Source: Deltaproteobacteria bacterium (GTDB lineage Bacteria; UBA10199; JACPAL01). From it: a stretch of 64,000 nt of DNA. Each line of letters opens with the position of its first letter. Positions within the stretch are counted from its first letter, which is position 1. Where the stretch lies: NCBI GenBank assembly GCA_016180845.1, contig JACPAK010000008.1:1-64000 (forward strand), given 5' to 3'. The notes under the pieces were generated by a model. That model searched no databases, had not been told where the DNA came from, and saw only the letters and a list, made by a program, of their open reading frames with translations. Positions 1 to 64,000 of the stretch are shown in pieces. Position numbers and translations under genes: made by a program.

Positions 1-241
1 CTGCCGCAGCGGTGATCGGTTGATCACAAAACTGAAGAATCGCCTCCGAGACAGTGCCAGTCGCACAGATCGAAACTGTCGCCCCCACCGGTCCACCGGA
101 GGGGTAGATCGAAACGAGTCGGACAGGACCGGTCAGACCGGCAGGTCGATCCTGCTCGGCATCACCGCCTCCGGAACATCCCGAGAAGATCCCTATCAGG
201 ACAAATAATATTAAGATTGATCTGAAAAGACTCTTCCCCAT
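1..241 (-). CDS. Giant lipoprotein paralogue, N-terminal part (cut by window edge)
   Basis: This gene starts with ATG at 241 and runs off the left edge, so only about 80 codons are visible. They encode a signal peptide ending in a lipobox (IFSGC, Cys at about residue 22), then a short acidic linker and the start of an IPT/TIG-like Ig fold (GPVRLVSIYPSGGP, then GATVSIC and FCDQP). This is closely similar to the N-terminus of the 1,356-residue lipoprotein encoded just upstream on the same strand, so the two are tandem paralogues. There is no Shine-Dalgarno sequence; a sigma-54-like element ends 15 nt before the ATG. The product is probably anchored in a membrane through its lipidated Cys. Function is unknown. 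The reading frame is well supported by the homology, but the length and C-terminal content cannot be seen. Confidence 0.85.
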   Translation of the reverse strand, partial: MGKSLFRSILILFVLIGIFSGCSGGGDAEQDRPAGLTGPVRLVSIYPSGGPVGATVSICATGTVSEAILQFCDQPITAAA

Positions 242-256
242 CAACCCAAGATATGT

Positions 257-271
257 GCAGGATCTGTGCCA
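257..271 (-). promoter_or_regulatory. Sigma-54-like promoter of the partial lipoprotein gene
   Basis: The minus strand reads TGGCAC, five bases, then CTGC, which matches the sigma-54 -24/-12 pattern (TGGCAC-N5-TTGC) with one mismatch. The GC dinucleotide is exactly 15 nt before the ATG at 241, so the expected transcript would have a leader of about 4 nt. The same 16-base element occurs before the paralogous gene at 4499 with the same spacing. Confidence 0.7.
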
Positions 272-285
272 ACGTTTGGAAATTT

Positions 286-300
286 GCGTACCTGGTACGC
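286..300. repeat. Perfect 15-bp palindrome, possible operator
   Basis: GCGTACC, a central base, then GGTACGC. It lies about 15 bp upstream of the -24 element of the partial lipoprotein gene. It could bind a dimeric regulator; it is too short and lacks the T-run expected of a terminator. Its role is inferred only from its symmetry and position. Confidence 0.4.
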
Positions 301-421
301 TTGTATATGCTTGATAATAAATTGTTATTTTATCTGTTGGGCGACCTCCTGGATCGGCTGGGAAAAGTAGGGTTTTGAGTCACCGATTTTGGGGAATTAT
401 TTAAAGGGCAAGCTCAGGACG

Positions 422-447
422 TTCGGGTCTATTCGGGTCTATTCGGG
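422..447. repeat. Short tandem repeat at a stop codon
   Basis: A 10-base unit, TTCGGGTCTA, occurs twice and then partly a third time. The stop codon of the 1,356-residue lipoprotein lies inside it, so slippage here could shift the stop by one unit. It looks like a minor replication-slippage product. Confidence 0.6.
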
Positions 448-3400
448 ACGATCTCATTCGGCTCCCACTTTCGTGCGCGACAATAATGGGTTGGCCGGCA
501 CTCGAGACAGGGGAGCTGACCATCATGCTCGATACAGTTTTGAGGACAGTCGGTTGTATAATTACAGCTCGGCATCTTAAAGAAGAGCATCACCGGTGCA
601 ATCGAGTCGCTTCTTTGATTCTTGTAATGATAGAGTCGGTTGGGTCTTAAGAATCGGGCATGACCATTCCCCGGATCAATAGAACCATAATCGTTCAACT
701 CAATGCCGTTAGGAACGGGATCTGGAGGAAGGGGGGTGTCAATATCATCAGGGGTATAGGTCACACCATCGATCCCTTCGGCGGTAATTCTGAAAGAGAG
801 GACGCGTAACTTGCTTGTAAATCTGAAGTGGGAATGAACACCATCGGTCACCAGTTGTGGGTCAACGACCGCCTCAAGTCCCTCGGCATGTCCTTGCGCA
901 ATATATTTCCCCGTTGTGAACTGATAAAGATCATTGTCTGAATCGTTACCAACCGGCCGGTTGTCTTCATTCGCAGGCCATCTGAATGTATTATCACCAT
1001 CATCTGATTCGGAACAGGTCTGCCACTTTCTCGCATCGGAGTAGGTGATCCCGCTTCCACCAAACTCGTCCCCCGGAAGTGATTCCCATCCCTTGATCCA
1101 GCCTTGACGCTCCGGGGTATAATAAACATTGTCCGTTACATCATAAGGATTCCAATCAGGCACAAAACGGGGGCTGCCGTAATAGTCTGGGTACGGCAAA
1201 TAATCATGAGGCGAGCCACAATCCCCATCCCGGCAGGCACTTCCCGACAACAGCCCGTCATAGTTACAGTCACCCAGACATCCCCAGAAGAGGACCTGGA
1301 GTTGAGGTTTCGCCTTCAGATGCTGTGCCTTGAACGGGATGATGTAGGTGTATTCGTCCTCCTTGATCCCTGGATTGTCACAAACCTCTTCCTGCGTCGG
1401 CATCTCGGAGTTACGCCATGAGGCTGGAGAGCCACCCGCTGCCGCCGTGCTCGTTTCCCCATCCTCTGTCGTTTGGTAATAACCGAGACTCGCCGCCTCG
1501 GTCGCATCGATAATGACTCCAGGGGTCGCTACCTCGAATTCGGAGCGGTACCGGAGATCGAGCGTCTTTGCGCGTGGATATTGATCATGCCAGCCAAACT
1601 GCCAAGCCTTCATCATGTAACGGTTACAGGTGTTTCGCTTGCGGGCACGGAGGTGATTCCCATGCATCTGAAATCCGATCTCATCAGACTCAGTCCCCGC
1701 CTCCCCCTCCGGTGTGCTTGCCGGTTCCGAGGCAATGGGGCTCGTCTCAATATTGTTTTGATCCAGATACCTCTCCCAACTCGTTGTCTCCAAGGCCGGC
1801 TCTGGAGCGGTCATCATCACGGAGCTGTTGACCATCGTCCGGAGATTGATCGGCGGGAAGAGATGCTTCCACTGAGAGTCGTTTCGCACCCCTTCAGAGG
1901 GCTCGGGGGTATACCCCTTGTCATTCTCACATCCACCCGATTCATTCGCCAAACTGTAGGCAGACAACTCGATCCGCTCCGCCCACGGGAATTTGTAGTC
2001 CCCCTCTCCGGCGCGAAGCGTGCCTGAAGAACTCCCACCACCGGTAACGACCTCACGCACCATCATCGGCTGGTCGAAGTACCAGTGCATTCGGACATCA
2101 CACCGACCGACATCATCATCAAAAGTCGCCTCCACAACGGCATCATCATCCGCGTTACCATCCCACTGGATCACATTCTCATCACAAAGGCTGGGGGCCA
2201 CATCGGAACCTTTTGTCACCTCCGGGGCTGTTCGATGTCCTTGATCTGTTCCAGGTAGAGCGCCGCTATCGACCGCAGTCAGCTTGAGCCGAAGGTCTCC
2301 TATCCCATCGATCGCCCCATTCTCACCCAGGACAACCCGATATTTTTTCTCAATCTCCTGATCGATTCCAAGTGCGCGACAGGTCACGACCATTGTCGTC
2401 GTTTGGGTCGGGATGTAGCGGTATCCCAGATCGATCGTATCGGTCACCTTATTCCCACGCTCATCGACACGAATCTCGCTCATCGTCCTGTTGGCATCGA
2501 ACCAATGAGACACCGCTCGAGCGGCAGCCCAGAAACCGCTGTCGTCCGACTCGGCAGCATCCGAAAACGCCTCGTCGACATCGTAATCCTCCGCCCAGCC
2601 ATAAGGGTTATAATCACCGAAGAAATCACCCGACGCATTATTGGATAAACCGATACCACAAAGATCATATTCAATTTCTCCGAACCAACCCATATCAATG
2701 ACGGTAGGCTGACATTCCTCTTCCTCCTCATCATCAGATCCCCAGAAATCAGACCAGGAGGTATCATCATCCTCTTCCTCAAACTCCCCCTGATACTCGA
2801 CCTTCACCTCAGCATAGGTCGCATTTTTGAAGTTCATATTGACCTTGAGGTAAGGGGCCTTGTCATAAGGCTCGATATCACACCCACTCGGGCGGTAGTC
2901 ACCATCTCCAACATCATCCGGCGTAGAGATCTCGACAGTGGGTGAAGGAACCTCACGCACCTCGACCCTCTGTTGCTCATGAATCCCTTCGCCATAGCGA
3001 ACGACCGCCACAAACTTGTGATGACGGCTGACCAGCTCGAAGAGGAAGAGGTCATTGCGCACATTATAACGATAGATCCGCTCTCCTTCGAAATTATCGT
3101 CATCAATAAAATGATCGTCTAACCCCTCACAATAATTCGGGTCGTTCGGTTGTGCACGCGCGAAACAAGGAACGAACTCTCCGTTAGTAAGGATCCGGCG
3201 ATGATAGAGCGAGGCGCCATTCGCCCTCTCGGTCGCTGTGGAAACCGTCTTCTCAAAAATCCCCGGTTTTACATAGGACACATTTCCATTAGGTCGGGCA
3301 CCCAGTCGCACATACCCTTCCTCGGCCAACGCCTCACGATAGTCTTCGTCCGCCTCTTCTTCGGCATCGATCGTCATCGATTCCGCTGCAAAGTTTCCAT

Positions 3401-4499
3401 AGATGTAGGCGATCTGGGCATCGTCGGTCACAATCTTCATCGCGCCAAATTTTAGACGATCATTCGTCTCCCCCATCAGACCGGTATTCAGGGTTGCCTG
3501 ACCGACGTCAGCCCCGTCCGGAACAGGGGAGCTATGGACCCCATCCTCATTTTCCTTGATCTCCACTAAAAAGATCGGCGCGTCAGAGGGTTCGGGGTTT
3601 GCCTCACAGGTATGGGTCCCCTCATTACAGCTACAACCGGTCGTTGCGCAATCAGTTGTAACCCCCAGCGCCGTTAACCTCTCATTCGTACAATGGGCAG
3701 AGGTTGTGCACTCGATCTCCACACAGCTCTTGGTTGTCGTATCACAGGTAAAACCGGGGCCCGTCTCCTCAGGGCCATAGTGACAATCGGTATCCGCGAG
3801 ACATTGAACACAATCACCGGTCGTTGTGTTACAAACAGGTTTATCGTAGGGACAGGTCATTTCATCAGGGCAAGTGATGTCGGTATCGACCGGTTCATTC
3901 CCCGTCATTCGATCGCGTCCACCTGGAACTGTACCCTCTCCATCACCATCACCGTCCCCACCTCCATCTCCGTCACCATCTCCGCTTCCTCCACCGGAAC
4001 CTCCACCACTACCACCACCTCCGGTCGCTCGACCCCTATCTCGATTCCCATCCTCCCCATCCTCTGCTATCGCTGTCACCGTAAATGGAATCTCATTGCT
4101 CTGCTCGGTCCCGGCCGCCGCCAATACCTTCACCTCTCCGGTCGGGCAGGTCTCAGGCACGGTCAATAAAACCTCAGTCGTTCCCTCGTCACAACCAACA
4201 TATGAAGAATCATCTTGTAGATCTAATCTTAAGGCCTGATTCTCTGAGGTCTCGACCGGCTGATCACAGAAACTAAAAATCGCCTCGTCGGCGATCCCTT
4301 GAAGACAGACAGAAACGGTGGCCCCGGGAGGACCACCGGAGGGATAGATTGAAACGAGTCGAACAGGCCCGGTATACGGTCCCTGATCCTGCTCCTCGAC
4401 ATTCCCACCAGAACATCCACCAGCACCACCCCAAAAGGACCAAAGCAAGAGACCTGTTAAGAGGATTAAAGCGAGCTTGAAAGAAAGATCCTTCTTCAT
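429..4499 (-). CDS. Giant multidomain lipoprotein (1,356 aa)
   Basis: A large exported protein. The ATG at 4499 is chosen over an adjacent upstream TTG because the paralogue at 241 starts at the equivalent position. The N-terminus is a signal peptide ending in a Gly-rich lipobox-like site (GGAGGC, Cys at about residue 28). Next come an IPT/TIG-like Ig domain (about 40-145), a low-complexity Gly/Ser/Asp linker (about 150-190) and a Cys-rich segment (about 205-300, CPYDKPVC, CVQCLADTDC, CSCNEGTHTC). The long body has no recognisable domain, and a second Cys-rich cluster sits at the extreme C-terminus (CLECRPTHYC). Such layouts are common in surface proteins of myxobacteria-like bacteria. Function is unknown. 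Expression probably depends on sigma-54. The gene is a tandem paralogue of the one cut at the left edge. Confidence 0.88.
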   Translation of the reverse strand: MKKDLSFKLALILLTGLLLWSFWGGAGGCSGGNVEEQDQGPYTGPVRLVSIYPSGGPPGATVSVCLQGIADEAIFSFCDQPVETSENQALRLDLQDDSSYVGCDEGTTEVLLTVPETCPTGEVKVLAAAGTEQSNEIPFTVTAIAEDGEDGNRDRGRATGGGGSGGGSGGGSGDGDGDGGGDGDGDGEGTVPGGRDRMTGNEPVDTDITCPDEMTCPYDKPVCNTTTGDCVQCLADTDCHYGPEETGPGFTCDTTTKSCVEIECTTSAHCTNERLTALGVTTDCATTGCSCNEGTHTCEANPEPSDAPIFLVEIKENEDGVHSSPVPDGADVGQATLNTGLMGETNDRLKFGAMKIVTDDAQIAYIYGNFAAESMTIDAEEEADEDYREALAEEGYVRLGARPNGNVSYVKPGIFEKTVSTATERANGASLYHRRILTNGEFVPCFARAQPNDPNYCEGLDDHFIDDDNFEGERIYRYNVRNDLFLFELVSRHHKFVAVVRYGEGIHEQQRVEVREVPSPTVEISTPDDVGDGDYRPSGCDIEPYDKAPYLKVNMNFKNATYAEVKVEYQGEFEEEDDDTSWSDFWGSDDEEEEECQPTVIDMGWFGEIEYDLCGIGLSNNASGDFFGDYNPYGWAEDYDVDEAFSDAAESDDSGFWAAARAVSHWFDANRTMSEIRVDERGNKVTDTIDLGYRYIPTQTTTMVVTCRALGIDQEIEKKYRVVLGENGAIDGIGDLRLKLTAVDSGALPGTDQGHRTAPEVTKGSDVAPSLCDENVIQWDGNADDDAVVEATFDDDVGRCDVRMHWYFDQPMMVREVVTGGGSSSGTLRAGEGDYKFPWAERIELSAYSLANESGGCENDKGYTPEPSEGVRNDSQWKHLFPPINLRTMVNSSVMMTAPEPALETTSWERYLDQNNIETSPIASEPASTPEGEAGTESDEIGFQMHGNHLRARKRNTCNRYMMKAWQFGWHDQYPRAKTLDLRYRSEFEVATPGVIIDATEAASLGYYQTTEDGETSTAAAGGSPASWRNSEMPTQEEVCDNPGIKEDEYTYIIPFKAQHLKAKPQLQVLFWGCLGDCNYDGLLSGSACRDGDCGSPHDYLPYPDYYGSPRFVPDWNPYDVTDNVYYTPERQGWIKGWESLPGDEFGGSGITYSDARKWQTCSESDDGDNTFRWPANEDNRPVGNDSDNDLYQFTTGKYIAQGHAEGLEAVVDPQLVTDGVHSHFRFTSKLRVLSFRITAEGIDGVTYTPDDIDTPLPPDPVPNGIELNDYGSIDPGNGHARFLRPNRLYHYKNQRSDSIAPVMLFFKMPSCNYTTDCPQNCIEHDGQLPCLECRPTHYCRARKWEPNEIVPNRPE

Positions 4500-4514
4500 C
4501 AACTAGGTGTTTTT

Positions 4515-4529
4515 GCAGGATCTGTGCCA
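4515..4529 (-). promoter_or_regulatory. Sigma-54-like promoter of the giant lipoprotein gene
   Basis: The minus strand carries TGGCAC-N5-CTGC, identical over 16 bases to the element before the paralogue at 241. The GC is again exactly 15 nt before the ATG. The flanking sequence differs, so the element and its spacing appear conserved as a functional unit. Confidence 0.72.
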
Positions 4530-4598
4530 GAGAGGGCTGTTTTTTGAAACTATTTATCCTGTTGAAATTAATCTGTTTTTAGTGGAGCTTCTTTAAAG

Positions 4599-5252
4599 AT
4601 GTCTTCAAAAAAGAACCAGACCCGGAGACTCCTCTCACCGGTTTTTATCATCCTGCTCCCCATCATCTTTTGTCCCCTACCAAAAGGTACCGGTTACTTA
4701 TTGGCATCCGAACAGGAGATCCCCCGAGCACTCGACTTTGAGCTGAGGGAGTCCGAAAGCTATTCTCTCGAGCTCACCCCGAATGGCGGCGAATATTTTG
4801 GGGATAAACTGAATCACTCTTTTGTGGTCGGTCAAAATATCCAATGGAATCTGACTCCGGCGTTAGGAATAATCACCGATTTCGGTTGGTCCAAGATCTC
4901 GGTGGATGGGGGAAGTCCCCTCGGACGGAGCATCACCAACAAAAATCTCTATATGATAAGCGGAGGCTTTGCGATCACGAAGCCAGCCGCCTACCGAAGC
5001 AAAAACCATGTTGTGGAGATGGATTTTTTTACAACAATCGGTGGAGGAGCTGTCTTCTTCAACGAAGGAGAGAGGGGGATGGGGTTTATCGGAGGCGGAA
5101 TCAAGACACGATTCAAAAAAGTTTCGTGGTTCGCCCTGAAAGTGGAATTCCGCGAAAATCTTTTCTCGATCCCAAATCCGGGTGGGAGTGACTTTGCCTC
5201 AGATGCTACATTGACCGTGGGACCGACGTTTATGTTGTGGGCAGAAGAGTAG
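4599..5252 (+). CDS. Secreted beta-barrel outer-membrane-like protein (217 aa)
   Basis: The protein begins with a basic region and a long hydrophobic stretch (about residues 10-38) that looks like a signal peptide. The rest alternates hydrophobic and polar residues in short strands with Gly turns (for example TTIGGGAVFF, GFIGGGIKTRF, WFALKVEFREN). This is the pattern of a small outer-membrane beta-barrel and resembles the barrel family described in myxobacteria and relatives. It is transcribed divergently from the giant lipoprotein gene 100 bp away and overlaps the next, convergent gene by 23 bp. Substrate and role are unknown. It could instead be a periplasmic beta protein. Confidence 0.75.
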   Translation: MSSKKNQTRRLLSPVFIILLPIIFCPLPKGTGYLLASEQEIPRALDFELRESESYSLELTPNGGEYFGDKLNHSFVVGQNIQWNLTPALGIITDFGWSKISVDGGSPLGRSITNKNLYMISGGFAITKPAAYRSKNHVVEMDFFTTIGGGAVFFNEGERGMGFIGGGIKTRFKKVSWFALKVEFRENLFSIPNPGGSDFASDATLTVGPTFMLWAEE

Positions 5253-5859
5253 AAAGAAGTTTTGTGAAGAGCTGAATAAACTTCTCTTCCTTTTTCGCCT
5301 CCGCCAACACCAACCCCTTCTCAAGATACGTCCGACAAAGATTGACCTCAAAATTTCGCGCGAGAAACCCCTCGATCACCTCGAGGTTGATGTTGGCTGC
5401 CGTGACCATCAACTGAAAATCACCAGTCATCGACGCCTCAAGACTTGTCTTGGCCTTTTTCCGCTCCCCCTTCTTGAGGTAAGCAAGCGCCATAATCGCA
5501 TGAGTCTGATGTTCAAAAGAAGGCGATCCTTTCGTCATCTCCAAAACTTTTTTGAGTTTCTTCAAGGCGGTATCGTATTGCGCAAAGCGCTCGATCAGGA
5601 ATTTCGCCGAGATGATTTTCAGGGAAGGATCATCGGAGAGGAGCTTTTCGGCCCGTTCATAATGTCTCCAGGCCTCCTTATCTTCTCCCTTCACCTTGCA
5701 GAGAACGCCCCACGTCGAATGAAAAAGCGCCTGCTGGGTTTCATCCCCCACCTGTTCGAAACGTAGAAGCCCTTCCTGAAGAATTTTCTCCGCCGCAGAA
5801 AAATCCTTCTCCTTTATCTTCTGAAACGCCTCGTAAATTTGCGGGTTAATATTTTCCAT
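5230..5859 (-). CDS. TPR-like helical repeat protein (209 aa)
   Basis: The protein is built of paired amphipathic helices with the small/large residue spacing of tetratricopeptide repeats (for example AFHSTW/ALFHSTWGVLCKVKG, AIMALAYLKKGERKKAKT). It has no signal peptide or membrane segment, so it is probably cytoplasmic and scaffolds protein contacts. Its start overlaps the end of suhB by 14 bp, and it is the last gene of the lolA-comF-suhB-TPR run. Its 3' end overlaps the convergent beta-barrel gene. The partner is unknown. Confidence 0.75.
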   Translation of the reverse strand: MENINPQIYEAFQKIKEKDFSAAEKILQEGLLRFEQVGDETQQALFHSTWGVLCKVKGEDKEAWRHYERAEKLLSDDPSLKIISAKFLIERFAQYDTALKKLKKVLEMTKGSPSFEHQTHAIMALAYLKKGERKKAKTSLEASMTGDFQLMVTAANINLEVIEGFLARNFEVNLCRTYLEKGLVLAEAKKEEKFIQLFTKLLSTLLPTT

Positions 5860-6637
5860 TCAAAACCTCAATCATCGCTCGATGAATCCGCCCATTATTC
5901 GCCACAATCTCCTTCCCATAAATATCCAATGAAGAGCCATCAAAATGAGACACGGCCCCTCCCGCCTCCTCCACAATGAGCGAACCGGCGGCAACATCCC
6001 ACGGGAAGAGATTGATTTCCCAAAAACCGTCAAACCGTCCGCAGGCGACATAACAGAGATCAGTTGCGGCAACCCCATCGCGCCGAACCGCCTGGCTTGT
6101 CATAATGAAGTTCTGGAAATGATCGAGGTTATTGGATTTAACCTCCTGGACATTGTAGGCAAAACCGGTCGAGACAAGCGCCCGACGAAGTTTCGCGATC
6201 TTCGAGACATGAATCCGACGTCGATTCAGAAAGGCCCCTTTCCCACGAACCGCATAAAAAAGTTCCCGAAGATTCGGCTCAAAAACAACCCCGACAATCA
6301 CCTTCCCACGATACTCAAGTCCAATGGAGGTGCAAAAGAGGGGATAGGAATGTGAATAGTTGGTTGTTCCATCCAACGGATCGATAATCCATTTATAATC
6401 ACTCCCACTTTCACGCGCCTTGCCTGATTCCTCCGCGAGAATATCATGATCCGGAAAATTTTTTCGAATATTCTTGATAATCATCGCCTCGCAGCGCTTA
6501 TCGACCTCCGTCACGAGGTTGATCTCGCCTTTGAAACGGATTTTTTTGACCCGGCCATAGGAGGCCATCTGGATCCGGCCCGACTCCTGGGCAATCCTTA
6601 CGGCAAACTTCAGGTAACGATCAAAATCATCTTTCAT
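5846..6637 (-). CDS. suhB: Inositol monophosphatase family protein
   Basis: A 263-residue member of the Mg-dependent inositol monophosphatase family, which hydrolyses myo-inositol-1-phosphate. Visible signatures are the metal-binding ILAEES segment (about 67-72), IDPLDGTTNYSH (about 86-97), and the C-terminal WDVAAGSLIVEEAGG motif. Length matches the family. Its start and the comF stop share the base at 6637, so translation is probably coupled. An inositol-3-phosphate synthase is encoded at 54447-55760, so this enzyme could complete inositol synthesis, although SuhB proteins can also act in rRNA transcription antitermination. Family assignment is firm; the exact substrate is inferred. Confidence 0.93.
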   Translation of the reverse strand: MKDDFDRYLKFAVRIAQESGRIQMASYGRVKKIRFKGEINLVTEVDKRCEAMIIKNIRKNFPDHDILAEESGKARESGSDYKWIIDPLDGTTNYSHSYPLFCTSIGLEYRGKVIVGVVFEPNLRELFYAVRGKGAFLNRRRIHVSKIAKLRRALVSTGFAYNVQEVKSNNLDHFQNFIMTSQAVRRDGVAATDLCYVACGRFDGFWEINLFPWDVAAGSLIVEEAGGAVSHFDGSSLDIYGKEIVANNGRIHRAMIEVLNGKY

Positions 6638-7353
6638 CAGACAGCCCTCGCCACGACAGAAGCCGACACACTCTGGACTCCAACTTTTAGAAGAGCCTTC
6701 GTAGCAGCGGTCAGCGTCGAACCGGTCGTGTAAACATCATCCACGAGAAGCAGTTTTTTTCCATCAATTTTTTTGGGGTCTAAAACCTGAAACGCCTCTT
6801 TCAAGTTTTTCATCCTCTCCTCGCGGTTGAGTGTTGTCTGCAAAGGGGTTCTTCGGACACGAACAAAATCATATTTTTCGACCGGGATCTTTAAAATTCT
6901 CCCGATCGCATCACTAATCCTCGCCGCCTGATTAAATCCTCTCTCACGAAGTCTCTCCCGATGCAAAGGGACCGGGACAATAAGATCAATCGAAAGATCT
7001 TGGGTTTGAAGTTTGGTCCCCAACCACTCCCCCAGCAGATCGGCAATCCGCTCCTCTTTTCGGTATTTCATGCGCCCCACCAGATCAGCCAAAATCCCCT
7101 GATAGAGACCGAGGGGATAAACTTTTTCGAAAGGAGGTTTTGAGACGAGGCAGTCTCCGCAAAGATGCCCCCTCTCCTCTGAAGGATCGGGAGAAAAAAA
7201 AGGGCGGGCGCACAAAGAACAATAGGAAGAAGGGAGTGAGGGAAATTTTTCCTGACATGAGGCACAAAGCACCTCCTTCGAAAAAATCCTGCAGGCGATG
7301 CATTTATTGGGAAAAATAAAATTAAGGATGGAAGAGACTGCTCGCAATATCAT
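6637..7353 (-). CDS. comF: ComF family phosphoribosyltransferase-like protein
   Basis: A 238-residue protein with an N-terminal zinc-ribbon-like region (Cys pairs CIAC, CASC, CSLC, CGDC within residues 18-72) and a C-terminal phosphoribosyltransferase fold with the PRPP loop LLLVDDVYTTGSTL (about 200-213). ComF proteins are needed for DNA uptake during natural transformation in several bacteria, but many genomes carry them without known competence. The ATG at 7353 has the Shine-Dalgarno-like AGGTGA upstream and lies 32 bp inside lolA, so the genes form an operon. comM, another transformation gene, is at 59323-60852. Confidence 0.9.
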   Translation of the reverse strand: MILRAVSSILNFIFPNKCIACRIFSKEVLCASCQEKFPSLPSSYCSLCARPFFSPDPSEERGHLCGDCLVSKPPFEKVYPLGLYQGILADLVGRMKYRKEERIADLLGEWLGTKLQTQDLSIDLIVPVPLHRERLRERGFNQAARISDAIGRILKIPVEKYDFVRVRRTPLQTTLNREERMKNLKEAFQVLDPKKIDGKKLLLVDDVYTTGSTLTAATKALLKVGVQSVSASVVARAV

Positions 7354-7918
7354 CTTTCACCTTTATCCTCTCAAAACGATAATGACTCCTATTCCCATTT
7401 TCCGGATACAGTTCAATCTCTTTCGCAAGATTCATTTTGGGATCGATCCATAAGACAATCTTCTTAAAAGGCGATTCCGGACGACGCGGGGTCAAGATCA
7501 GCCGGTCTGTTTTCCCGGAATGATCTTCAGCGACCTGAAAATCCTTCTCCATCTCTCCGAGGCCGCTCAAAAAGGTCAAGGCCTCCGGGCTGACCATCTT
7601 CTGAATATCCTCAAAAACCTCGGTCTCTTTCTCCCGGAGATGGACAATCCAGAGTTTTTTCCCATCTGAAATATACCGTCTTTCCCTTCGCCCCTTATAA
7701 TGGATATTGAATCGTCCTGGCTTGGCAAGAATAAGAGAGCCTTTTTCCTCGATCTCCCTCTCCAGGATCTCGACATAGGTCTTCTGGACAAATTCCGCCT
7801 CGATCGCCGGTGTGGTACGATAGGTCTCTTGAACTTTTTGAATCAAATCTCCGGCAAAACTATCCGTATTCACAAAAAATAGGGAGAAAAAATAAAAGGA
7901 CCATTTGAGATGTCTCAT
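7322..7918 (-). CDS. lolA: Outer-membrane lipoprotein carrier protein LolA
   Basis: LolA carries lipoproteins through the periplasm from the LolCDE complex to the outer membrane. I chose the ATG at 7918 (198 aa) because it gives a compact signal peptide (MRHLKW, then a hydrophobic core ending SFA). An upstream in-frame TTG only adds six residues. The mature part has the LolA pattern: AEFVQKTY near the N-terminus, KGSLILAKPGRFNIHY, then YISDGKKLWIV. It is the first gene of a run with comF, suhB and the TPR gene. Its presence fits the many lipoproteins in this window. Confidence 0.9.
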   Translation of the reverse strand: MRHLKWSFYFFSLFFVNTDSFAGDLIQKVQETYRTTPAIEAEFVQKTYVEILEREIEEKGSLILAKPGRFNIHYKGRRERRYISDGKKLWIVHLREKETEVFEDIQKMVSPEALTFLSGLGEMEKDFQVAEDHSGKTDRLILTPRRPESPFKKIVLWIDPKMNLAKEIELYPENGNRSHYRFERIKVKDDIASSLFHP

Positions 7919-8073
7919 AAAAACTAGAAACTCCAACTAATCACGCTGTACACCGAAATCCAAACTTTCTTCCACAAACAATAGACTTCCATCTCATATT
8001 GAATACTATTATTTACTAATTGTAATGTATATTATTATAAATACTAGTAATATCATTTAGTTATATTAATAAC

Positions 8074-8091
8074 TGCATACAAAAGTATGCA
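8074..8091. promoter_or_regulatory. Inverted repeat in an AT-rich intergenic region
   Basis: TGCATAC, AAAA, GTATGCA: 7-bp perfect arms with partly symmetrical AT-rich flanks. It lies in the 262-bp gap between lolA and the lipoprotein locus, 18 bp upstream of the proposed -35 box, a good place for an operator. There is no T-run, so it is not an obvious terminator. The rest of the gap is AT-rich with no visible gene. Confidence 0.45.
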
Positions 8092-8108
8092 TTAATTATA
8101 AAAATTGA

Positions 8109-8136
8109 TTGTGGTTCCAAGAGCGGTCGCTATACT
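8109..8136 (+). promoter_or_regulatory. Sigma-70-like promoter of the lipoprotein locus
   Basis: TTGTGG (8109-8114), a 16-bp spacer, then TATACT (8131-8136). The transcript would have a leader of about 38 nt with a strong Shine-Dalgarno (GAGGGGG) before the ATG at 8181. This contrasts with the leaderless-type starts elsewhere in the window. Confidence 0.5.
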
Positions 8137-8180
8137 TTGAGCCATGTTACGAGAGACACAATTCAACATGAGGGGGTCTT

Positions 8181-9179
8181 ATGAAAACAAAAATAGTTCT
8201 GCTGGCTGCTCTGATTCCTTTCTTTATCGGCTGCAATGAAAAAGAGGTCGCTCAGACATTTGCGGAAGAGGAAACAATCAACGAAGAAGAAGCAACCGAT
8301 GAGGTGACCGAAGAAACGAGCAACGGCATCGATGAAAGCAAGCCGATTGTAAGTCCGGGGAAGAATGTAGAGTACATCTATGTCTATCCCTACGACGGCA
8401 ATCCAGAGACTGAATGGAAGATTGCAGACATTACCGCATGGTACGGCGGGCAGGTCGTTGTTGCGGATCCCGATAAAAATTTCCCGATCAACTGGAAAGA
8501 TGATGAGACGATTCCTGAAGATTTTGATCCAAAGACAATAAAGACCGTTAAGGAAGAAGACGGAAATCCTGATTCTTACGATTGTATCCTTGGTGGCAAA
8601 CCTGTTGCCAACATGGACGCTTCCTGGAAAGGCTACGAAAACGGGGGGTGTGGAACATGGGCTACCGCTGTCTGTAATCGCATCCTCGGGGAGGCGGAAG
8701 GTGAGGTGAGTCAAGGGGAATGGAACAAGATCGCTGATGGTATCAAGCAGAATGCCGATGGCGGGGCCTCCATGAGCGACCAATCAAAGTATTATGAAGA
8801 TAAAGGTTATTGTGTAACTGAAAAAAAATTTGGCGGATCCGAAGCCGACTATCAGGAAATGGAAGAAGAAATGGATGACGAATGTGATGTGAAGCTTTTT
8901 GTGTGGAAACGACAGGAAGATGGCAGCTTCGTCAATGGTCATGTTGAAACGGTGCTCAGCGTTGATCCCGAAAGCAGATCGTGTACGACCAACTCATGGG
9001 GAGTCGAAGCGGATGTCCAGGGGGGAAACGATGGGGGATTCAGTCACTCCAGTGATGGCGAAACATTTCAGGATAGTGAAGGAAATAAAATGTGGCCGGA
9101 AGATGCGACCGAAGTCTGGGTTTCTTATGTTTGTGAATGTTCGTTGCTGGATAGCCTCGGAAAGTTAGTCGGATTTTAG
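8181..9179 (+). CDS. Lipoprotein with cysteine-peptidase-like (C39/papain-like) domain
   Basis: A 332-residue lipoprotein: signal peptide ending FFIGC (Cys18), then a strongly acidic linker (about 20-55). The C-terminal half shows spaced residues of a papain/C39-type fold: CGTWA with Cys157, GHVETV with His254, and NSWG with Asn271. NSWG is also the form seen around the catalytic Asn of papain-family enzymes. No close family comes to mind, so peptidase activity is inferred. It is probably membrane-anchored and periplasmic or surface exposed. It starts a four-gene plus-strand run with a TIGR02147 protein and two lipoproteins. The ATG is fixed by a strong Shine-Dalgarno. Confidence 0.82.
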   Translation: MKTKIVLLAALIPFFIGCNEKEVAQTFAEEETINEEEATDEVTEETSNGIDESKPIVSPGKNVEYIYVYPYDGNPETEWKIADITAWYGGQVVVADPDKNFPINWKDDETIPEDFDPKTIKTVKEEDGNPDSYDCILGGKPVANMDASWKGYENGGCGTWATAVCNRILGEAEGEVSQGEWNKIADGIKQNADGGASMSDQSKYYEDKGYCVTEKKFGGSEADYQEMEEEMDDECDVKLFVWKRQEDGSFVNGHVETVLSVDPESRSCTTNSWGVEADVQGGNDGGFSHSSDGETFQDSEGNKMWPEDATEVWVSYVCECSLLDSLGKLVGF

Positions 9180-9189
9180 AGAGGGAAAA

Positions 9190-10050
9190 ATGAGCCCTAT
9201 GGAAACCACGACGCAAAAATCACGAATCAACATCTTTGAGTACCTCGACTATAGAGAGTTTCTCAGAGACTGGTACAAATCGCACAAGAGTGGCCGCTCC
9301 ACTGTCTCACTAAGATCCTTTTCAAAAAAGGCAGGTTTCACCTCTTCCAACATATTAAAACTGGTTATGGATGGGAATCGGAACTTGACGGCAGAGAGTG
9401 CCGCTCAATTTGCCATAGGTCTCGGTCTTAATAAACAAGAAACAGCCTTTTTTCTAAATCTGGTTTTCTATAATCAGGGAAAATCTGTTGAAGAAAAGGA
9501 TTCTCATTATAAAAAACTCGTTCAATCAAAAAAATTCAGCGAGCTCAAATCGGTCGAAAAGGATCAGTATGATTACTACTCAACCTGGTACCACCCCGTC
9601 GTCCGAGAGCTGATGACATCCAATGAATTTGATGGAACCCCTGAGTGGATTATGTCACAGATTCGACCTGAAATTACAGTGATACAGGCCAAGAAATCCA
9701 TGGAACTACTTGAGAGACTCGGATTTGTCAAAAAAACGCCAAAAAACCAATGGGTCCAGTCAAATCCCCTGCTAACAACCGGTCCAGAATCTTCCTCGCA
9801 TATTATCCTTCGATATCATCAGTCACTTCTTGAAATCATTCGCTCTCTTCTTGTTCAGATTGAACCAGAAGACAGAGATGTCGGTGCCCTCACGTTAGGA
9901 GTTTCAAAAAAAATGTTTCCTGAAATTAAGAAAAAAGTTCAGGAATTTCGGCGTGAGATTCTTAAAATGGTTAGCACTGAAAATAATCCTGAGGTGGTTA
10001 TCTCGCTGTCAACTCAATTGATACCGCTTGTTAAAAAAGGAGAAGAATAA
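9190..10050 (+). CDS. TIGR02147 family protein, probable regulator
   Basis: A 286-residue protein with the TIGR02147 hallmark opening INIFEYLDYREFLRDWY, followed by a helix-turn-helix-like region (SLRSFSKKAGFTSSNILKLVMDG, about 40-62) and a helical C-terminal part. The family is expanded in Bdellovibrio and Fibrobacter, where many members sit beside secreted or lipoprotein genes; its biochemical role has not been firmly established to my knowledge. Here it sits 10 bp after the cysteine-peptidase-like lipoprotein and immediately before two related lipoproteins, which suggests local control of them. The Shine-Dalgarno GAGAGGG precedes the ATG at 9190. Confidence 0.88.
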   Translation: MSPMETTTQKSRINIFEYLDYREFLRDWYKSHKSGRSTVSLRSFSKKAGFTSSNILKLVMDGNRNLTAESAAQFAIGLGLNKQETAFFLNLVFYNQGKSVEEKDSHYKKLVQSKKFSELKSVEKDQYDYYSTWYHPVVRELMTSNEFDGTPEWIMSQIRPEITVIQAKKSMELLERLGFVKKTPKNQWVQSNPLLTTGPESSSHIILRYHQSLLEIIRSLLVQIEPEDRDVGALTLGVSKKMFPEIKKKVQEFRREILKMVSTENNPEVVISLSTQLIPLVKKGEE

Positions 10051-10051
10051 A

Positions 10052-11011
10052 ATGAAGAACCCCTTAAGAAAACGTCTCCTTTATGTTTTTTTTGCAGGTT
10101 TCCTTATTCTTGCCAGTTGTAGTGGAGAAGAGTCTGGCTCAACAGATGAAGGGGGTACGGAGGTAGGAAACCCTCCTTCCAATATTCGACTTATCAAGGG
10201 TCAGATCTCGAGTCTTTCCAACATAAACCAATGCATCGCTACAAAAGTTAAGTTCGTGGACTCGAGCGGTCAATCGTCCTCAATCTCGGTCGGTTCCGAT
10301 TGCACCTTTTCGACTAACCTGAATGAAGGTGATGCTAAAACAATGACTTTTTTCGAAGAAGAAACTTTGCTTGCCATCATGACATTCAATCATCACCGTG
10401 AAATGTTTGAATCAAATATCCTTATCGTAAGTCATGGAGTCGAACCGATCGATTTTGGACAAATACAGTTCACAGGAACCAAAGGACGTGCGGCATTGGA
10501 GCCTGCTTATCAAAATGACCAGGATGGAGATGGTATTGTAGATTTTGACGATGAGGATGATGACAACGATGGAACTCCTGACGTTGATGAACGGGATTGC
10601 GATTTCGATGGGTTCTTTTATGCCAATGATTTAGACAACTCAAGTTGTGAAGCAGCCGGAGATATTGGTGATGTGCCGCTTCAGCCAGGTGAGGATTGGA
10701 TCCTCGAAGTGCTTCCAAGGAATCAAGCGAAGTTTGTTTCAATTGATCAGCCGGTTAAGGTACGGGCGAATTGTGTCGTCGATCCTACTTCTCTGAGCAG
10801 GGCCTATTTCAGTGTGGGAGACTCAAAGGGAGGTCATATTACTTGTAATCTGAGTCTCTCTTCCTCGGGAAGAGAGGTCATATGCAATCACGATAATTTT
10901 TTGGCCAATATGTATCACACCGCAACGGTGGAAGGTCTGGATTGCGCCGATCATGACGGCGGAATTCGGTCAGTCACGTGGCACTTTACCACAGCGGTGC
11001 CCAGTGACTAG
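10052..11011 (+). CDS. Lipoprotein with Ca-binding-like Asp repeats and Ig-like C-domain
   Basis: A 319-residue lipoprotein. The ATG at 10052 is preferred to an upstream in-frame TTG (10028) because AAGGAG precedes it and it gives a clean signal peptide ending LASC. Residues about 150-190 hold thrombospondin-type-3-like Asp-rich loops (DQDGDGIVDFDDEDDD), typical Ca2+ ligands. The C-terminal about 110 residues (from GDVPLQPGE) have an Ig-like pattern resembling the SbsA/Big_5 type and are clearly related to the C-terminus of the next gene. It starts one base after the TIGR02147 stop. Function is unknown. Confidence 0.85.
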   Translation: MKNPLRKRLLYVFFAGFLILASCSGEESGSTDEGGTEVGNPPSNIRLIKGQISSLSNINQCIATKVKFVDSSGQSSSISVGSDCTFSTNLNEGDAKTMTFFEEETLLAIMTFNHHREMFESNILIVSHGVEPIDFGQIQFTGTKGRAALEPAYQNDQDGDGIVDFDDEDDDNDGTPDVDERDCDFDGFFYANDLDNSSCEAAGDIGDVPLQPGEDWILEVLPRNQAKFVSIDQPVKVRANCVVDPTSLSRAYFSVGDSKGGHITCNLSLSSSGREVICNHDNFLANMYHTATVEGLDCADHDGGIRSVTWHFTTAVPSD

Positions 11012-11041
11012 CCAATTTGCTGTGAATGATAGGAGAATTAT

Positions 11042-11953
11042 ATGAAGACAATTAAATACAAATGGCTGCTGACTATAGCCCTCCTTGTGGGGCTTGGTGG
11101 GTGTCTGTCTGTTGAGCGAGAGAAGATGCCCTCCGAAGAGGCAATCACAAGGGCAGTTACGGGATTTGTGCCAAGCAATGGGAATCTCCAAGGACTTGCT
11201 GAGGATGGGTCTGAAGAGATCTGCGCAGCTGATGCCGTGCATGCGACGGATACATCAGGAGTCACAGCAAATACTCTTGTTGATGAAAACTGTTTTTTCA
11301 GCCTTTATCTTGAGGTCGATAAGACGTACGCGCTCAGTTTTTCTCGGGACGATGAGTTCGTCGCGACCCTGTTGTTCCGCGATAGTGAAGGGCACGGCTC
11401 TTACAGCCTCACTCTCGAAGAGGGTTCGGAGCTTTCTCTGGGAGAGGTTGTGATTGTTGGTACGAGCGCGATTCCCAGTGATGATTTTCAGGCCCAAAAC
11501 GAAGCTGTTGTGGAAAACGAAGGAGATGAGGAGGGGTCTGATCAGGAGGAATCTCAAAGTCAGGGTGATTCTGAAGCTAAGGAAGAAGCAGCCGAAGTTG
11601 GCGATATTGGCGACATCGGCGATGTTCCCCTTTCATCCGGTGAACCTCATATCGTCAAGACGATCCCTAGCAACGGTGCCCGTAATGTTGCCACCAGTGA
11701 GGCAATCATGGTTCAGGCAAGTTGCGCGATTGATCCTTCCACAGTGGGCAAGGCCTATTTCAGTGTTGGAGACTCAAATGGGGACCACGTGATTTGTGAT
11801 CTGGAACTCTCGGCATCCCCAGATGAGATCATATGCAAACATGCTGATCTTCTCACTGAGATGGCTTACACCCTCAATGTAGAAGGACTTAAATGCCTCG
11901 ATACGAAGAAGGGGACGATTCGGTCACTCACGTGGCATTTTGAAACGAAATAG
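11042..11953 (+). CDS. Lipoprotein paralogue with shared Ig-like C-domain
   Basis: A 303-residue lipoprotein with lipobox GLGGC (Cys at about residue 21). The middle is acidic and low in complexity (about 160-185). The C-terminal domain matches that of the preceding lipoprotein: IGDVPL, then NGARNV, KAYFSVGDSNGDHVICDL, and IRSLTWHFETK. This gene lacks the Asp-rich loops of its neighbour, so the two share only parts of their architecture. A Shine-Dalgarno (TAGGAGA) precedes the ATG. It ends the four-gene run. Function is unknown. Confidence 0.85.
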   Translation: MKTIKYKWLLTIALLVGLGGCLSVEREKMPSEEAITRAVTGFVPSNGNLQGLAEDGSEEICAADAVHATDTSGVTANTLVDENCFFSLYLEVDKTYALSFSRDDEFVATLLFRDSEGHGSYSLTLEEGSELSLGEVVIVGTSAIPSDDFQAQNEAVVENEGDEEGSDQEESQSQGDSEAKEEAAEVGDIGDIGDVPLSSGEPHIVKTIPSNGARNVATSEAIMVQASCAIDPSTVGKAYFSVGDSNGDHVICDLELSASPDEIICKHADLLTEMAYTLNVEGLKCLDTKKGTIRSLTWHFETK

Positions 11954-11986
11954 CTGTCACTTTCTCAAAGAGACAGGACCAAAAAA

Positions 11987-12016
11987 GTAGGGGCGTATCG
12001 TGCGATACGCCCCTAC
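11987..12016 (-). terminator. Strong hairpin, terminator for ftsK, REP-like sequence
   Basis: The arms GTAGGGGCGTATC and GATACGCCCCTAC pair perfectly over 13 bp with a 4-nt loop. Read on the minus strand the hairpin is followed by TTTTTT, as expected of a factor-independent terminator for ftsK, which ends 20 bp earlier. It may also stop the lipoprotein run from the other side. Palindromes starting GTAGGGGCG are dispersed repeats in many bacterial genomes, so it may be a mobile REP-like element reused as a terminator. Confidence 0.8.
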
Positions 12017-12035
12017 AATATTGGGAATAACCGGT

Positions 12036-14306
12036 TCATTGAGGTTCAATGCCACCTAACGCCTGCGCATAAACTTCCCTCGGCTTCGCCCCATCCGCCG
12101 GCCCCACCACCCCTTCGCGTTCCATCCTCTCGATCAACCGTGCCGCACGATTGTACCCGATCCGAAGCCGGCGTTGAACCATCGAGATCGAGGCCTGACG
12201 TGTTTCCGTCACAATACTGACCGCCTGATCATAAAGTTCATCCTCAATCTCATCTTCGCCCTCCACGCTTCCCTCTTCGCTCTTCGTCTCCAGAACCTTC
12301 AACGCCTCCTCCTCCAAATATTTCGGTTTGCCTTGATTCTTCCAATGCTCCACCACCTTCAATATCTCCTTCTCGGAGACATAGGCGCCATGAATACGCA
12401 AGAGTCGGGAGGTTCCACCAGACATAAAGAGCATATCACCCGAACCAAGCAGATGCTCGGAACCGACACGATCAATGATCGTCCTCGAATCATGCTTCGA
12501 GGTCACCTTGAACGAGATCCGGGCAGGAAAATTCGCCTTGATAAGACCGGTCAAGACATCGACCGAGGGCCTCTGTGTCGCGAGGATCAGGTGGATCCCG
12601 GCGGCACGGGCCATCTGAGCGAGGCGCGTAATATAACGTTCCACCTCGTGAGAGGTCGTCATCATGAGGTCGGCCAGTTCATCGATCAGGATCACAATAA
12701 AGGGAAGCCGCTCCTTCTCCGAAACCATGCTGTTATAACTCATAATATTGCGCGCCGCCTTCGCCGCGAGAATCTCATAGCGTCTCTCCATTTCTTTAAT
12801 GGCCCAATGAAGGGCGACAGCCGCACGCCTCGGCTGCGTCACGACAGGAAGCAAAAGATGTGGAATCCCCTCGTAAACAGAGAGCTCGAGCATCTTAAGA
12901 TCGATCATGATCATCCGAACCTCTTCGGGTGTTGATTTGTACAAAAGTGAAAGGATCATTGAGTTGACCGAGACCGATTTCCCGGAGCCGGTCGCCCCGG
13001 CAATCAGCAGGTGTGGCATCCGCGCCAATTCGGTCACAAACGGAAATCCTTCCGTATCCTTCCCCAAGGCAAGCGTCAGTTTGGATTCCGATTTTTCAAA
13101 TTTCGGGTGACCAATGATATCTTTCAACCAAACCGTCTCTCGATCATTATTGGGAATCTCTATCCCAACAGCCGCCTTTCCCGGGAGAGGGGCGATGATT
13201 CGGACAGACTTCCCCCCCATCGTAAGCGCCAAGTCATCCTCGAGATTCACGATCTTGTTAACCTTCACCCCCGAGGCCGGCTCGAATTCATACATCGTGA
13301 TAATCGGCCCGGGATGGATCTTCGTAATTTTTCCCTCGACTCCATAATCAAGAAGCTTTTGTTCGAGGAGCTTTGAATTGAGTTTGAGCGATTCCTCATT
13401 AATATGGACCTGGGGTTGGGATTCCGATTCGAGAAAAGTAAGCGGGGGGAGCTGATATTTGGAGTCGGAAACAGGCTTGATCAGTTCCAATTGTTCACGA
13501 CGCGTCTCTTTCACCTCGGCACGCGGAAGGATCTTCGGACCCGGGACCGCCCTTTCGATCGTTTTCTCAATCGCCGTTGAGGCCTGCATGGCAACAGGGG
13601 AAGTCGCTGTTGAGCCTGTCAGTCGATGGGAGATCAGCAGCGGCTGAGGTTTCTTGATTATTTTACCCTTGTCTCCAAACCGCTTCGTCAGTTGAGCGAT
13701 ACTGAGCTTGGTACGCGCCCAAAGTAGTTCGCCCCATCTCGCCGCCCTCTTTTCACAGAGACGACCCAGATCCAGGGCAAACTTCCAGATCATCAGGAGC
13801 GGGATCTCCGTCAGCCAGATGAAAGCGATCAACAAACCGGCCCCCACCAGGAGATACGCCCCTGTTTTTCCAAGTGAAGAGACCAAAAGATGACCGAGAG
13901 ACCACCCGATGAGCCCCCCCGCATCAATCGGTCGTTCTCCGATCGGCGCGAAGAGGAGATGACAGAGGATAGAGGAGAGAACCGTCATCATCAGCAGCGC
14001 CTGCAAACGGACCCAACGCGCCTCGATCTCTCCACGAAAAACAAGGTACCAGGCGGCCAGTCCGCAAAAAGCGATCGGAACGACGTACGCCCCATACCCC
14101 ACCAAGGTATAGAGGAGATCGGCAAGATACGATCCAACCACACCGCCAAGATTGTGGACCTCACGCCCCGGTGCATAGGAATTCAGAGAAGGGTCAAAGG
14201 AGTCGTAGGAAATAAGACACAGAAAGAAAAAGAGACCTGTCGCCAGATAAAGAAGGCCGAAAAGATCCCTGGATCTCTTTGTGTTCCCCCAAGCTGGAGC
14301 ACCCAT
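12036..14306 (-). CDS. ftsK: DNA translocase FtsK/SpoIIIE
   Basis: A 756-residue membrane-anchored motor that pumps chromosomal DNA across the closing septum. The N-terminus carries four to five hydrophobic segments (about residues 18-175), followed by a charged linker. The ATPase follows, with Walker A GATGSGKS (437-444) and Walker B-like FIVILIDELADL. The C-terminal winged-helix gamma domain (DQAVSIVTETRQAS to about residue 750) recognises oriented DNA motifs in the family. Length is close to SpoIIIE rather than the long E. coli FtsK. The start is supported by a near-consensus promoter ending 9 nt upstream. A terminator hairpin lies just downstream. Confidence 0.96.
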   Translation of the reverse strand: MGAPAWGNTKRSRDLFGLLYLATGLFFFLCLISYDSFDPSLNSYAPGREVHNLGGVVGSYLADLLYTLVGYGAYVVPIAFCGLAAWYLVFRGEIEARWVRLQALLMMTVLSSILCHLLFAPIGERPIDAGGLIGWSLGHLLVSSLGKTGAYLLVGAGLLIAFIWLTEIPLLMIWKFALDLGRLCEKRAARWGELLWARTKLSIAQLTKRFGDKGKIIKKPQPLLISHRLTGSTATSPVAMQASTAIEKTIERAVPGPKILPRAEVKETRREQLELIKPVSDSKYQLPPLTFLESESQPQVHINEESLKLNSKLLEQKLLDYGVEGKITKIHPGPIITMYEFEPASGVKVNKIVNLEDDLALTMGGKSVRIIAPLPGKAAVGIEIPNNDRETVWLKDIIGHPKFEKSESKLTLALGKDTEGFPFVTELARMPHLLIAGATGSGKSVSVNSMILSLLYKSTPEEVRMIMIDLKMLELSVYEGIPHLLLPVVTQPRRAAVALHWAIKEMERRYEILAAKAARNIMSYNSMVSEKERLPFIVILIDELADLMMTTSHEVERYITRLAQMARAAGIHLILATQRPSVDVLTGLIKANFPARISFKVTSKHDSRTIIDRVGSEHLLGSGDMLFMSGGTSRLLRIHGAYVSEKEILKVVEHWKNQGKPKYLEEEALKVLETKSEEGSVEGEDEIEDELYDQAVSIVTETRQASISMVQRRLRIGYNRAARLIERMEREGVVGPADGAKPREVYAQALGGIEPQ

Positions 14307-14315
14307 GTTGGAAAA

Positions 14316-14343
14316 ATTATAGGGCGAAGGAGTGGAAAGTCAA
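14316..14343 (-). promoter_or_regulatory. Near-consensus promoter of ftsK, leaderless type
   Basis: On the minus strand: TTGACT, a 16-bp spacer, then TATAAT, ending 9 nt before the ATG at 14306. Transcription would start within a few nucleotides of the start codon. No Shine-Dalgarno is present. The TAA stop codon of the upstream metalloprotease gene lies inside the TATAAT box. Confidence 0.75.
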
Positions 14344-15654
14344 AGGGATTAACGCGCACCCGCCAGCATCGGGTGATGAATCAGTAGTCTTCTGTGTCCC
14401 CTTCGTCGTCACAATATCCGTCGTCGTCTGTGTGCCGGTAATAATCACCTCGCCCCCGGAAGAGCAGGCAAACGTGCCGGGTACCGAGGTTGCCTGAAAA
14501 CCGGACTGCGGGGGATCACAGGGCTCGATACTCGATCCTCCGGTAAAGGCACTACTGATCTTCTCGATCTCCAATTGGTAGGAAACACCGGGGCTCAGTC
14601 CCTTGATCGTAAAATCCCCCTCCTTGGCCTCACAATTCTCCGAACTGCCAACGTAGAGCTGACCGGAGACAAAGCTTGTCGCCTCCAGAAGCGGATTATC
14701 CCCCCTCTTGGCAACGACATTCACCCCCTGAAGCTCTGTGATCCCATCAGCCTGGAAGACCTTCCCTTGCAAGGTACAAAAGGAGGTCCCGAGCGCGCTC
14801 GAGGGGTAGAGAAGCGCCAATGAAACAATATCATCGAAGTGGGGTGACCTCTGTTCCTTCCCATCGATCAAAAGCGGAAACATTGTCGGAATCCCGGCAA
14901 CCTCTGACTTATCCCCCGAAAGCGCCTTTACGGCAGAGGAAAGGTTGACCTGCGTATGATCGAGACCGATGAAGTGGCCGATCTCATGGAAAATCGCCCC
15001 TTCAAACTCCTCCAGCGTCACCTCCGGGTCCTGACAGGAATCGGTCTCCTTCGCCCCCTCAGGACAATCAATGAAAAGTCCATTCAAGACCGCCTGCCCC
15101 TCCGTGATAAACAAGAACCCTTCGACCCGCTCGATCACACGAGGGCCTGCAAACCCGATAATGCTCTCCTTCGCCCCCTCTCCATGGATCAGATCGGTAA
15201 TCTCTCCATCGGTATCAAAGAGAATCGGACTCTGGCCCGTCCGTGCTGAACCCAAGACAAAGGGTGGGTCTTCAGTGGGACAGGTCTCGGTAGGGGGGCA
15301 GTAGCTAAAATGATCCTTAAGATTATCCGGTGTCACACTCCCCAACCCTTGTCCCTCCACAACTGAAAAATTGGCCACTGCAATCCCATTCAATGTCAAC
15401 TTCTGCCACTCCTCAAAAAATGATCGGAGGATCGCCAAGGTCTCTTCATTGGAGAGTCTTCCCAATCCAGCTTCAGCCCCTGATTCGGGGTTATATCGAA
15501 CCACTCGATCCTGCCAGCTGACCCCAAGCCCGGTCTGCTCGGTATCGACCAGGATAGGGCCGGCACCTGTTGTAAATAAAAAGCAGAATAGTAGAAGACA
15601 ACTGGCCACAAGGACCCGAGATCGTCTCTCGGAAGGTTTTTGTGGTGTTTTCAT
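14317..15654 (-). CDS. Secreted matrixin-like zinc metalloprotease (445 aa)
   Basis: An exported protease. The signal peptide (about 1-31) is followed by a catalytic region with the full metzincin motif HEIGHFIGLDH (223-233), whose three His bind zinc and whose Glu is the general base, and a likely Met-turn at Met258 (IPTMFP). The C-terminal third is beta-rich, from about 285, and looks like a carboxypeptidase-regulatory-type domain. The tail ends GGCALIP and a few more residues. The ATG at 15654 overlaps the upstream stop as ATGA, so translation is probably coupled; a slightly earlier ATG (15666) is possible. Its last codons overlap the ftsK promoter. The natural substrate is unknown. Confidence 0.86.
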   Translation of the reverse strand: MKTPQKPSERRSRVLVASCLLLFCFLFTTGAGPILVDTEQTGLGVSWQDRVVRYNPESGAEAGLGRLSNEETLAILRSFFEEWQKLTLNGIAVANFSVVEGQGLGSVTPDNLKDHFSYCPPTETCPTEDPPFVLGSARTGQSPILFDTDGEITDLIHGEGAKESIIGFAGPRVIERVEGFLFITEGQAVLNGLFIDCPEGAKETDSCQDPEVTLEEFEGAIFHEIGHFIGLDHTQVNLSSAVKALSGDKSEVAGIPTMFPLLIDGKEQRSPHFDDIVSLALLYPSSALGTSFCTLQGKVFQADGITELQGVNVVAKRGDNPLLEATSFVSGQLYVGSSENCEAKEGDFTIKGLSPGVSYQLEIEKISSAFTGGSSIEPCDPPQSGFQATSVPGTFACSSGGEVIITGTQTTTDIVTTKGTQKTTDSSPDAGGCALIPLTFHSFAL

Positions 15655-16238
15655 GGAACCACCCACCGACGAACTTTCACAAGAAACGACTCGAGATCGA
15701 TCTCATCAAGTTCCTCCGAAAGATGGGGATAGGAACTCGTGACCTGTTTCCTCCAACTCTCTCCAGTCTCAACAGAAAATTGCCCCTGACCAAAGCCGAT
15801 CGGAGATGTGAAACCGGCTCGGCTTTCCGGATAGAGAAAGAGGACGACCTCCTCTGTCTTCGAACAAACAGGGGCCTTTTGAAAATCGAACCGCTTCACC
15901 CACAGCGTTTCCCGATCCCGAACCCCCTTGACCCCTTCCTCAATCTGGTACTGAACCCAGTAGGTGGGAAAACCGCTTTCATCGAGTTCATGGGAATAAC
16001 CGACACAGTGCCCAACAAAAATAATCGCTGCCTCTTCGGTGATTTTCTTAAGGCCGAGAGGCAAAACGCTCGCCGCAAAGAGAGGAAAAGGAATAAGAAT
16101 GAGCAAAATCCACTTTTTGACCTTGAAAAAGCGCCGCCCACCGGTAAGATATTGAATAAATGAAGAAAAAAATCTGGTTGGCCCTGACCTGTCTGCTCGT
16201 CGCTCTTTTTTTCCTCGCCAGGAAAGCTCCAGAGACAT
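15651..16238 (-). CDS. Small exported protein of unknown function
   Basis: Up to 195 residues. A basic stretch followed by a hydrophobic core (KVKKWILLILIPFPLFAAS, about 39-57) looks like a signal peptide, but it begins about 38 residues after the only in-frame ATG (16238). That ATG has AAGGGGG upstream yet would overlap the divergent S41 protease gene by 79 bp. A TTG at 16106 is an alternative. The mature part (IIFVGHCVGYSHE to the end) is beta-rich with two Cys and no family I recognise. Its stop overlaps the start of the metalloprotease gene (ATGA), so the two are probably co-expressed. Coding is likely, the start is unsure. Confidence 0.62.
   Translation of the reverse strand: MSLELSWRGKKERRADRSGPTRFFSSFIQYLTGGRRFFKVKKWILLILIPFPLFAASVLPLGLKKITEEAAIIFVGHCVGYSHELDESGFPTYWVQYQIEEGVKGVRDRETLWVKRFDFQKAPVCSKTEEVVLFLYPESRAGFTSPIGFGQGQFSVETGESWRKQVTSSYPHLSEELDEIDLESFLVKVRRWVVP
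16123..16150 (+). promoter_or_regulatory. Promoter of the S41 protease gene, leaderless type
   Basis: TTGAAA, a 16-bp spacer, then TAAGAT, ending 9 nt before the ATG at 16160. No convincing Shine-Dalgarno is present. The same geometry occurs before ftsK. Confidence 0.6.
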
Positions 16239-18805
16239 CGGCTCAAATCCCCCTTGTTGATATCCCGATCATCGGGAAAACGCTGCATTATATCGAAAAA
16301 AGTTATTTTGATCCAACAGCTATCGATCCGAAGAAACTGTTTGAAGAAGCGGCTCGAGAGCTGGAGGGTTCTATCTCACCCTTCCTCGTCAAAATCGAGG
16401 AGAAAAAGATTCATCTCCGGTATGCCGACAAGACCGCTGATATTTCGGTCCCTTCCCCGTTCACCCTCTCGGATCTGATCCCCATCTTCCGTCAAACGTT
16501 AGGGTTTCTGAAGGTGAATTATGAGGGACGTCTCGATGAAAAAGAACGCGAGTATTTGACCGCTGCGGGGATGATGGATGCCCTTGATACCCATTCCAAT
16601 TTCCTGCACCCAAAGGTCTACCAGGAATTTAAAATCGGAACACGGGGGACCTTCGGGGGACTCGGGATTGTGATCGGGCTTCGCGAGGGTCACCTGGCGG
16701 TCATTTCTCCCCTGGAAGAAACGCCGGCCTGGAAGGCAGGGATTCGCGCCAAGGACCGGATTATCCAGATCGATGAAGAGGCGACGATTAACATGTCTCT
16801 TACCGAGGCGGTTGAAAAACTCAGAGGAGCGGTAGGAAGCCAGGTCACTATCCTGATCCAACGAGATGGGACACCAACACCGCTGCGGTTTACCCTCACA
16901 CGAGCCAAGATTGAAATCCGTTCGGTCGCGGGACGATTGCTCGAGGATCAAAAAATCGGCCTCGTCAAGATCAAACATTTCCAGGAAGACACCGCCGACA
17001 AATTCGATGGGCTCTTTAAAAAATTCCAGAAACAAAGCCCTAGCCTCGAGGGACTCATTCTTGATCTCCGAAACAATCCAGGCGGTCTCCTCGATCAGGC
17101 GATTGAAATGGCAGACCGATTCCTGGCGGAAGGGGTTATCGTGAAGGCGGTCGGGCGTCGCTCGCTGGATCTTGAAAAGGCGAAACCAGGCTCCCCCCTC
17201 GAATCAATCCCCCTCGTCGTCCTCGTCAATGAAGGAAGCGCCTCCGCCTCGGAAATTGTCGCCGGAACCTTTCAGCAGACGAAGAGGGCCCAGGTGCTGG
17301 GGACTCTGACCTTTGGCAAAGGGACAGTCCAAACGGTCTATGACCTGCGAGACGGTTCCGCACTCAAACTGACTATCGCGAAGTATCTCACCGCAGGAGA
17401 TCGTGAGGTGCAATCGATCGGCGTCCAACCAAACATTGAACTCCTGCCGGTGACTGTTCAAAAAGAAACAGTCAATCTTTATGAGGATGAGCGAAGGGAT
17501 TCCGATGATGAGAAGGAAAAACGGCTCCCTGCCCCTCAAGCAGAGTTTCGGCTCCAATATCTCGCCAGCGATCCCAAGAAATCAGAAGACGAGGAATCGT
17601 ACCAAATCGGTCTGGAAGAAGACTTTCCGATCCAGCTCGCCAAAAAAATGCTCCAATCCCCTGCAGAACCGATTTCAAAATTAATCGAAACAACCGCTGG
17701 GGAAGAAAAGAAAAGGATCGAGGAGTCTCTCACAAAAATTGGAATCGATTGGTCCAAGGGTCCGAAGGGAGGATCTCCCAAACCTGTTGTGACGGTGACC
17801 CTTACCGATACGCAAGGCAATCCCCTCAAGGTAATCCCCCCAAGCACCTCAGCGGTTTTGAAAATGGAGGTCGAAAATCAAGGGACCGGGGATCTCTATC
17901 AATTCGCCTCTGTCAGCAAAAGCGATGATCCCCTCTTTGATAATATTGAATTCCCTTTTGGTCACCTGAAGCCCGGAGAGAAACGTTCCTGGAATACCCA
18001 GATTAAGACCTCTGATAACGCGATACCACGTAGTGAACCGGTTCAGTTCAATTTCCGGGAGGCCTACCGTCGTCTCCCTGCCCCTGTCACCCTCGACTTC
18101 TTGATCCAAGAGATCCCTCTCCCCTTCTTCGCCTATTCTTACTCCATTCATGATGGGGGTGAAAAGGGAACCTCGGGCAATCAAAACGGAGTCCCTGAGA
18201 GGGGGGAAACAATCGGACTCAAGATCATGGTAAAAAACGAGGGACCGGGTGAGAGCGCCGAACCGGTCGTCAATCTCAAAAACTTGAATGGCCCTGAGAT
18301 CTTTATTAAGAAAGGGCGCGAGGAACTTCCCAAGATGGGCCTGGGGAATCAAGCCCCGGTCCTTCTCTTGTTCCGGATCGCTGATAAAATGCCAGAAGAT
18401 CACGAAAAGGTATCATTTGAGCTCTCCATCCGCGACAAAAAGCGCGATCAGGAATTGATCGATCGTATTGAACTCCCCACAAAACCGAACTCTTCGGTCT
18501 CTTCGGCGCCCGGTCCCTGGCATGAATCACCGCGGATTTCCCTCAATCTCCCTCCTCTGAAGACGAATCAAAGTCAGCTAACTCTGAAGGGAAATGTCTC
18601 GGATGATGAGTCCGTTCGGCATATCTTTATCTTCGTCGGACGGAACAAGGTCGCCTACTTCTCTCAAAAAGACCACCCCCCTTCCCTCGCTTTTGAAACA
18701 AAAGTAAAACTGAAAGAGGGTGCTAATCTCGTCACGGTCGCTGCCCAAGACGATCATGAGCGCACGACGAGGAAACAGTGGATTGTCTGGAAAGGGAAAC
18801 CGTGA
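16160..18805 (+). CDS. C-terminal processing protease (S41) with long extension
   Basis: An 881-residue exported serine protease of the CtpA/Prc type, which cleaves proteins near their C-termini in the periplasm. A signal peptide (about 1-30) is followed by a PDZ domain (about 165-250) and the S41 catalytic core with GSASASEI (Ser362) and FGKGTVQ (Lys387). The 25-residue Ser-Lys spacing equals that of E. coli Prc. Typical CtpA enzymes end near residue 450. Here about 400 more residues follow, with CARDB/Ig-like beta domains (for example MEVENQGTGDLYQF and MVKNEGPGESAEP). This resembles long S41 proteases of myxobacteria. It overlaps ribF by 4 bp (GTGA). Confidence 0.9.
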   Translation: MKKKIWLALTCLLVALFFLARKAPETSAQIPLVDIPIIGKTLHYIEKSYFDPTAIDPKKLFEEAARELEGSISPFLVKIEEKKIHLRYADKTADISVPSPFTLSDLIPIFRQTLGFLKVNYEGRLDEKEREYLTAAGMMDALDTHSNFLHPKVYQEFKIGTRGTFGGLGIVIGLREGHLAVISPLEETPAWKAGIRAKDRIIQIDEEATINMSLTEAVEKLRGAVGSQVTILIQRDGTPTPLRFTLTRAKIEIRSVAGRLLEDQKIGLVKIKHFQEDTADKFDGLFKKFQKQSPSLEGLILDLRNNPGGLLDQAIEMADRFLAEGVIVKAVGRRSLDLEKAKPGSPLESIPLVVLVNEGSASASEIVAGTFQQTKRAQVLGTLTFGKGTVQTVYDLRDGSALKLTIAKYLTAGDREVQSIGVQPNIELLPVTVQKETVNLYEDERRDSDDEKEKRLPAPQAEFRLQYLASDPKKSEDEESYQIGLEEDFPIQLAKKMLQSPAEPISKLIETTAGEEKKRIEESLTKIGIDWSKGPKGGSPKPVVTVTLTDTQGNPLKVIPPSTSAVLKMEVENQGTGDLYQFASVSKSDDPLFDNIEFPFGHLKPGEKRSWNTQIKTSDNAIPRSEPVQFNFREAYRRLPAPVTLDFLIQEIPLPFFAYSYSIHDGGEKGTSGNQNGVPERGETIGLKIMVKNEGPGESAEPVVNLKNLNGPEIFIKKGREELPKMGLGNQAPVLLLFRIADKMPEDHEKVSFELSIRDKKRDQELIDRIELPTKPNSSVSSAPGPWHESPRISLNLPPLKTNQSQLTLKGNVSDDESVRHIFIFVGRNKVAYFSQKDHPPSLAFETKVKLKEGANLVTVAAQDDHERTTRKQWIVWKGKP

Positions 18806-19689
18806 AAAACCTCGTCATGACGATCGGTGTTTTTGATGGCGTCCATCGAGGACACCAGAAGATTTTTCAAAAGGTTGCCCATTGTGCCAAGGAGCATTCC
18901 GGGAAAAGTCTTGCGTATACCTTCGATCCTCACCCCGCACGCATCCTGGTCCCCGAATCCTGTCCTCCGATGATCATGACCCAAAGGCAAAAACGTGCCG
19001 CGATTCTGGCAAACGGCATTGACAGGGTTGTTGTCCAGAAATTTACCCCCGCCTTTTCCAGACTCTCCGCCCAGGATTTTTTTGACCGTATTCTGCTCCG
19101 CCAGATTCGACCTCAAGAGATCTTTGTCGGCTACAACTTCACTTTCGGCTATCATCGGGGTGGCACGGTCGAGACACTCGAGGCGATGGGGAAAAAAGCA
19201 GGCATTCGCGTCACGGTCGTCGAGCCGTTCCTTTGGAAGGAGATGTTGGTCTCCAGCACACAGATCCGCTCCCTGCTTTCGAAGGGGCAGATTTCCCAGG
19301 CAACAGAACTCCTTGGAAAACCGTATCGAATGACAGGAAAGGTCGTGGGGGGGCGAGGACTCGGGGGAAAGATCCTCGGAATCCCCACAGCAAACTTGAG
19401 ATCGGAAAACGATCTTATCTTGCCAGTTGGAGTCTACGCCACCCTGACAATCCTGGGAAAAAAATCTCACCCCAGCGTCACAAATATCGGGCGAAATCCA
19501 ACCTTCGGTCCCAGAACACTCTCGATCGAAACCCATATTCTTAATTTCCAGAAGAAAATTCTGGGGCATCAGATGGAGATCGAGTTTGTCGAAAGAATCC
19601 GGGATGAAATTCCTTTTTCCTCACCGCGGGAACTATCCCAACAGATCCAAAATGATATTCACTCCACAAAGAAAATCCTCAAGGTATGA
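18802..19689 (+). CDS. ribF: Bifunctional riboflavin kinase/FAD synthetase
   Basis: RibF turns riboflavin into FMN and then FAD. I place the start at the GTG at 18802, which overlaps the previous stop (GTGA) and gives 295 residues. The N-terminal nucleotidyltransferase half has GVFDGVHRGHQ (HxGH-type site) and the segment YTFDPHP. The C-terminal kinase half has GRGLGGKILGIPTANL and GVYATL. Both halves look intact. It is translationally coupled to the S41 protease gene upstream and to aroE downstream (ATGA). Confidence 0.95.
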   Translation: MKNLVMTIGVFDGVHRGHQKIFQKVAHCAKEHSGKSLAYTFDPHPARILVPESCPPMIMTQRQKRAAILANGIDRVVVQKFTPAFSRLSAQDFFDRILLRQIRPQEIFVGYNFTFGYHRGGTVETLEAMGKKAGIRVTVVEPFLWKEMLVSSTQIRSLLSKGQISQATELLGKPYRMTGKVVGGRGLGGKILGIPTANLRSENDLILPVGVYATLTILGKKSHPSVTNIGRNPTFGPRTLSIETHILNFQKKILGHQMEIEFVERIRDEIPFSSPRELSQQIQNDIHSTKKILKV

Positions 19690-20516
19690 TCTCTAAAATC
19701 TTTGGAATTATCGGTGATCCAATTGATCATTCACTCTCACCGCAGATGTTCAACTCCTTTTTTCAAAAGAAAAACCTTCCTCATCTCTATTTGCGGTTTC
19801 ACCTGAAAAAGAAAGATCTGGGCCGGTTTGTTAAAAAGTGTCGCGGTTGGGGGCTTGTCGGTTTCAATGTCACTATCCCGCACAAAGAATCGATCCTTCC
19901 TTTCCTCGATAAAATCGATCCGGCGGTCAAAATCATCGGGGCAGCTAATACGGTCGTCGTGAGAGGAAATCGCCTGATCGGTTACAACACCGATGCGGAG
20001 GGGTATTCCCTCTCCCTCCGGAGGGAGACCGGTTTCGAACCGCGAGGAAAATCGATCCTGGTCATCGGCGCTGGCGGGGCGTCACGGGCGATTCTTTACA
20101 CCCTCGGTCGCCATGGGGCCCGACAGATCTTCCTGACGAATCGGACCCGATCCAAGGCCTTGAGGCTCTGCGATGAATTCAAGAGGCATTTCCCAAAAAC
20201 TGCTTTTAAGGTGGTCCGCTTCCATCCAACGGACCTTGCCCCCCTCTTTCCCAAAATCGACCTGCTGATCAACACCACATCGGTCGGATTGAAAGGGACA
20301 GGTTTCAAGAATCTCCCCCCCCTCTTGTTCCTCCATTCGAAGGCAATTGTCTCGGATATCGTTTATCGTCCTTTGATAACGCACCTCCTCAAAGAGGCCA
20401 AGAGATGTCATCTGAAGACGCACGGAGGACTCGGGATGCTCCTTCATCAGGCTGTTCTTGCCTATCGAATCTGGACGGGAAAAAAGGCGCTACTTGACGC
20501 GCCCAAGGTATCTTGA
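19686..20516 (+). CDS. aroE: Shikimate dehydrogenase
   Basis: AroE reduces 3-dehydroshikimate to shikimate with NADPH in aromatic amino acid synthesis. Visible motifs are the shikimate-binding GDPIDHSLSPQMFN (about 9-22), GFNVTIPHKE with the catalytic Lys, NTDAEGY, and the nucleotide loop GAGGASRA followed by NRT. Length (276 aa) is normal. Its ATG overlaps the ribF stop as ATGA. Confidence 0.95.
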   Translation: MISKIFGIIGDPIDHSLSPQMFNSFFQKKNLPHLYLRFHLKKKDLGRFVKKCRGWGLVGFNVTIPHKESILPFLDKIDPAVKIIGAANTVVVRGNRLIGYNTDAEGYSLSLRRETGFEPRGKSILVIGAGGASRAILYTLGRHGARQIFLTNRTRSKALRLCDEFKRHFPKTAFKVVRFHPTDLAPLFPKIDLLINTTSVGLKGTGFKNLPPLLFLHSKAIVSDIVYRPLITHLLKEAKRCHLKTHGGLGMLLHQAVLAYRIWTGKKALLDAPKVS

Positions 20517-20545
20517 GTACTACCCTGAATTATCTTGGAGGGATT

Positions 20546-20704
20546 ATGAAAAAAAATGGTTTCTCACTGATCGAACTCATGGTCATTGTGGCGATCATCG
20601 CCTTCTTTATTGGCCTTACCCTCCCTCAATTTCTTAAAGAAAGGTCGAACCAAAAGCAGCCCGAAGGCCCGCAAGCCAAGGTGTCAAAAACCCTAGAGAA
20701 CTGA
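20546..20704 (+). CDS. Very short type IV pilin-like protein (52 aa)
   Basis: The ATG at 20546 follows a good Shine-Dalgarno (GGAGG). The product has a textbook prepilin N-terminus: MKKNG, then FSLIELMVIVAIIAFFIG, with the cleavage site after Gly5, the methylatable Phe and the Glu at mature position 5. After the hydrophobic helix only about 25 polar residues remain, so there is no globular pilin head. It could be a minor pseudopilin or a truncated pilin. It sits 29 bp after aroE. No stop or frameshift signature of a longer gene is obvious downstream. Confidence 0.75.
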   Translation: MKKNGFSLIELMVIVAIIAFFIGLTLPQFLKERSNQKQPEGPQAKVSKTLEN

Positions 20705-20822
20705 GTTCAATTCTACCCTTTCATATCCCCCCCTTTCCAAAATCCTTTAAGGGAGTTACAAAAAATACAAGTAATTTCATATACTTAATTATATCCCCCA
20801 AAAGGGCTTTAAAAAAGCATCT

Positions 20823-20837
20823 TGGCATAATGATTGC
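20823..20837 (+). promoter_or_regulatory. Sigma-54-like promoter of the response regulator gene
   Basis: TGGCAT, five bases, then TTGC: both invariant dinucleotides (GG and GC) with correct spacing. The GC ends exactly 15 nt before the ATG at 20853, the same distance as for the two lipoprotein genes at 241 and 4499. The 150-bp gap upstream has no other recognised feature. Confidence 0.72.
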
Positions 20838-20852
20838 AAAGTTTTGGGATAG

Positions 20853-21329
20853 ATGGCCTTGGCACTTCCAAATGAGAGTTCCTCCTCGCAACAACCAAAG
20901 AGGGTTGTGGTGGTGGATGACAATGAAATTCTGCTTCGTGCCTGGAGAAAGATCCTCGACAAGCAGGAGTGCCAGACCTTTATCACCTCAGACCCTTTTG
21001 AGGCGCTTTCGTACCTGACATCGAATGGAGTCGATATCCTGATTGCCGATGTGGTGATGCCGTATATGGACGGTTTTGAACTGATCCAAAAGGCCCAGGC
21101 CTCGTTCCCACAACTCCGAATTATTCTGACCACCGGTTATGTCTGTGATTTTCAAAAGATCAAACTCCATGTCGAGACCCCCGATATCCATGTCCTCCTG
21201 AAACCGTATAACGACATCCAACAGATCCGAAAATTTCTGACGCGGGTTTTGGAGGATGATGATACGCTCGATACGGAGGATTCCTTCAAAAATCCGGACG
21301 ATATCCGGATTCATCTTTGGGCGTTATAA
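20853..21329 (+). CDS. Single-domain response regulator (158 aa)
   Basis: A CheY-like receiver domain with all key residues: Asp22 and Asp23 (acidic pocket), phospho-acceptor Asp66 in ADVVMPYMDG, Thr93/94 (TTGY) and Lys117 (LLKPY). A short polar N-terminus and an acidic C-terminal tail flank it, and there is no DNA-binding domain, so it probably acts through protein contacts. No histidine kinase is adjacent. The start is fixed by the receiver boundary and by the sigma-54-like element 15 nt upstream; there is no Shine-Dalgarno. The sensed signal is unknown. Confidence 0.92.
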   Translation: MALALPNESSSSQQPKRVVVVDDNEILLRAWRKILDKQECQTFITSDPFEALSYLTSNGVDILIADVVMPYMDGFELIQKAQASFPQLRIILTTGYVCDFQKIKLHVETPDIHVLLKPYNDIQQIRKFLTRVLEDDDTLDTEDSFKNPDDIRIHLWAL

Positions 21330-23471
21330 TCACAAAACCTCAAGCCCGGCGAATTTAACCATCAAGGTCTTCACCCGCCCATCCTGGAAATAGACGGTGA
21401 TTTTTTGTCCTTCGCCCCTTCCTTCCCGTTTTTTGACCACTCCGACTCCAAAAGCCGGATGCCTCACCTGCATCCCGATCCGGATCCCCTCGTCAGGAAG
21501 TTGGGATTCGCTCTCATAAGAAAAGGCAGGCTCATCTTCTTCCTTCGAAAACGGAGGTTCATAAGACGATCGGTCGAGTTCACTTGCTGGAATCTCCTCC
21601 AGAAAACGCGACGGCATCGGGTATTGATCCCCTCCATAAAGATTTCTGCGCATCGCATGCGTCAGAAAAAGACGCCTCTTGGCCCGCGTCATCCCGACAT
21701 AACAGAGCCTCCTCTCCTCCTCCAGCTGGACAGGGTTTTCCATCGATCGTGCATGAGGGAAAAGTCCCTCTTCCACACCGACCAAAAAAACGTTTAAAAA
21801 TTCCAACCCCTTCGCAAGGTGAAGCGTCATCATCGGAACCATCCCCTTGGCTGGGTCCCAGTTATCGGTGTCACCAACGAGGGCGGCCTGTTCCAGAAAA
21901 TCGGAGAAACTGCCGGAGGGATTTGTCCGCGCAAAATCCTCGAGCACATTCAGAAGTTCCTGGAGGTTTTCGAGACGATTTTCAGCCTCGACCGTCTCCT
22001 GCTTCTCCAGATCCTCACCGTAACCAGACTCTTCTATAATCATCTTCACGAGGTCGGAAAGTTTCAGGGACTTTATCTGATGAAACCAACGATCGAGGTT
22101 TCCGCTAAATTCTTTCAACTTCTGTTTTTGTCCCGATGAAAGCTCGTTGATCGCATCCGCCTGAGAAAGCGCCTCGCGAAGGGGGAGATCATGTTGGTCG
22201 GCATACCCCTCCAGGAGTTCGACGGTTTTCTTCCCGATCCCGCGTGTTGGCGTATTGATAATTCTCTTCAGGGATAGAGAATCTTTGAAATTCACCAAAA
22301 TCCGCACATAGGCGAGGATGTCTTTGACTTCTTTTCGATCATAAAAACGAACGCCCCCGTAAATTTCATACGGAACCTTTTTCTTCCTGAATTCATCCTC
22401 AAAAGTTCGTGACTGCGCATTGGTTCGATAAAAAATGGCGAAGTCGTTGTACCGCCTCCCCTCTTCACGACAGAATCTCTCGATCTCCGCGACAACAAAA
22501 CGGGCCTCGTCCTTTTCATCCTGTGCCGTATAAACGAGAAGTTTGGGCCCCTCCTCATTCTCTGTCCAAAGCGTCTTCCCCTTTCTCTCGAAATTATGCG
22601 CAATCACGCCGGAGGCCGCCTTCAGGATCCTCTGGGTCGAGCGATAATTCTGCTCCAGACGAATCACGCATGTTCCGGGGAAATCCCTCTCAAAGGACAG
22701 GATGTTGTTAATATCCGCCCCTCGCCAGGCATAGATCGACTGGTCATCATCCCCCACCACGCAGAGATTTTTCCTCTTCTCGGCTAAAAGACGGATCAGG
22801 CGATATTGGGCGAGGTTCGTATCCTGATACTCATCGACCATGATGTAATGAAAAAGATCCTGATAATGATTCAAAACAGACGGGTGTCCTTCAAACAGCA
22901 AGACCGTCTTCATCAAGAGATCACCGAAATCGAGCGCATTCGAGCGAAAGAGTTTTTCCTGATAAAGTTTGTAGATCTCTCCGACACGCCTCTCAAAAAA
23001 ATCTGAGGTGGAGGAAAGATATTTTTCAGGATCAATCAATTGATTTTTGGCCCCGTCGATACGAGAAAGAACCGCCCGGGGGTGAAACGCCCGCTCGGCA
23101 ATTTTTAATTCGTCGAGACAACTTTTAAGAAGGGACATCTGATCGGCGTCGTCATAGATCACGAAATCAGGGCTGTAGCCGATCCGCTCGGCATTCTTCC
23201 TCAGGATCCGCACGCAAGAGGAATGAAAGGTAGAGACCCATATCTCAGCCCTGTTCCCCAGGAGCGCTGTCACCCTATTTCTCATCTCCTCCGCTGCCTT
23301 ATTCGTAAAGGTCACCGCGAGAATATTCCAGGGCGTTACCTTCTTCTCGTGAATCAGGTGGGCGATCCGATGCGTAATCACGCGGGTCTTGCCACTCCCC
23401 GCCCCGGCGAGAATCAGGAGGGGACCGTCGGTGTGATAAACCGCTTCGAGTTGTTGAGGATTGAGTTGCAT
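21330..23471 (-). CDS. uvrD: ATP-dependent DNA helicase UvrD/PcrA
   Basis: A 713-residue superfamily 1A helicase that unwinds DNA 3' to 5' in repair and replication restart. Motifs in order: LNPQQLEAV (Q motif), AGAGSGKT (Walker A, about 23-30), VDEYQDTN (motif II), GDDDQSIYAWRGA (motif III), EQNYRST (motif IV), and TLHLAKGLEF, then VGMTRAKRR (motif VI). The ATG at 23471 is preferred to an upstream in-frame start because the family begins with LNPQQ and because a promoter -10 box ends 8 nt before it. The C-terminal PxxGxGVV tail resembles the RNA-polymerase-interacting Tudor segment of PcrA. Confidence 0.95.
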   Translation of the reverse strand: MQLNPQQLEAVYHTDGPLLILAGAGSGKTRVITHRIAHLIHEKKVTPWNILAVTFTNKAAEEMRNRVTALLGNRAEIWVSTFHSSCVRILRKNAERIGYSPDFVIYDDADQMSLLKSCLDELKIAERAFHPRAVLSRIDGAKNQLIDPEKYLSSTSDFFERRVGEIYKLYQEKLFRSNALDFGDLLMKTVLLFEGHPSVLNHYQDLFHYIMVDEYQDTNLAQYRLIRLLAEKRKNLCVVGDDDQSIYAWRGADINNILSFERDFPGTCVIRLEQNYRSTQRILKAASGVIAHNFERKGKTLWTENEEGPKLLVYTAQDEKDEARFVVAEIERFCREEGRRYNDFAIFYRTNAQSRTFEDEFRKKKVPYEIYGGVRFYDRKEVKDILAYVRILVNFKDSLSLKRIINTPTRGIGKKTVELLEGYADQHDLPLREALSQADAINELSSGQKQKLKEFSGNLDRWFHQIKSLKLSDLVKMIIEESGYGEDLEKQETVEAENRLENLQELLNVLEDFARTNPSGSFSDFLEQAALVGDTDNWDPAKGMVPMMTLHLAKGLEFLNVFLVGVEEGLFPHARSMENPVQLEEERRLCYVGMTRAKRRLFLTHAMRRNLYGGDQYPMPSRFLEEIPASELDRSSYEPPFSKEEDEPAFSYESESQLPDEGIRIGMQVRHPAFGVGVVKKREGRGEGQKITVYFQDGRVKTLMVKFAGLEVL

Positions 23472-23479
23472 TGGTATAT

Positions 23480-23508
23480 AAAGTAGTGAGATAAAGTTTC
23501 TTTGACAA
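23480..23508 (-). promoter_or_regulatory. Promoter of uvrD, leaderless type
   Basis: On the minus strand: TTGTCA, a 17-bp spacer, then TACTTT, ending 8 nt before the ATG at 23471. There is no Shine-Dalgarno. The -35 box overlaps the leader of the divergent rhodanese gene. Confidence 0.6.
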
Positions 23509-23517
23509 GGAGGAAAC

Positions 23518-23937
23518 ATGCCAATCCAACAAACAACACCTGATAAGGCAAAGGAGATTCTGGACAAGGACCCCGAGGTGACCTACCTCGATGTCCGCTC
23601 GATCCCTGAGTTCACGCAGGGACATGCAGCCAAGGCGATCAACATCCCGTTGCTCCATATGACAGGGGGAGAGATGGTCCCAAACGGCGACTTCCCACGC
23701 GTTGCGGAGGCGGTCCTCGATAAAAACAAGACCTACGTCGTCGGATGCAAGATGGGGGGACGCTCCCAAAAGGCCTGCGAGATTCTTGATCGCATTGGAT
23801 TCAAGAAACTCTATAACATCCATGGCGGATTCGGTGGGGCGCCCGATCAAAAGGGGTGGAAGGATCTCGGTCTTCCAGTCAGCACGGATAACGGCGAAGG
23901 GGTCAGCTACGAATCTCTTCTAAAAAAGGCGACGTAA
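23518..23937 (+). CDS. Rhodanese-like sulfurtransferase
   Basis: A 139-residue single rhodanese domain. It has YLDVRSIPEF near the N-terminus, the CDC25/GlpE-like GHAAKAINIP segment and the active-site loop CKMGGRS with Cys77, which would carry the persulfide. It is cytoplasmic, as no signal peptide is seen. A strong Shine-Dalgarno (AAGGAGG) precedes the ATG. It is followed immediately by a membrane protein gene. The sulfur acceptor is unknown. Confidence 0.9.
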   Translation: MPIQQTTPDKAKEILDKDPEVTYLDVRSIPEFTQGHAAKAINIPLLHMTGGEMVPNGDFPRVAEAVLDKNKTYVVGCKMGGRSQKACEILDRIGFKKLYNIHGGFGGAPDQKGWKDLGLPVSTDNGEGVSYESLLKKAT

Positions 23938-24366
23938 GTGTCGCCGCTGGTCTGGAAGTTCGTGATCTTCGGTGTCGTCGGTCTCGCCGGAGAGGTCTGC
24001 TTCACAGCGCTCCTCGATCTCTTCCGGACACGACGCCTCCGTCTGCATGGATTCAGCTTTGTCTGGATGTTCCCGATTTACGGTCTCCTCGCTATTCTAT
24101 TTCCGATCATCTGGAAGTTTGTTTCCTCTTATAGCTGGCCCGTACGCGGCATCGTCTACATGTCGGCGATCTATCTCGTCGAATTTTTGTCGGGAACTAT
24201 TCTGACGGCATTCGTGGGGACACACATCTGGCAATACACAGATCGTCTGAACTTTAGAGGTCAGATCACGCTCTTGTATGCCCCTGTCTGGTTTTTGGTC
24301 GGATTGGCTGTTGAAAAATATTACCCTTGGGTGGAAAAGGCGAGTCAGTCACTCGCCATTCTTTAA
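23938..24366 (+). CDS. Four-helix membrane protein, CmpB-like
   Basis: A 142-residue integral membrane protein starting with GTG directly after the rhodanese stop. Four hydrophobic helices are visible. The pattern GFSFVWMFPIYG, then VEFLSGTILT, then WQYTDRLNFRGQI resembles the family annotated as putative type IV ABC transporter domain (CmpB-like, PF06541), in which WDYSD-type and GRI-type motifs recur. Function of that family is poorly defined. A hairpin over its last codons probably ends transcription. Confidence 0.75.
   Translation: MSPLVWKFVIFGVVGLAGEVCFTALLDLFRTRRLRLHGFSFVWMFPIYGLLAILFPIIWKFVSSYSWPVRGIVYMSAIYLVEFLSGTILTAFVGTHIWQYTDRLNFRGQITLLYAPVWFLVGLAVEKYYPWVEKASQSLAIL
24339..24357. 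terminator. Hairpin between convergent genes, bidirectional terminator
   Basis: GGCGAGT, a 5-nt loop, ACTCGCC. On the plus strand ATTCTTT follows; on the minus strand TTTTCC follows. It lies in the last codons of the plus-strand membrane gene, just past the stop of the minus-strand gene at 24377. The 7-bp stem is modest, so termination may be partial. Confidence 0.5.
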
Positions 24367-24376
24367 GAGGACGGAC

Positions 24377-24982
24377 TCAATCCCGATTCTTCATCATTTG
24401 ATCTGCCAGAGCAACGCCACCAACAACAAGCCCAATAACGCCAATCACAATCACCGTCTTTGACGCGACCTGGACCCGTGATATCCGCTTCCAAACCTTC
24501 TCCGCATGAGGGGCAAGAATATCGATTTTAAGAAATTGTCGATCGGCCCTTGTGTTAAAAAAGAGTCCAACCACGGTGAAGAGTGCACCGGCGACAAAAA
24601 GGCCAAGGGGCCAGAGCTGACCGATCTTGTCTGAGAGTGAAGGCTCTTTATAACCAAGCACCCTGCATTCCAGGAGGCCAAGCAACTTGCTCTCGGTGAT
24701 CGTTCCACCAGTCCTCTGCCATCCGTCACGGTCTTCACATATTGACCTGAGACCAAACATTGATCTCGAACCGAGGCTGTTCAGATTATCTGCAATAAAA
24801 ATATCCCGAACGCCCCGTCGGTTCGGTTCACACAAAATCTGACCATCATTATTAACATCTGCGGCAAGAAGACCTGGGAAATCCGGATTTCTGTAGAGAT
24901 TGTAGACCGTTCCGGAGCCATCGATGGCGCCACATCGACCATCATCCTCAAAAGTAACGAGGGCTACAACATCAGCTGCCAT
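24377..24982 (-). CDS. Membrane protein of unknown function (201 aa)
   Basis: The ATG at 24982 is chosen because GAGGGGGGA lies just upstream; a more distant ATG would include that site in the coding region. The N-terminal half is soluble-looking, Cys-containing (four Cys) and has an EF-hand-like loop DVNNDGQI (about 43-50). Two membrane helices follow (about 126-143 and 175-191) with a charged loop between. I do not recognise a family. It lies in a block of orphan genes (24377-27625) on the same strand and might be co-expressed with the 443-residue gene upstream, 89 bp away. Confidence 0.68.
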   Translation of the reverse strand: MAADVVALVTFEDDGRCGAIDGSGTVYNLYRNPDFPGLLAADVNNDGQILCEPNRRGVRDIFIADNLNSLGSRSMFGLRSICEDRDGWQRTGGTITESKLLGLLECRVLGYKEPSLSDKIGQLWPLGLFVAGALFTVVGLFFNTRADRQFLKIDILAPHAEKVWKRISRVQVASKTVIVIGVIGLVVGGVALADQMMKNRD

Positions 24983-25071
24983 TATGAATTTCCCCCCTCT
25001 TGATGAGGCCATCGTCGAAATCAGATGGAGGTTGCGCGAGAAATCAGCGAGAAATCAGGAAGGTCTTGAGG

Positions 25072-26403
25072 TTATGATACCAACCACCTCAGCAAAGGAC
25101 CCACAATCTTAATTGACGCATAATTATAGAAATTTTCAACCCCTTGACGGAGCTTGCTCGTCGCCTCATCAAGCGCCGCAAGATTTCTTTTGGAAGCCCC
25201 TCGGTCGGGAGTCCCCGCGACCTGATTGCGAGCATATTCAATCGGTAACTGCGCCCAGCCAGCTTTATAAGGATCGCAAACAGAGAGAACACAAGCCTCG
25301 TCCACCGCCTCTAAGGCTGATAATACGGCAACATACCGGGCACCTTCTTTGAGCCTGGAAATTTCTTCTCTCACCTGATTGTCATCTTCTCTTTCAGTCT
25401 GGATAAAGAATGAGCCTACCGCAAGCAATTCCTCTATAATCTCGATCCCCTGAAGAAAAGACTCTGGCCTCTCCCTGACGTTTCGATAAACCGTTCTGGT
25501 CGATGTCAGGGCTGATTGAATGAGACTTGAACGGAAGGTTTCGAGTCGGGCAAGGAGTGCGAGATCATCAACATTTGCCTCTTGGGACCACCGATACCCC
25601 AGTTTAAGAATCTCTGTGATCTCCGTTAGATCTTCACCATAAATTTTCAAACGACCGTCTTCTGTGTGCGGCGTTTTATGGAATCTCCGATCCAGTTCAG
25701 AGACAATCGCCCATACCCCTCGTCGTTTGAGCTCCTGTCTCTCTTCAGCCGTTATCCTCTCGGGTAACGTAACCTCATGTTTTTGTAAGGCCAGCGGGAC
25801 CCACTCAAGCTGAGCCAAGACTCTCTGGATATCCTGCACAGACGGATTCTCATCTCTGAAAACGCTATGGAATTCCTGCTCGACAGAATTAAAAACCCCC
25901 AAGAGAATGCTGTGTGCCCACTCGTTATCAACAGGAATGGGCTGAGGGGTATGATTTAATCTTTCGAGGCCCTCGAATACCTCTACATAATTTTTCTCCC
26001 TTAAGCTTGCCTCAACCGCCACTCGGTCCTCAAAGTATCCCTGGATCGTCCAAGGAAGATACATCCCAAGACTTCCTCTGAGTGGTCTTACAAGACTTTG
26101 GTACCTCAGATCCCTCGAAGAAACTGGTGTCACCTGGTCCGCCTCCACCACTCGATCGACTCCAGTCCCTGCTTTGTCATCGGCAAGAACCACTTGGCCA
26201 AACGGTGTCTGAACAGGCACATAGATAGGGGCTTCGGAATAGAAAGGGAGCGCCGAATCACGGTCCATTGGACTAGGGTCAGTGATCGAGGGAAATGTAT
26301 ATCCTGGAAGAGGCGAACCGTATCCCGGAGGAAATGACCCGTGATTCTCGAGAGAAAACTGCCGGTGGAGCTGGCTAGTGTCCCACCAATTGAGATTACG
26401 CAT
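25072..26403 (-). CDS. Hypothetical protein (443 aa)
   Basis: The protein has a Pro/Tyr-rich N-terminus (about 20-70) and a long mostly helical, charged body, with a hydrophobic C-terminal end (SIKIVGPLLRWLVS). There is no signal peptide and no family I recognise. The ATG at 26403 is preferred to a TTG 24 bp upstream; neither has a clear Shine-Dalgarno. The coding frame is open over 1.3 kb with a normal amino acid mix, so it is probably real. It precedes the small membrane gene at 24377. Confidence 0.66.
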   Translation of the reverse strand: MRNLNWWDTSQLHRQFSLENHGSFPPGYGSPLPGYTFPSITDPSPMDRDSALPFYSEAPIYVPVQTPFGQVVLADDKAGTGVDRVVEADQVTPVSSRDLRYQSLVRPLRGSLGMYLPWTIQGYFEDRVAVEASLREKNYVEVFEGLERLNHTPQPIPVDNEWAHSILLGVFNSVEQEFHSVFRDENPSVQDIQRVLAQLEWVPLALQKHEVTLPERITAEERQELKRRGVWAIVSELDRRFHKTPHTEDGRLKIYGEDLTEITEILKLGYRWSQEANVDDLALLARLETFRSSLIQSALTSTRTVYRNVRERPESFLQGIEIIEELLAVGSFFIQTEREDDNQVREEISRLKEGARYVAVLSALEAVDEACVLSVCDPYKAGWAQLPIEYARNQVAGTPDRGASKRNLAALDEATSKLRQGVENFYNYASIKIVGPLLRWLVS

Positions 26404-26464
26404 ATACTTACTTAACTTATCGACCAAAGGAGGGTTGGAGTTGTGGCATTTTTAGGAAAAATTC

Positions 26465-26857
26465 TTATGAATAAATCCTCAAATCAGAATGTTTGGCAAT
26501 CAGAGTAAAATGCTTGTCGAGAGTAAAAACAAGACAGTCGTTTTCAATCGCTAAGGCTGCTAAAAGAACATCCAGCGTAGCAATGGTTAATCCCTTCCTC
26601 CTCATTGAATAAGAAAGGCGCCCAGCCTCCTCCCATAAATCACTGGAAGGATCAATCCGCTCCACCGGTTCCAAGAGTGTTACAATTTTTGCCAGCTCCT
26701 TATCATTCAATGCCCCTTGAAGAAGTTCGGTCAAAACAAGTCCCGCAATGACAACGCGACCTTTTGTTAAAAGAGAGGAGACTTGATCGACAATCGTCTT
26801 TTCCTTCCCTCTGAAGAAGGCAACCCAAACTGAAGTGTCGATAAGAACCTTGTCCAT
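26465..26857 (-). CDS. vapC: PIN-domain toxin, VapC family
   Basis: VapC toxins are Mg-dependent ribonucleases. The 130-residue PIN domain shows the acidic quartet Asp7 (LIDTSVW), Glu44 (LTELLQG), Asp96 (TLDVLLAALA) and Asp114 (TLDKHF). The ATG at 26857 starts right at the domain and 8 bp after the antitoxin stop. It forms a vapBC pair with the gene upstream. The RNA target cannot be told from sequence. Confidence 0.92.
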   Translation of the reverse strand: MDKVLIDTSVWVAFFRGKEKTIVDQVSSLLTKGRVVIAGLVLTELLQGALNDKELAKIVTLLEPVERIDPSSDLWEEAGRLSYSMRRKGLTIATLDVLLAALAIENDCLVFTLDKHFTLIAKHSDLRIYS

Positions 26858-26865
26858 AATCCGAA

Positions 26866-27066
26866 TTATCTCTTGTGCCGCGCCGCTGACCAATCATGGT
26901 GGGGATCTAGCAGGACGTTACCGGCCGCTTGCGCCAATTTCTCCAATTTCTTGAGACGAATATATTCACTCAAGGCGGTGGTGATCGTTTCCGTCTTGGT
27001 TTTCTTCTTGGACAGTTTGGTTGCCTGCTTGACAAGATCTTCAGGGAGGTCGAGTGTGGTTCTCAT
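26866..27066 (-). CDS. vapB: VapB-type ribbon-helix-helix antitoxin
   Basis: A 66-residue protein beginning MRTTLDLPEDLV, the usual DNA-binding beta strand and first helix of ribbon-helix-helix VapB/MetJ-like antitoxins. The C-terminal region (about 40-66, NVLLDPHHDWSA) would wrap the toxin. The ATG at 27066 has AAGG upstream and starts exactly at the domain. It should neutralise the adjacent VapC and, with it, repress the operon through symmetrical sites upstream. Confidence 0.88.
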   Translation of the reverse strand: MRTTLDLPEDLVKQATKLSKKKTKTETITTALSEYIRLKKLEKLAQAAGNVLLDPHHDWSAARHKR

Positions 27067-27086
27067 ATGCCTTATTTTAGACAATA

Positions 27087-27107
27087 ATATGCCTAAATCA
27101 AGCATAT
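27087..27107. promoter_or_regulatory. Inverted repeat upstream of vapBC, likely operator
   Basis: ATATGC, nine bases, GCATAT, followed further upstream by another CATATGCC (27121) and preceded by CATATGCC at 27064. Repeated half-sites just before a ribbon-helix-helix antitoxin gene suggest autoregulation. Exact promoter boxes in this AT-rich stretch are ambiguous. Confidence 0.5.
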
Positions 27108-27175
27108 AATATTGTTAATTCATATGCCATGAGATCTTATGACAAAATAGGAACCAACTGGCCATTAGAAAAGAA

Positions 27176-27625
27176 CTAACGAAGTGAAGAAATAGTCGCA
27201 ACAAAAGCAAATCCCGCAATCGTCATTCTCCAACAAATCAACCATCGGACACCCTGAACGGGTCCGTGAGCTGTATGGAGAACTCCAGGTTCACTGATCG
27301 GTACATGCCAAACCCTTCCACCAGCCCCCTCATTCCCGTAGAGTGTCTTTAGAAAATCCCAGGCCACGCTCCCCTTAGGATGTATGTTCCGGTCTCTTGT
27401 AAAACCAACAATGACAAACCTGTCTCTCTGTTGAGAGGCATCTCTGATGGCCTGACGGAACTGCCCCCTGTAAAGAAGCCCTGGTCTCCCTTTCCCTTCT
27501 GCCTTGTCATATTGAATCCCATCGAGATCGAGAAGCACTCCATCCTCGGGACCTAGTTCCACTGCATCAATGAAATGATTCCCCGGAAATAACGCCTTCA
27601 CCTCATCGGAGGCTTGTAGTGCCAT
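27176..27625 (-). CDS. Hypothetical protein with C-terminal hydrophobic segment (149 aa)
   Basis: An open frame from ATG 27625 with a hydrophilic body (for example VELGPEDGVLLDLDGIQYD, FVIVGFTRDRN) and a C-terminal hydrophobic stretch (CWRMTIAGFAFVATI). I see no known family and no good Shine-Dalgarno. It is in the same orphan block as the genes at 24377 and 25072 but separated from them by vapBC. It may be real but is the weakest of the three. Confidence 0.5.
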   Translation of the reverse strand: MALQASDEVKALFPGNHFIDAVELGPEDGVLLDLDGIQYDKAEGKGRPGLLYRGQFRQAIRDASQQRDRFVIVGFTRDRNIHPKGSVAWDFLKTLYGNEGAGGRVWHVPISEPGVLHTAHGPVQGVRWLICWRMTIAGFAFVATISSLR

Positions 27626-27663
27626 GGCAGAGGCATCGTCGGGAATGGTAGAAAGGTTGTCTT

Positions 27664-27691
27664 AATTCCGATAGGAATTCCGATAGGAATT
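27664..27691. repeat. Two and a third copies of a 12-bp repeat
   Basis: AATTCCGATAGG occurs twice head to tail and is followed by AATT. Each boundary reads nearly symmetrically (AATTCC and GGAATT), so the block may bind a dimer. It lies between the divergent orphan gene at 27625 and the toxin-antitoxin promoter. Confidence 0.6.
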
Positions 27692-27705
27692 TATTGTTTT
27701 TCTAA

Positions 27706-27736
27706 GCCACCGATTTCAATCGGTGGCCCATTTTTT
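27706..27736 (+). terminator. Factor-independent terminator upstream of the MNT/HEPN operon
   Basis: GCCACCGAT, loop TTCA, ATCGGTGGC, then CCATTTTTT. The plus-strand orientation is clear from the T-run. No plus-strand gene ends just before it; it lies 20 bp upstream of the -35 box of the toxin-antitoxin operon, so it may insulate that operon from read-through. Confidence 0.7.
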
Positions 27737-27755
27737 AAATATTAATATTGTATTA

Positions 27756-27784
27756 TTGACTAATATAATTAGTCATTTTATAGT
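27756..27784 (+). promoter_or_regulatory. Promoter with palindromic operator, MNT/HEPN operon
   Basis: TTGACT (27756-27761), a 17-bp spacer, TATAGT (27779-27784), ending 10 nt before the ATG at 27795. A perfect palindrome with 8-bp arms (TGACTAAT, 3 bases, ATTAGTCA, 27757-27775) overlaps the -35 box and most of the spacer. Binding there would block RNA polymerase. The first gene product has a helix-turn-helix that could bind it. Confidence 0.75.
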
Positions 27785-27794
27785 ATTGGCGATT

Positions 27795-28343
27795 ATGTTC
27801 GTATTGGATGCGGTGAAATTCCGAGAGGCGATCAGGACCAAATATCGGTCTATCGAAAAATTGGCAAAGACCTTGGGGATCCACCGAAACACGATTCATT
27901 ATTATCTCTCAGGGCATCGCGTCCTACCCGCTGCCCTCGAAAAAATGCTCGAGTCGCTGGAACTCAAGCCGTCCGAAGTTCTGACCGAAAAAAAGAAAGA
28001 GGACTCCCAGTCTTTCCAAAAAATTGCCGCCGTCGTGGATCAATTACATCAAGAATTCCCGACCATCACCTTTGTCCTCTTTGGCTCACGAACTCAAAAG
28101 AGGGCCCACCGTTATTCAGATTGGGATATTGGTGCCTTTTCAAAAAAGGGACTTCCTCATCCCATCTATAGAAAACTTCTGAGACGCAAAGATGAGCTGG
28201 TCGAGTCTCTCCCTGTGATGATTGATTTGATTAATCTCAATCGGGCCCCCATTACATTTCTACAGGAAATATCAAAAAACTGGCTATTTTTGAGCGGAAA
28301 TCAATTAGACTGGCTTGAACTTCAGAGGAGTATCTCCCAATGA
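27795..28343 (+). CDS. HTH-nucleotidyltransferase fusion, MntA-like antitoxin
   Basis: A 182-residue protein with an N-terminal helix-turn-helix (about 18-58, SIEKLAKTLGIHRNTIHYYL) fused to a minimal nucleotidyltransferase (about 75-182). The catalytic motif is exactly GSX10DXD (Gly97-Ser98, Asp109, Asp111), as in MntA antitoxins that transfer AMP to a Tyr of the partner HEPN toxin. Most described MntA proteins lack an HTH, so here autoregulation may be built in. The ATG at 27795 is 10 nt from the -10 box, with no Shine-Dalgarno. The stop overlaps the next start (ATGA). Confidence 0.85.
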   Translation: MFVLDAVKFREAIRTKYRSIEKLAKTLGIHRNTIHYYLSGHRVLPAALEKMLESLELKPSEVLTEKKKEDSQSFQKIAAVVDQLHQEFPTITFVLFGSRTQKRAHRYSDWDIGAFSKKGLPHPIYRKLLRRKDELVESLPVMIDLINLNRAPITFLQEISKNWLFLSGNQLDWLELQRSISQ

Positions 28344-28720
28344 AAAAACCGAATGATGAAAAACAGGACAAACTGAAAGATGCGATCCAAAAACTGGAGC
28401 ATGCACTCAGTTTTTTAAAAGAGACGAAGAAAGATTCCCTCTATGCCTCCGCCATTTCTAAAAGCTTCGAGGTCTGCCTTGAATATGCCTGGAAAGATCT
28501 GAAACGAAGAATCATTGAAGAGGGGATCGAGGTTTATAGTCCGAAAGAGGTTATCAAACAAGCAGGACGACTTGGGATGATCGACGATGTCGAGAAGTGG
28601 CTCGATTTTTTGGAGGATCGCAACCTCGCCGTTCACGACTACCTTGGCATCTCCGATGAGGAGTATCTCAAAACGATTCAAGACTTTTTACCTGAAGTTA
28701 AGAAGATCATTCGACGGTAA
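28340..28720 (+). CDS. HEPN-domain toxin, HepT/HI0074-like
   Basis: A 126-residue all-helical protein of the nucleotidyltransferase-substrate-binding (HI0074) type. It has the full RX4HXY motif, Arg94, His99 and Tyr101 (RNLAVHDY), which in HepT toxins forms the RNase site, and the Tyr is the residue modified by MntA. It overlaps the antitoxin gene by 4 bp. Its 3' end overlaps the convergent glmS by 14 bp. The role as toxin is inferred from these motifs and gene order. Confidence 0.86.
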   Translation: MKKPNDEKQDKLKDAIQKLEHALSFLKETKKDSLYASAISKSFEVCLEYAWKDLKRRIIEEGIEVYSPKEVIKQAGRLGMIDDVEKWLDFLEDRNLAVHDYLGISDEEYLKTIQDFLPEVKKIIRR

Positions 28721-30533
28721 CGCTCTTCGCAAGATTTCTCGGTTGATCCACATCGGTCCCCTTATGATCTGCGATATGGTAGGCCAAGAGCTGGAGCGGG
28801 ACCGACATCAAGATCGGTGTGATATACCACGGCGCCTTCGGGATAGAGATCACGTCACGACACTTTTCGGCGATCTGCTGGTCTCCCTGGGTCGCCAAGG
28901 CGATCACATCGGCCCCTCGGGCACGGACCTCCTCGATATTACTCAAAACCTTCTCGTAGGTATGGTCTCGAGGCGCCAGCACGACGACCGGCATCCCATT
29001 GTCGATCAGCGCAATCGGCCCATGCTTCATCTCACCGGCCGAATACCCCTCGGCATGGATGTAGGAAATTTCCTTCAGTTTAAGCGCCCCTTCCAGAGCG
29101 ATCGGGTAATTAACCCCACGACCGAAGTAGAGAAAATTAGGGTGTTGCCCATACCTCTCAGCGAGGGAGGTATAATCAATCTTCAAGAGCTTCTCCATCT
29201 GCTTCGGCAAACGAACCAACGCCTGAAACGCCTCCTTCTGCATGGAGGGGAGACCCCGAATCTTTCTCAAATGAAGGGCCAACAGCAGAAGCATCACCAG
29301 TTGAGTGGTAAACGCCTTCGTCGAGGCGACACCAATCTCGGGACCGGCTCGTGTGTAGAGGGTCGCGTGAGAGGCGCGGGCGATGGCGGAATCAATCACG
29401 TTACAAATCGAAACAATCTTCGCCCCTCCTTTTTTGGCCAGGTCAATAGCAGCCAGCGTATCCGCCGTCTCTCCCGATTGGCTAATGGCGACCACAAGCG
29501 TCCGGCGATCAAGAATCGGATTTCGATACCGAAACTCGGAGGCCTGATCGACCACAACCGGCAGGCGTGCCATATCTTCAATATAGTATTTTCCGGCCAT
29601 CGCGGCGTGATACGAGGTCCCACAGGCGACGGCATAAATCTTGTCAAAAGGGAAAGAACCATTCGAATTCAAAAGAGGATCGATATCCTTTAAACTGATC
29701 CTTCCCCGGCTCTCCTCAAGACGACCCGACAACGTATCAGCAATCACACGCGGTTGTTCAAAGATCTCCTTCAACATGAAATGCTTGAATCCCCCCTTCT
29801 CCGCCATCGAGAGGCTCCAGGTCACAGAACGAATCGGTCGTTTGATCTTCTTGAAGTGATGATCCCAGAGTTGACAATGATCCCGGGTCAGGATTCCACA
29901 ATCGCCATCTTCGAGCAGAATAACACGTCTCGTGTGTGAGATCACCGCAGGAATATCCGAGGCGACAAAATTTTCCCCCTGACCAATCCCGACAACAAGC
30001 GGAGGAGACCCCCGACGCGCAAAATAGAGCCGGTCCGGTTCATCCTCATTCATGACGACAAGGGCATAGGAACCTTCGATCTCGGAAAGCGCCTTCTGAA
30101 ACGCCTTCTCCATCGAGAGCCCCTCATAAAGTTTTTGTTGAATCAGATGGCAGGCAAGCTCCGTATCCGTCTCTGTCTTGATCCTGTGTCCCTTCTTCGA
30201 CAAAACCGATTTGAGTTTTAAATAATTTTCAAAAATTCCATTGTGGACCAGGACCACCGGGCCCGCCTTATGCGGATGGGCATTGGTCTCGGTTGGCCGG
30301 CCGTGGGTCGCCCAACGGGTATGACCGATCCCCAACTGACCTTTCGGTGGAGAAGGCTGAACCTTCGACTCGAGTTCCGATAACTTGCCAACCGCCCGAA
30401 CAATCTGAACCTTCCCCTTTTCCCAGACGGCAATACCGGCCGAGTCATAGCCGCGATATTCCAGGCGACGAAGTCCATCGATCAGAATCCCGGTTGCCTG
30501 ATGTTTCCCAATGTAACCAACGATCCCGCACAT
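28707..30533 (-). CDS. glmS: Glutamine-fructose-6-phosphate aminotransferase
   Basis: GlmS makes glucosamine-6-phosphate from fructose-6-phosphate and glutamine, the first step of UDP-GlcNAc synthesis. The protein (608 aa) starts MCGIVGYIG, so Cys2 becomes the N-terminal nucleophile after Met removal, followed by a class II amidotransferase domain. Two sugar-isomerase (SIS) domains follow (SGTSYHAAMAGKYY-like and SQSGETADTLAA), and the C-terminus ends PRNLAKSVTVE, which is the conserved tail. It lies 26 bp after glmU on the same strand. No leader with a glmS ribozyme is visible. Confidence 0.97.
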   Translation of the reverse strand: MCGIVGYIGKHQATGILIDGLRRLEYRGYDSAGIAVWEKGKVQIVRAVGKLSELESKVQPSPPKGQLGIGHTRWATHGRPTETNAHPHKAGPVVLVHNGIFENYLKLKSVLSKKGHRIKTETDTELACHLIQQKLYEGLSMEKAFQKALSEIEGSYALVVMNEDEPDRLYFARRGSPPLVVGIGQGENFVASDIPAVISHTRRVILLEDGDCGILTRDHCQLWDHHFKKIKRPIRSVTWSLSMAEKGGFKHFMLKEIFEQPRVIADTLSGRLEESRGRISLKDIDPLLNSNGSFPFDKIYAVACGTSYHAAMAGKYYIEDMARLPVVVDQASEFRYRNPILDRRTLVVAISQSGETADTLAAIDLAKKGGAKIVSICNVIDSAIARASHATLYTRAGPEIGVASTKAFTTQLVMLLLLALHLRKIRGLPSMQKEAFQALVRLPKQMEKLLKIDYTSLAERYGQHPNFLYFGRGVNYPIALEGALKLKEISYIHAEGYSAGEMKHGPIALIDNGMPVVVLAPRDHTYEKVLSNIEEVRARGADVIALATQGDQQIAEKCRDVISIPKAPWYITPILMSVPLQLLAYHIADHKGTDVDQPRNLAKSVTVE

Positions 30534-30559
30534 AAAGTACCGTGAATAGTGTCTAGTGC

Positions 30560-31891
30560 TTAGTGTCTAGACCTTTTTCTCCTTTTAACCCAGCCATTAA
30601 TATTCTTTTGCTCAACTCTGGTAATAGCCAAGGAATCTCTGGGAACTTTTTTCGTAACCGTCGTTCCGGCAGCGATCCAGGCGCCGTTTTCAACCTTAAC
30701 AGGGGCGACAAATTGCACATCACTGCCAATAAATACATTCTTGCCGATGACGGTTTTGTGTTTCTTGAATCCATCGTAGTTACAGGTGATCGTCCCGGCC
30801 CCGACATTCGTCCCTTCTCCAATCACGGTGTCTCCCAAGTAAGAGAGGTGATTCGCCTTGACCCCCTTCATGAGGCGCGCCTTTTTTAATTCGACAAAAT
30901 TTCCGACATGCCCCCCCTCCCCTACCACGCTCCCCGGTCTCAAATGCGCAAAAGGACCGATACGGGCAAAAGATTTGATCTCACTCTCTTCAATCACAGA
31001 ATAAGGAAGGATCTCCGCTCCTTTATGGATCCGGCTCTTCCCGGTAACCACAACCCCCTGATGGATTTGAACATCTCTCTCCAACATCACATCGGCATCG
31101 ATCGAAATCGAATCCGGATTTCTCATCGTAACTCCCCTGGCCATCCAGGATTCATTAATCCTTCTTCGAAGTTGACTCTCTGCCCTCGCCAGCTCCAAAC
31201 GACTATTGATACCAAGACATTCCTGGGAATCATCGGCAACGACGGAAACGACCTTTTTCCCTTTTCTCAAAAACTGCTCAATCAAGTCAGTCAGATAATA
31301 CTCTCCGGTCACGAGGCTCTTTTCGATCTCCCGAACCCCCTTGAGGACCTCCTGGCAGTCGACAAGGTAAAGTCCCGAATTGACCTCGCAAACCTTTTTC
31401 TCCTCGGCAGTGGCGTCTTTTTCCTCCACTATCCTGATCACCTCGCCGGCAGTATTGCGAATAATCCGCCCGTAACTGGTTGGATTTTTGACAAAGGTCG
31501 TCAAAAAAGTGAGTGTTGCCTTCTCTTGGTAAAATGACCGCTGCATCTGACGTAACGTCTCGATTCTCAAAAGCGGAACATCTCCATACAGTATAAAGAG
31601 CGGCCCCTTACTCCCCAAGAGAACCCGCGATGCCGAAAGAACCGCATCGGCAGTCCCCTTTTGCTTCTTTTGCAGAACCCAAGTCACCTTCGAGTCTCGA
31701 AAAGTTTCTTTTACCTTTTTCGCCTGATGACCGAAGACAACGATAGTCTTTTTCGGCTTGAGTTGTTTGACGGTGGTCAAGAGATGGGAAAGCATCGGCT
31801 TCCCTGCGAGCGAATGAAGCACCTTGGGCAGAGAAGAATTCATCCTCTTCCCCTCTCCAGCCGCCAAAATGAGGACAACGGGTGATATCAT
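30560..31891 (-). CDS. glmU: Bifunctional GlcN-1-P acetyltransferase/GlcNAc-1-P uridyltransferase
   Basis: GlmU makes UDP-GlcNAc for peptidoglycan and LPS. The N-terminal half has the nucleotidyltransferase signature LAAGEGKRM, then LPKVLH, YGDVPLL and EEKDAT. The C-terminal half is a left-handed beta-helix built of hexapeptide repeats with the acetyltransferase active-site region LRPGSVVGEGGHVGNFVELK and NHLSYLGD, then GAGTITCNYDG. Length (443 aa) is slightly short, at the C-terminal tail. It is cotranscribed with glmS. Confidence 0.96.
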   Translation of the reverse strand: MISPVVLILAAGEGKRMNSSLPKVLHSLAGKPMLSHLLTTVKQLKPKKTIVVFGHQAKKVKETFRDSKVTWVLQKKQKGTADAVLSASRVLLGSKGPLFILYGDVPLLRIETLRQMQRSFYQEKATLTFLTTFVKNPTSYGRIIRNTAGEVIRIVEEKDATAEEKKVCEVNSGLYLVDCQEVLKGVREIEKSLVTGEYYLTDLIEQFLRKGKKVVSVVADDSQECLGINSRLELARAESQLRRRINESWMARGVTMRNPDSISIDADVMLERDVQIHQGVVVTGKSRIHKGAEILPYSVIEESEIKSFARIGPFAHLRPGSVVGEGGHVGNFVELKKARLMKGVKANHLSYLGDTVIGEGTNVGAGTITCNYDGFKKHKTVIGKNVFIGSDVQFVAPVKVENGAWIAAGTTVTKKVPRDSLAITRVEQKNINGWVKRRKRSRH

Positions 31892-31968
31892 GAACTCTGT
31901 TTGTACAAATTCCCCCTTGCCAAATCAAGGCAATCGTTCTACCTCAGGTTCAAAAAAAGGGAGGACTT

Positions 31969-32403
31969 ATGGCGTCAGTCAATAAAGTGATCCTTGTTGG
32001 AAATCTTGGTGGTGATCCGGAGATCCGATTTCTCCCCTCCGGCCAACCGGTCGCCAATTTCAACATCGCCACATCAGAACGATGGACGGCAAAAGATGGG
32101 AATCCTGGCGAACGAACGGAATGGCATCGTATCGTCGTCTTCGGAAAACAGGCAGAAAATTGTAAAGAGTACCTCAAAAAGGGGCGCCAGGTTTATGTCG
32201 AGGGGCGGCTCCAGACCCGTGAATGGAATGACAAGGAAGGTCATAAGCGAAACACAACAGAGGTTGTCGCCCAGATGGTTCAGTTTTTAGGAACAGGAAC
32301 TGGCGGAGGTCGCACTCGAGATGTCGAAGCCCCTCCAGTCGTTTCCGAAGAGGAAACGAAACCATCACCTCTGGGTAATTCGGACGATGATATTCCCTTC
32401 TAA
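31969..32403 (+). CDS. ssb: Single-stranded DNA-binding protein
   Basis: A 144-residue SSB with the OB-fold start [18 protein letters not shown], then [21 protein letters not shown] and [11 protein letters not shown] flexible tail ends in the acidic DDDIPF tip that recruits repair proteins. A strong Shine-Dalgarno (GGGAGG) precedes the ATG. trxB follows with no gap. Confidence 0.97.
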
Positions 32404-33327
32404 ATGACCACCGAAAACGTCATCATCATAGGCTCCGGACCCGCAGGCCTCACCGCAGCGCTTTATACCGCTCGGGCTGACCTGAATCCGCTCTGTATCG
32501 AAGGATACCAGAGAGGTGGCCAACTGATGCTTACGACGGAAGTGGAAAATTTTCCCGGTTTTCCGAATGGGATCCTCGGCCCTGAACTCATGGAAATCTT
32601 CCGGAAGCAGGCGGAGCGGTTTGGGACACGATTTATGACTCAGGATGTGACGCGGGTTGACCTCAAGAAAACCCCATTTCTGGTTGAGGTCGGCAATGAA
32701 AAACATGAGGCCCGCGCCGTCATTATCTCCACAGGAGCCTCCGCCCGTATGATCGGTCTCCCGAATGAAAAACGGCTGATGGGTAAAGGAGTGACCACCT
32801 GTGCCACCTGTGATGGCGCCTTTTTCCGAAACATGGAGGTTGCGGTGGTTGGCGGAGGGGATTCCGCAATGGAAGAGGCGATTTTTCTGACCCGATTTTG
32901 CACCAAGGTCACGGTCATTCACCGTCGTGATCAACTACGCGCCTCAAAGATCATGCAGGACCGTGCGTTCGCGAATAAAAAGATCCAGTTTATCTGGGAC
33001 ACGGCGGTTCAAGATGTCATCGGAGAGAAAGAGGTCCAGGCACTCAAGCTCAAGAACTTAAAGACAAACGAAGTGAACGAATTAAAAGTCGCCGGGCTTT
33101 TTGTCGCTATTGGTCATGAGCCGAATACCCAGCTCTTCAAGGGCCAGATCGAGATGGATAAGAACGGTTATATCGTCACCAAGGACGGCTCGAAGACGAA
33201 TCTTCCAGGCGTCTTCGCCTGTGGTGATGTCCAGGATCATGTCTATCGTCAGGCGATCACCGCTGCTGGCAGTGGCTGTATGGCGGCGATTGATGCGGAG
33301 AGGTATTTGGAGTCACTGGCTCACTGA
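32404..33327 (+). CDS. trxB: Thioredoxin reductase
   Basis: A 307-residue flavoenzyme passing electrons from NADPH to thioredoxin. It has the FAD loop GSGPAGLTAALYTARA, the redox pair Cys133 and Cys136 in CATCDG, the NADPH loop VVGGGDSAMEEA, and the C-terminal GVFACGDVQD motif. The ATG directly follows the ssb stop, so the two are co-transcribed. No thioredoxin gene is in the window. Confidence 0.96.
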   Translation: MTTENVIIIGSGPAGLTAALYTARADLNPLCIEGYQRGGQLMLTTEVENFPGFPNGILGPELMEIFRKQAERFGTRFMTQDVTRVDLKKTPFLVEVGNEKHEARAVIISTGASARMIGLPNEKRLMGKGVTTCATCDGAFFRNMEVAVVGGGDSAMEEAIFLTRFCTKVTVIHRRDQLRASKIMQDRAFANKKIQFIWDTAVQDVIGEKEVQALKLKNLKTNEVNELKVAGLFVAIGHEPNTQLFKGQIEMDKNGYIVTKDGSKTNLPGVFACGDVQDHVYRQAITAAGSGCMAAIDAERYLESLAH

Positions 33328-33395
33328 AACACCAGAAAGTAACCGGTACCTTGCTGTGGCACACAGATCGGCATATCACCAATTATCCTACTGTA

Positions 33396-33422
33396 TTGAC
33401 TTTTAAACAGCCTTTCTATAGT
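33396..33422 (+). promoter_or_regulatory. Promoter of the Phd/RelE operon, leaderless type
   Basis: TTGACT (33396-33401), a short 15-bp spacer, TATAGT (33417-33422), ending 9 nt before the GTG at 33432. Both hexamers equal those of the MNT/HEPN promoter. The short spacer may lower strength. Confidence 0.55.
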
Positions 33423-33431
33423 GTTGTTGAC

Positions 33432-33719
33432 GTGTACACCCTCTCTGAAACAACGACTTTAGTCCCCTTCTCCGAGCTCCGGACCAAGCTGGATGAAGTT
33501 CTCAAGGCGCTCAAGACGAGCAAGGTGGTTCTGGAGCGCCGCAAACGGCCTTTTGCCGTCTTGGTCCCGATCGAAAAGTTCGAAAAGATGGAGGAGCTCC
33601 TGGAAATGGTGGAAGATCGGACCTTGGGCTACATCGCCCAGGAAAGGGACAAGAAAGGAAAAGAAAAAGACTACCTCTCCCTGGACGAGGCTGAAAAGAA
33701 GGTCGGGCTCAAGAAGTGA
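33432..33719 (+). CDS. Phd/YefM-type antitoxin
   Basis: A 95-residue antitoxin starting at GTG (33432). Residues 1-55 (VYTLSETTTLVPFSELRTKLDEVLKAL shortened: LVPFSELRTKLDE, then VVLERRKRPFAVLVPIE) follow the Phd/YefM fold that binds DNA, and the charged C-terminal tail would cover the toxin. The preceding open codons back to 33351 are unlikely to be translated because the promoter lies in them. It overlaps the toxin gene as GTGA. Confidence 0.82.
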   Translation: MYTLSETTTLVPFSELRTKLDEVLKALKTSKVVLERRKRPFAVLVPIEKFEKMEELLEMVEDRTLGYIAQERDKKGKEKDYLSLDEAEKKVGLKK

Positions 33720-34021
33720 GTTGGGAGGTCCTGTTTCATCCACTTGTCTTCGACGAGGATTTCAAAAAGGTCGACCGCTCCCAACAGCAAAAAATTGTTA
33801 AGGCGATCCGCAAAAAGCTCAGTATCGATCCCAAGTCATTTGGCAGTCCGCTCCGCGGCCAATTCCATGGCTTCTGGAAACTCCGTGTCGGAGATTATCG
33901 CGTTGTCTATAAAATCGAAGAGGATCGAATTCTCGTCAAGGTGATCAAAATTGGTATTCGCAGAGATTTTGAAATCTATGAGGATTTGATCCGAAGGATA
34001 CCAAAAATCCTGGATTATTAG
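33716..34021 (+). CDS. RelE/ParE-superfamily toxin
   Basis: A 101-residue RelE-type protein. The core LRGQFHGFWKLRVGDYRVVYKIEEDRILV holds the conserved Arg and Tyr of this fold, and the C-terminus continues KIGIRRDFEIY. RelE toxins cut mRNA on the ribosome, but some relatives act on DNA gyrase, so the target is not certain. It starts with GTG inside the antitoxin stop. Its last codons overlap, on the other strand, a remnant of an sdhB 3' end. Confidence 0.85.
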   Translation: MSWEVLFHPLVFDEDFKKVDRSQQQKIVKAIRKKLSIDPKSFGSPLRGQFHGFWKLRVGDYRVVYKIEEDRILVKVIKIGIRRDFEIYEDLIRRIPKILDY

Positions 34022-34068
34022 CTCCCCAGTAATTTCTTGAAAACTCGCTTGGTCGCCTCCCAGTCGAT
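34018..34068 (-). pseudogene. Remnant of a second sdhB 3' end
   Basis: The minus strand encodes IDWEATKRVFKKLLGS and a stop, almost identical in protein to the last 16 residues of the intact sdhB (MEWEATKRVFKKLLGS) that ends 78 bp away. The codons differ at many synonymous positions, for example in KRVFKKLL. Similarity stops abruptly upstream. This looks like the relic of a second sdhB copy that diverged under selection before most of it was lost, perhaps when the RelE module arrived. Confidence 0.7.
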
Positions 34069-34104
34069 TCGCTCGCGCGGGGTGAACCCGACGCTCGCTA
34101 AAGT

Positions 34105-34130
34105 CAGGGCGAGATCCTGCTCTCGCCCTG
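34105..34130. repeat. GC-rich inverted repeat between relE and sdhB
   Basis: CAGGGCGAGA, a 6-nt loop, TCTCGCCCTG: perfect 10-bp arms. It lies between the convergent RelE gene and sdhB, where a terminator is expected, but no T-run follows on either strand. Confidence 0.55.
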
Positions 34131-34145
34131 GCGACCCACATCGAT

Positions 34146-34892
34146 TTATGAACCCAAGAGTTTTTTAAACACCCGCTTGGTTGCCTCCCACTCCATCGTG
34201 GCAATGGAAGTGGTGAGGGGGATGTTTTTCGGGCAGACCTCGACGCACATCTGGGCATTGCCGCAATCCTCGAGCCCACCTTGTCCCATGATCGCATCAA
34301 GCCGTTCATTCGCATTGAGCTTCCCGGTCGGATGCATATTGAAGAGACGCACCTGAGAGATTGCCGCGGCACCAACAAAATCAGACTTGTCGTTAAATTG
34401 CGGACAGGCCTCGAGACAACAACCACAAGTCATACACCGTGAGAGCTCATAAGCGATCTGCTGGTCTGCAGGATTCATGCGGGGTCCGGAACCGAGGTTG
34501 TGGGTTCCATCGATCGGAATCCAGGCCTTGACCCGTTTCAAATTTTCGAACATGACACCGCGATCCACTCTCAAATCACGAACTGTCGGAAATTTGCTCA
34601 TCGGCTCAATGGTAATTGGTTGTGAAAGACGATCGACGAGTGCAGAACAGGCCTGTCTCACACGACCATTGATCACCATGGTACAGGAGCCGCAGACCTC
34701 TTCCAGACAAGAGTCATCCCAGACAACAGGCGTTGTCTTCTCCCCCTTTGAATTCACCGGCCTCTTTTGAATCTCCATCAAACAGCTGATGACATTCAAA
34801 TTAGGACGATAAGGGATCTCAAATTCCTCCCAATAAGATCCAGAGCCAGGAACCTCAGAGCGTTTAATTTTTAAAGTAATCGTCGTCGCCAT
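34146..34892 (-). CDS. sdhB: Succinate dehydrogenase iron-sulfur subunit
   Basis: A 248-residue subunit relaying electrons from the SdhA flavin to quinone. The N-terminal [2Fe-2S] domain has CLEEVCGSC followed by a later Cys (RQAC). The C-terminal domain has the ferredoxin-type clusters CMTCGCCLEACP and CVEVCP. The pattern is like the Bacillus-type enzyme with a single cytochrome b558 subunit. It is the last gene of the seven-gene TCA run and starts 5 bp after the sdhA stop, with the Shine-Dalgarno TAGGAT. Confidence 0.95.
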   Translation of the reverse strand: MATTITLKIKRSEVPGSGSYWEEFEIPYRPNLNVISCLMEIQKRPVNSKGEKTTPVVWDDSCLEEVCGSCTMVINGRVRQACSALVDRLSQPITIEPMSKFPTVRDLRVDRGVMFENLKRVKAWIPIDGTHNLGSGPRMNPADQQIAYELSRCMTCGCCLEACPQFNDKSDFVGAAAISQVRLFNMHPTGKLNANERLDAIMGQGGLEDCGNAQMCVEVCPKNIPLTTSIATMEWEATKRVFKKLLGS

Positions 34893-34897
34893 AGATC

Positions 34898-36649
34898 CTA
34901 CTTCACCACATCATACTTTCTAGGCCTCGGCTTAATATACTGCACATCGACTTCCTCATAAGAAAATTCCGGTTCATCTTTCCAACCCCTGGATTTTGCC
35001 TTGGTCGTCTTGAGCCAATTCATATCATCTCGATCAGGGAACTCCGGTTTAAAGTGGGCGCCGCGACTTTCATTCCTCCTCCAAGCACCAATCGTAATGA
35101 CACGTGCCAGGGCCAACATATTTTTTAATTGTCGAGCAAAGAGAAGCTCTTTGTTGGACCATGAACCTCGATCCGGCAAGACGATCCTCTCGTATTTTTC
35201 CATGAGTTCCTGAATCTTATCATCCGTCTTCCGAAGCTTTTCATTAACCCGGATCACCGTCACATTCTCTGTCATCCAATTGCCAAGCTCCTCATGAATG
35301 ACGTGGGGATTGATCCCATCACCGTCACGACGAGTCAGTTCTTCACAAATTTCACGTTCCCTTACCTCTACAGCATTAAATAAGGAGGCATCGAGAGAAT
35401 CCGATTGTTTTCCAAGCCCCTTGGCATAACGAACCGCTGCAGGACCCGCGACGAAACCACCAAAAATGCAGGAGATAAGGGAATTTGCGCCGAGACGGTT
35501 CGCCCCATGGTATTGATACTCACACTCCCCTGCCGCAAAAAGACCAGGGATATTTGTCATCTGATTGAAATCAACCCAAAGCCCTCCCATCGAGTAGTGA
35601 ACAGCAGGAAAGACCCGCATCGGAATTTTCTTTGGGTCATCACCGACAAATTTTTCGTAAATCTCCAAGACCCCTTCCAGTTTTCTTTTTAACATCTCCG
35701 GATCGAGATGGGAGACGTCGAGATAAACCTGTGGCCGACCTTCAATCCCCAATCTAAGCTCATAGACTACCTTAAAGATCGCGCGTGTCGCGACATCACG
35801 CGGGACAAGATTCCCATACTTTGGATACCATTCTTCCAGAAAGTACCACGGCTTCCCATCCTTGTAGACCCAGACACGCCCCCCTTCACCCCGAACCGAT
35901 TCTGAAATGAGCCGGAGCTTGTCCTCACCTGGAACCGCCGTCGGATGGACCTGGATAAACTCCCCATTCCCATAAAAAGCGCCGCCTTGATAACAGGCAG
36001 AGGCCGCGCTACCGGTACAGATCGTGGAATTGGTGCTCTTGCCATAAATGGCACCGGGACCTCCTGAACAGATGATCACCGCATCCGCGGGAAAGGCACG
36101 AACTTCCATCGTGTTCATGTTGATCGCTGTGATCCCACGACAAACGACAGAATCATCGGTAATTGGCGAGAGGAACTCCCACCCCTCAAATTTCTGGACC
36201 TTTCCTTCCGCCTCAAAACTCCTGACCTGCTCATCGAGGGCATAAAGAAGCTGTTGTCCTGTCGTCGCCCCGGCGAATGCGGTGCGGTTAAAAAGAGTTC
36301 CACCGAAACGGCGAAAATCGATCAAACCCTCCGGTGTCCGATTAAACATCACCCCCATCCGATCGAGGAGGTAAATAATCTCCGGCGCCACCTCGCACAT
36401 ATTTTTAACCGGTGTCTGGTTCGCGAGAAAATCACCACCGTAAATAGAATCATCGAAATGTTGCCAGGTAGAATCCCCCTCCCCCTTTGTATTCACCGCG
36501 GCATTGATTCCCCCTTGGGCACAGACCGAGTGGGAACGTCGAACAGGCACAACAGAGAAAAGTTGGACCGGGATCCCCGCCTCAGCCACCTTGATAGTCG
36601 CCGAGAGACCCGCGAGACCTCCACCGACAATGATGATTTTTGGTGCCAC
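34898..36649 (-). CDS. sdhA: Succinate dehydrogenase flavoprotein subunit
   Basis: SdhA oxidises succinate to fumarate using covalently bound FAD. The GTG at 36649 follows the Shine-Dalgarno GGAGGG and starts right at the FAD fold (VAPKIIIVGGGLAGLSA), giving 583 residues. Other signatures are SVCAQGGINAA, the His-containing HRSHSVCAQGG-type FAD site (RRSHSVCAQGG), and the substrate region VHPTAVPG and HYSMGGLWVD, then GECEYQYHGANRLGANSL. It lies between sdhC and sdhB. Confidence 0.96.
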   Translation of the reverse strand: MAPKIIIVGGGLAGLSATIKVAEAGIPVQLFSVVPVRRSHSVCAQGGINAAVNTKGEGDSTWQHFDDSIYGGDFLANQTPVKNMCEVAPEIIYLLDRMGVMFNRTPEGLIDFRRFGGTLFNRTAFAGATTGQQLLYALDEQVRSFEAEGKVQKFEGWEFLSPITDDSVVCRGITAINMNTMEVRAFPADAVIICSGGPGAIYGKSTNSTICTGSAASACYQGGAFYGNGEFIQVHPTAVPGEDKLRLISESVRGEGGRVWVYKDGKPWYFLEEWYPKYGNLVPRDVATRAIFKVVYELRLGIEGRPQVYLDVSHLDPEMLKRKLEGVLEIYEKFVGDDPKKIPMRVFPAVHYSMGGLWVDFNQMTNIPGLFAAGECEYQYHGANRLGANSLISCIFGGFVAGPAAVRYAKGLGKQSDSLDASLFNAVEVREREICEELTRRDGDGINPHVIHEELGNWMTENVTVIRVNEKLRKTDDKIQELMEKYERIVLPDRGSWSNKELLFARQLKNMLALARVITIGAWRRNESRGAHFKPEFPDRDDMNWLKTTKAKSRGWKDEPEFSYEEVDVQYIKPRPRKYDVVK

Positions 36650-36662
36650 CCTCACCCTCCAC

Positions 36663-37274
36663 TCAAGCAAATTTCAACAATATCCCCACTCCCCAAATCC
36701 CCATCACGACAAACAACCCCATCGTCATCGCCGAACTAACCCTCTGGGCCTTCGGCCCTACTGTGATCCCCCATGTCACGAAAAAACTCCAGATCCCATT
36801 ACAGAAATGGAAAACGGCCGAGAGGACCCCCACGAAATAGAACCAAAACCAGAGCGGTTGTTTCAAGATATCCACCATATAATTAAAGGTCATCTCTTCC
36901 CCGGCGAGTCCTGTTTTGATCCTTGTCGTATAAGAATGAGTTGCAATAAAAATGAGGGCGAGAAACCCGGTCACCCTCTGGAAGAAAAACATCCAGTTTC
37001 GAAAAAAACTGTAACTCGTAAAATTATTTTCTCCTCGATAAATAATGGCTACGCCTAGAACCGCGTGAAGAAGTATCGGAAAATAGATCAAAAGCGCCTC
37101 GATCAGAACAACCATCGGAAGACTGACCAAGAATTTTGTATGCTCGTTATAGGCCTCTGGAGAAATAAAGACGTATGAATTGGAGAAAAAATGCTGGACC
37201 AGAAATCCGCCGACCGGCAGAAGGCCCGTGATCGACATCAATCTCTTAAGAAGAAACGAGGATGGATTTGCCAT
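36663..37274 (-). CDS. sdhC: Succinate dehydrogenase cytochrome b558 subunit
   Basis: A 203-residue membrane protein with five hydrophobic helices and several His that could bind haem (for example FLVQHFF, LLHAVLG, ATHSYTT, FHFCNG). It anchors SdhAB and passes electrons to quinone. The single large b558 subunit replaces separate SdhC/SdhD. Its ATG follows the mdh-sdhC junction with no gap (mdh is downstream of the SDR gene, sdhC downstream of mdh). Confidence 0.92.
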   Translation of the reverse strand: MANPSSFLLKRLMSITGLLPVGGFLVQHFFSNSYVFISPEAYNEHTKFLVSLPMVVLIEALLIYFPILLHAVLGVAIIYRGENNFTSYSFFRNWMFFFQRVTGFLALIFIATHSYTTRIKTGLAGEEMTFNYMVDILKQPLWFWFYFVGVLSAVFHFCNGIWSFFVTWGITVGPKAQRVSSAMTMGLFVVMGIWGVGILLKFA

Positions 37275-37276
37275 TT

Positions 37277-38260
<984 letters not shown>

Positions 38261-38272
38261 TCATCTGATCAT

Positions 38273-39124
38273 TTACTTTTTTTTAGACTTGGCAGACCGT
38301 TCAGCCATCTTCGCCCAATCCTCCGGCGTCATCTCGGTCAGCATGTTGAATTCCCCGGCGCCGGAGAGCCATTCACCACCATCGATCGTGACAACCTCCC
38401 CATTGATATAATCGGCATAGTCCGAGACAAGATAGGCGGCGAGGTTCGTCAACTCCTCATGACGACCGGTCCGGCCTAGGGGAACTCTTTTCTTCCACTT
38501 CTCTTCATAACCATCGGGCAGGAGATTCTTCCAGGCCTGCTCGGTCGGAAAAGGCCCAGGGGCAATCGCATTGAGTCGGATCTTGTATTTCCCCCACTCC
38601 ACCGCAAGCGAGCGGGTCATTGCCACGACGCCCGCCTTCGCACAGGCGGAAGGAACAACATAGGCCGATCCTGTTGAATGATAGGTCGCCGCGATACTGA
38701 GTACCCGCCCTCCCCTTTGCTGATTGATCCAACGTCGTCCGGCAGCCAACGTGCAGTGAAAGCTCCCGTTGAGGACAATCCCAACAATCGCATTAAAACC
38801 ATTCGGGGAGAGAAATTCGGTCGGTGAGATAAAATTTCCGGCGGCATTGTTCACAAGGATATCGATCGGTCCCAGTGTCTTTTCCGCCTCGTCAAAAACC
38901 GCCTCGACCTGATCGTAATTTCTGACATCCGAGGTTTTGTAGAAAACCTTTGTCCCCTTTTTCCCGATCTCCCGACTTGCCTCTTTCAGGACCTCTTCAC
39001 GCCGACCGGTGATCGCAATGTTGGCACCCAGTTCCGCAAACCGAAGCGCCATCGATTTGCCGAGACCGGTTCCACCGCCGGTGATGAGGATTGTTTTGTT
39101 TTTAAGAAGATCTGACTGGAACAT
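38273..39124 (-). CDS. SDR oxidoreductase, 2,4-dienoyl-CoA reductase-like
   Basis: A 283-residue short-chain dehydrogenase with TGGGTGLG near the N-terminus and NNAAGNF. The catalytic Tyr of ordinary SDRs is replaced by the SACAKAG pattern typical of 2,4-dienoyl-CoA reductases, and LAVEWGKYKIRLNAIAPGP follows. These enzymes remove double bonds in fatty-acid beta-oxidation. It starts in a TAATG overlap with icd, so it is translated with TCA genes, an unexpected place. The exact substrate is inferred. Confidence 0.85.
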   Translation of the reverse strand: MFQSDLLKNKTILITGGGTGLGKSMALRFAELGANIAITGRREEVLKEASREIGKKGTKVFYKTSDVRNYDQVEAVFDEAEKTLGPIDILVNNAAGNFISPTEFLSPNGFNAIVGIVLNGSFHCTLAAGRRWINQQRGGRVLSIAATYHSTGSAYVVPSACAKAGVVAMTRSLAVEWGKYKIRLNAIAPGPFPTEQAWKNLLPDGYEEKWKKRVPLGRTGRHEELTNLAAYLVSDYADYINGEVVTIDGGEWLSGAGEFNMLTEMTPEDWAKMAERSAKSKKK

Positions 39125-40353
39125 TACATATTCTCCACAATCGCCTTCCCAAACCCGGAACACGAGACCAGCGTCGCCCCTTCCATCTGACGATGAAAAT
39201 CATACGTGACCTTCTTTTGGGCGATTGTCTTTGCCAGTGCCTGCGTGATGAGATCAGCCGCCTCTTGCCAGCCGAGATACTCCAACATCATCACCCCCGA
39301 GAGAATGACCGATCCCGGATTGACTTTATCTTGTCCTGCATATTTCGGAGCGGTCCCATGCGTCGCCTCGAAGATCGCGCAGCCGGTATCATAATTGATG
39401 TTGCCACCTGGGGCGATTCCGATCCCCCCAACCTGTGCCGCCAAGGCATCACTGATATAATCCCCATTGAGATTCAGTGTCGCAATCACCTCATACTCAT
39501 CGGGCCGCGTCAGGATCTGTTGGAGGAAATTGTCGGCGATGGCGTCCTTCATCATGAGACGTCCGTCCGATTTCCCCCCGGACTCCTCCCACGTCACTAC
39601 CTGATCCCGAAACTCCCGCTTCGCAAGCTCATAGCCCCAGTTCCGAAACGCCCCCTCGGTAAATTTCATGATATTCCCCTTGTGCACGAGCGTAAGACTC
39701 TTTCTCTTCTTCTTCAGGGCGTAACGGAGGGCCGCCCTCACAAGACGCTCGGTCCCTTCACGAGAGACCGGCTTGATCCCGATTCCCGAGGTCTCCGGAA
39801 AACGGATCTTTTTGACCCCCATTTCGTTTTGTAAAAAATGAATGACCTTTTTCGCCTCTGGAGATCCCTCAGCCCACTCAACGCCGGCATAGATGTCTTC
39901 GGTATTCTCCCGAAAGATCACCATATCGACCTTTTCGGGATGTTTTACCGGGGACGGGACACCAGAAAAATAACGGACCGGTCGGAGACAGACGTAAAGA
40001 TCGAGCACCTGTCGAAGCGTGACATTGAGACTCCGGATCCCCTCACCGACCGGCGTCGTTAAGGGACCTTTGATCGCAACGAGATGTTCGCGGATAATAT
40101 CGAGCGTCTCGTTGGGAAGAAGATTCGGCGGGCACTTGGTTCCAAGGACCTTTTGAGCCTTTTCACCGGCATAGACCTCACGCCACTCAATCTTCCGTTT
40201 CCCTCGATAGGCCTTCTCCACCGCCGCATCAAAAACCGCTTGAGAGGCATGCCAGATATCGGGACCTGTCCCGTCTCCTTCGATAAAAGGAATAATCGGC
40301 CGGTCTGAGACCTGCAGGACACCCTCACGACTGATTTTGATTTTTTCGCCCAT
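39124..40353 (-). CDS. icd: Isocitrate dehydrogenase (NADP-type)
   Basis: A 409-residue enzyme that decarboxylates isocitrate to 2-oxoglutarate. It has [13 protein letters not shown], the Ser-containing loop [21 protein letters not shown] (site of regulatory phosphorylation in E. coli), [10 protein letters not shown] and the C-terminal NADP segment [14 protein letters not shown]. It starts in a TAATG overlap with gltA and ends in one with the SDR gene, so translation is probably coupled along the operon. Confidence 0.95.
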
Positions 40354-41498
40354 TACCGCTGATCGATGGGAACGTACTTGAGATTCATCTTTCCAATATA
40401 ATCACATTCTGGCCGGATCAAACGATTGTTGCGGTATTGTTCGAGGATATGGGCTGTCCATCCCGCTGAACGGGCCACCGCAAAGATACCGGTAAAGAGG
40501 TCTGACGGAATCCCAACGGTTTCATAAAGAGAGGCAGAGTAAAAATCGACATTGGGATCTAACCCCTTCATCTCTTTCATTACCTTCTGGATCTCAAGGC
40601 TCAACTCAAACCACTTGAGGTTTCCTTTGGCGCGACCCAGTTGCTCTGACATCTGCATCAGATGAATCGCTCGTGGATCCATCGTCTTATAAACCCGATG
40701 CCCAAACCCAAAGATTTTCTTCCGATCGGCCAGCTCCTGCTCGATAAAATCCCGCACGCGGGAGACATGACCAATCTGTCGGAGCATCTTGATGACTTCT
40801 TCATTCGCCCCTCCATGAAGAGGACCTTTCAGCACCGCAATTGCTGCTGTCACCGAAGAATAAATATCCGAAAGGGTCGAGGCACAGACACGCGCGGCGA
40901 AGGTAGAGGCATTAAAGCTATGCTCGGCATGAAGGACCAAGGCGACATCCATCGCCTTGATCGCCTCAGGACGAGGATCTTTCCCTTGTAACTGGTAGAG
41001 AAAACGGGTTGCGATATTCTGTCCTTTCTTGTGAGGCACTAATTGATTCCCCTTTCGGAACCGATCAAGCGCCGCCAGAAGAGTCGGAATTTTAGCGACT
41101 ATCCTCCTCGCCTTGTTCTCATTGGCAGCCCAGGAACGATCCCCCGCCTCTGGGTCAAAATGGGCAAGCATCGAGACGAAGGTCCGAAGCATTCCCATTG
41201 CTGAGAGACGTGGGGCAATATGCCGGAGGGTCTCCATGATTTCTTCAGGAATCTCGGATTCCTCGTCCAGCTCTTGTATTAAAAACTTGAGCTCTGACGG
41301 GGTGGGTAAACGGTCATTCCAGAGAAGGAAGACCACCTCTTCAAAAGTCGAATGCTCAGCAAGGTCATGGATATTATAGCCTCGATAGACGAGCTCCCCC
41401 TTCTTGCCGTCAATCCAGCAGATACTGCTTTGCCCCGCGATGACATCCTCGAGCCCGGCTTTGTATGCAGATTTAGTTCCTTCCGACATAGTGCCCAT
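40353..41498 (-). CDS. gltA: Citrate synthase
   Basis: A 381-residue enzyme joining acetyl-CoA and oxaloacetate. Catalytic residues sit in [13 protein letters not shown] (His), FGHRVYK (His/Arg) and a later Asp in [10 protein letters not shown]. The length is of the shorter bacterial-archaeal type. The ATG at 41498 is taken as start; a second in-frame ATG lies three codons later. No Shine-Dalgarno is seen; TATAGG lies 11 nt upstream. This is the first gene of the TCA run (gltA-icd-SDR-mdh-sdhC-sdhA-sdhB). Confidence 0.94.
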
Positions 41499-41547
41499 CG
41501 TTTAGCGAACCTATAATCTTTGTCAACCTGATCAAAATCAGAAAAAA

Positions 41548-41577
41548 CTGATTCAAATCCTTTAGCAATGATATTAT
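41548..41577 (+). promoter_or_regulatory. Promoter of the ChaN-like gene, leaderless type
   Basis: CTGATT, an 18-bp spacer, then TATTAT, ending 9 nt before the GTG at 41587. The -35 box is weak, the -10 good. There is no Shine-Dalgarno. Confidence 0.5.
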
Positions 41578-41586
41578 ACCCTTAAC

Positions 41587-43206
41587 GTGCCAAAAACACT
41601 ATCCCCTCGCGAAGAACTTCTTAAGATTCAAAAGAGGATTTACGCGAAAAATAACGAATTCATCCGGAGCCAGACCCTGATCCAGGAAAAGGGATTCGAC
41701 ACCTATGAGCGCCGGTATAAAAGATATGTCCAAAATTATGCGAAAATCTCTTCTATTGAAGAGCTGATCGAAGAGGTGATGAAATCCCAGATCATCTATC
41801 TGGGTGACTACCACACCAACAAACAATCTCAGAGGATGCTTCTCCGCCTCTTGAAACTTCTGACCGAAAAAACCCAAAACTTCTCCGTCGGACTCGAACT
41901 CGTCCAGAAAAGAGACCAAAAGATTCTCGATGCCTTCTTGAAAGATCAAATTACCGAAGAGACATTCTTAAAAAAAATACGGTTCCAGAAATATTGGTAT
42001 TTCGATCTCTGGCAAAATTTCAAACCACTCTTCGACTTCGTCCGCTATTGGAAGATCCCTGTCTATGGGATCGAATGGTCGCTGTCAGGAGACAGCTCCC
42101 TTCTCGATCGAGACAAAAAAAATGCGCAGATCATCGCTTCTATTTTGAAAAAAGATCCGACCCGAAAACTGATCGTCTTCATCGGCGATCTTCATATTGC
42201 CCCCCCTCACCTCCCGAACCAGGTTCAAACTCTGTTCACAGGGAAGGAAAAACCAAAAGATCTGATCCTGTATCAAAACAGTGAAGCGATTTACTGGAAA
42301 TTGGCTGAGAGGGAACTCGAAGACAAGACAGAGATCTTGCGGATCGACGAGCGGAGTTTCTGCCTCATCAATACCCCTCCCATCATTGCGCAACAATCTT
42401 ACCTCAACTGGCTCGAGCATGAAGAGGGGCAGATTGATTATATCGATGCAAAACACAACTTTCTCGAACTGCTGCATCAGATCGCCGGCTTCCTGGAAAT
42501 CACACTGGAAAAAAATGCTGACGAAGTCGAGGTTTTTACCTGTGGCGACTTGAGTTTTCTGAAGAGGCTCGAGGAGGATGGCGGCTTTTCAAAACAGGAG
42601 ATCCGACAGATCAAGCGCCAGATCCTCGCCTCGGAGAGCTACTGCATCCCCTCAAAAAAATATGTCTACCTCGCCAATCTTTCCATGAATCATGCCTCGG
42701 AAGAGGCGACACACTACCTGAAGTTCCTCTGTTCCGGGACGGAAGAGCCTCGCTATCTTGTCGATGCCTTCTACGCCAATACCCTCCACGAGGCGCTTGG
42801 ATTTTTCGGCTCCAAGATCATCAATCACAAGAGAAAATGCTTTCATGAAAAGGAATATGAAGAACTCGTCCAATATCTTAAATCAGCCCGAGGAAACCAA
42901 CAGCGACAATTTGAGCTCGAAATGGCGCTTCTGATCCTCGAACATAAAAAACTCGAGAAGAAAAGATTGCCTCTTCGATCCAAAAAATTCTTCAAATCCC
43001 ATCCCGATCTCTTCTTCGCGGTGACGCATGGACTTGGTTATATGTTGGGGGACACCCTTTATTACTCCCTCCTTGAGGGGAAAACCTCCAAAGAAGAACT
43101 CAAGGCGCTCTTCTTTGACCCAATGAAGGAAGATGGAAAACCTTATGAGACCTACATGCGATTGATTCGGAAGCTCCGAGGGGTCAAGATCCCGAAGAGG
43201 GTTTAA
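41587..43206 (+). CDS. ChaN-like (haem-binding uptake domain) protein
   Basis: A 539-residue protein starting with GTG. The N-terminal about 280 residues resemble the ChaN/Tiki-like fold (PF04187): QIIYLGDYHTN at about 76-86, VGLELVQ, and VFIGDLHIAPPHLP. ChaN of Campylobacter binds haem, but that is not general, and the His/Asp pattern here also fits a metal-binding role. The C-terminal half is helical, charged and unfamiliar. No signal peptide is seen. It overlaps the convergent cusA-like gene by 23 bp. Confidence 0.78.
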   Translation: MPKTLSPREELLKIQKRIYAKNNEFIRSQTLIQEKGFDTYERRYKRYVQNYAKISSIEELIEEVMKSQIIYLGDYHTNKQSQRMLLRLLKLLTEKTQNFSVGLELVQKRDQKILDAFLKDQITEETFLKKIRFQKYWYFDLWQNFKPLFDFVRYWKIPVYGIEWSLSGDSSLLDRDKKNAQIIASILKKDPTRKLIVFIGDLHIAPPHLPNQVQTLFTGKEKPKDLILYQNSEAIYWKLAERELEDKTEILRIDERSFCLINTPPIIAQQSYLNWLEHEEGQIDYIDAKHNFLELLHQIAGFLEITLEKNADEVEVFTCGDLSFLKRLEEDGGFSKQEIRQIKRQILASESYCIPSKKYVYLANLSMNHASEEATHYLKFLCSGTEEPRYLVDAFYANTLHEALGFFGSKIINHKRKCFHEKEYEELVQYLKSARGNQQRQFELEMALLILEHKKLEKKRLPLRSKKFFKSHPDLFFAVTHGLGYMLGDTLYYSLLEGKTSKEELKALFFDPMKEDGKPYETYMRLIRKLRGVKIPKRV

Positions 43207-46200
43207 TCTGACGCTTCCACAAATAATAAATCGCCGGATAGACGAGAAGTTCCATTAAAAACGAAGTAAAGAGCCCACCAACCATCGGGGCAGCGATCCG
43301 TTTCATGACATCAGCGCCGGTTCCGGTACTCCACATGATCGGCAAGAGACCGACAAACGCACAGGCGACCGTCATTACCTTGGGACGCACCCGCTTCACC
43401 GCCCCATGCAGGATCGCCTCCTTCAGATCACCATCATGTCTCATGAGCCCTTTCCCCTTCGCCTCGTCATAGGCAAGATCGAGATAGAGCAGCATAAAGA
43501 TCCCGGTCTCCGCATCGAGTCCCAAGAGGGCAATCAGCCCGACCCAAACACCGATCGACATGTTGTATCCAAGGATATAGAGGAGCCAGATCGCCCCGAC
43601 CGCCGAAAACGGGACCGCCAAAAGGACAATGAATGTCTTCGGAATTGACTTCGTGTTCCAATAGAGCAGGAAAAAAACGATCAGCAGCGTCAGTGGCACC
43701 ACAAGCAGGAGTCGTCCCTTGACCCGCTCCATCGCCTCATATTGACCGCTCCAATGGAGAGAGTAACCAACCGGTATTTTCATCCGCTCTTGAACAACCT
43801 TCTTCGCCTCATGCACATAGCTGCCAACATCACGACCCGCCATATCAATAAAGACATACCCTGCGAGCATCCCGTTTTCGTCGCGAATCATCGCAGGGCC
43901 GGTGCGAAACTTCAGATCGGCAATCGAAGAAAGGGGGATCTGTGCGCCGGAAGGGGTTGGTACAAGCACACGTTTCAGATCATCAAGGTCATCACGCAAT
44001 TCACGCGCATAGCGGACATTGACAGGATAGCGTTCTCTCCCCTCGATCGTTCGCGTGATATTTTCGCCGCCGATCGCCGACATGATGATCATCTCGGCGT
44101 TGTCGATCGTGAGGCCGTACCGCCCTAGCTCCTCCCTCTTCAAATCAAAATCGAGGAAATAACCACCAGCAACCCGTTCGGCAAAGACAGACCGGGTCCC
44201 TCGAACCTCCTGCAGGACAATCTCCAACTGCTGTCCTATCTGCTCGATCTCCTTCAGATCCGAGCCAAAGACCTTTACACCGATCGGTGTCCGGATACCG
44301 GTCGAGAGCATGTCGATCCGGTTTTTGATCGGCATCGTCCAGGCATTCGTCCAGCCGGGGAATTTCATTTTTTGATCCATCTCATCAATCAACTCTTCCC
44401 ATGAAATCCGATCCGACCAGATGTGACTCAGGAAATAAGGGACCGGAAATGACAGCCATCGATACCATCGATCTTTTTTACGCCACTCCTTTTCCGGTTT
44501 CAGGATAACAACCGTCTCTGCCATCGAAAACGGCGCCGGATCAGTCGCGGTCTCGGCACGCCCCATCTTGCCGAAGACACGCTCCACCTCGGGAAAGGAG
44601 CGCAAGATTCGATCCTGCTCTTCAAGAATCCGTGATGCCTCCGTCACCGAGATTCCTGGGAACGAAGTCGGCATGTAGAGGATCGCCCCCTCGTTCAGCG
44701 GTGGCATAAACTCAGATCCAAGACGTAAAAAGGGAATGATCGTGATGCCGACAATGACGAGCGCGATCTTGATCACTTTTTTCGGATGGGCCAGCACATA
44801 ATGGATCGCCGGTCCATAAAGCCGAAAGAGAACCTGACTAATCGGGTGTCGTTCCTCGGAGACCATCTTCCCGACAACAATCGAATTAACCAAACGAGTA
44901 AGCTTTGGAGAACGCAATCGAAACTCCTTCAGATGCGTAAAAAGGAGCCGGATCGCCGGATCGAGCGTGATTGCAAGAAACGCAGCGATCCCCATCGCGA
45001 AATTCTTTGTAAAGGCAAGCGGTTTGAAGAGCCGCCCTTCTTGCTCCTCCAGTGTAAAAATCGGCATGAAAGAAACAGCGATCACAAGGAGTGAAAAGAA
45101 ACTGGGACGAGCGACCTCCTGAATCGCGCTCACCAGGATCTTACGATAATCCCCCTTTTTCCCCTCCGCCTCCCATCGCTCCAGTTTTTTGTGGGCGTTC
45201 TCCACAACAACAACCGCCGCATCGACCAGCGCCCCGATCGCCACCGCGATCCCCCCGAGTGACATGATATTCGAGGTCAGCCCCATCGCCTGCATCGGAA
45301 TAAAGGAGAGAATCACCGCGACCGGGATCGTGATAATCGGAATCACGGCGGAAGGGAAATGCCAAAGAAAGATCAGGATTATGAGCGAGACAACGATCAT
45401 CTCCTCCATGAGTGTCTTCTTCAGGGTGCTGATCGAACGTTTGATCAGATCAGACCGATCATAGGTCGTGACGATCTTAACCCCTTCCGGAAGTGAAGGC
45501 TCGATCTCTTGCAGTTTTTCTTTGATACGGTTGATGACACGCAGGGCATTCTCGCCATGTCTCATCACAATAATCCCACCGACCGCATCCCCACGCCCAT
45601 CAAGGTCTGAAACACCGCGTCGAAGCTCCGGCCCCAAAGAAATCTTCGCGACATCCTTTAAAAAGATCGGGACCCCTCTTTTAGAATCATTCCCTACAGA
45701 AATTTTTTCGAGATCAGAGATAGATTTCAGATAACCACGCCCCCGGATCATATATTCCCGGCCGGAAAACTCGACGAGACGCCCACCGACCTCGTTATTC
45801 CCCTCTCGAATCGCACGAATCACCTCATCTAATGGAATCTTGTAGGCCAGCAGGGCATTGGGATCGATATTGACCTGATACTGTTTGACGAAACCACCGA
45901 TACTGGCGACCTCCGAAACACCGGGAACAGACTGAAGGTGAAATTTGAGATTCCAGTCTTGAAGGGTTCGAAGTTCCGAGAGATCCTTCTTCCCCGACTC
46001 GTCAACCAAGGCATATTGAAAAACCCAACCAACCCCCGTGGCATCGGGACCCAGTTCCGTCTTGACCCCTTCAGGGAGGAGTGGCGTGATCTTCGAGAGA
46101 TACTCAAGCGTCCGACTTCTCGCCCAATAGAGATCGGTCCCATCCTCAAAGATCAGATAGACATACGAAAATCCAAAGTCCGAGAAACCACGGATCGCCT

Positions 46201-46435
46201 TGACCTTCGGCGCCCCCAAAAGAGCTGTTACGATCGGATAGGTGACCTGATCCTCAATAATATCGGGCGAACGATCCCATTTCGAATAGACAATCACCTG
46301 TGTGTCGGAGAGATCGGGGATCGCATCGAGCGGGACGTGTCTGATCGACCAGATCCCGAACGCGACCAGGACAAGCGTCAACGCCAGGACCAGAAATCTG
46401 TTTTTCGCTGAAAATTCGACAATCTTTTCAATCAT
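43184..46435 (-). CDS. cusA: Heavy-metal efflux RND pump, CusA-like
   Basis: A 1,083-residue inner-membrane proton antiporter with twelve membrane helices. Family motifs include the start MIEKIVEFSAKNR, DLSDTQVIVYSKW, the TM4 acidic motif VAIGALVDAAVVVVEN, and FMPPLNEGAILYMP, RAETATDPAPFSMAETV, NRIDMLSTGIR. Three Met of E. coli CusA (573, 623, 672) that carry Cu(I)/Ag(I) appear to have counterparts here, by eye alignment. It works with the adaptor and outer-membrane genes upstream. A structured 105-bp gap separates it from the adaptor gene. The Shine-Dalgarno GGGAGATTAGG precedes the ATG. Confidence 0.93.
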   Translation of the reverse strand: MIEKIVEFSAKNRFLVLALTLVLVAFGIWSIRHVPLDAIPDLSDTQVIVYSKWDRSPDIIEDQVTYPIVTALLGAPKVKAIRGFSDFGFSYVYLIFEDGTDLYWARSRTLEYLSKITPLLPEGVKTELGPDATGVGWVFQYALVDESGKKDLSELRTLQDWNLKFHLQSVPGVSEVASIGGFVKQYQVNIDPNALLAYKIPLDEVIRAIREGNNEVGGRLVEFSGREYMIRGRGYLKSISDLEKISVGNDSKRGVPIFLKDVAKISLGPELRRGVSDLDGRGDAVGGIIVMRHGENALRVINRIKEKLQEIEPSLPEGVKIVTTYDRSDLIKRSISTLKKTLMEEMIVVSLIILIFLWHFPSAVIPIITIPVAVILSFIPMQAMGLTSNIMSLGGIAVAIGALVDAAVVVVENAHKKLERWEAEGKKGDYRKILVSAIQEVARPSFFSLLVIAVSFMPIFTLEEQEGRLFKPLAFTKNFAMGIAAFLAITLDPAIRLLFTHLKEFRLRSPKLTRLVNSIVVGKMVSEERHPISQVLFRLYGPAIHYVLAHPKKVIKIALVIVGITIIPFLRLGSEFMPPLNEGAILYMPTSFPGISVTEASRILEEQDRILRSFPEVERVFGKMGRAETATDPAPFSMAETVVILKPEKEWRKKDRWYRWLSFPVPYFLSHIWSDRISWEELIDEMDQKMKFPGWTNAWTMPIKNRIDMLSTGIRTPIGVKVFGSDLKEIEQIGQQLEIVLQEVRGTRSVFAERVAGGYFLDFDLKREELGRYGLTIDNAEMIIMSAIGGENITRTIEGRERYPVNVRYARELRDDLDDLKRVLVPTPSGAQIPLSSIADLKFRTGPAMIRDENGMLAGYVFIDMAGRDVGSYVHEAKKVVQERMKIPVGYSLHWSGQYEAMERVKGRLLLVVPLTLLIVFFLLYWNTKSIPKTFIVLLAVPFSAVGAIWLLYILGYNMSIGVWVGLIALLGLDAETGIFMLLYLDLAYDEAKGKGLMRHDGDLKEAILHGAVKRVRPKVMTVACAFVGLLPIMWSTGTGADVMKRIAAPMVGGLFTSFLMELLVYPAIYYLWKRQIKPSSGS

Positions 46436-46464
46436 CCTAATCTCCCATAACGGTCGGGTCCTGT

Positions 46465-46523
46465 CTTAAGGTTCCGCCCACCCGTGCTCACCCGTTGCGC
46501 GCGGGCGGGCGCCCGACCTTAAG
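46465..46523. repeat. Large imperfect hairpin in the cusB-cusA gap
   Basis: Outer arms CTTAAGGT and ACCTTAAG (8 bp) enclose inner arms GCCCACCCG and CGGGCGGGC (8 of 9 pair), with CG-rich sequence between. In the mRNA it would lie between the adaptor stop and the pump start, where it could limit expression of the pump or shield the upstream message. Confidence 0.6.
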
Positions 46524-46540
46524 CCACCCGCCCGTGTCCA

Positions 46541-47539
46541 CTAATGCCGATGCTCTCTTTCCTTTGTCATGCCCGACACCGCCGCCCGGAGTTGACTCTC
46601 CGAATCGATCAAAAACGCTGCACTGGTCGCAACGATCTCTCCTTCCTGTAACCCTTCCAAGACAACGCGCTCCTTGCCCACCTCCGATCCCAACTTCAGA
46701 TCCCTCGCTTCAAAATGCGTCCCATCATGTACGACAAAGACAAATTGTCGTTCACCGGTATCAATCACTGCCTCTTTCGGAACCACGATCTGAACACCGA
46801 GTGGTACCTCCAAATAAACAGTCAAATAACTCTCAGGCATCACCTTCCCTCCGAGACCGGGGACCTCGATCCGTCCCTGAACCGCACGGGTCATCGGATT
46901 AATAACGGTCTCCTTCCCCCTAAGGACCCCTTCAAACTTCTCACCCGAGGGAAGAACAACTGCCGCCTTCTGTCCGATCTGAATCCCGGAGAGTTCATGT
47001 TCGTAAATCGGCGCATAAACCCAGACGGAACCGCCCGGCTCAGGAACCATAAGCGCCGGATCAGGATCCCCTCTTTTCTCAAGTTGATCGATCTCATCAG
47101 GAACCATCCCCATCAGTTTCAATCGATCGGTCGCCGCTTTTTTGAGAGAAGGAACCCCATTCGCGATCTCCAGATACTCCCTCTGCGCCATCGCGAGATC
47201 TGGGTCGAAGACAACGCGCCCCATCGCCCTGATCTCCTGAACAGCCTCTTTCTTCTCAACACTCGCCGTGGTCAATCCAATCCGTCTCTGCCGATCCTGC
47301 GGGATCATGACCCCCTTCTTTCCTTCTTTTTCCCCGTCCCGATACACCGGTATTAATTTCATCTGACAGATCGGACAATTTCCCGGCTTTTCCTGATGAA
47401 TATGCGGATGCATGGGACAGGTGTAATGACTAATCTCAGCCTCTTCGCGATCGGAATGATGCCACCGGTGGTAAACAAAAAAACCTCCTCCACCCAAGAT
47501 GAGCAGGCCGATTATTGGAAAAATATATTTCTTATTCAT
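46541..47539 (-). CDS. cusB: RND periplasmic adaptor with metal-binding N-domain, CusB-like
   Basis: A 332-residue membrane-fusion protein with an N-terminal membrane anchor (about 6-23), then the heavy-metal-binding segment YTCPMHPHIHQEKPGNCPIC with CxMHP and CPIC pairs typical of copper/silver adaptors. HlyD-like barrel-sandwich and beta-barrel segments follow (GGSVWVYAPIYEHELSGIQ). A very short coiled-coil is expected from its length. It overlaps the exit-duct gene stop as ATGA with the Shine-Dalgarno GGAGGTG. Confidence 0.9.
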   Translation of the reverse strand: MNKKYIFPIIGLLILGGGGFFVYHRWHHSDREEAEISHYTCPMHPHIHQEKPGNCPICQMKLIPVYRDGEKEGKKGVMIPQDRQRRIGLTTASVEKKEAVQEIRAMGRVVFDPDLAMAQREYLEIANGVPSLKKAATDRLKLMGMVPDEIDQLEKRGDPDPALMVPEPGGSVWVYAPIYEHELSGIQIGQKAAVVLPSGEKFEGVLRGKETVINPMTRAVQGRIEVPGLGGKVMPESYLTVYLEVPLGVQIVVPKEAVIDTGERQFVFVVHDGTHFEARDLKLGSEVGKERVVLEGLQEGEIVATSAAFLIDSESQLRAAVSGMTKEREHRH

Positions 47540-48789
47540 AATTCACCTCCCATGAGCCTCTCGAGGCGGGCATATGACTGGCCGAACCTCGCCTCGCTCT
47601 CATAAAAATCATTTTTAAGTTCCAGATAGGTCCGGATCGAATCAACATAGGTCAGGAGATCAACCTTGTTTGCGGCATAGGCGATCTTGGCCGCCTCGAG
47701 ATTCGCCTTCGAGGCGGGCAGGATTGTTCCTCGATATTTCTCCAGAATTTTTTGCCCTGAGGTTACCGCCTGAAAGATCTCCTCAAAATCGTGCACCGTA
47801 TGGATCTCCATCGCCTCGCGTTCAAGCTGCGTTGCCTTTTGCATTGCGCGCGCCTCACGGATCTCGGCACGATTTTTTCTCCAAAACCAGATCGGAAGAT
47901 TAACCATGGCAGTCCCACTCCAGGTGTCCTCTTGCGTCCTCCATTGGTTATAGGAGAATTCGAGGGAAAAATCGGGGAGGAGGTTCAGCCTCGCCTCCGT
48001 CAATTTAGATTTTTCGCGATCCTCCATCGCCTTCAGGGTTTTAAGCTCCGGCCTCTTCTCTTTTGCCAGATCCAAAATTGACTCGCGGTCTAAACCGATA
48101 TGTGGCCAATCGATCTGATGCGGCAGACGGATCGGCTCATGGTGATCCCGATTCAAGAGCGCCCTCAGGTGCGCCTCATGGGTTGTTCGCTCCTGTTCCA
48201 GCCCAATCTCCTGATTCTGGAGTTTTGTGAGTTCCACCTGGGCCTTGAGCGGCGATTCCGCAGAGGTGCGCCCCGCCGCGTAACTCGTCTCTGTCGAGCC
48301 AGCGAGTTGGCGAAGGAGCGATTGGGTCGATCGATTCACTTCAAGCTGGCGATCGACACGGTAGAGTTCGTAGTAGGTCATCTTGAGATCCAGAAGGATA
48401 TCCTGAATCATCCCTTGGGAGGTCCCCTCCTCTTTTTTGAGGTCGAATCGGGCCGCCCGTCCTCTAACAAATCTCTTCCCTGGAAAAGGGATCTCTTGCC
48501 GGACAAGGTAATCGGTCTCCATCGATTGCCCGACATCGATCGTTTTTTTCGGGACATCGTCGAACATCACCCCGATCATCGGGTCTTCGAGGGATTTCGC
48601 GAGTGGGACGCGCGCCTTCGCCGCCTCGACTTTCTGGTGCGCCGCCTGAATCTCCGGGTTTCTTTGGAGTGCTTCTTCGATAAGATCAGAGAGTTGCTCA
48701 ACTTGGGGCGGGTTAGCGGAACCCGAGACAGGACCCACCCCCACGAGTATTACGGATAGTAAAAATGTCTGTTTCCACCGAGAAACCAT
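47536..48789 (-). CDS. Outer-membrane exit duct, TolC/CusC family
   Basis: A 417-residue periplasmic-outer-membrane channel protein: signal peptide (about 1-24), LSDLIEEALQRNPEIQAA, and long alternating coiled-coil helices (for example EVEAAKARVPLAKS and ARLNLLPDFSLEFSY). The ATG at 48789 follows AAGGAG; an upstream in-frame codon adds two residues. It is the first structural gene of the efflux set. Because of weak sequence conservation, the CusC name rests on gene order. Confidence 0.88.
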   Translation of the reverse strand: MVSRWKQTFLLSVILVGVGPVSGSANPPQVEQLSDLIEEALQRNPEIQAAHQKVEAAKARVPLAKSLEDPMIGVMFDDVPKKTIDVGQSMETDYLVRQEIPFPGKRFVRGRAARFDLKKEEGTSQGMIQDILLDLKMTYYELYRVDRQLEVNRSTQSLLRQLAGSTETSYAAGRTSAESPLKAQVELTKLQNQEIGLEQERTTHEAHLRALLNRDHHEPIRLPHQIDWPHIGLDRESILDLAKEKRPELKTLKAMEDREKSKLTEARLNLLPDFSLEFSYNQWRTQEDTWSGTAMVNLPIWFWRKNRAEIREARAMQKATQLEREAMEIHTVHDFEEIFQAVTSGQKILEKYRGTILPASKANLEAAKIAYAANKVDLLTYVDSIRTYLELKNDFYESEARFGQSYARLERLMGGEL

Positions 48790-48851
48790 ACACAAACTCC
48801 TTAACGAGACATGACCTCATGTCTCAAAAAGACCAACGCGTATGGTTTTTC

Positions 48852-49208
48852 TCAGAGGAGAAGGGTTATTTTTTCAGAGACGAGTGTTTTGGGAGGATCT
48901 AAAAGATGGGTCCGACTCAGGCGATAGATCGACCTCGGTTCAACATAAGAGGAAAAGTTAACTGTCAGGGCAACAGGAGAGGCTGAAAACCCCTCTTGTG
49001 TCGAAGAGGGGAGATAAGCTTGAGACTCCATACTGCCACAACAGAGGGTGGAGGCTTCGAAACCGGCCATTTCCGTACAGCACGCATGCACCGACTGATC
49101 AGCCTCTGCAGCGGTACAGACATAAGGACAGACCACCCAGAAGGCTGTCAGGAACGCAAGCAGACTCACGAACCCTCTCCACCCTCGTGTGGCAAGACCT
49201 TGACTCAT
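48852..49208 (-). CDS. Small Cys-rich exported protein at the head of the cus genes
   Basis: A 118-residue protein starting at ATG 49208, with a signal-like hydrophobic stretch (about 9-29, WRGFVSLLAFLTAFWVV) and a Cys-rich mature N-terminus (CPYVC, then HACCTEMAG, then LCCGSMES). Such thiols could bind Cu(I)/Ag(I). No family name comes to mind. It lies 62 bp before the exit-duct gene, under a promoter whose -10 box ends 8 nt before the ATG. A role in metal handling is inferred from position and Cys content. A longer upstream start is possible but would include the promoter. Confidence 0.72.
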   Translation of the reverse strand: MSQGLATRGWRGFVSLLAFLTAFWVVCPYVCTAAEADQSVHACCTEMAGFEASTLCCGSMESQAYLPSSTQEGFSASPVALTVNFSSYVEPRSIYRLSRTHLLDPPKTLVSEKITLLL

Positions 49209-49216
49209 ACGCACGG

Positions 49217-49246
49217 AGTATAACACCTCCTCAGTCTCCTCGTAAA
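49217..49246 (-). promoter_or_regulatory. Promoter of the cus operon, leaderless type
   Basis: On the minus strand: TTTACG, an 18-bp spacer, then TATACT, ending 8 nt before the ATG at 49208. MerR-type metal regulators like long spacers, but no clear inverted repeat is visible in it. Confidence 0.5.
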
Positions 49247-49249
49247 CAT

Positions 49250-49795
49250 TTATTCTTGAGTTAGCCGGGGGGCGATCTTTTTGGCGATCTGGAGGTACTC
49301 TTCCTGGCTGCAAACAACCCCTTTGGGCTTCGACGTGTCTGAAGACGACTTCTGGCAGGTCATTTGAATCGCTTTTGATCCCTTCTTGAGATACAAGGTG
49401 GCCAAACCACCAGTCGCCTCTTTCCCAAAACCGGTTTCTATCCGATACGAAAAAAAGGCTGCATCCCCCACCTTCGGGATAGCGATCTTCTTCCCCTTCT
49501 GCTCATGAGCAACACGGATCTCGTCAAATTCCTTCGGAAGGATCTGCTGGAAACTAATCAAACCTCCCCCCGTTCCTGTAAGAAACAGCTTTTCACAAGA
49601 GCCGTAGCCGGGAGGGCGGAAATAGTCCCACGATCCACCCAAAATGCCTGCCGCCTCCGTCGGTGTCAGGACCGATTCCTCAAGGGATCCTGGGGGACAG
49701 ATATCAACCTCTTCACTGATCTCCTGCGCCGCTCCAAATCGTGGAGACAGCAAGGCTATCGTCAATAAGCTGATCAATAAGAGAGTCTTTTTCAT
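49250..49795 (-). CDS. Periplasmic protein of unknown function (181 aa)
   Basis: Signal peptide MKKTLLLISLLTIALLS...AAQ (about 1-23). The mature part has three Cys and short beta strands (GDAAFFSYRIETGF, LATLYLKKGSKAIQMTCQ), reminiscent of small secreted lipoprotein-like domains that are measured as substrate-binding folds, but I recognise no family. The ATG at 49795 follows GGAGG and lies just after the metalloprotease stop, so it is probably co-transcribed with that gene. It may help export, folding or inhibition of the protease. Confidence 0.78.
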   Translation of the reverse strand: MKKTLLLISLLTIALLSPRFGAAQEISEEVDICPPGSLEESVLTPTEAAGILGGSWDYFRPPGYGSCEKLFLTGTGGGLISFQQILPKEFDEIRVAHEQKGKKIAIPKVGDAAFFSYRIETGFGKEATGGLATLYLKKGSKAIQMTCQKSSSDTSKPKGVVCSQEEYLQIAKKIAPRLTQE

Positions 49796-49798
49796 CAC

Positions 49799-52700
49799 CT
49801 ATCCTCCTGAACCTGGTTCTGTCCGTGTAATCCGGACCCGCGCCTCGTTGCCTGACTCCCCCTCCGACATCCCGAGGACCTCAATCGTGATTCCCCGATT
49901 CGAATCGACGAAAGAGGTACCAGGACTGAGCCTGTAATTTCTCGGCACAAACACATCTGTATCTCCTGTACCACCACTACTCATCACAGAATAGTTAGTC
50001 TTAAGACGTAGATAGACCCCCTCTGCCAGAGGTGTCTGATAACCATCGGACCCATCAAATCCGATCGGCTTCCGATATTCGATAAAGTAGTAGTGCCCCC
50101 CCTCATGAAGCGGGACCTTGACTGTCTTGAGACCATCACCAGAAACCTCTAAGGCCTCTAAGATAAATTCGGTGGCCCCATCACTATCTGAAAGGGCAAT
50201 TTGTTCTGAGCCGATGAAACCAAAGACCTCCTTGTGCCAGGCATGGTGGTGGTAGGAAGTCGATCCCCCCATCGGAGAATAGGTAGTTCCATAGACACTC
50301 GCGCTGCACCCCACATCGAGATAATTATCGATATCAGATCCAAAGGTTCTATCAGGACAGGTCCACGACCCATCATGTTGCAGGTGGCCTATCGTGTGAC
50401 CCATTTCATGGGTAATCGTTCCTAGGAGCTCTCTTGGCGTAGAACCTTCTCTGAAGCCATTGCTAATCCCACTGAAACCGCCAGCCATTCCCGCAATTTC
50501 ATCGATAATGACATCAGCATCGGCATAGTGGACTATTGGATCTGCTATCGTCCGTGCAGCACCCCTAATGGCGGTAATATTACAATTCGAGGCAATTCCT
50601 CCAATAACAGTCATGCAGTAATCTGACATCCGACCAGGGAGAACAAACGGGCCATACGCATTTCCCGTTATTGTCGATTGGCCATAAGAATTCTCTTCCA
50701 GGAAGGCCCGATACGATCGGGGACCGGAAAATACCAGATTGTCAAAATAGGCCGCATCAATGAGATTGCCAGAGGAGTCGTAGCGAGCCTCGGTCGAATC
50801 GGCAAACTGGAGATAGACAACCTTCACATTCCAGGAATCTCGTGGTGGACCACATGCGGGAAGAGGTGTTGTGATTTCCGCCGTCCCCAGTGAGTTGTAA
50901 TCCTGATCGAGGGTCATCACCATATAGCGATTATCAATACCGGGAATGGCATAGTTATCATAACGAGTCCTTGTCGTACCGGTGCCTCCACTCAGACTTG
51001 TTCCAAAATAGATACCGTTCCGATAAAAGGCATAGCGAGTAATCGAACAACTTGAATCGGTCGGAATGCTCCACCCTAAACTCGTTCTCGCACATTCGTG
51101 AATTGTTGCAGTCAAACTGACAGGGGAACAGGATGTTACATTCGAGACCGGAGGTGGGAATTCAGGACAGGGAGGCATTGTGATCGAAAATTCGGCCCTC
51201 CCGATCTCTACATCACCGACCCCCATCATCGTTCTCACACTGACATCATGTCTCCTTCCTGGAGTTGCAAAACGACTTCCAGACGTTTGAGAAGGCATGA
51301 ATATACCATTTAATTCTCCATCCACAAAAATACGAACGCGGCTGATATTACATTCTGCTCCTGTCGGTAGCTGCCATGACATGAAGAGCAACCTGCAAGC
51401 AGCAACGTTAGTGGGATCATAATGCATTGCCATGAGATCAACGACAGGACAGTCACCTGAAACGGTTACCGCACAATTATCGGCATCCAGCGGACAATTA
51501 TCCGTCGTATCCGGTGTCCCATCCCCATCATCGTCTGAATCACAGGGATTCCCTTGCCCATCACCATCTGTATCGGTCTGGTTCTGGCGTGCCAAGTCAG
51601 GACAGGTATCGGTCTCATCGGGGAACCCATCCCGATCCCGATCGGAAGGCGTTGGCTCACAGAGATCCCCGATCGAGTCTCCGTCACTATTAGCCTGATC
51701 GGGATTGGCGACCAACGGACAGTTGTCGGTTATATCCGTAACACTGTCATTATCATCGTCAGTGTCACAGGCATCCCCTTCGGTATCGCCATCGGTATTC
51801 ACCTGATCCGAGTTGAAGAGCAGTGGGCAATTGTCTTCGGCATCGACCCGAAAGTCATTGTCATCATCGAGGTCGCAGAGATCTCCGGCCCCATCGCCGT
51901 CGTTATTCCTCTGATCCGGATTGGCGAGCAGAGGACAGTTGTCTGATGTATCAGGCAACCCATCTCTATCTTCATCATGATTACAGGGGTCACCGAACGA
52001 ATCCTGAGCCGTGCGATCGGAGCAGTCGGAATGATTGCAACGATCACCAACCGAATCCATAGTTGAGAGATCCGCACAATCCGTGTGGTTGCATGAGTTA
52101 CCGGTTGAATCCTGAGGAGTCCGGTCAGAACAGTCAGTGTGGTTACAGGGATCCCCAATCATGTCTTGGAGCGACAGGTCTGCACAATCGTTGTGATTAC
52201 AAACATCCCCAACCGCATCTCGGAGAGACCGATCGGGACAATCGTCATGGTTACATGGATCGCCAATGGAGTCTTCCAGAGATCGATCGGCACAATCATT
52301 ATGAATACAGGCATCTCCAACCTCGTCTCGAGGGGTCCGGTCAGAACAGTCGGTGTGGTTACAAGGATCACCTACTGAATCCTCTGTAGAAAGATCCGCG
52401 CAGTCGTTATGAACGCAAGCATCCCCGACAGCATCTCGAGCTGATCGATCGGCGCAATCATCGTGATTGCATGGATCTCCAATCGAGTCTTCCAGAGATC
52501 GATCGGCACAATCATTATGAATACAAGCATCCCCAACATCATCTCGAGTAGACCGATCAACACAATCGTTGTGGTTACAGGGATCACCAATGGAATCATC
52601 AGGATCAGTGGGACAGGAGTCAACAACATCCTCTCTCTCGTCGTTGTCGTCATTGGTATCACAGGGATTCCCTTGACTATCCCCATCGGTGTCGGTTTGG

Positions 52701-54289
52701 TCTGTCGATTCCAGAAGAGGGCAATTGTCCGTAGCATCCGCAATACCATCATCATCATCATCAGAATCATCTTCCCGACAGACCCTGCTCCCTCGACTAT
52801 CAATCACACCGATCTCCCTTGGAGCCAGCCGGGGTTCGCAATCAGTGATATCAGAAGTCCCGTCGTTGTCATCATCGTCATCATCAGGGACGCAGGAAGA
52901 GCGCCCTACATCCCCTAAAAAGATACTCACCTCTATTTCACCTTGCGCATCGAGGGGCAAACAGTCAGAGGTGTCCAAAGTTCCATCATTGTCATCATCC
53001 TCGTCATCCACAACACAGGAGGAACCCCCACTCTCATTGGTGATCACCATCTCCCCCTCTTGACTGAGCGGATTACAATCCGAACTATCCGGTGTCCCAT
53101 CCCCATCATCATCGGTATCTCGATTATTCCCTATCCGATCATGATCGGTATCTACAGACTCCCGCGCATCCAAGGGAAAGGCGTCTGCAGTATCAACAAC
53201 CCCGTCATTATCATCATCCGTATCGGCATTATCCCCTCGACGATCGCGGTCGTTGTCCCGCGACTCCCTCGGATCAAGTGGGAAAATGTCTTCCGTGTCA
53301 GGACTTCCATCCCCATCATCATCGGTGTCGGCTTGATTCCCGATACCATCGCCATCGGTATCTACAGACTCTCGACTGTCTCGTGGGAACGGGTCACTGG
53401 CATCCGCCACACCGTCGTTGTCATCATCGTCATCGTCGACCAGACAAGAAGATCCCCCTCTGCGATCAATGATATTGATCTCTCCGGAGGCGCTTCGGGG
53501 AAAGCAGTCAGAGGCATCAGGCGTCCCGTCATTGTCATCATCCATATCGGCATTATTGCCTGACCCGTCGCTATCGGTATCGAGACTCTCTCGCCCATCC
53601 CGCGGGAAGGCATCCCTCGTATCCGCCACTCGATCATCATCATCATCGTCATCATCAACCACACAGGCGGGCATACCAGATCGGTTGTTCACACCAATCT
53701 CACCCAAAGCGCTTAGTGGAGAACAATCCGATCCATCCGGTGTTCCATCGTTATCATCATCGTCATCATCCACAACACAGCGACGCCGTCTGGAGGCATC
53801 GGTTATCTGTATCTCCCCAAAGGCATTCCGGGGATTACAATCCAGCGCATCCGGAGTGTCATCATCATCATCGTCACTATCGTCTACGGTACATCGACGG
53901 GAACCGGTTTCGTCTGTCATAAAAATCGCTACCCGCGCATCGCGAGGGGCACAATCACCCCGGTCAATCGCACCATCGTCGTCATCATCGTCATCGTCGA
54001 TGACACAAGATGAACCAGCGGATGGATTGACAATGACAACCTCACCATCGGCACTGAGGGGAGAGCAATCATTTCGATCAAGGGTTCCATCGTTATCATC
54101 ATCGTTATCACAGGCATCTCCACGCCGATCCCCATCGGTGTCTGTTTGGTCATTATTGCGAACCGTAGGGCAGTTGTCCCGGAAATCGGCGATCTGATCC
54201 CGATCCTGGTCAGACTCAAGATTCTGTGAATAAAGGGGAAAGGCAAAGAGGAGTAAAAAAGAGAGGGCAAGAAGCTGACTCAGTCGCAT
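49799..54289 (-). CDS. Giant secreted M11-like metalloprotease with Ca-binding repeats (1,496 aa)
   Basis: The start is placed at ATG 54289, after the sigma-54-like element, giving the signal peptide MRLSQLLALSFLLLFAFPLYSQ. Residues about 25-1000 are thrombospondin-type-3-like Asp-rich loops that bind Ca2+ in the family. Eleven copies of an 18-residue Cys/His/Asp unit are embedded (568-765). Two Fn3-like domains follow. The protease domain (about 1160-1430) has HEMGHTIGHLQHDG from 1294 and a Met-turn YSPMGG, closest to the gametolysin family (M11). The third zinc His is one residue later than in classical metzincins. It is followed by the gene for a small periplasmic protein. Confidence 0.85.
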   Translation of the reverse strand: MRLSQLLALSFLLLFAFPLYSQNLESDQDRDQIADFRDNCPTVRNNDQTDTDGDRRGDACDNDDDNDGTLDRNDCSPLSADGEVVIVNPSAGSSCVIDDDDDDDDGAIDRGDCAPRDARVAIFMTDETGSRRCTVDDSDDDDDDTPDALDCNPRNAFGEIQITDASRRRRCVVDDDDDDNDGTPDGSDCSPLSALGEIGVNNRSGMPACVVDDDDDDDDRVADTRDAFPRDGRESLDTDSDGSGNNADMDDDNDGTPDASDCFPRSASGEINIIDRRGGSSCLVDDDDDDNDGVADASDPFPRDSRESVDTDGDGIGNQADTDDDGDGSPDTEDIFPLDPRESRDNDRDRRGDNADTDDDNDGVVDTADAFPLDARESVDTDHDRIGNNRDTDDDGDGTPDSSDCNPLSQEGEMVITNESGGSSCVVDDEDDDNDGTLDTSDCLPLDAQGEIEVSIFLGDVGRSSCVPDDDDDDNDGTSDITDCEPRLAPREIGVIDSRGSRVCREDDSDDDDDGIADATDNCPLLESTDQTDTDGDSQGNPCDTNDDNDEREDVVDSCPTDPDDSIGDPCNHNDCVDRSTRDDVGDACIHNDCADRSLEDSIGDPCNHDDCADRSARDAVGDACVHNDCADLSTEDSVGDPCNHTDCSDRTPRDEVGDACIHNDCADRSLEDSIGDPCNHDDCPDRSLRDAVGDVCNHNDCADLSLQDMIGDPCNHTDCSDRTPQDSTGNSCNHTDCADLSTMDSVGDRCNHSDCSDRTAQDSFGDPCNHDEDRDGLPDTSDNCPLLANPDQRNNDGDGAGDLCDLDDDNDFRVDAEDNCPLLFNSDQVNTDGDTEGDACDTDDDNDSVTDITDNCPLVANPDQANSDGDSIGDLCEPTPSDRDRDGFPDETDTCPDLARQNQTDTDGDGQGNPCDSDDDGDGTPDTTDNCPLDADNCAVTVSGDCPVVDLMAMHYDPTNVAACRLLFMSWQLPTGAECNISRVRIFVDGELNGIFMPSQTSGSRFATPGRRHDVSVRTMMGVGDVEIGRAEFSITMPPCPEFPPPVSNVTSCSPVSLTATIHECARTSLGWSIPTDSSCSITRYAFYRNGIYFGTSLSGGTGTTRTRYDNYAIPGIDNRYMVMTLDQDYNSLGTAEITTPLPACGPPRDSWNVKVVYLQFADSTEARYDSSGNLIDAAYFDNLVFSGPRSYRAFLEENSYGQSTITGNAYGPFVLPGRMSDYCMTVIGGIASNCNITAIRGAARTIADPIVHYADADVIIDEIAGMAGGFSGISNGFREGSTPRELLGTITHEMGHTIGHLQHDGSWTCPDRTFGSDIDNYLDVGCSASVYGTTYSPMGGSTSYHHHAWHKEVFGFIGSEQIALSDSDGATEFILEALEVSGDGLKTVKVPLHEGGHYYFIEYRKPIGFDGSDGYQTPLAEGVYLRLKTNYSVMSSGGTGDTDVFVPRNYRLSPGTSFVDSNRGITIEVLGMSEGESGNEARVRITRTEPGSGG
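51995..52588 (-). repeat. Eleven tandem 54-bp repeats (18-residue Cys/His/Asp unit)
   Basis: Within the metalloprotease gene, eleven 54-bp units encode the consensus GDxCNHxDCxDRSxxDxI, each exactly 18 residues, and a partial twelfth (GDPCNHDED) follows. Cys4, His6, Asp8, Cys9, Asp11 and Asp16 are almost invariant. Units alternate in two flavours (for example GDAC and GDPC types), suggesting growth by duplication of pairs. Confidence 0.9.
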
Positions 54290-54306
54290 AGTCATATCAG
54301 GTAGAA

Positions 54307-54321
54307 GCAACTTACGTGCCA
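54307..54321 (-). promoter_or_regulatory. Consensus sigma-54 promoter of the giant metalloprotease
   Basis: On the minus strand: TGGCACG, four bases, TTGC, followed by T, a full match to the sigma-54 consensus. The GC ends 17 nt before the ATG at 54289 and 11 nt before an in-frame ATG at 54295. An upstream GTG start would place the promoter inside the gene. An inverted repeat TGATAA/TTATCA at 54412-54427, about 120 bp upstream, could be an activator site. Confidence 0.78.
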
Positions 54322-54411
54322 CAGATCGACTCAGATCACCAGAAAAAATCTTTGTAATTTGGCTAGTTACCTTTTTGGACCTGCTGACGTGGAGTCAAAA
54401 TATTCTCAAAG

Positions 54412-54427
54412 TGATAAACAATTATCA
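54412..54427. promoter_or_regulatory. Inverted repeat upstream of the metalloprotease promoter
   Basis: TGATAA, four bases, TTATCA. It lies about 90 bp upstream of the -24 element, within the usual range for enhancer-binding activators, and 20 bp after the ino1 stop. It may equally be a weak, AT-rich terminator of ino1. Confidence 0.35.
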
Positions 54428-54446
54428 GAATGATAAATGGAGCAAA

Positions 54447-55760
54447 TCATTCATAGTACTCTAACCCAAGATGAGTGATCTGATCTTCACCCATCAGATA
54501 CCGAAGTGTGTTCTTGAGCTTCATCTCCTGGATGAAGAGATTGTGTTCTGGATAGAGACCGGGGGCAGTCATTGGGCTCTTGTAATAGAAAGAAAGCCAC
54601 TCCTGAATCCCCTTCATCTTCGCCCGTTGGGCAAGGTCCATGAACAAGGCGAGGTCCAGGACAAGTGGTGCCGCCAGAATCGAATCACGGCAGAGGAAGT
54701 CGACCTTCAACTGCATCGGATAACCGAGCCAGCCGAAGAGATCGATATTGTCCCATCCCTCCTTATTATCTCCGCGAGGGGGGTAATAATTGATCCGAAC
54801 CTTATGAAAAATCTTCCCATAAAGATCGGGATAGAGCTCTGGCTGGAGAATCGTATCCAAGACACCTAGTTTGCTTTCTTCCTTTGTCTTAAAGGAGTCG
54901 GGGTCATCGAGGACCTCTCCATCACGATTCCCCAGGATGTTCGTCGAATACCAACCGGCAAGCCCCAAGTATCGCGCCTTAAATCCAGGAGCGAGGATTG
55001 TCTTCATCAAGGTCTGCCCTGTCTTGAAATCCTTTCCGGAAAGGGGAACATGATTTTCCTGGGCTAGTTCCATGAGGGCTGGAATATCAGACGTCAGATT
55101 AGGGGCCCCATTGGCAAAGGCAACACGCAACTTCAGGGCGGCATAGGCATAGATCATGCTTGGGGCGATATCCGTGTCGTTCGACTCAAGCCCCTTTTCA
55201 AAAGCAGCAAGTGATTGATGGACCGGCTTCGGCTGGAGATAAACTTCTGTCGAACCACACCAGACCACCACGAGACGTGAACAACCATTCGATTTTTTAA
55301 AAGATTCAATATCCTGTCTTAATTGATCCGCGAGATCCCGCTTCGTCTTTCCTGTTTTCACATTCGACCCATCCAGGCGACGGACATAATTTTTATCAAA
55401 AACCGCCTTCATCGGTCGAACCTTCTCCAGTTCAGTTTTTAATTGGTGAACCAACTCCTTCTCGAGGACACCGGCATGGAGCGCCGCCTCATAGGCATTA
55501 TCAGGGAAGATATCCCAAGCGCCAAAAACCAGGTCGTTCAAGTTCGCGAGGGGAACAAATTCTCTGACGAGTGGAGTCCTCTTTTCAGTCCTCTTCCCGA
55601 GGCGAATGGTCCCAATTTGAGTCATCGAGCCGATCGGCTTCGCGAGCCCCTTTTTCACCGCCTCAACACCGGCGATAAAGGTGGTCGAAACCGCTCCGAG
55701 TCCGACAAGCAGGATTCCCAACTTCCCCTGGGCAGGTTCAATCATTGGTTTTGTCTTCAT
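54447..55760 (-). CDS. ino1: myo-Inositol-3-phosphate synthase
   Basis: A 437-residue NAD-dependent enzyme converting glucose-6-phosphate to inositol-3-phosphate. The Rossmann loop is GLGAVSTTFIAG (about 21-32). Further family segments are WDIFPDNAYEAA, VVVWCGSTEV, the catalytic region SGKDFKTGQT and LAPGFKARYLGLAGWYSTNILGNRDG, then SPMTAPGLYPEHNL. The SuhB homologue at 5846-6637 could remove the phosphate. Transcribed away from the membrane gene at 55849. Confidence 0.95.
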   Translation of the reverse strand: MKTKPMIEPAQGKLGILLVGLGAVSTTFIAGVEAVKKGLAKPIGSMTQIGTIRLGKRTEKRTPLVREFVPLANLNDLVFGAWDIFPDNAYEAALHAGVLEKELVHQLKTELEKVRPMKAVFDKNYVRRLDGSNVKTGKTKRDLADQLRQDIESFKKSNGCSRLVVVWCGSTEVYLQPKPVHQSLAAFEKGLESNDTDIAPSMIYAYAALKLRVAFANGAPNLTSDIPALMELAQENHVPLSGKDFKTGQTLMKTILAPGFKARYLGLAGWYSTNILGNRDGEVLDDPDSFKTKEESKLGVLDTILQPELYPDLYGKIFHKVRINYYPPRGDNKEGWDNIDLFGWLGYPMQLKVDFLCRDSILAAPLVLDLALFMDLAQRAKMKGIQEWLSFYYKSPMTAPGLYPEHNLFIQEMKLKNTLRYLMGEDQITHLGLEYYE

Positions 55761-55848
55761 AAAATTGCGCTAACCCCTATATGAGCTTTTTAAATTAAGC
55801 AACCGTTTCTATTGAGAGACGAAGAGGAGATCAAATAAAGGGGTTTTT

Positions 55849-56355
55849 ATGGGAGCGGAGAACGTCAAAAACAATCAAGTTGGCCTTGGCTGGGGGATAT
55901 TCGGAGCAGCGATCGGAGGAACGGTTGCCGGAGGAATAGCTGGTTGCCAGGAGATTTTGCGCGGTTCTCCAATGAAAGTCGCCTCACGAGAAATCATCGC
56001 ATGGGCCCTGATAAGTACGATTGTTGGAATCCCAACAAGCTGGATGACCAGGCGCTTTATGAAAAAAGATGAGGGGGAAAACAGCCAGACCCCTTTTTTA
56101 GGACTGGCCGATATGGCAATACTTTCTCAGGTAATCATACAATTTGGTGGTGGCGGAATTATTGCCCGTCTCTTTAATCCCACGGTTCATTCCTTTAGAG
56201 AAGCTTTTAGAGTCACCTGTAAAAATCCCCACTCTTTGGGGGCATTCGGTTCTGCCATCTTTGTAGGTCTTTGCGTAGCCGGTGCGCTTTCCTTCGGCGA
56301 AATGTGTCGGCTCGCCTGGGTCAGTGCCCAAACGGCAAGAGAGCTTCCAAAATAG
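55849..56355 (+). CDS. Small multi-helix membrane protein (168 aa)
   Basis: Four hydrophobic segments (about 10-28, 45-62, 82-103, 128-148) separated by short charged loops, with Gly-rich helices (GIFGAAIGGTVAGGIAG). No family is recognised. AAAGGGG precedes the ATG. It sits 66 bp before the 818-residue transglutaminase-like membrane gene and might be part of the same unit. Confidence 0.68.
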   Translation: MGAENVKNNQVGLGWGIFGAAIGGTVAGGIAGCQEILRGSPMKVASREIIAWALISTIVGIPTSWMTRRFMKKDEGENSQTPFLGLADMAILSQVIIQFGGGGIIARLFNPTVHSFREAFRVTCKNPHSLGAFGSAIFVGLCVAGALSFGEMCRLAWVSAQTARELPK

Positions 56356-56421
56356 ACCTATTCGTCAAGAGATCTTCTGACAACTTTCTCTAAATCAAAC
56401 CGATAATAACATTGAGCTTTT

Positions 56422-58878
56422 ATGGTCAATGACCTTCAAATGAATCGACGGATTCATGACAAGATTGAAGAAGACCTGGAGTCCCTCGGTTCTCTTCAGA
56501 CACGAATCGAGAATACAACCCACTGGGTTCCCCGTTTCGTATCCAAATGGACATCGGGATCCGGCGATCTCCTCGACGAATCAATCAGCCATAGAAAAAA
56601 GGCGTACGAAACCCTCTACCCGACGCGATACACGCTCGAATCAAAAGGAGTCGTCTCCCCTGAAAATCTCAGGGATACTTCGCAGAGGCTCTTGTCCGCC
56701 TCCCGTGAGGCCCAAACTGCCAAGGAACTTTGGTGGCAATACAATCAAAAATCAGTCGCCTCGGCAGAAAAATGGGAGTCATGGCTTCAAGCAATATCGG
56801 GGGGGATTCTAGGCGGTTTTCTTGTCGGATCGGTCTTTGGATTTTTTCCAGATCGGGGAGACCTCCGTAATTACTTTATTGATAGACTGCCTCACTTAAG
56901 CGATCGCTGGACAAAAAATCTTAAAGGTCCCACGTTTCTGCTTTTCACGGGTGCCGCAATTCTCTTCATGGGTTTCATTCATGGAGTTGTTGTCCCCCAT
57001 GAGCCAGAAGATAAACTACCCGAAAAGGAAGAGCTGAGAAAACTTGCCCTCGAGGCACGGGAGGGGATCAAGACAAAAGATCCAAAAATCCTTCGAAAGA
57101 TCGGTCAATTTACGATCCGCACCGAACAGGTGGTAGAGACCGAGCTTCTCACAAAAGCGGAAAAAGAGGTGGAACTTTCTCAGTGGAATAGTCTGGGAGA
57201 AACTTATCGAGGTTTAGCCGCCTCAAAAAAATCAGACGACTGGAAAGGACAAGTCCAGGCCATCATGCATTACAATTTTGAGAATTATTTTCAACATTAT
57301 GTCCGGTCGAATGCCTTGATACGACAAGTCCTGAAGGGTTTTGGCGGGAATTGTGAGACATCGACGAAGATGACGATCGCTGCTTTTTATGAATCGGGAA
57401 TCGAACTCCCCGAGGGATATATTTTAGGGGTACAAAAATTTCGCGACCATATGCAGCCGGTAATCTATAGCACAAAATACGGATGGATGTGGGACCTCAT
57501 GGAGAATCAATGGACCCAAGAGATTCGTGCCCCGATTTTCCAGGTCACGATTCTCTACCACGCCTTCTTGAAATCGCAGAAGGTCGATCCAAAAGTTTCT
57601 GAAAAAGAGCTCCTGATCGCCCCCTCAAATTCCGTCGACGATACCCCCCGCACCGCCCGTCACGACGCGACGAACTCAAACCTCCTCTTCCCTCAAGGGA
57701 GCGGCTACTACAACTCCGGACCGGCACCGGAAGAGGCCTACCTGAAAAACCCCTATGCAACTTCCGAAGGCGATCGCTTCCAAACGCCCGTAGAAGATAA
57801 GCAAGGAGTTCGTCAGAAAAAAAGAGAGAACCAAGACAAATTAAAAGGGGTTTACGCGCTGGGGGATCTCAGGACGGATTGGAAGCAATATTATGAATCA
57901 CTATTTTCCAGCGAGGAAAATATCCTCCCCTGTCTCATCGAAAGAGATGGGGAGCTTGTTATTTTTAACAACGTGCTTCAGAGAAATCATTATCGTTCAC
58001 TTCTCTCCGATGAAGCGAGGGCCAACTTTTTAATGAACCTCGCCTTCAGTTCTCTTTCAGGACTTCTTGATCGATCCTACCTCAATGATTCGATAAATCT
58101 TCTGGAGGACTCAAAACAGATTCGGAATTTTGATCGGGAAAGATTCACTTCTGTGAAAAAATTGATGATGAAAATTTTCAACACCATCGCGCTCACTAAA
58201 AAATATCTCCCTCCGAGTCATCACACCCAGCTCATTCAAAGATTAAAAGAGGCCTATCCTGAGTTTGAACGGCTCATGAATCTCAAAATAAAATTTGAAA
58301 GAGATGTTTTAGAGAATCCGGCCTCGACTCTGAAATTCCTTGGTGAATTGAATCATGATCAGAGATTCAACCTCCTGGAACTCATGGCTGCTATTGGCGG
58401 AACTTACCTTTCACCACGATGGGGCGGTTTCTACTCGACGTTCCCTCTGAGCGAGGCGGAGAAGGCCATGGAGAGGGAGGCACAAAATGGAGAACTGCCC
58501 CCGGAGGTCATGGTCGACCTGATCCTCTATTATGGAGGGGGCGAAGAGACAACGATCACCCGGCAGTGGGATCAGCAGATCCAGGGAACCTTCCTCCGTC
58601 TCAATGGGGATCAATCATACAATAACTTCTTTCTTGAATCGTTCCGCCGGTGGCCCATTCAAATAAAAACGGATGGGGGCGTCCCTTCTGCTACGAAGCT
58701 TGGGTTCCTCCTTCAATCTGGAACTGATTTTGAGGAATTTTACGTGATCCCTAAAAACACACGACGTGAGTTTAAGGAAATCCTCACGTCGATCCTTGGC
58801 AAACCGGCTCGTGAAGGAGAGATCGTCCACGACCCCGCCCTTCTCCGAAAGATGAGGCAGCAGTACCTCATCCAGTAA
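56422..58878 (+). CDS. Membrane protein with transglutaminase-like domain (818 aa)
   Basis: Two membrane helices (about 132-150 and 169-190) follow a charged N-terminal helical domain. Residues about 270-400 show a transglutaminase-like triad: Cys311 in GGNCETS, His343 in FRDHMQP and Asp358 in WMWDLMENQW, with the spacing and aromatic surroundings of that fold. The C-terminal half is helical with acidic stretches and no known family. A TAACAT box ends 9 nt before the ATG, but the -35 is weak. Such bacterial proteins may be proteases or crosslinkers; activity here is inferred. It has no obvious partner other than the small neighbours. Confidence 0.72.
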   Translation: MVNDLQMNRRIHDKIEEDLESLGSLQTRIENTTHWVPRFVSKWTSGSGDLLDESISHRKKAYETLYPTRYTLESKGVVSPENLRDTSQRLLSASREAQTAKELWWQYNQKSVASAEKWESWLQAISGGILGGFLVGSVFGFFPDRGDLRNYFIDRLPHLSDRWTKNLKGPTFLLFTGAAILFMGFIHGVVVPHEPEDKLPEKEELRKLALEAREGIKTKDPKILRKIGQFTIRTEQVVETELLTKAEKEVELSQWNSLGETYRGLAASKKSDDWKGQVQAIMHYNFENYFQHYVRSNALIRQVLKGFGGNCETSTKMTIAAFYESGIELPEGYILGVQKFRDHMQPVIYSTKYGWMWDLMENQWTQEIRAPIFQVTILYHAFLKSQKVDPKVSEKELLIAPSNSVDDTPRTARHDATNSNLLFPQGSGYYNSGPAPEEAYLKNPYATSEGDRFQTPVEDKQGVRQKKRENQDKLKGVYALGDLRTDWKQYYESLFSSEENILPCLIERDGELVIFNNVLQRNHYRSLLSDEARANFLMNLAFSSLSGLLDRSYLNDSINLLEDSKQIRNFDRERFTSVKKLMMKIFNTIALTKKYLPPSHHTQLIQRLKEAYPEFERLMNLKIKFERDVLENPASTLKFLGELNHDQRFNLLELMAAIGGTYLSPRWGGFYSTFPLSEAEKAMEREAQNGELPPEVMVDLILYYGGGEETTITRQWDQQIQGTFLRLNGDQSYNNFFLESFRRWPIQIKTDGGVPSATKLGFLLQSGTDFEEFYVIPKNTRREFKEILTSILGKPAREGEIVHDPALLRKMRQQYLIQ

Positions 58879-58940
58879 AAAAACTAAAAAAAGAAAAAAA
58901 TTCGCAACTTTTTTTAGCGGACTGCGATGATGTATTTGTT

Positions 58941-59291
58941 ATGAGCATGGTGCATTGGTTTAAAGGCATATTTTCCGCATCCCGCCCGGAGACTCTGAGC
59001 GGTGAGGCGATCAAGCAAGGGGCCGAGGTCTCTGAAAAGAGGGGCAAACCGAAGCTGATCGATTTAACGGACGGCTTTTATCTCGTTGAGGCGGCCAAGA
59101 AATGGGGCGCTTATTTCTTCCGTCGAAACCGGGATGATTTCGCTGATTTTCGTCAACATGTGAAGACCCATCGAAAGGTCCGGAAACATATCGCTGACTT
59201 CTACGATCTACCTGATATTGTTGATGAAGTTACCGAGAAGATCCTCGCCGCCTCCAAGGAAGACGAGCGGTTCAAGCAGCTTTTTAGCTAG
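58941..59291 (+). CDS. Hypothetical basic protein (116 aa)
   Basis: A soluble, charged protein (FRRNRDDFADFRQHVKTHRKVRKHIADFYDLP) with no signal peptide or membrane segment. A second in-frame ATG lies two codons downstream. No family is recognised, and there is no clear Shine-Dalgarno. It is convergent with comM. It could be a nucleic-acid-associated protein given its Arg/Lys content, but nothing proves this. Confidence 0.6.
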   Translation: MSMVHWFKGIFSASRPETLSGEAIKQGAEVSEKRGKPKLIDLTDGFYLVEAAKKWGAYFFRRNRDDFADFRQHVKTHRKVRKHIADFYDLPDIVDEVTEKILAASKEDERFKQLFS

Positions 59292-59322
59292 CGATCAATT
59301 TACCTGTTTCGATCAAAAAGAC

Positions 59323-60852
59323 TCATCCCTTAAAACTCCTGTCTAACACTCGATATTGCACCGCCTCGGCAAGATGCGACGCCGAAATCTGTTCCGAGCT
59401 CTTAAGATCAGCAATCGTACGAGCAACCTTCAGGATACGGTCGTAGGCCCGTGCCGAGAGGCCTAATGTCTCGACCGCCTGCTCCAAAATCCTCGCCCCT
59501 TCCCTGTCCAGGCTGCAAAATTTCTGGATGAGTTGCCCCTTCATTTGGCTATTACAGTAGACCTTGTGCCTCTGAAATCGTTCCTTCTGGATCAACCTCG
59601 CCCGGTTAACTCGTTTCCGGATCTCAGAAGAGGATTCACAAGCGCCCGATCCGGCAAGATCCTTGTACTCTACAGGGGGCACCTCAATCTGAAGATCGAT
59701 GCGGTCCATGAGGGGACCGGAGATTCGAGTCCGATAATGATCGATCTGCTCCGGAGAACAAGTGCAGGGTCGTCGCCGCGATCCTAAATAACCACACCGG
59801 CATGGATTCATCGAAGCGACCAACATAAACCGCGCCGGAAAAGTGACCGATGTCAGGGCGCGAGAAATGGTCATCTTATTCGATTCCAAGGGTTGGCGAA
59901 GGATTTCGAGGACGTTTTTTTTGAATTCCGTCAGCTCGTCGAGAAACAGAACCCCGTTGTGGGCGAGACTGACCTCACCCGGTCTCGGATGGGCACCGCC
60001 TCCCGCAAGGCCGGCATCTGAAATTGTATGGTGCGGCGAACGAAACGGTCTCTCTTTCAAAAGCGATCTTCGACCATCGAGCTGCCCCACGACGCTGTAA
60101 ACCTTGGTCGTCTCAAGCGCCTCTTCAAACTCCATTGGCGGCAGGATCGTCGGAAGACGTTCGGCAAGCATCGTCTTTCCGGAACCAGGAGGCCCCATCA
60201 TCAACAGATTATGCCCCCCTGCTGCTGCGATCTCCAAGACACGCTTTGCCTGAAACTGCCCCTTCACCTCAGAGAAATCGGCAGAAAAAGAGGGACCGTC
60301 CTCGAAAGAGAAGGGAGTTGGAATCGCCGGCTCAAGCTTTTTCTCATCCGTCAGGTGCTGGACAATATCAGAAAGATGACGAACCCCAAAAAGCGTGACG
60401 TCAGAAACGACAGAGGCCTCAGAAACATTTTTTTCCGGGAGGATCAAGGAGGGGATTTTTTTCTTGCGAGCCATGAGAGCGATCGAGAGGGCACCTGTTA
60501 TTGGCTTGATCTCTCCATGCAATGAAAGCTCACCCGCCATGAGAATCCGGCCAATTTTCTGCCGGTCAATCAATTCAGACGAGGCTAAAAGTCCAACGGC
60601 AATCGGGAGGTCAAAGGCGGTCCCCTCTTTTTTAATATCGGCTGGGGCAAGGTTGATCGTGATGCGCCGGCGATGAAAATGGTACCCCGAGTTTCTGATC
60701 GCCGCAATCACACGCTCCTGACTCTCTCTGACCGAAGACTCCGGGAGTCCGACCGTTGTCCATCGGGCAATGCCAGGCGCAATATCGACCTCTACCTCAA
60801 CAGGGTAGGCATCAATTCCGATCAAACCGGCGCTAAGAATCTTCGACAGCAT
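59323..60852 (-). CDS. comM: Mg-chelatase-like AAA ATPase ComM/YifB
   Basis: A 509-residue hexameric branch-migration helicase that helps integrate incoming DNA during transformation. It opens MLSKILSAGLIGIDAYPVEVEV, the usual YifB start, followed by Walker A GPPGSGKTM (about 216-224), FRSPHHTISDAGL, the FLDELTEF Walker B and the C-terminal RTIADLKSSEQISASHLAEA. The ATG at 60852 gives family length and lies 14 nt after the GC of a sigma-54-like element. An alternative ATG at 60885 has GGAGA upstream but adds 11 residues across the promoter. Confidence 0.93.
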   Translation of the reverse strand: MLSKILSAGLIGIDAYPVEVEVDIAPGIARWTTVGLPESSVRESQERVIAAIRNSGYHFHRRRITINLAPADIKKEGTAFDLPIAVGLLASSELIDRQKIGRILMAGELSLHGEIKPITGALSIALMARKKKIPSLILPEKNVSEASVVSDVTLFGVRHLSDIVQHLTDEKKLEPAIPTPFSFEDGPSFSADFSEVKGQFQAKRVLEIAAAGGHNLLMMGPPGSGKTMLAERLPTILPPMEFEEALETTKVYSVVGQLDGRRSLLKERPFRSPHHTISDAGLAGGGAHPRPGEVSLAHNGVLFLDELTEFKKNVLEILRQPLESNKMTISRALTSVTFPARFMLVASMNPCRCGYLGSRRRPCTCSPEQIDHYRTRISGPLMDRIDLQIEVPPVEYKDLAGSGACESSSEIRKRVNRARLIQKERFQRHKVYCNSQMKGQLIQKFCSLDREGARILEQAVETLGLSARAYDRILKVARTIADLKSSEQISASHLAEAVQYRVLDRSFKG

Positions 60853-60866
60853 CGATTGGGAGTGAA

Positions 60867-60881
60867 GCAAGATTGGTGCCA
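60867..60881 (-). promoter_or_regulatory. Sigma-54-like promoter of comM
   Basis: On the minus strand: TGGCACC, four bases, TTGC, then T. This matches the consensus at all positions except one. The GC ends 14 nt before the ATG at 60852, nearly the same as for the genes at 241, 4499 and 20853. Confidence 0.68.
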
Positions 60882-61002
60882 ACATACAGGTCTCCTCGGA
60901 CCTTCCGAGAGAATAGCTTAGGTTCGACACCACGCTAGTACCAAGCGAGCGAATCGTCTGAATTTCGGAATGACCGTCCGATTTTGCTCCTGTCTTATTC
61001 TG

Positions 61003-61032
61003 TTGCACCCTGCTCATTTTTTTTGATAAACG
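61003..61032 (+). promoter_or_regulatory. Promoter of sucC, leaderless type
   Basis: TTGCAC, an 18-bp spacer, TAAACG, ending 9 nt before the ATG at 61042. The -10 box is weak, but spacing is as in other leaderless-type starts here. No Shine-Dalgarno is present. Confidence 0.4.
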
Positions 61033-61041
61033 CCCGACCAA

Positions 61042-62199
61042 ATGAAAATCCACGAGTACCAGGGCAAAGAAATTCTTCGAAAATTCGGCGTCCCCGTTCC
61101 TGAAGGAGAAGTTGCCTTCAGTGTCGATGAGGCAGTCAGCATTGCGAAACGACTTAAACCACCCGTAGTGGTGAAGGCCCAGATCCATGCCGGTGGGCGC
61201 GGAAAGGGAGGCGGGGTAAAGCTCGCGAAGACGATCGAGGAGGTCCGACAGCATGCCCAGGCGATCCTCGGCATGAATCTCGTCACGCATCAGACGGGGC
61301 CGGAAGGAAAGATCGTCAAGAAACTCCTGATTGAAAAGGGCTGTGCCATCGCGCGTGAACTTTACCTCGGTGCCGTCCTCGATCGTACAAACGGCTGTGT
61401 CACAATGATGGCCAGCGCAGAGGGAGGGGTCGAGATCGAAGAGGTGGCGAAGAAAACCCCCGAAAAGATCCTGAAACTACCGATCGACCCCCTTTCAGGT
61501 GTGAATGAAAAAGAGGCGCTTGCGATCGGGACAAGGCTCGGATTCGATAAAACCCTTTCCATAAATTTTGCAGGATTTGTCCGGGCCCTTTATGAGGCGT
61601 ATCTGAAGGCCGATTGCTCGCTCGCCGAGATCAACCCACTCGTTGTCACGAACGATCAAAAATTGCTCGCGCTCGATGCGAAAATCAACTTCGATGATAA
61701 CGCCCTCTTCCGCCATCCGGAGTACGAATCACTCCGGGATCTCGATGAAGAAGACCCGAAGGAGATCGAGGCGAAGAAACGTGGGCTTTCCTATATCAGT
61801 CTCGATGGGACGATCGGTTGCATGGTGAATGGCGCCGGCCTCGCGATGGCAACGATGGATATTATCAAGCTGGCCGGCGGCGAGCCGGCGAATTTTCTGG
61901 ATGTCGGTGGAGGGGCTACCGCCGATCAGGTCACCGCCGCCTTCAAGATTATCCTGGCCGACCCGAAGGTCCGCGCGATTTTGGTCAATATCTTCGGCGG
62001 GATCATGAAGTGTAACACGATCGCGGAAGGGATTGTGACCGCGGCACGAGAGACGCATATTAAGGTGCCGGTCGTGGTTCGATTGCAGGGGACGAACGTC
62101 GATCTCGGCAAAAAGATCTTGCAGGAGTCAGGACTAAAATTGGTATCAGAGGACAATTTGGGAGAGGCGGCGAAAAGGGTGGTGGAATTGTCAATATAG
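61042..62199 (+). CDS. sucC: Succinyl-CoA synthetase beta subunit
   Basis: A 385-residue ATP-grasp subunit that, with SucD, makes succinate and ATP/GTP from succinyl-CoA. It starts [22 protein letters not shown] and carries the ATP-grasp [20 protein letters not shown] and the C-terminal [15 protein letters not shown]. It heads the sucC-sucD-ndk run and completes the TCA cycle encoded at 34146-41498 apart from 2-oxoglutarate oxidation, aconitase and fumarase, which are not in the window. Confidence 0.96.
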
Positions 62200-62207
62200 A
62201 GGAAATC

Positions 62208-63072
<865 letters not shown>

Positions 63073-63083
<11 letters not shown>

Positions 63084-63483
63084 AAAAACACTTTCAATCA
63101 TCAAACCGGACGGGGTCCAAAAAAATCTGATCGGCGAGGTATTGAGCCGATTTGAAAAAGGTGGGCTCCGGCCGATTGCGATCCGGATGCTCCGCCTGAC
63201 CAAAAATCAGGCCGAGGAGTTTTATGCCATTCATCGAGGGAAGCCTTTCTATGAGCCCCTCGTTCAGTACATGACATCCGGTCCTGTCGTCGTTTCTGTT
63301 CTCGAGGGTCAAAATGCGATCAACAAAAACCGCGAGATCATGGGGGCGACCGACCCAAAAAAGGCAGCCCCGGGAACGATTCGAAGGGACTTTGCCGAGT
63401 CGATCGATGCGAATATCGTCCACGGTTCGGATGGACCCGAAACCGCAAAAGTGGAAATCAGATTTTTCTTTCCGGATTTGTAA
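63073..63483 (+). CDS. ndk: Nucleoside diphosphate kinase
   Basis: A 136-residue enzyme that transfers phosphate from ATP to other nucleoside diphosphates. It begins (GTG 63073, with AAGGAGG upstream) [15 protein letters not shown], has VLEGQNAI, and the phospho-accepting His in ANIVHGSDG. It overlaps the sucD end, so NTP balance and succinyl-CoA ligation are co-expressed, a known physical link in some bacteria. Confidence 0.95.
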
Positions 63484-63517
63484 ATTTGGAATATGGGGTT
63501 ATTCAAAGGGGGATCTT

Positions 63518-63961
63518 ATGACAACAGAGCATTGTTCATGGAAACCACGACTTCAAAATCTGGGGCTTCTTATTTTGCGTCTCCTCATCGGATATGGAAT
63601 TGCCCAGCACGGTTGGGGAAAAATGATGGGTGATATGGCCGGCTTTGCAGAAGGGGCTGTCGCCGGCAAAATGGGACTTCCCTACCCTCTCTTCTTTGCC
63701 TGGGCTGCCGCGATCAGTGAAGGGGTTGGCGGAATCCTTCTGGCACTCGGTCTCCTGACACGTGTTGCCGCTTTTTCAATCCTCTGCGTGATGGCCTCTG
63801 CCTTCTTCATCTTCCATGGCACCGATCCGTGGGAGGTGAAGGAACTTGCCTTCGTCTACGGTTCAACTGCCCTTTCTTTTATCATGACAGGAGGGGGATG
63901 TTACGCACTGGATGCCCTGCTCTTCTGTCGAGAAAAGAAAGATGGAACGATTTGCCAGTAG
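63518..63961 (+). CDS. DoxX family membrane protein
   Basis: A 147-residue protein with four hydrophobic helices. It has the DoxX-like opening NLGLLILRLLIGYGIAQHGWGKM and EGVGGILLALGLLTRVAA. DoxX-like proteins are quinone- or redox-linked, but most members are uncharacterised. The ATG at 63518 follows AAAGGGGGA; a longer reading from 63314 would overlap ndk in another frame and is unlikely. It follows ndk by 34 bp. Confidence 0.88.
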   Translation: MTTEHCSWKPRLQNLGLLILRLLIGYGIAQHGWGKMMGDMAGFAEGAVAGKMGLPYPLFFAWAAAISEGVGGILLALGLLTRVAAFSILCVMASAFFIFHGTDPWEVKELAFVYGSTALSFIMTGGGCYALDALLFCREKKDGTICQ

Positions 63962-64000
63962 GCGTTTCTGCCAAGACTTGCCAACTGACACCCAATCCGA

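Follow-up and report, generated by a model that had tools for sequence, protein, structure and literature searches.

The thrombospondin type-3 (TSP3) repeat (PF02412; structures 1UX6, 1YO8 and 3FBY, and the bacterial 5WTL) is the closest described counterpart of the repeat reported here, with which it shares a GDxC anchor, alternating DNC- and GDxC-type cysteines and a tandem layout. Five aspartates have been modelled as ligands of the TSP3 calcium site (D171, D173, D175, D179 and D182), and the TSP-1 disulfide C856-C876 is a pair of a DNC-type and a GDxC-type cysteine (PMC6526912), while a paper on a bacterial TSP3 structure states in its title that Ca2+ binding depends on an intra-repeat disulfide (Dai 2017, cited in PMC12045341). 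The myxobacterial TraA Cys-rich stalk and TraB TSP3 linker are likewise Cys-rich or TSP3 surface repeats, described as a presentation stalk or a calcium-binding linker at the cell surface (PMC12045341); they are built of a different repeat and are likened to ours by description. The C-rich domain of teneurins, which are YD-repeat proteins like several of the proteins discussed below, combines two TSP3-like calcium sites with one LDL-A-like site (PMC9058538). For the enzymatic part, the points of comparison are the M6 metalloproteases (TIGR03296) and the myxosortase-dependent metalloprotease (NF041905), which have the HExxHxxGxxH motif and Met-turn in common with the C-terminal domain of our protein.

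The locus lies in the window, by which we mean the whole 64,000-nucleotide stretch of DNA that was analyzed, and has the following parts:

49799..54322, (-) strand: whole gene, coding for a 1507-aa secreted protein (ORF listing and translation)
52733..54067, (-) strand: N-terminal region with a second TSP3-like variant (from the translation, with a partial listing of the pattern)
52589..52672, (-) strand: 28-aa TSP3-type unit GNPCDTNDDNDEREDVVDSCPTDPDDSI, directly upstream of the array (segmentation at GDxC and cysteine bookkeeping)
51995..52588, (-) strand: eleven 18-aa units GDxCxHxDCxDxSxxDxx, aa 579-776 (unit table, TRF and shuffle control)
51554..51994, (-) strand: canonical TSP3 repeats of 36-39 aa, directly downstream of the array (structure-database matches and segmentation)
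49802..51373, (-) strand: C-terminal 524 aa, metzincin-like, with the motif HEMGHTIGHLQHD and the Met-turn YSPMGG (NCBIfam and motif)

From the N- to the C-terminus, the protein consists of a hydrophobic signal-like segment (judged by eye), a TSP3-rich half, the 18-mer array, canonical TSP3 repeats, linker domains and the protease-like domain (from the ORF listing and Pfam). Pfam TSP_3 matches it in 12 stretches (E=2.8e-25), and the units flanking the array pass the PF02412 cut-off (88.2 bits against 25). The N-terminal region displays about eight copies of a second variant with long Asp runs, CxPxxxxGEIxIxxxxGxxSCVVDDDDDDNDGxxD, interspersed with Cys-free units of the form DAFPLDxRESxDTDGDGxGxxxDxDDDNDG. 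The TSP3 stretch that follows the array begins with GDPCNHDEDRDGLPD, which has CNH in common with the 18-mer, and is matched by thrombospondin-2 (2RHP, E=3.7e-45) and by the bacterial OmpA-family structure 5WTL (E=3e-5). Directly downstream of the gene on the same strand (43184-49798, by eye) are a small secreted-protein ORF, whose start is within a few bases of the protease-gene stop, a short Cys-rich ORF and then TolC-, CusB- and CusA-like genes, the last two 2-3 kb further on; the protease gene and these heavy-metal efflux genes possibly form one transcript. A search of the 64-kb window for RNA families and tRNAs found none.

The earlier note had placed the repeat inside a metalloprotease, and both the HExxHxxGxxH motif and the Met-turn are indeed present in the host protein. 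Its match to the M6 domain TIGR03296 of NCBIfam (E=2.5e-8, 34.1 bits) is under the curated cut-off of 110.8, as is its score against NF041905 under the cut-off of that family, and, unlike the M6 families, it bears a long TSP3-type stalk. A relative in G001, a genome of the same family, is 35-39% identical and keeps the catalytic and Met-turn residues and ordinary TSP3 repeats without the array, which means that the array was gained in the lineage of the window or lost in G001. The window's own genome encodes another relative of the protease domain, 29% identical (G000:C1:472644-473441, (-) strand).

The array proper consists of eleven 54-bp units in frame within ORF 49799-54322, which TRF detects at periods of 54, 108 and 216 bp (scores 244, 445 and 601). 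All eleven units have Gly1, Cys4, His6, Asp8, Cys9, Asp11 and Asp16, and ten of them carry Asp at position 2, where the remaining one has Asn; the pattern G[DN]xCxHxDCxD has 11 matches in the real protein against none in each of 1000 residue shuffles. The earlier claims of near-invariant Cys, His and Asp, and of the extent, period and copy number of the repeat, are thus borne out, but the description of it as "exact" is not: units are on average identical at 57-71% of their DNA positions, according to the lag (about 65% overall), and units 2 and 6, whose proteins are identical, are alone in being near-identical in DNA (94%). With unit DNA identities of 56-94%, an artifact of exact repeats or assembly collapse is unlikely, and an origin by frame-shift was dropped on finding stops or nothing recognizable in the other two forward frames and the reverse frames. 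Across the 76 units that we gathered, Cys4, Asp8, Cys9 and Asp16 are conserved in 100%, Gly1 and Asp11 in 97% and His6 in 95%, the cysteine values being partly by construction, as the units were gathered by their cysteines.

Neither Pfam nor NCBIfam has a model for the array, and TSP_3 touches only its downstream edge below threshold: the array alone scores 18.4 bits against the PF02412 cut-off of 25, at residues 195-216 of 216. It has no solved relative, the 18-mer profile being without a match in the PDB, and we found no literature on such an 18-residue unit, a motif that is not searchable as text. The structure prediction suggested in the earlier note gave no reliable fold: AlphaFold2 reached a pLDDT of 37.5 for the 262-aa array, while of the five models of a four-unit piece the best had 78.1 and the others 40-55, and Foldseek with the four-unit model returned no match in PDB or BFVD. 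The view that the repeat resembles the standard TSP3 loop without being one nevertheless holds up, as true TSP3 units flank an array that itself falls under the TSP_3 cut-off. Compared with TSP3, the unit has 18 rather than 36 residues, no DxDxDG loop, a near-invariant His6 and a rigid Cys-x4-Cys. When the array proteins are cut at GDxC, the pieces are mainly 18, 28 and 36 residues long and in phase, as in GDPCNHDEDRDGLPDTSDNCPLLANPDQRNNDGDGA (36), GDPCNHDEDGDGISDGADACPFIPNDLI (28) and GDPCNHDDCADRSARDAV (18), and most arrays are located in phase between real TSP3 units. The 18-mer is therefore best read as a putative TSP3 unit in which two stretches are missing, namely the DxDxDG loop that separates the two cysteines in TSP3 and the greater part of the loop leading up to the following GDxC. 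A held-out profile made from the 18-mers of other loci scores 28-aa TSP3 units above shuffles in six of six cases (z 2.0-4.9, p<=0.043) and two of four of the window's 36-39-aa units, in a test that is anchored on GDxC and in which simple Asp/Cys composition inflates similarity. Together with the phase continuity, these scores support descent from TSP3, short of proof.

The cysteines are rigidly spaced: Cys9 lies 5 positions after Cys4 in 79 of 80 cases, and the Cys4 of the following unit lies 13 positions after Cys9 in 78 of 79. Each of the 11 arrays is preceded, 12 or 13 positions before its first Cys4, by a DNC-type (Cys9-type) cysteine in an upstream half unit that is TSP3-type or an identical "C-x11/12-C"; in the window, it is GNPCDTNDDNDEREDVVDSCPTDPDDSI that provides this cysteine, 12 positions ahead of the first GDxC cysteine. 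All ten complete arrays terminate on a GDxC-type (Cys4-type) cysteine. With a Cys9-type cysteine ahead of every array and a Cys4-type cysteine closing every complete one, the most likely arrangement is one TSP3-like disulfide per unit that crosses the unit boundary (Cys9-Cys4'): such pairing orphans no cysteine, whereas pairing within units would orphan both ends. The disulfide linkage supposed in the earlier note fits this bookkeeping.

Looking for the pattern in other proteins, as the earlier note had proposed, we found the 18-mer in five of the 46 genomes of the window's phylum and, outside it, in a single genome of the Anaerolineae. When 84,980 species genomes were scanned with profile-derived patterns, which demanded near-consensus residues and may miss diverged arrays, three loci emerged: one in a MAG designated "Deltaproteobacteria", one in a MAG that bears the label Bdellovibrio and one in an Anaerolineae MAG. 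The first two are in genomes of the window's class. Within the class of the Anaerolineae match, that genome alone has arrays among 298, and a profile search of two further phyla (40 and 132 genomes, run without a positive control) found none. A mobile or phage origin was discarded, there being no match among plasmids, phages or IMG/VR. Uninterrupted arrays range from 2 to 12 units, and their other hosts in the phylum are unrelated secreted proteins: two RHS/YD proteins, two small YD proteins and one alpha/beta-hydrolase with a lipase match. The small YD proteins, which join a signal-like segment and one or two YD repeats to a long 18-mer array, each have their gene immediately after an RHS gene of the same orientation (L046:1705-10567 and L042:2411-12758), in what looks like a two-gene RHS cassette. 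The Anaerolineae array (L048:9815-10171) is in a short, membrane-anchored-looking ORF on a contig that ends inside it; its units are near-identical, the first of them, GDPCVDDCPDGSGKDGQ, lacks the His, and it may reflect convergence, transfer or a binning error.

Taking these observations together, we propose, with a probability of about 0.6 and on the strength of sequence comparison, that the array is a shortened TSP3 repeat multiplied in tandem into a disulfide-stapled, acidic and probably calcium-binding stalk. A TSP3 unit would first have shrunk from 36 to 28 residues through loss of a portion of the loop preceding GDxC and then, in an order of steps that we infer, from 28 to 18 through loss of the DxDxDG loop that separates the cysteines, retaining the GDxC anchor (Cys4), the second cysteine (Cys9) and a short stretch of 13 positions from there to the next Cys4. 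The shortened unit would then have multiplied in tandem, each copy being closed by a Cys9-Cys4' disulfide as the counterpart of the DNC-to-GDxC disulfide of TSP3. The kept ligands Asp2 and Asp16, with Asp8, Asp11 and Ser/Thr13, would probably hold Ca2+ in each unit, and the stapled links would form a stiff extracellular stalk that keeps the N-terminal calcium-repeat region at a distance from the C-terminal protease domain. As the 18-mer occurs in RHS/YD, lipase-like and protease proteins, it is likely to be a stalk module rather than part of an enzyme. The array is no new system or mechanism but a TSP3-type repeat unmodelled in Pfam and NCBIfam; family libraries, it seems, miss shortened units even inside a well-known repeat. 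If our reading is right, the array would show how far TSP3 can be trimmed, with most of both calcium loops lost and the cysteine ladder kept in a unit that is halved, multiplied and reused, and the 18-mer, easily made as a peptide, would offer a simple test of structural versus calcium residues in TSP3. It would also be, to our knowledge, among the shortest disulfide-stapled stalk units known.

How such a unit might bind metal is the point at which other readings enter. Two TSP3 ligands are kept, D175 at position 16 (76/76) and D179 at position 2 (57/76); of the other ligand positions, 12 and 14 are non-acidic and 5 is Asn in 44 of 76 units. Because three of the five canonical ligands are absent, calcium binding would not be simply transferable from TSP3, and Asp8, Asp11 and Ser/Thr13, which are new relative to TSP3 and strongly conserved, could be a rebuilt site. 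The near-invariant His6 is also new, and a disulfide stalk alone leaves it unexplained. On a rather doubtful reading that would give it a role, the 18-mer would have arisen from TSP3 within a single uncultured phylum and would now form a class of extracellular mini-repeats in its own right. His6, Asp8 and Asp11 would then serve a metal chemistry peculiar to this class, either Ca2+ held in a novel geometry or a transition metal at a site of mixed Cys and His ligands, and the unit would move between RHS-type surface proteins and secreted enzymes as a prefabricated stalk.

That CxHxDC (Cys4, His6, Asp8 and Cys9) holds Zn, Cu or a similar metal, the array then being an extracellular metal buffer or store, would account for the near-invariance of these residues over 76 units and for the efflux-like genes seen by eye downstream on the same strand. 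We consider it unlikely: no metal genes were recognized beside the other arrays, the cysteine bookkeeping suits Cys9-Cys4' pairing instead, the proteins look like secreted ones, whose cysteines are as a rule oxidized, and no zinc-finger family in Pfam passes its cut-off in the array, zf-MIZ reaching 12.2 bits against 33.5.

The DCxDGS segment found in 29 of the 76 units recalls the motif of the LDL-A module, so that DCxDGSxxD could be a Ca2+ site in its own right, reached by convergence, with the TSP3 likeness due to Asp/Cys composition. The presence of an acidic motif of this kind beside cysteines, the mixture of both site types in the teneurin C-rich domain (PMC9058538) and the arrays in YD-repeat proteins speak for this quite improbable origin, but the 18-mer has two cysteines at a spacing of 5, not six, and an 18-residue tandem periodicity, its profile has no PDB match, Pfam finds no LDL-A (PF00057) in the array at E<=10, and the in-phase continuity with TSP3 units favors descent. 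TSP3 by descent and LDL-A-like in chemistry can both hold.

As to the age of the array, odd units resemble odd (0.69) and even units even (0.67) more than odd resemble even (0.62; permutation p=0.003), so the two-unit periodicity of the earlier note stands, but the recent growth read from it has little to support it. Units 1-4 and 5-8 differ with a dN of 0.12 and a dS of 1.57, against a dS of 0.30 between units 2 and 6 (rough values, by NG86 over short stretches), and both synonymous codons are in use at the invariant Cys, His and Asp positions. On these grounds, most of the array appears to be of considerable age and to be maintained by purifying selection. Younger exchange is limited to one event at most, and no pair other than units 2 and 6 looks more recently related. 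The same purifying selection and synonymous change, and the recurrence of the invariant residues in unrelated proteins of two phyla, make it very unlikely that the array is a low-complexity linker, flexible and without a fold or metal of its own, whose units recombination keeps alike, as the poor AlphaFold2 confidence and the similarity of units at lags 2 and 4 might have suggested.

TSP3-type repeats are also found in very long open frames, one of 9,627 codons in the window's genome (G000:C3, near 204967-205206) and one of 12,096 codons in a genome of the same order (G004:C37, near 135964).
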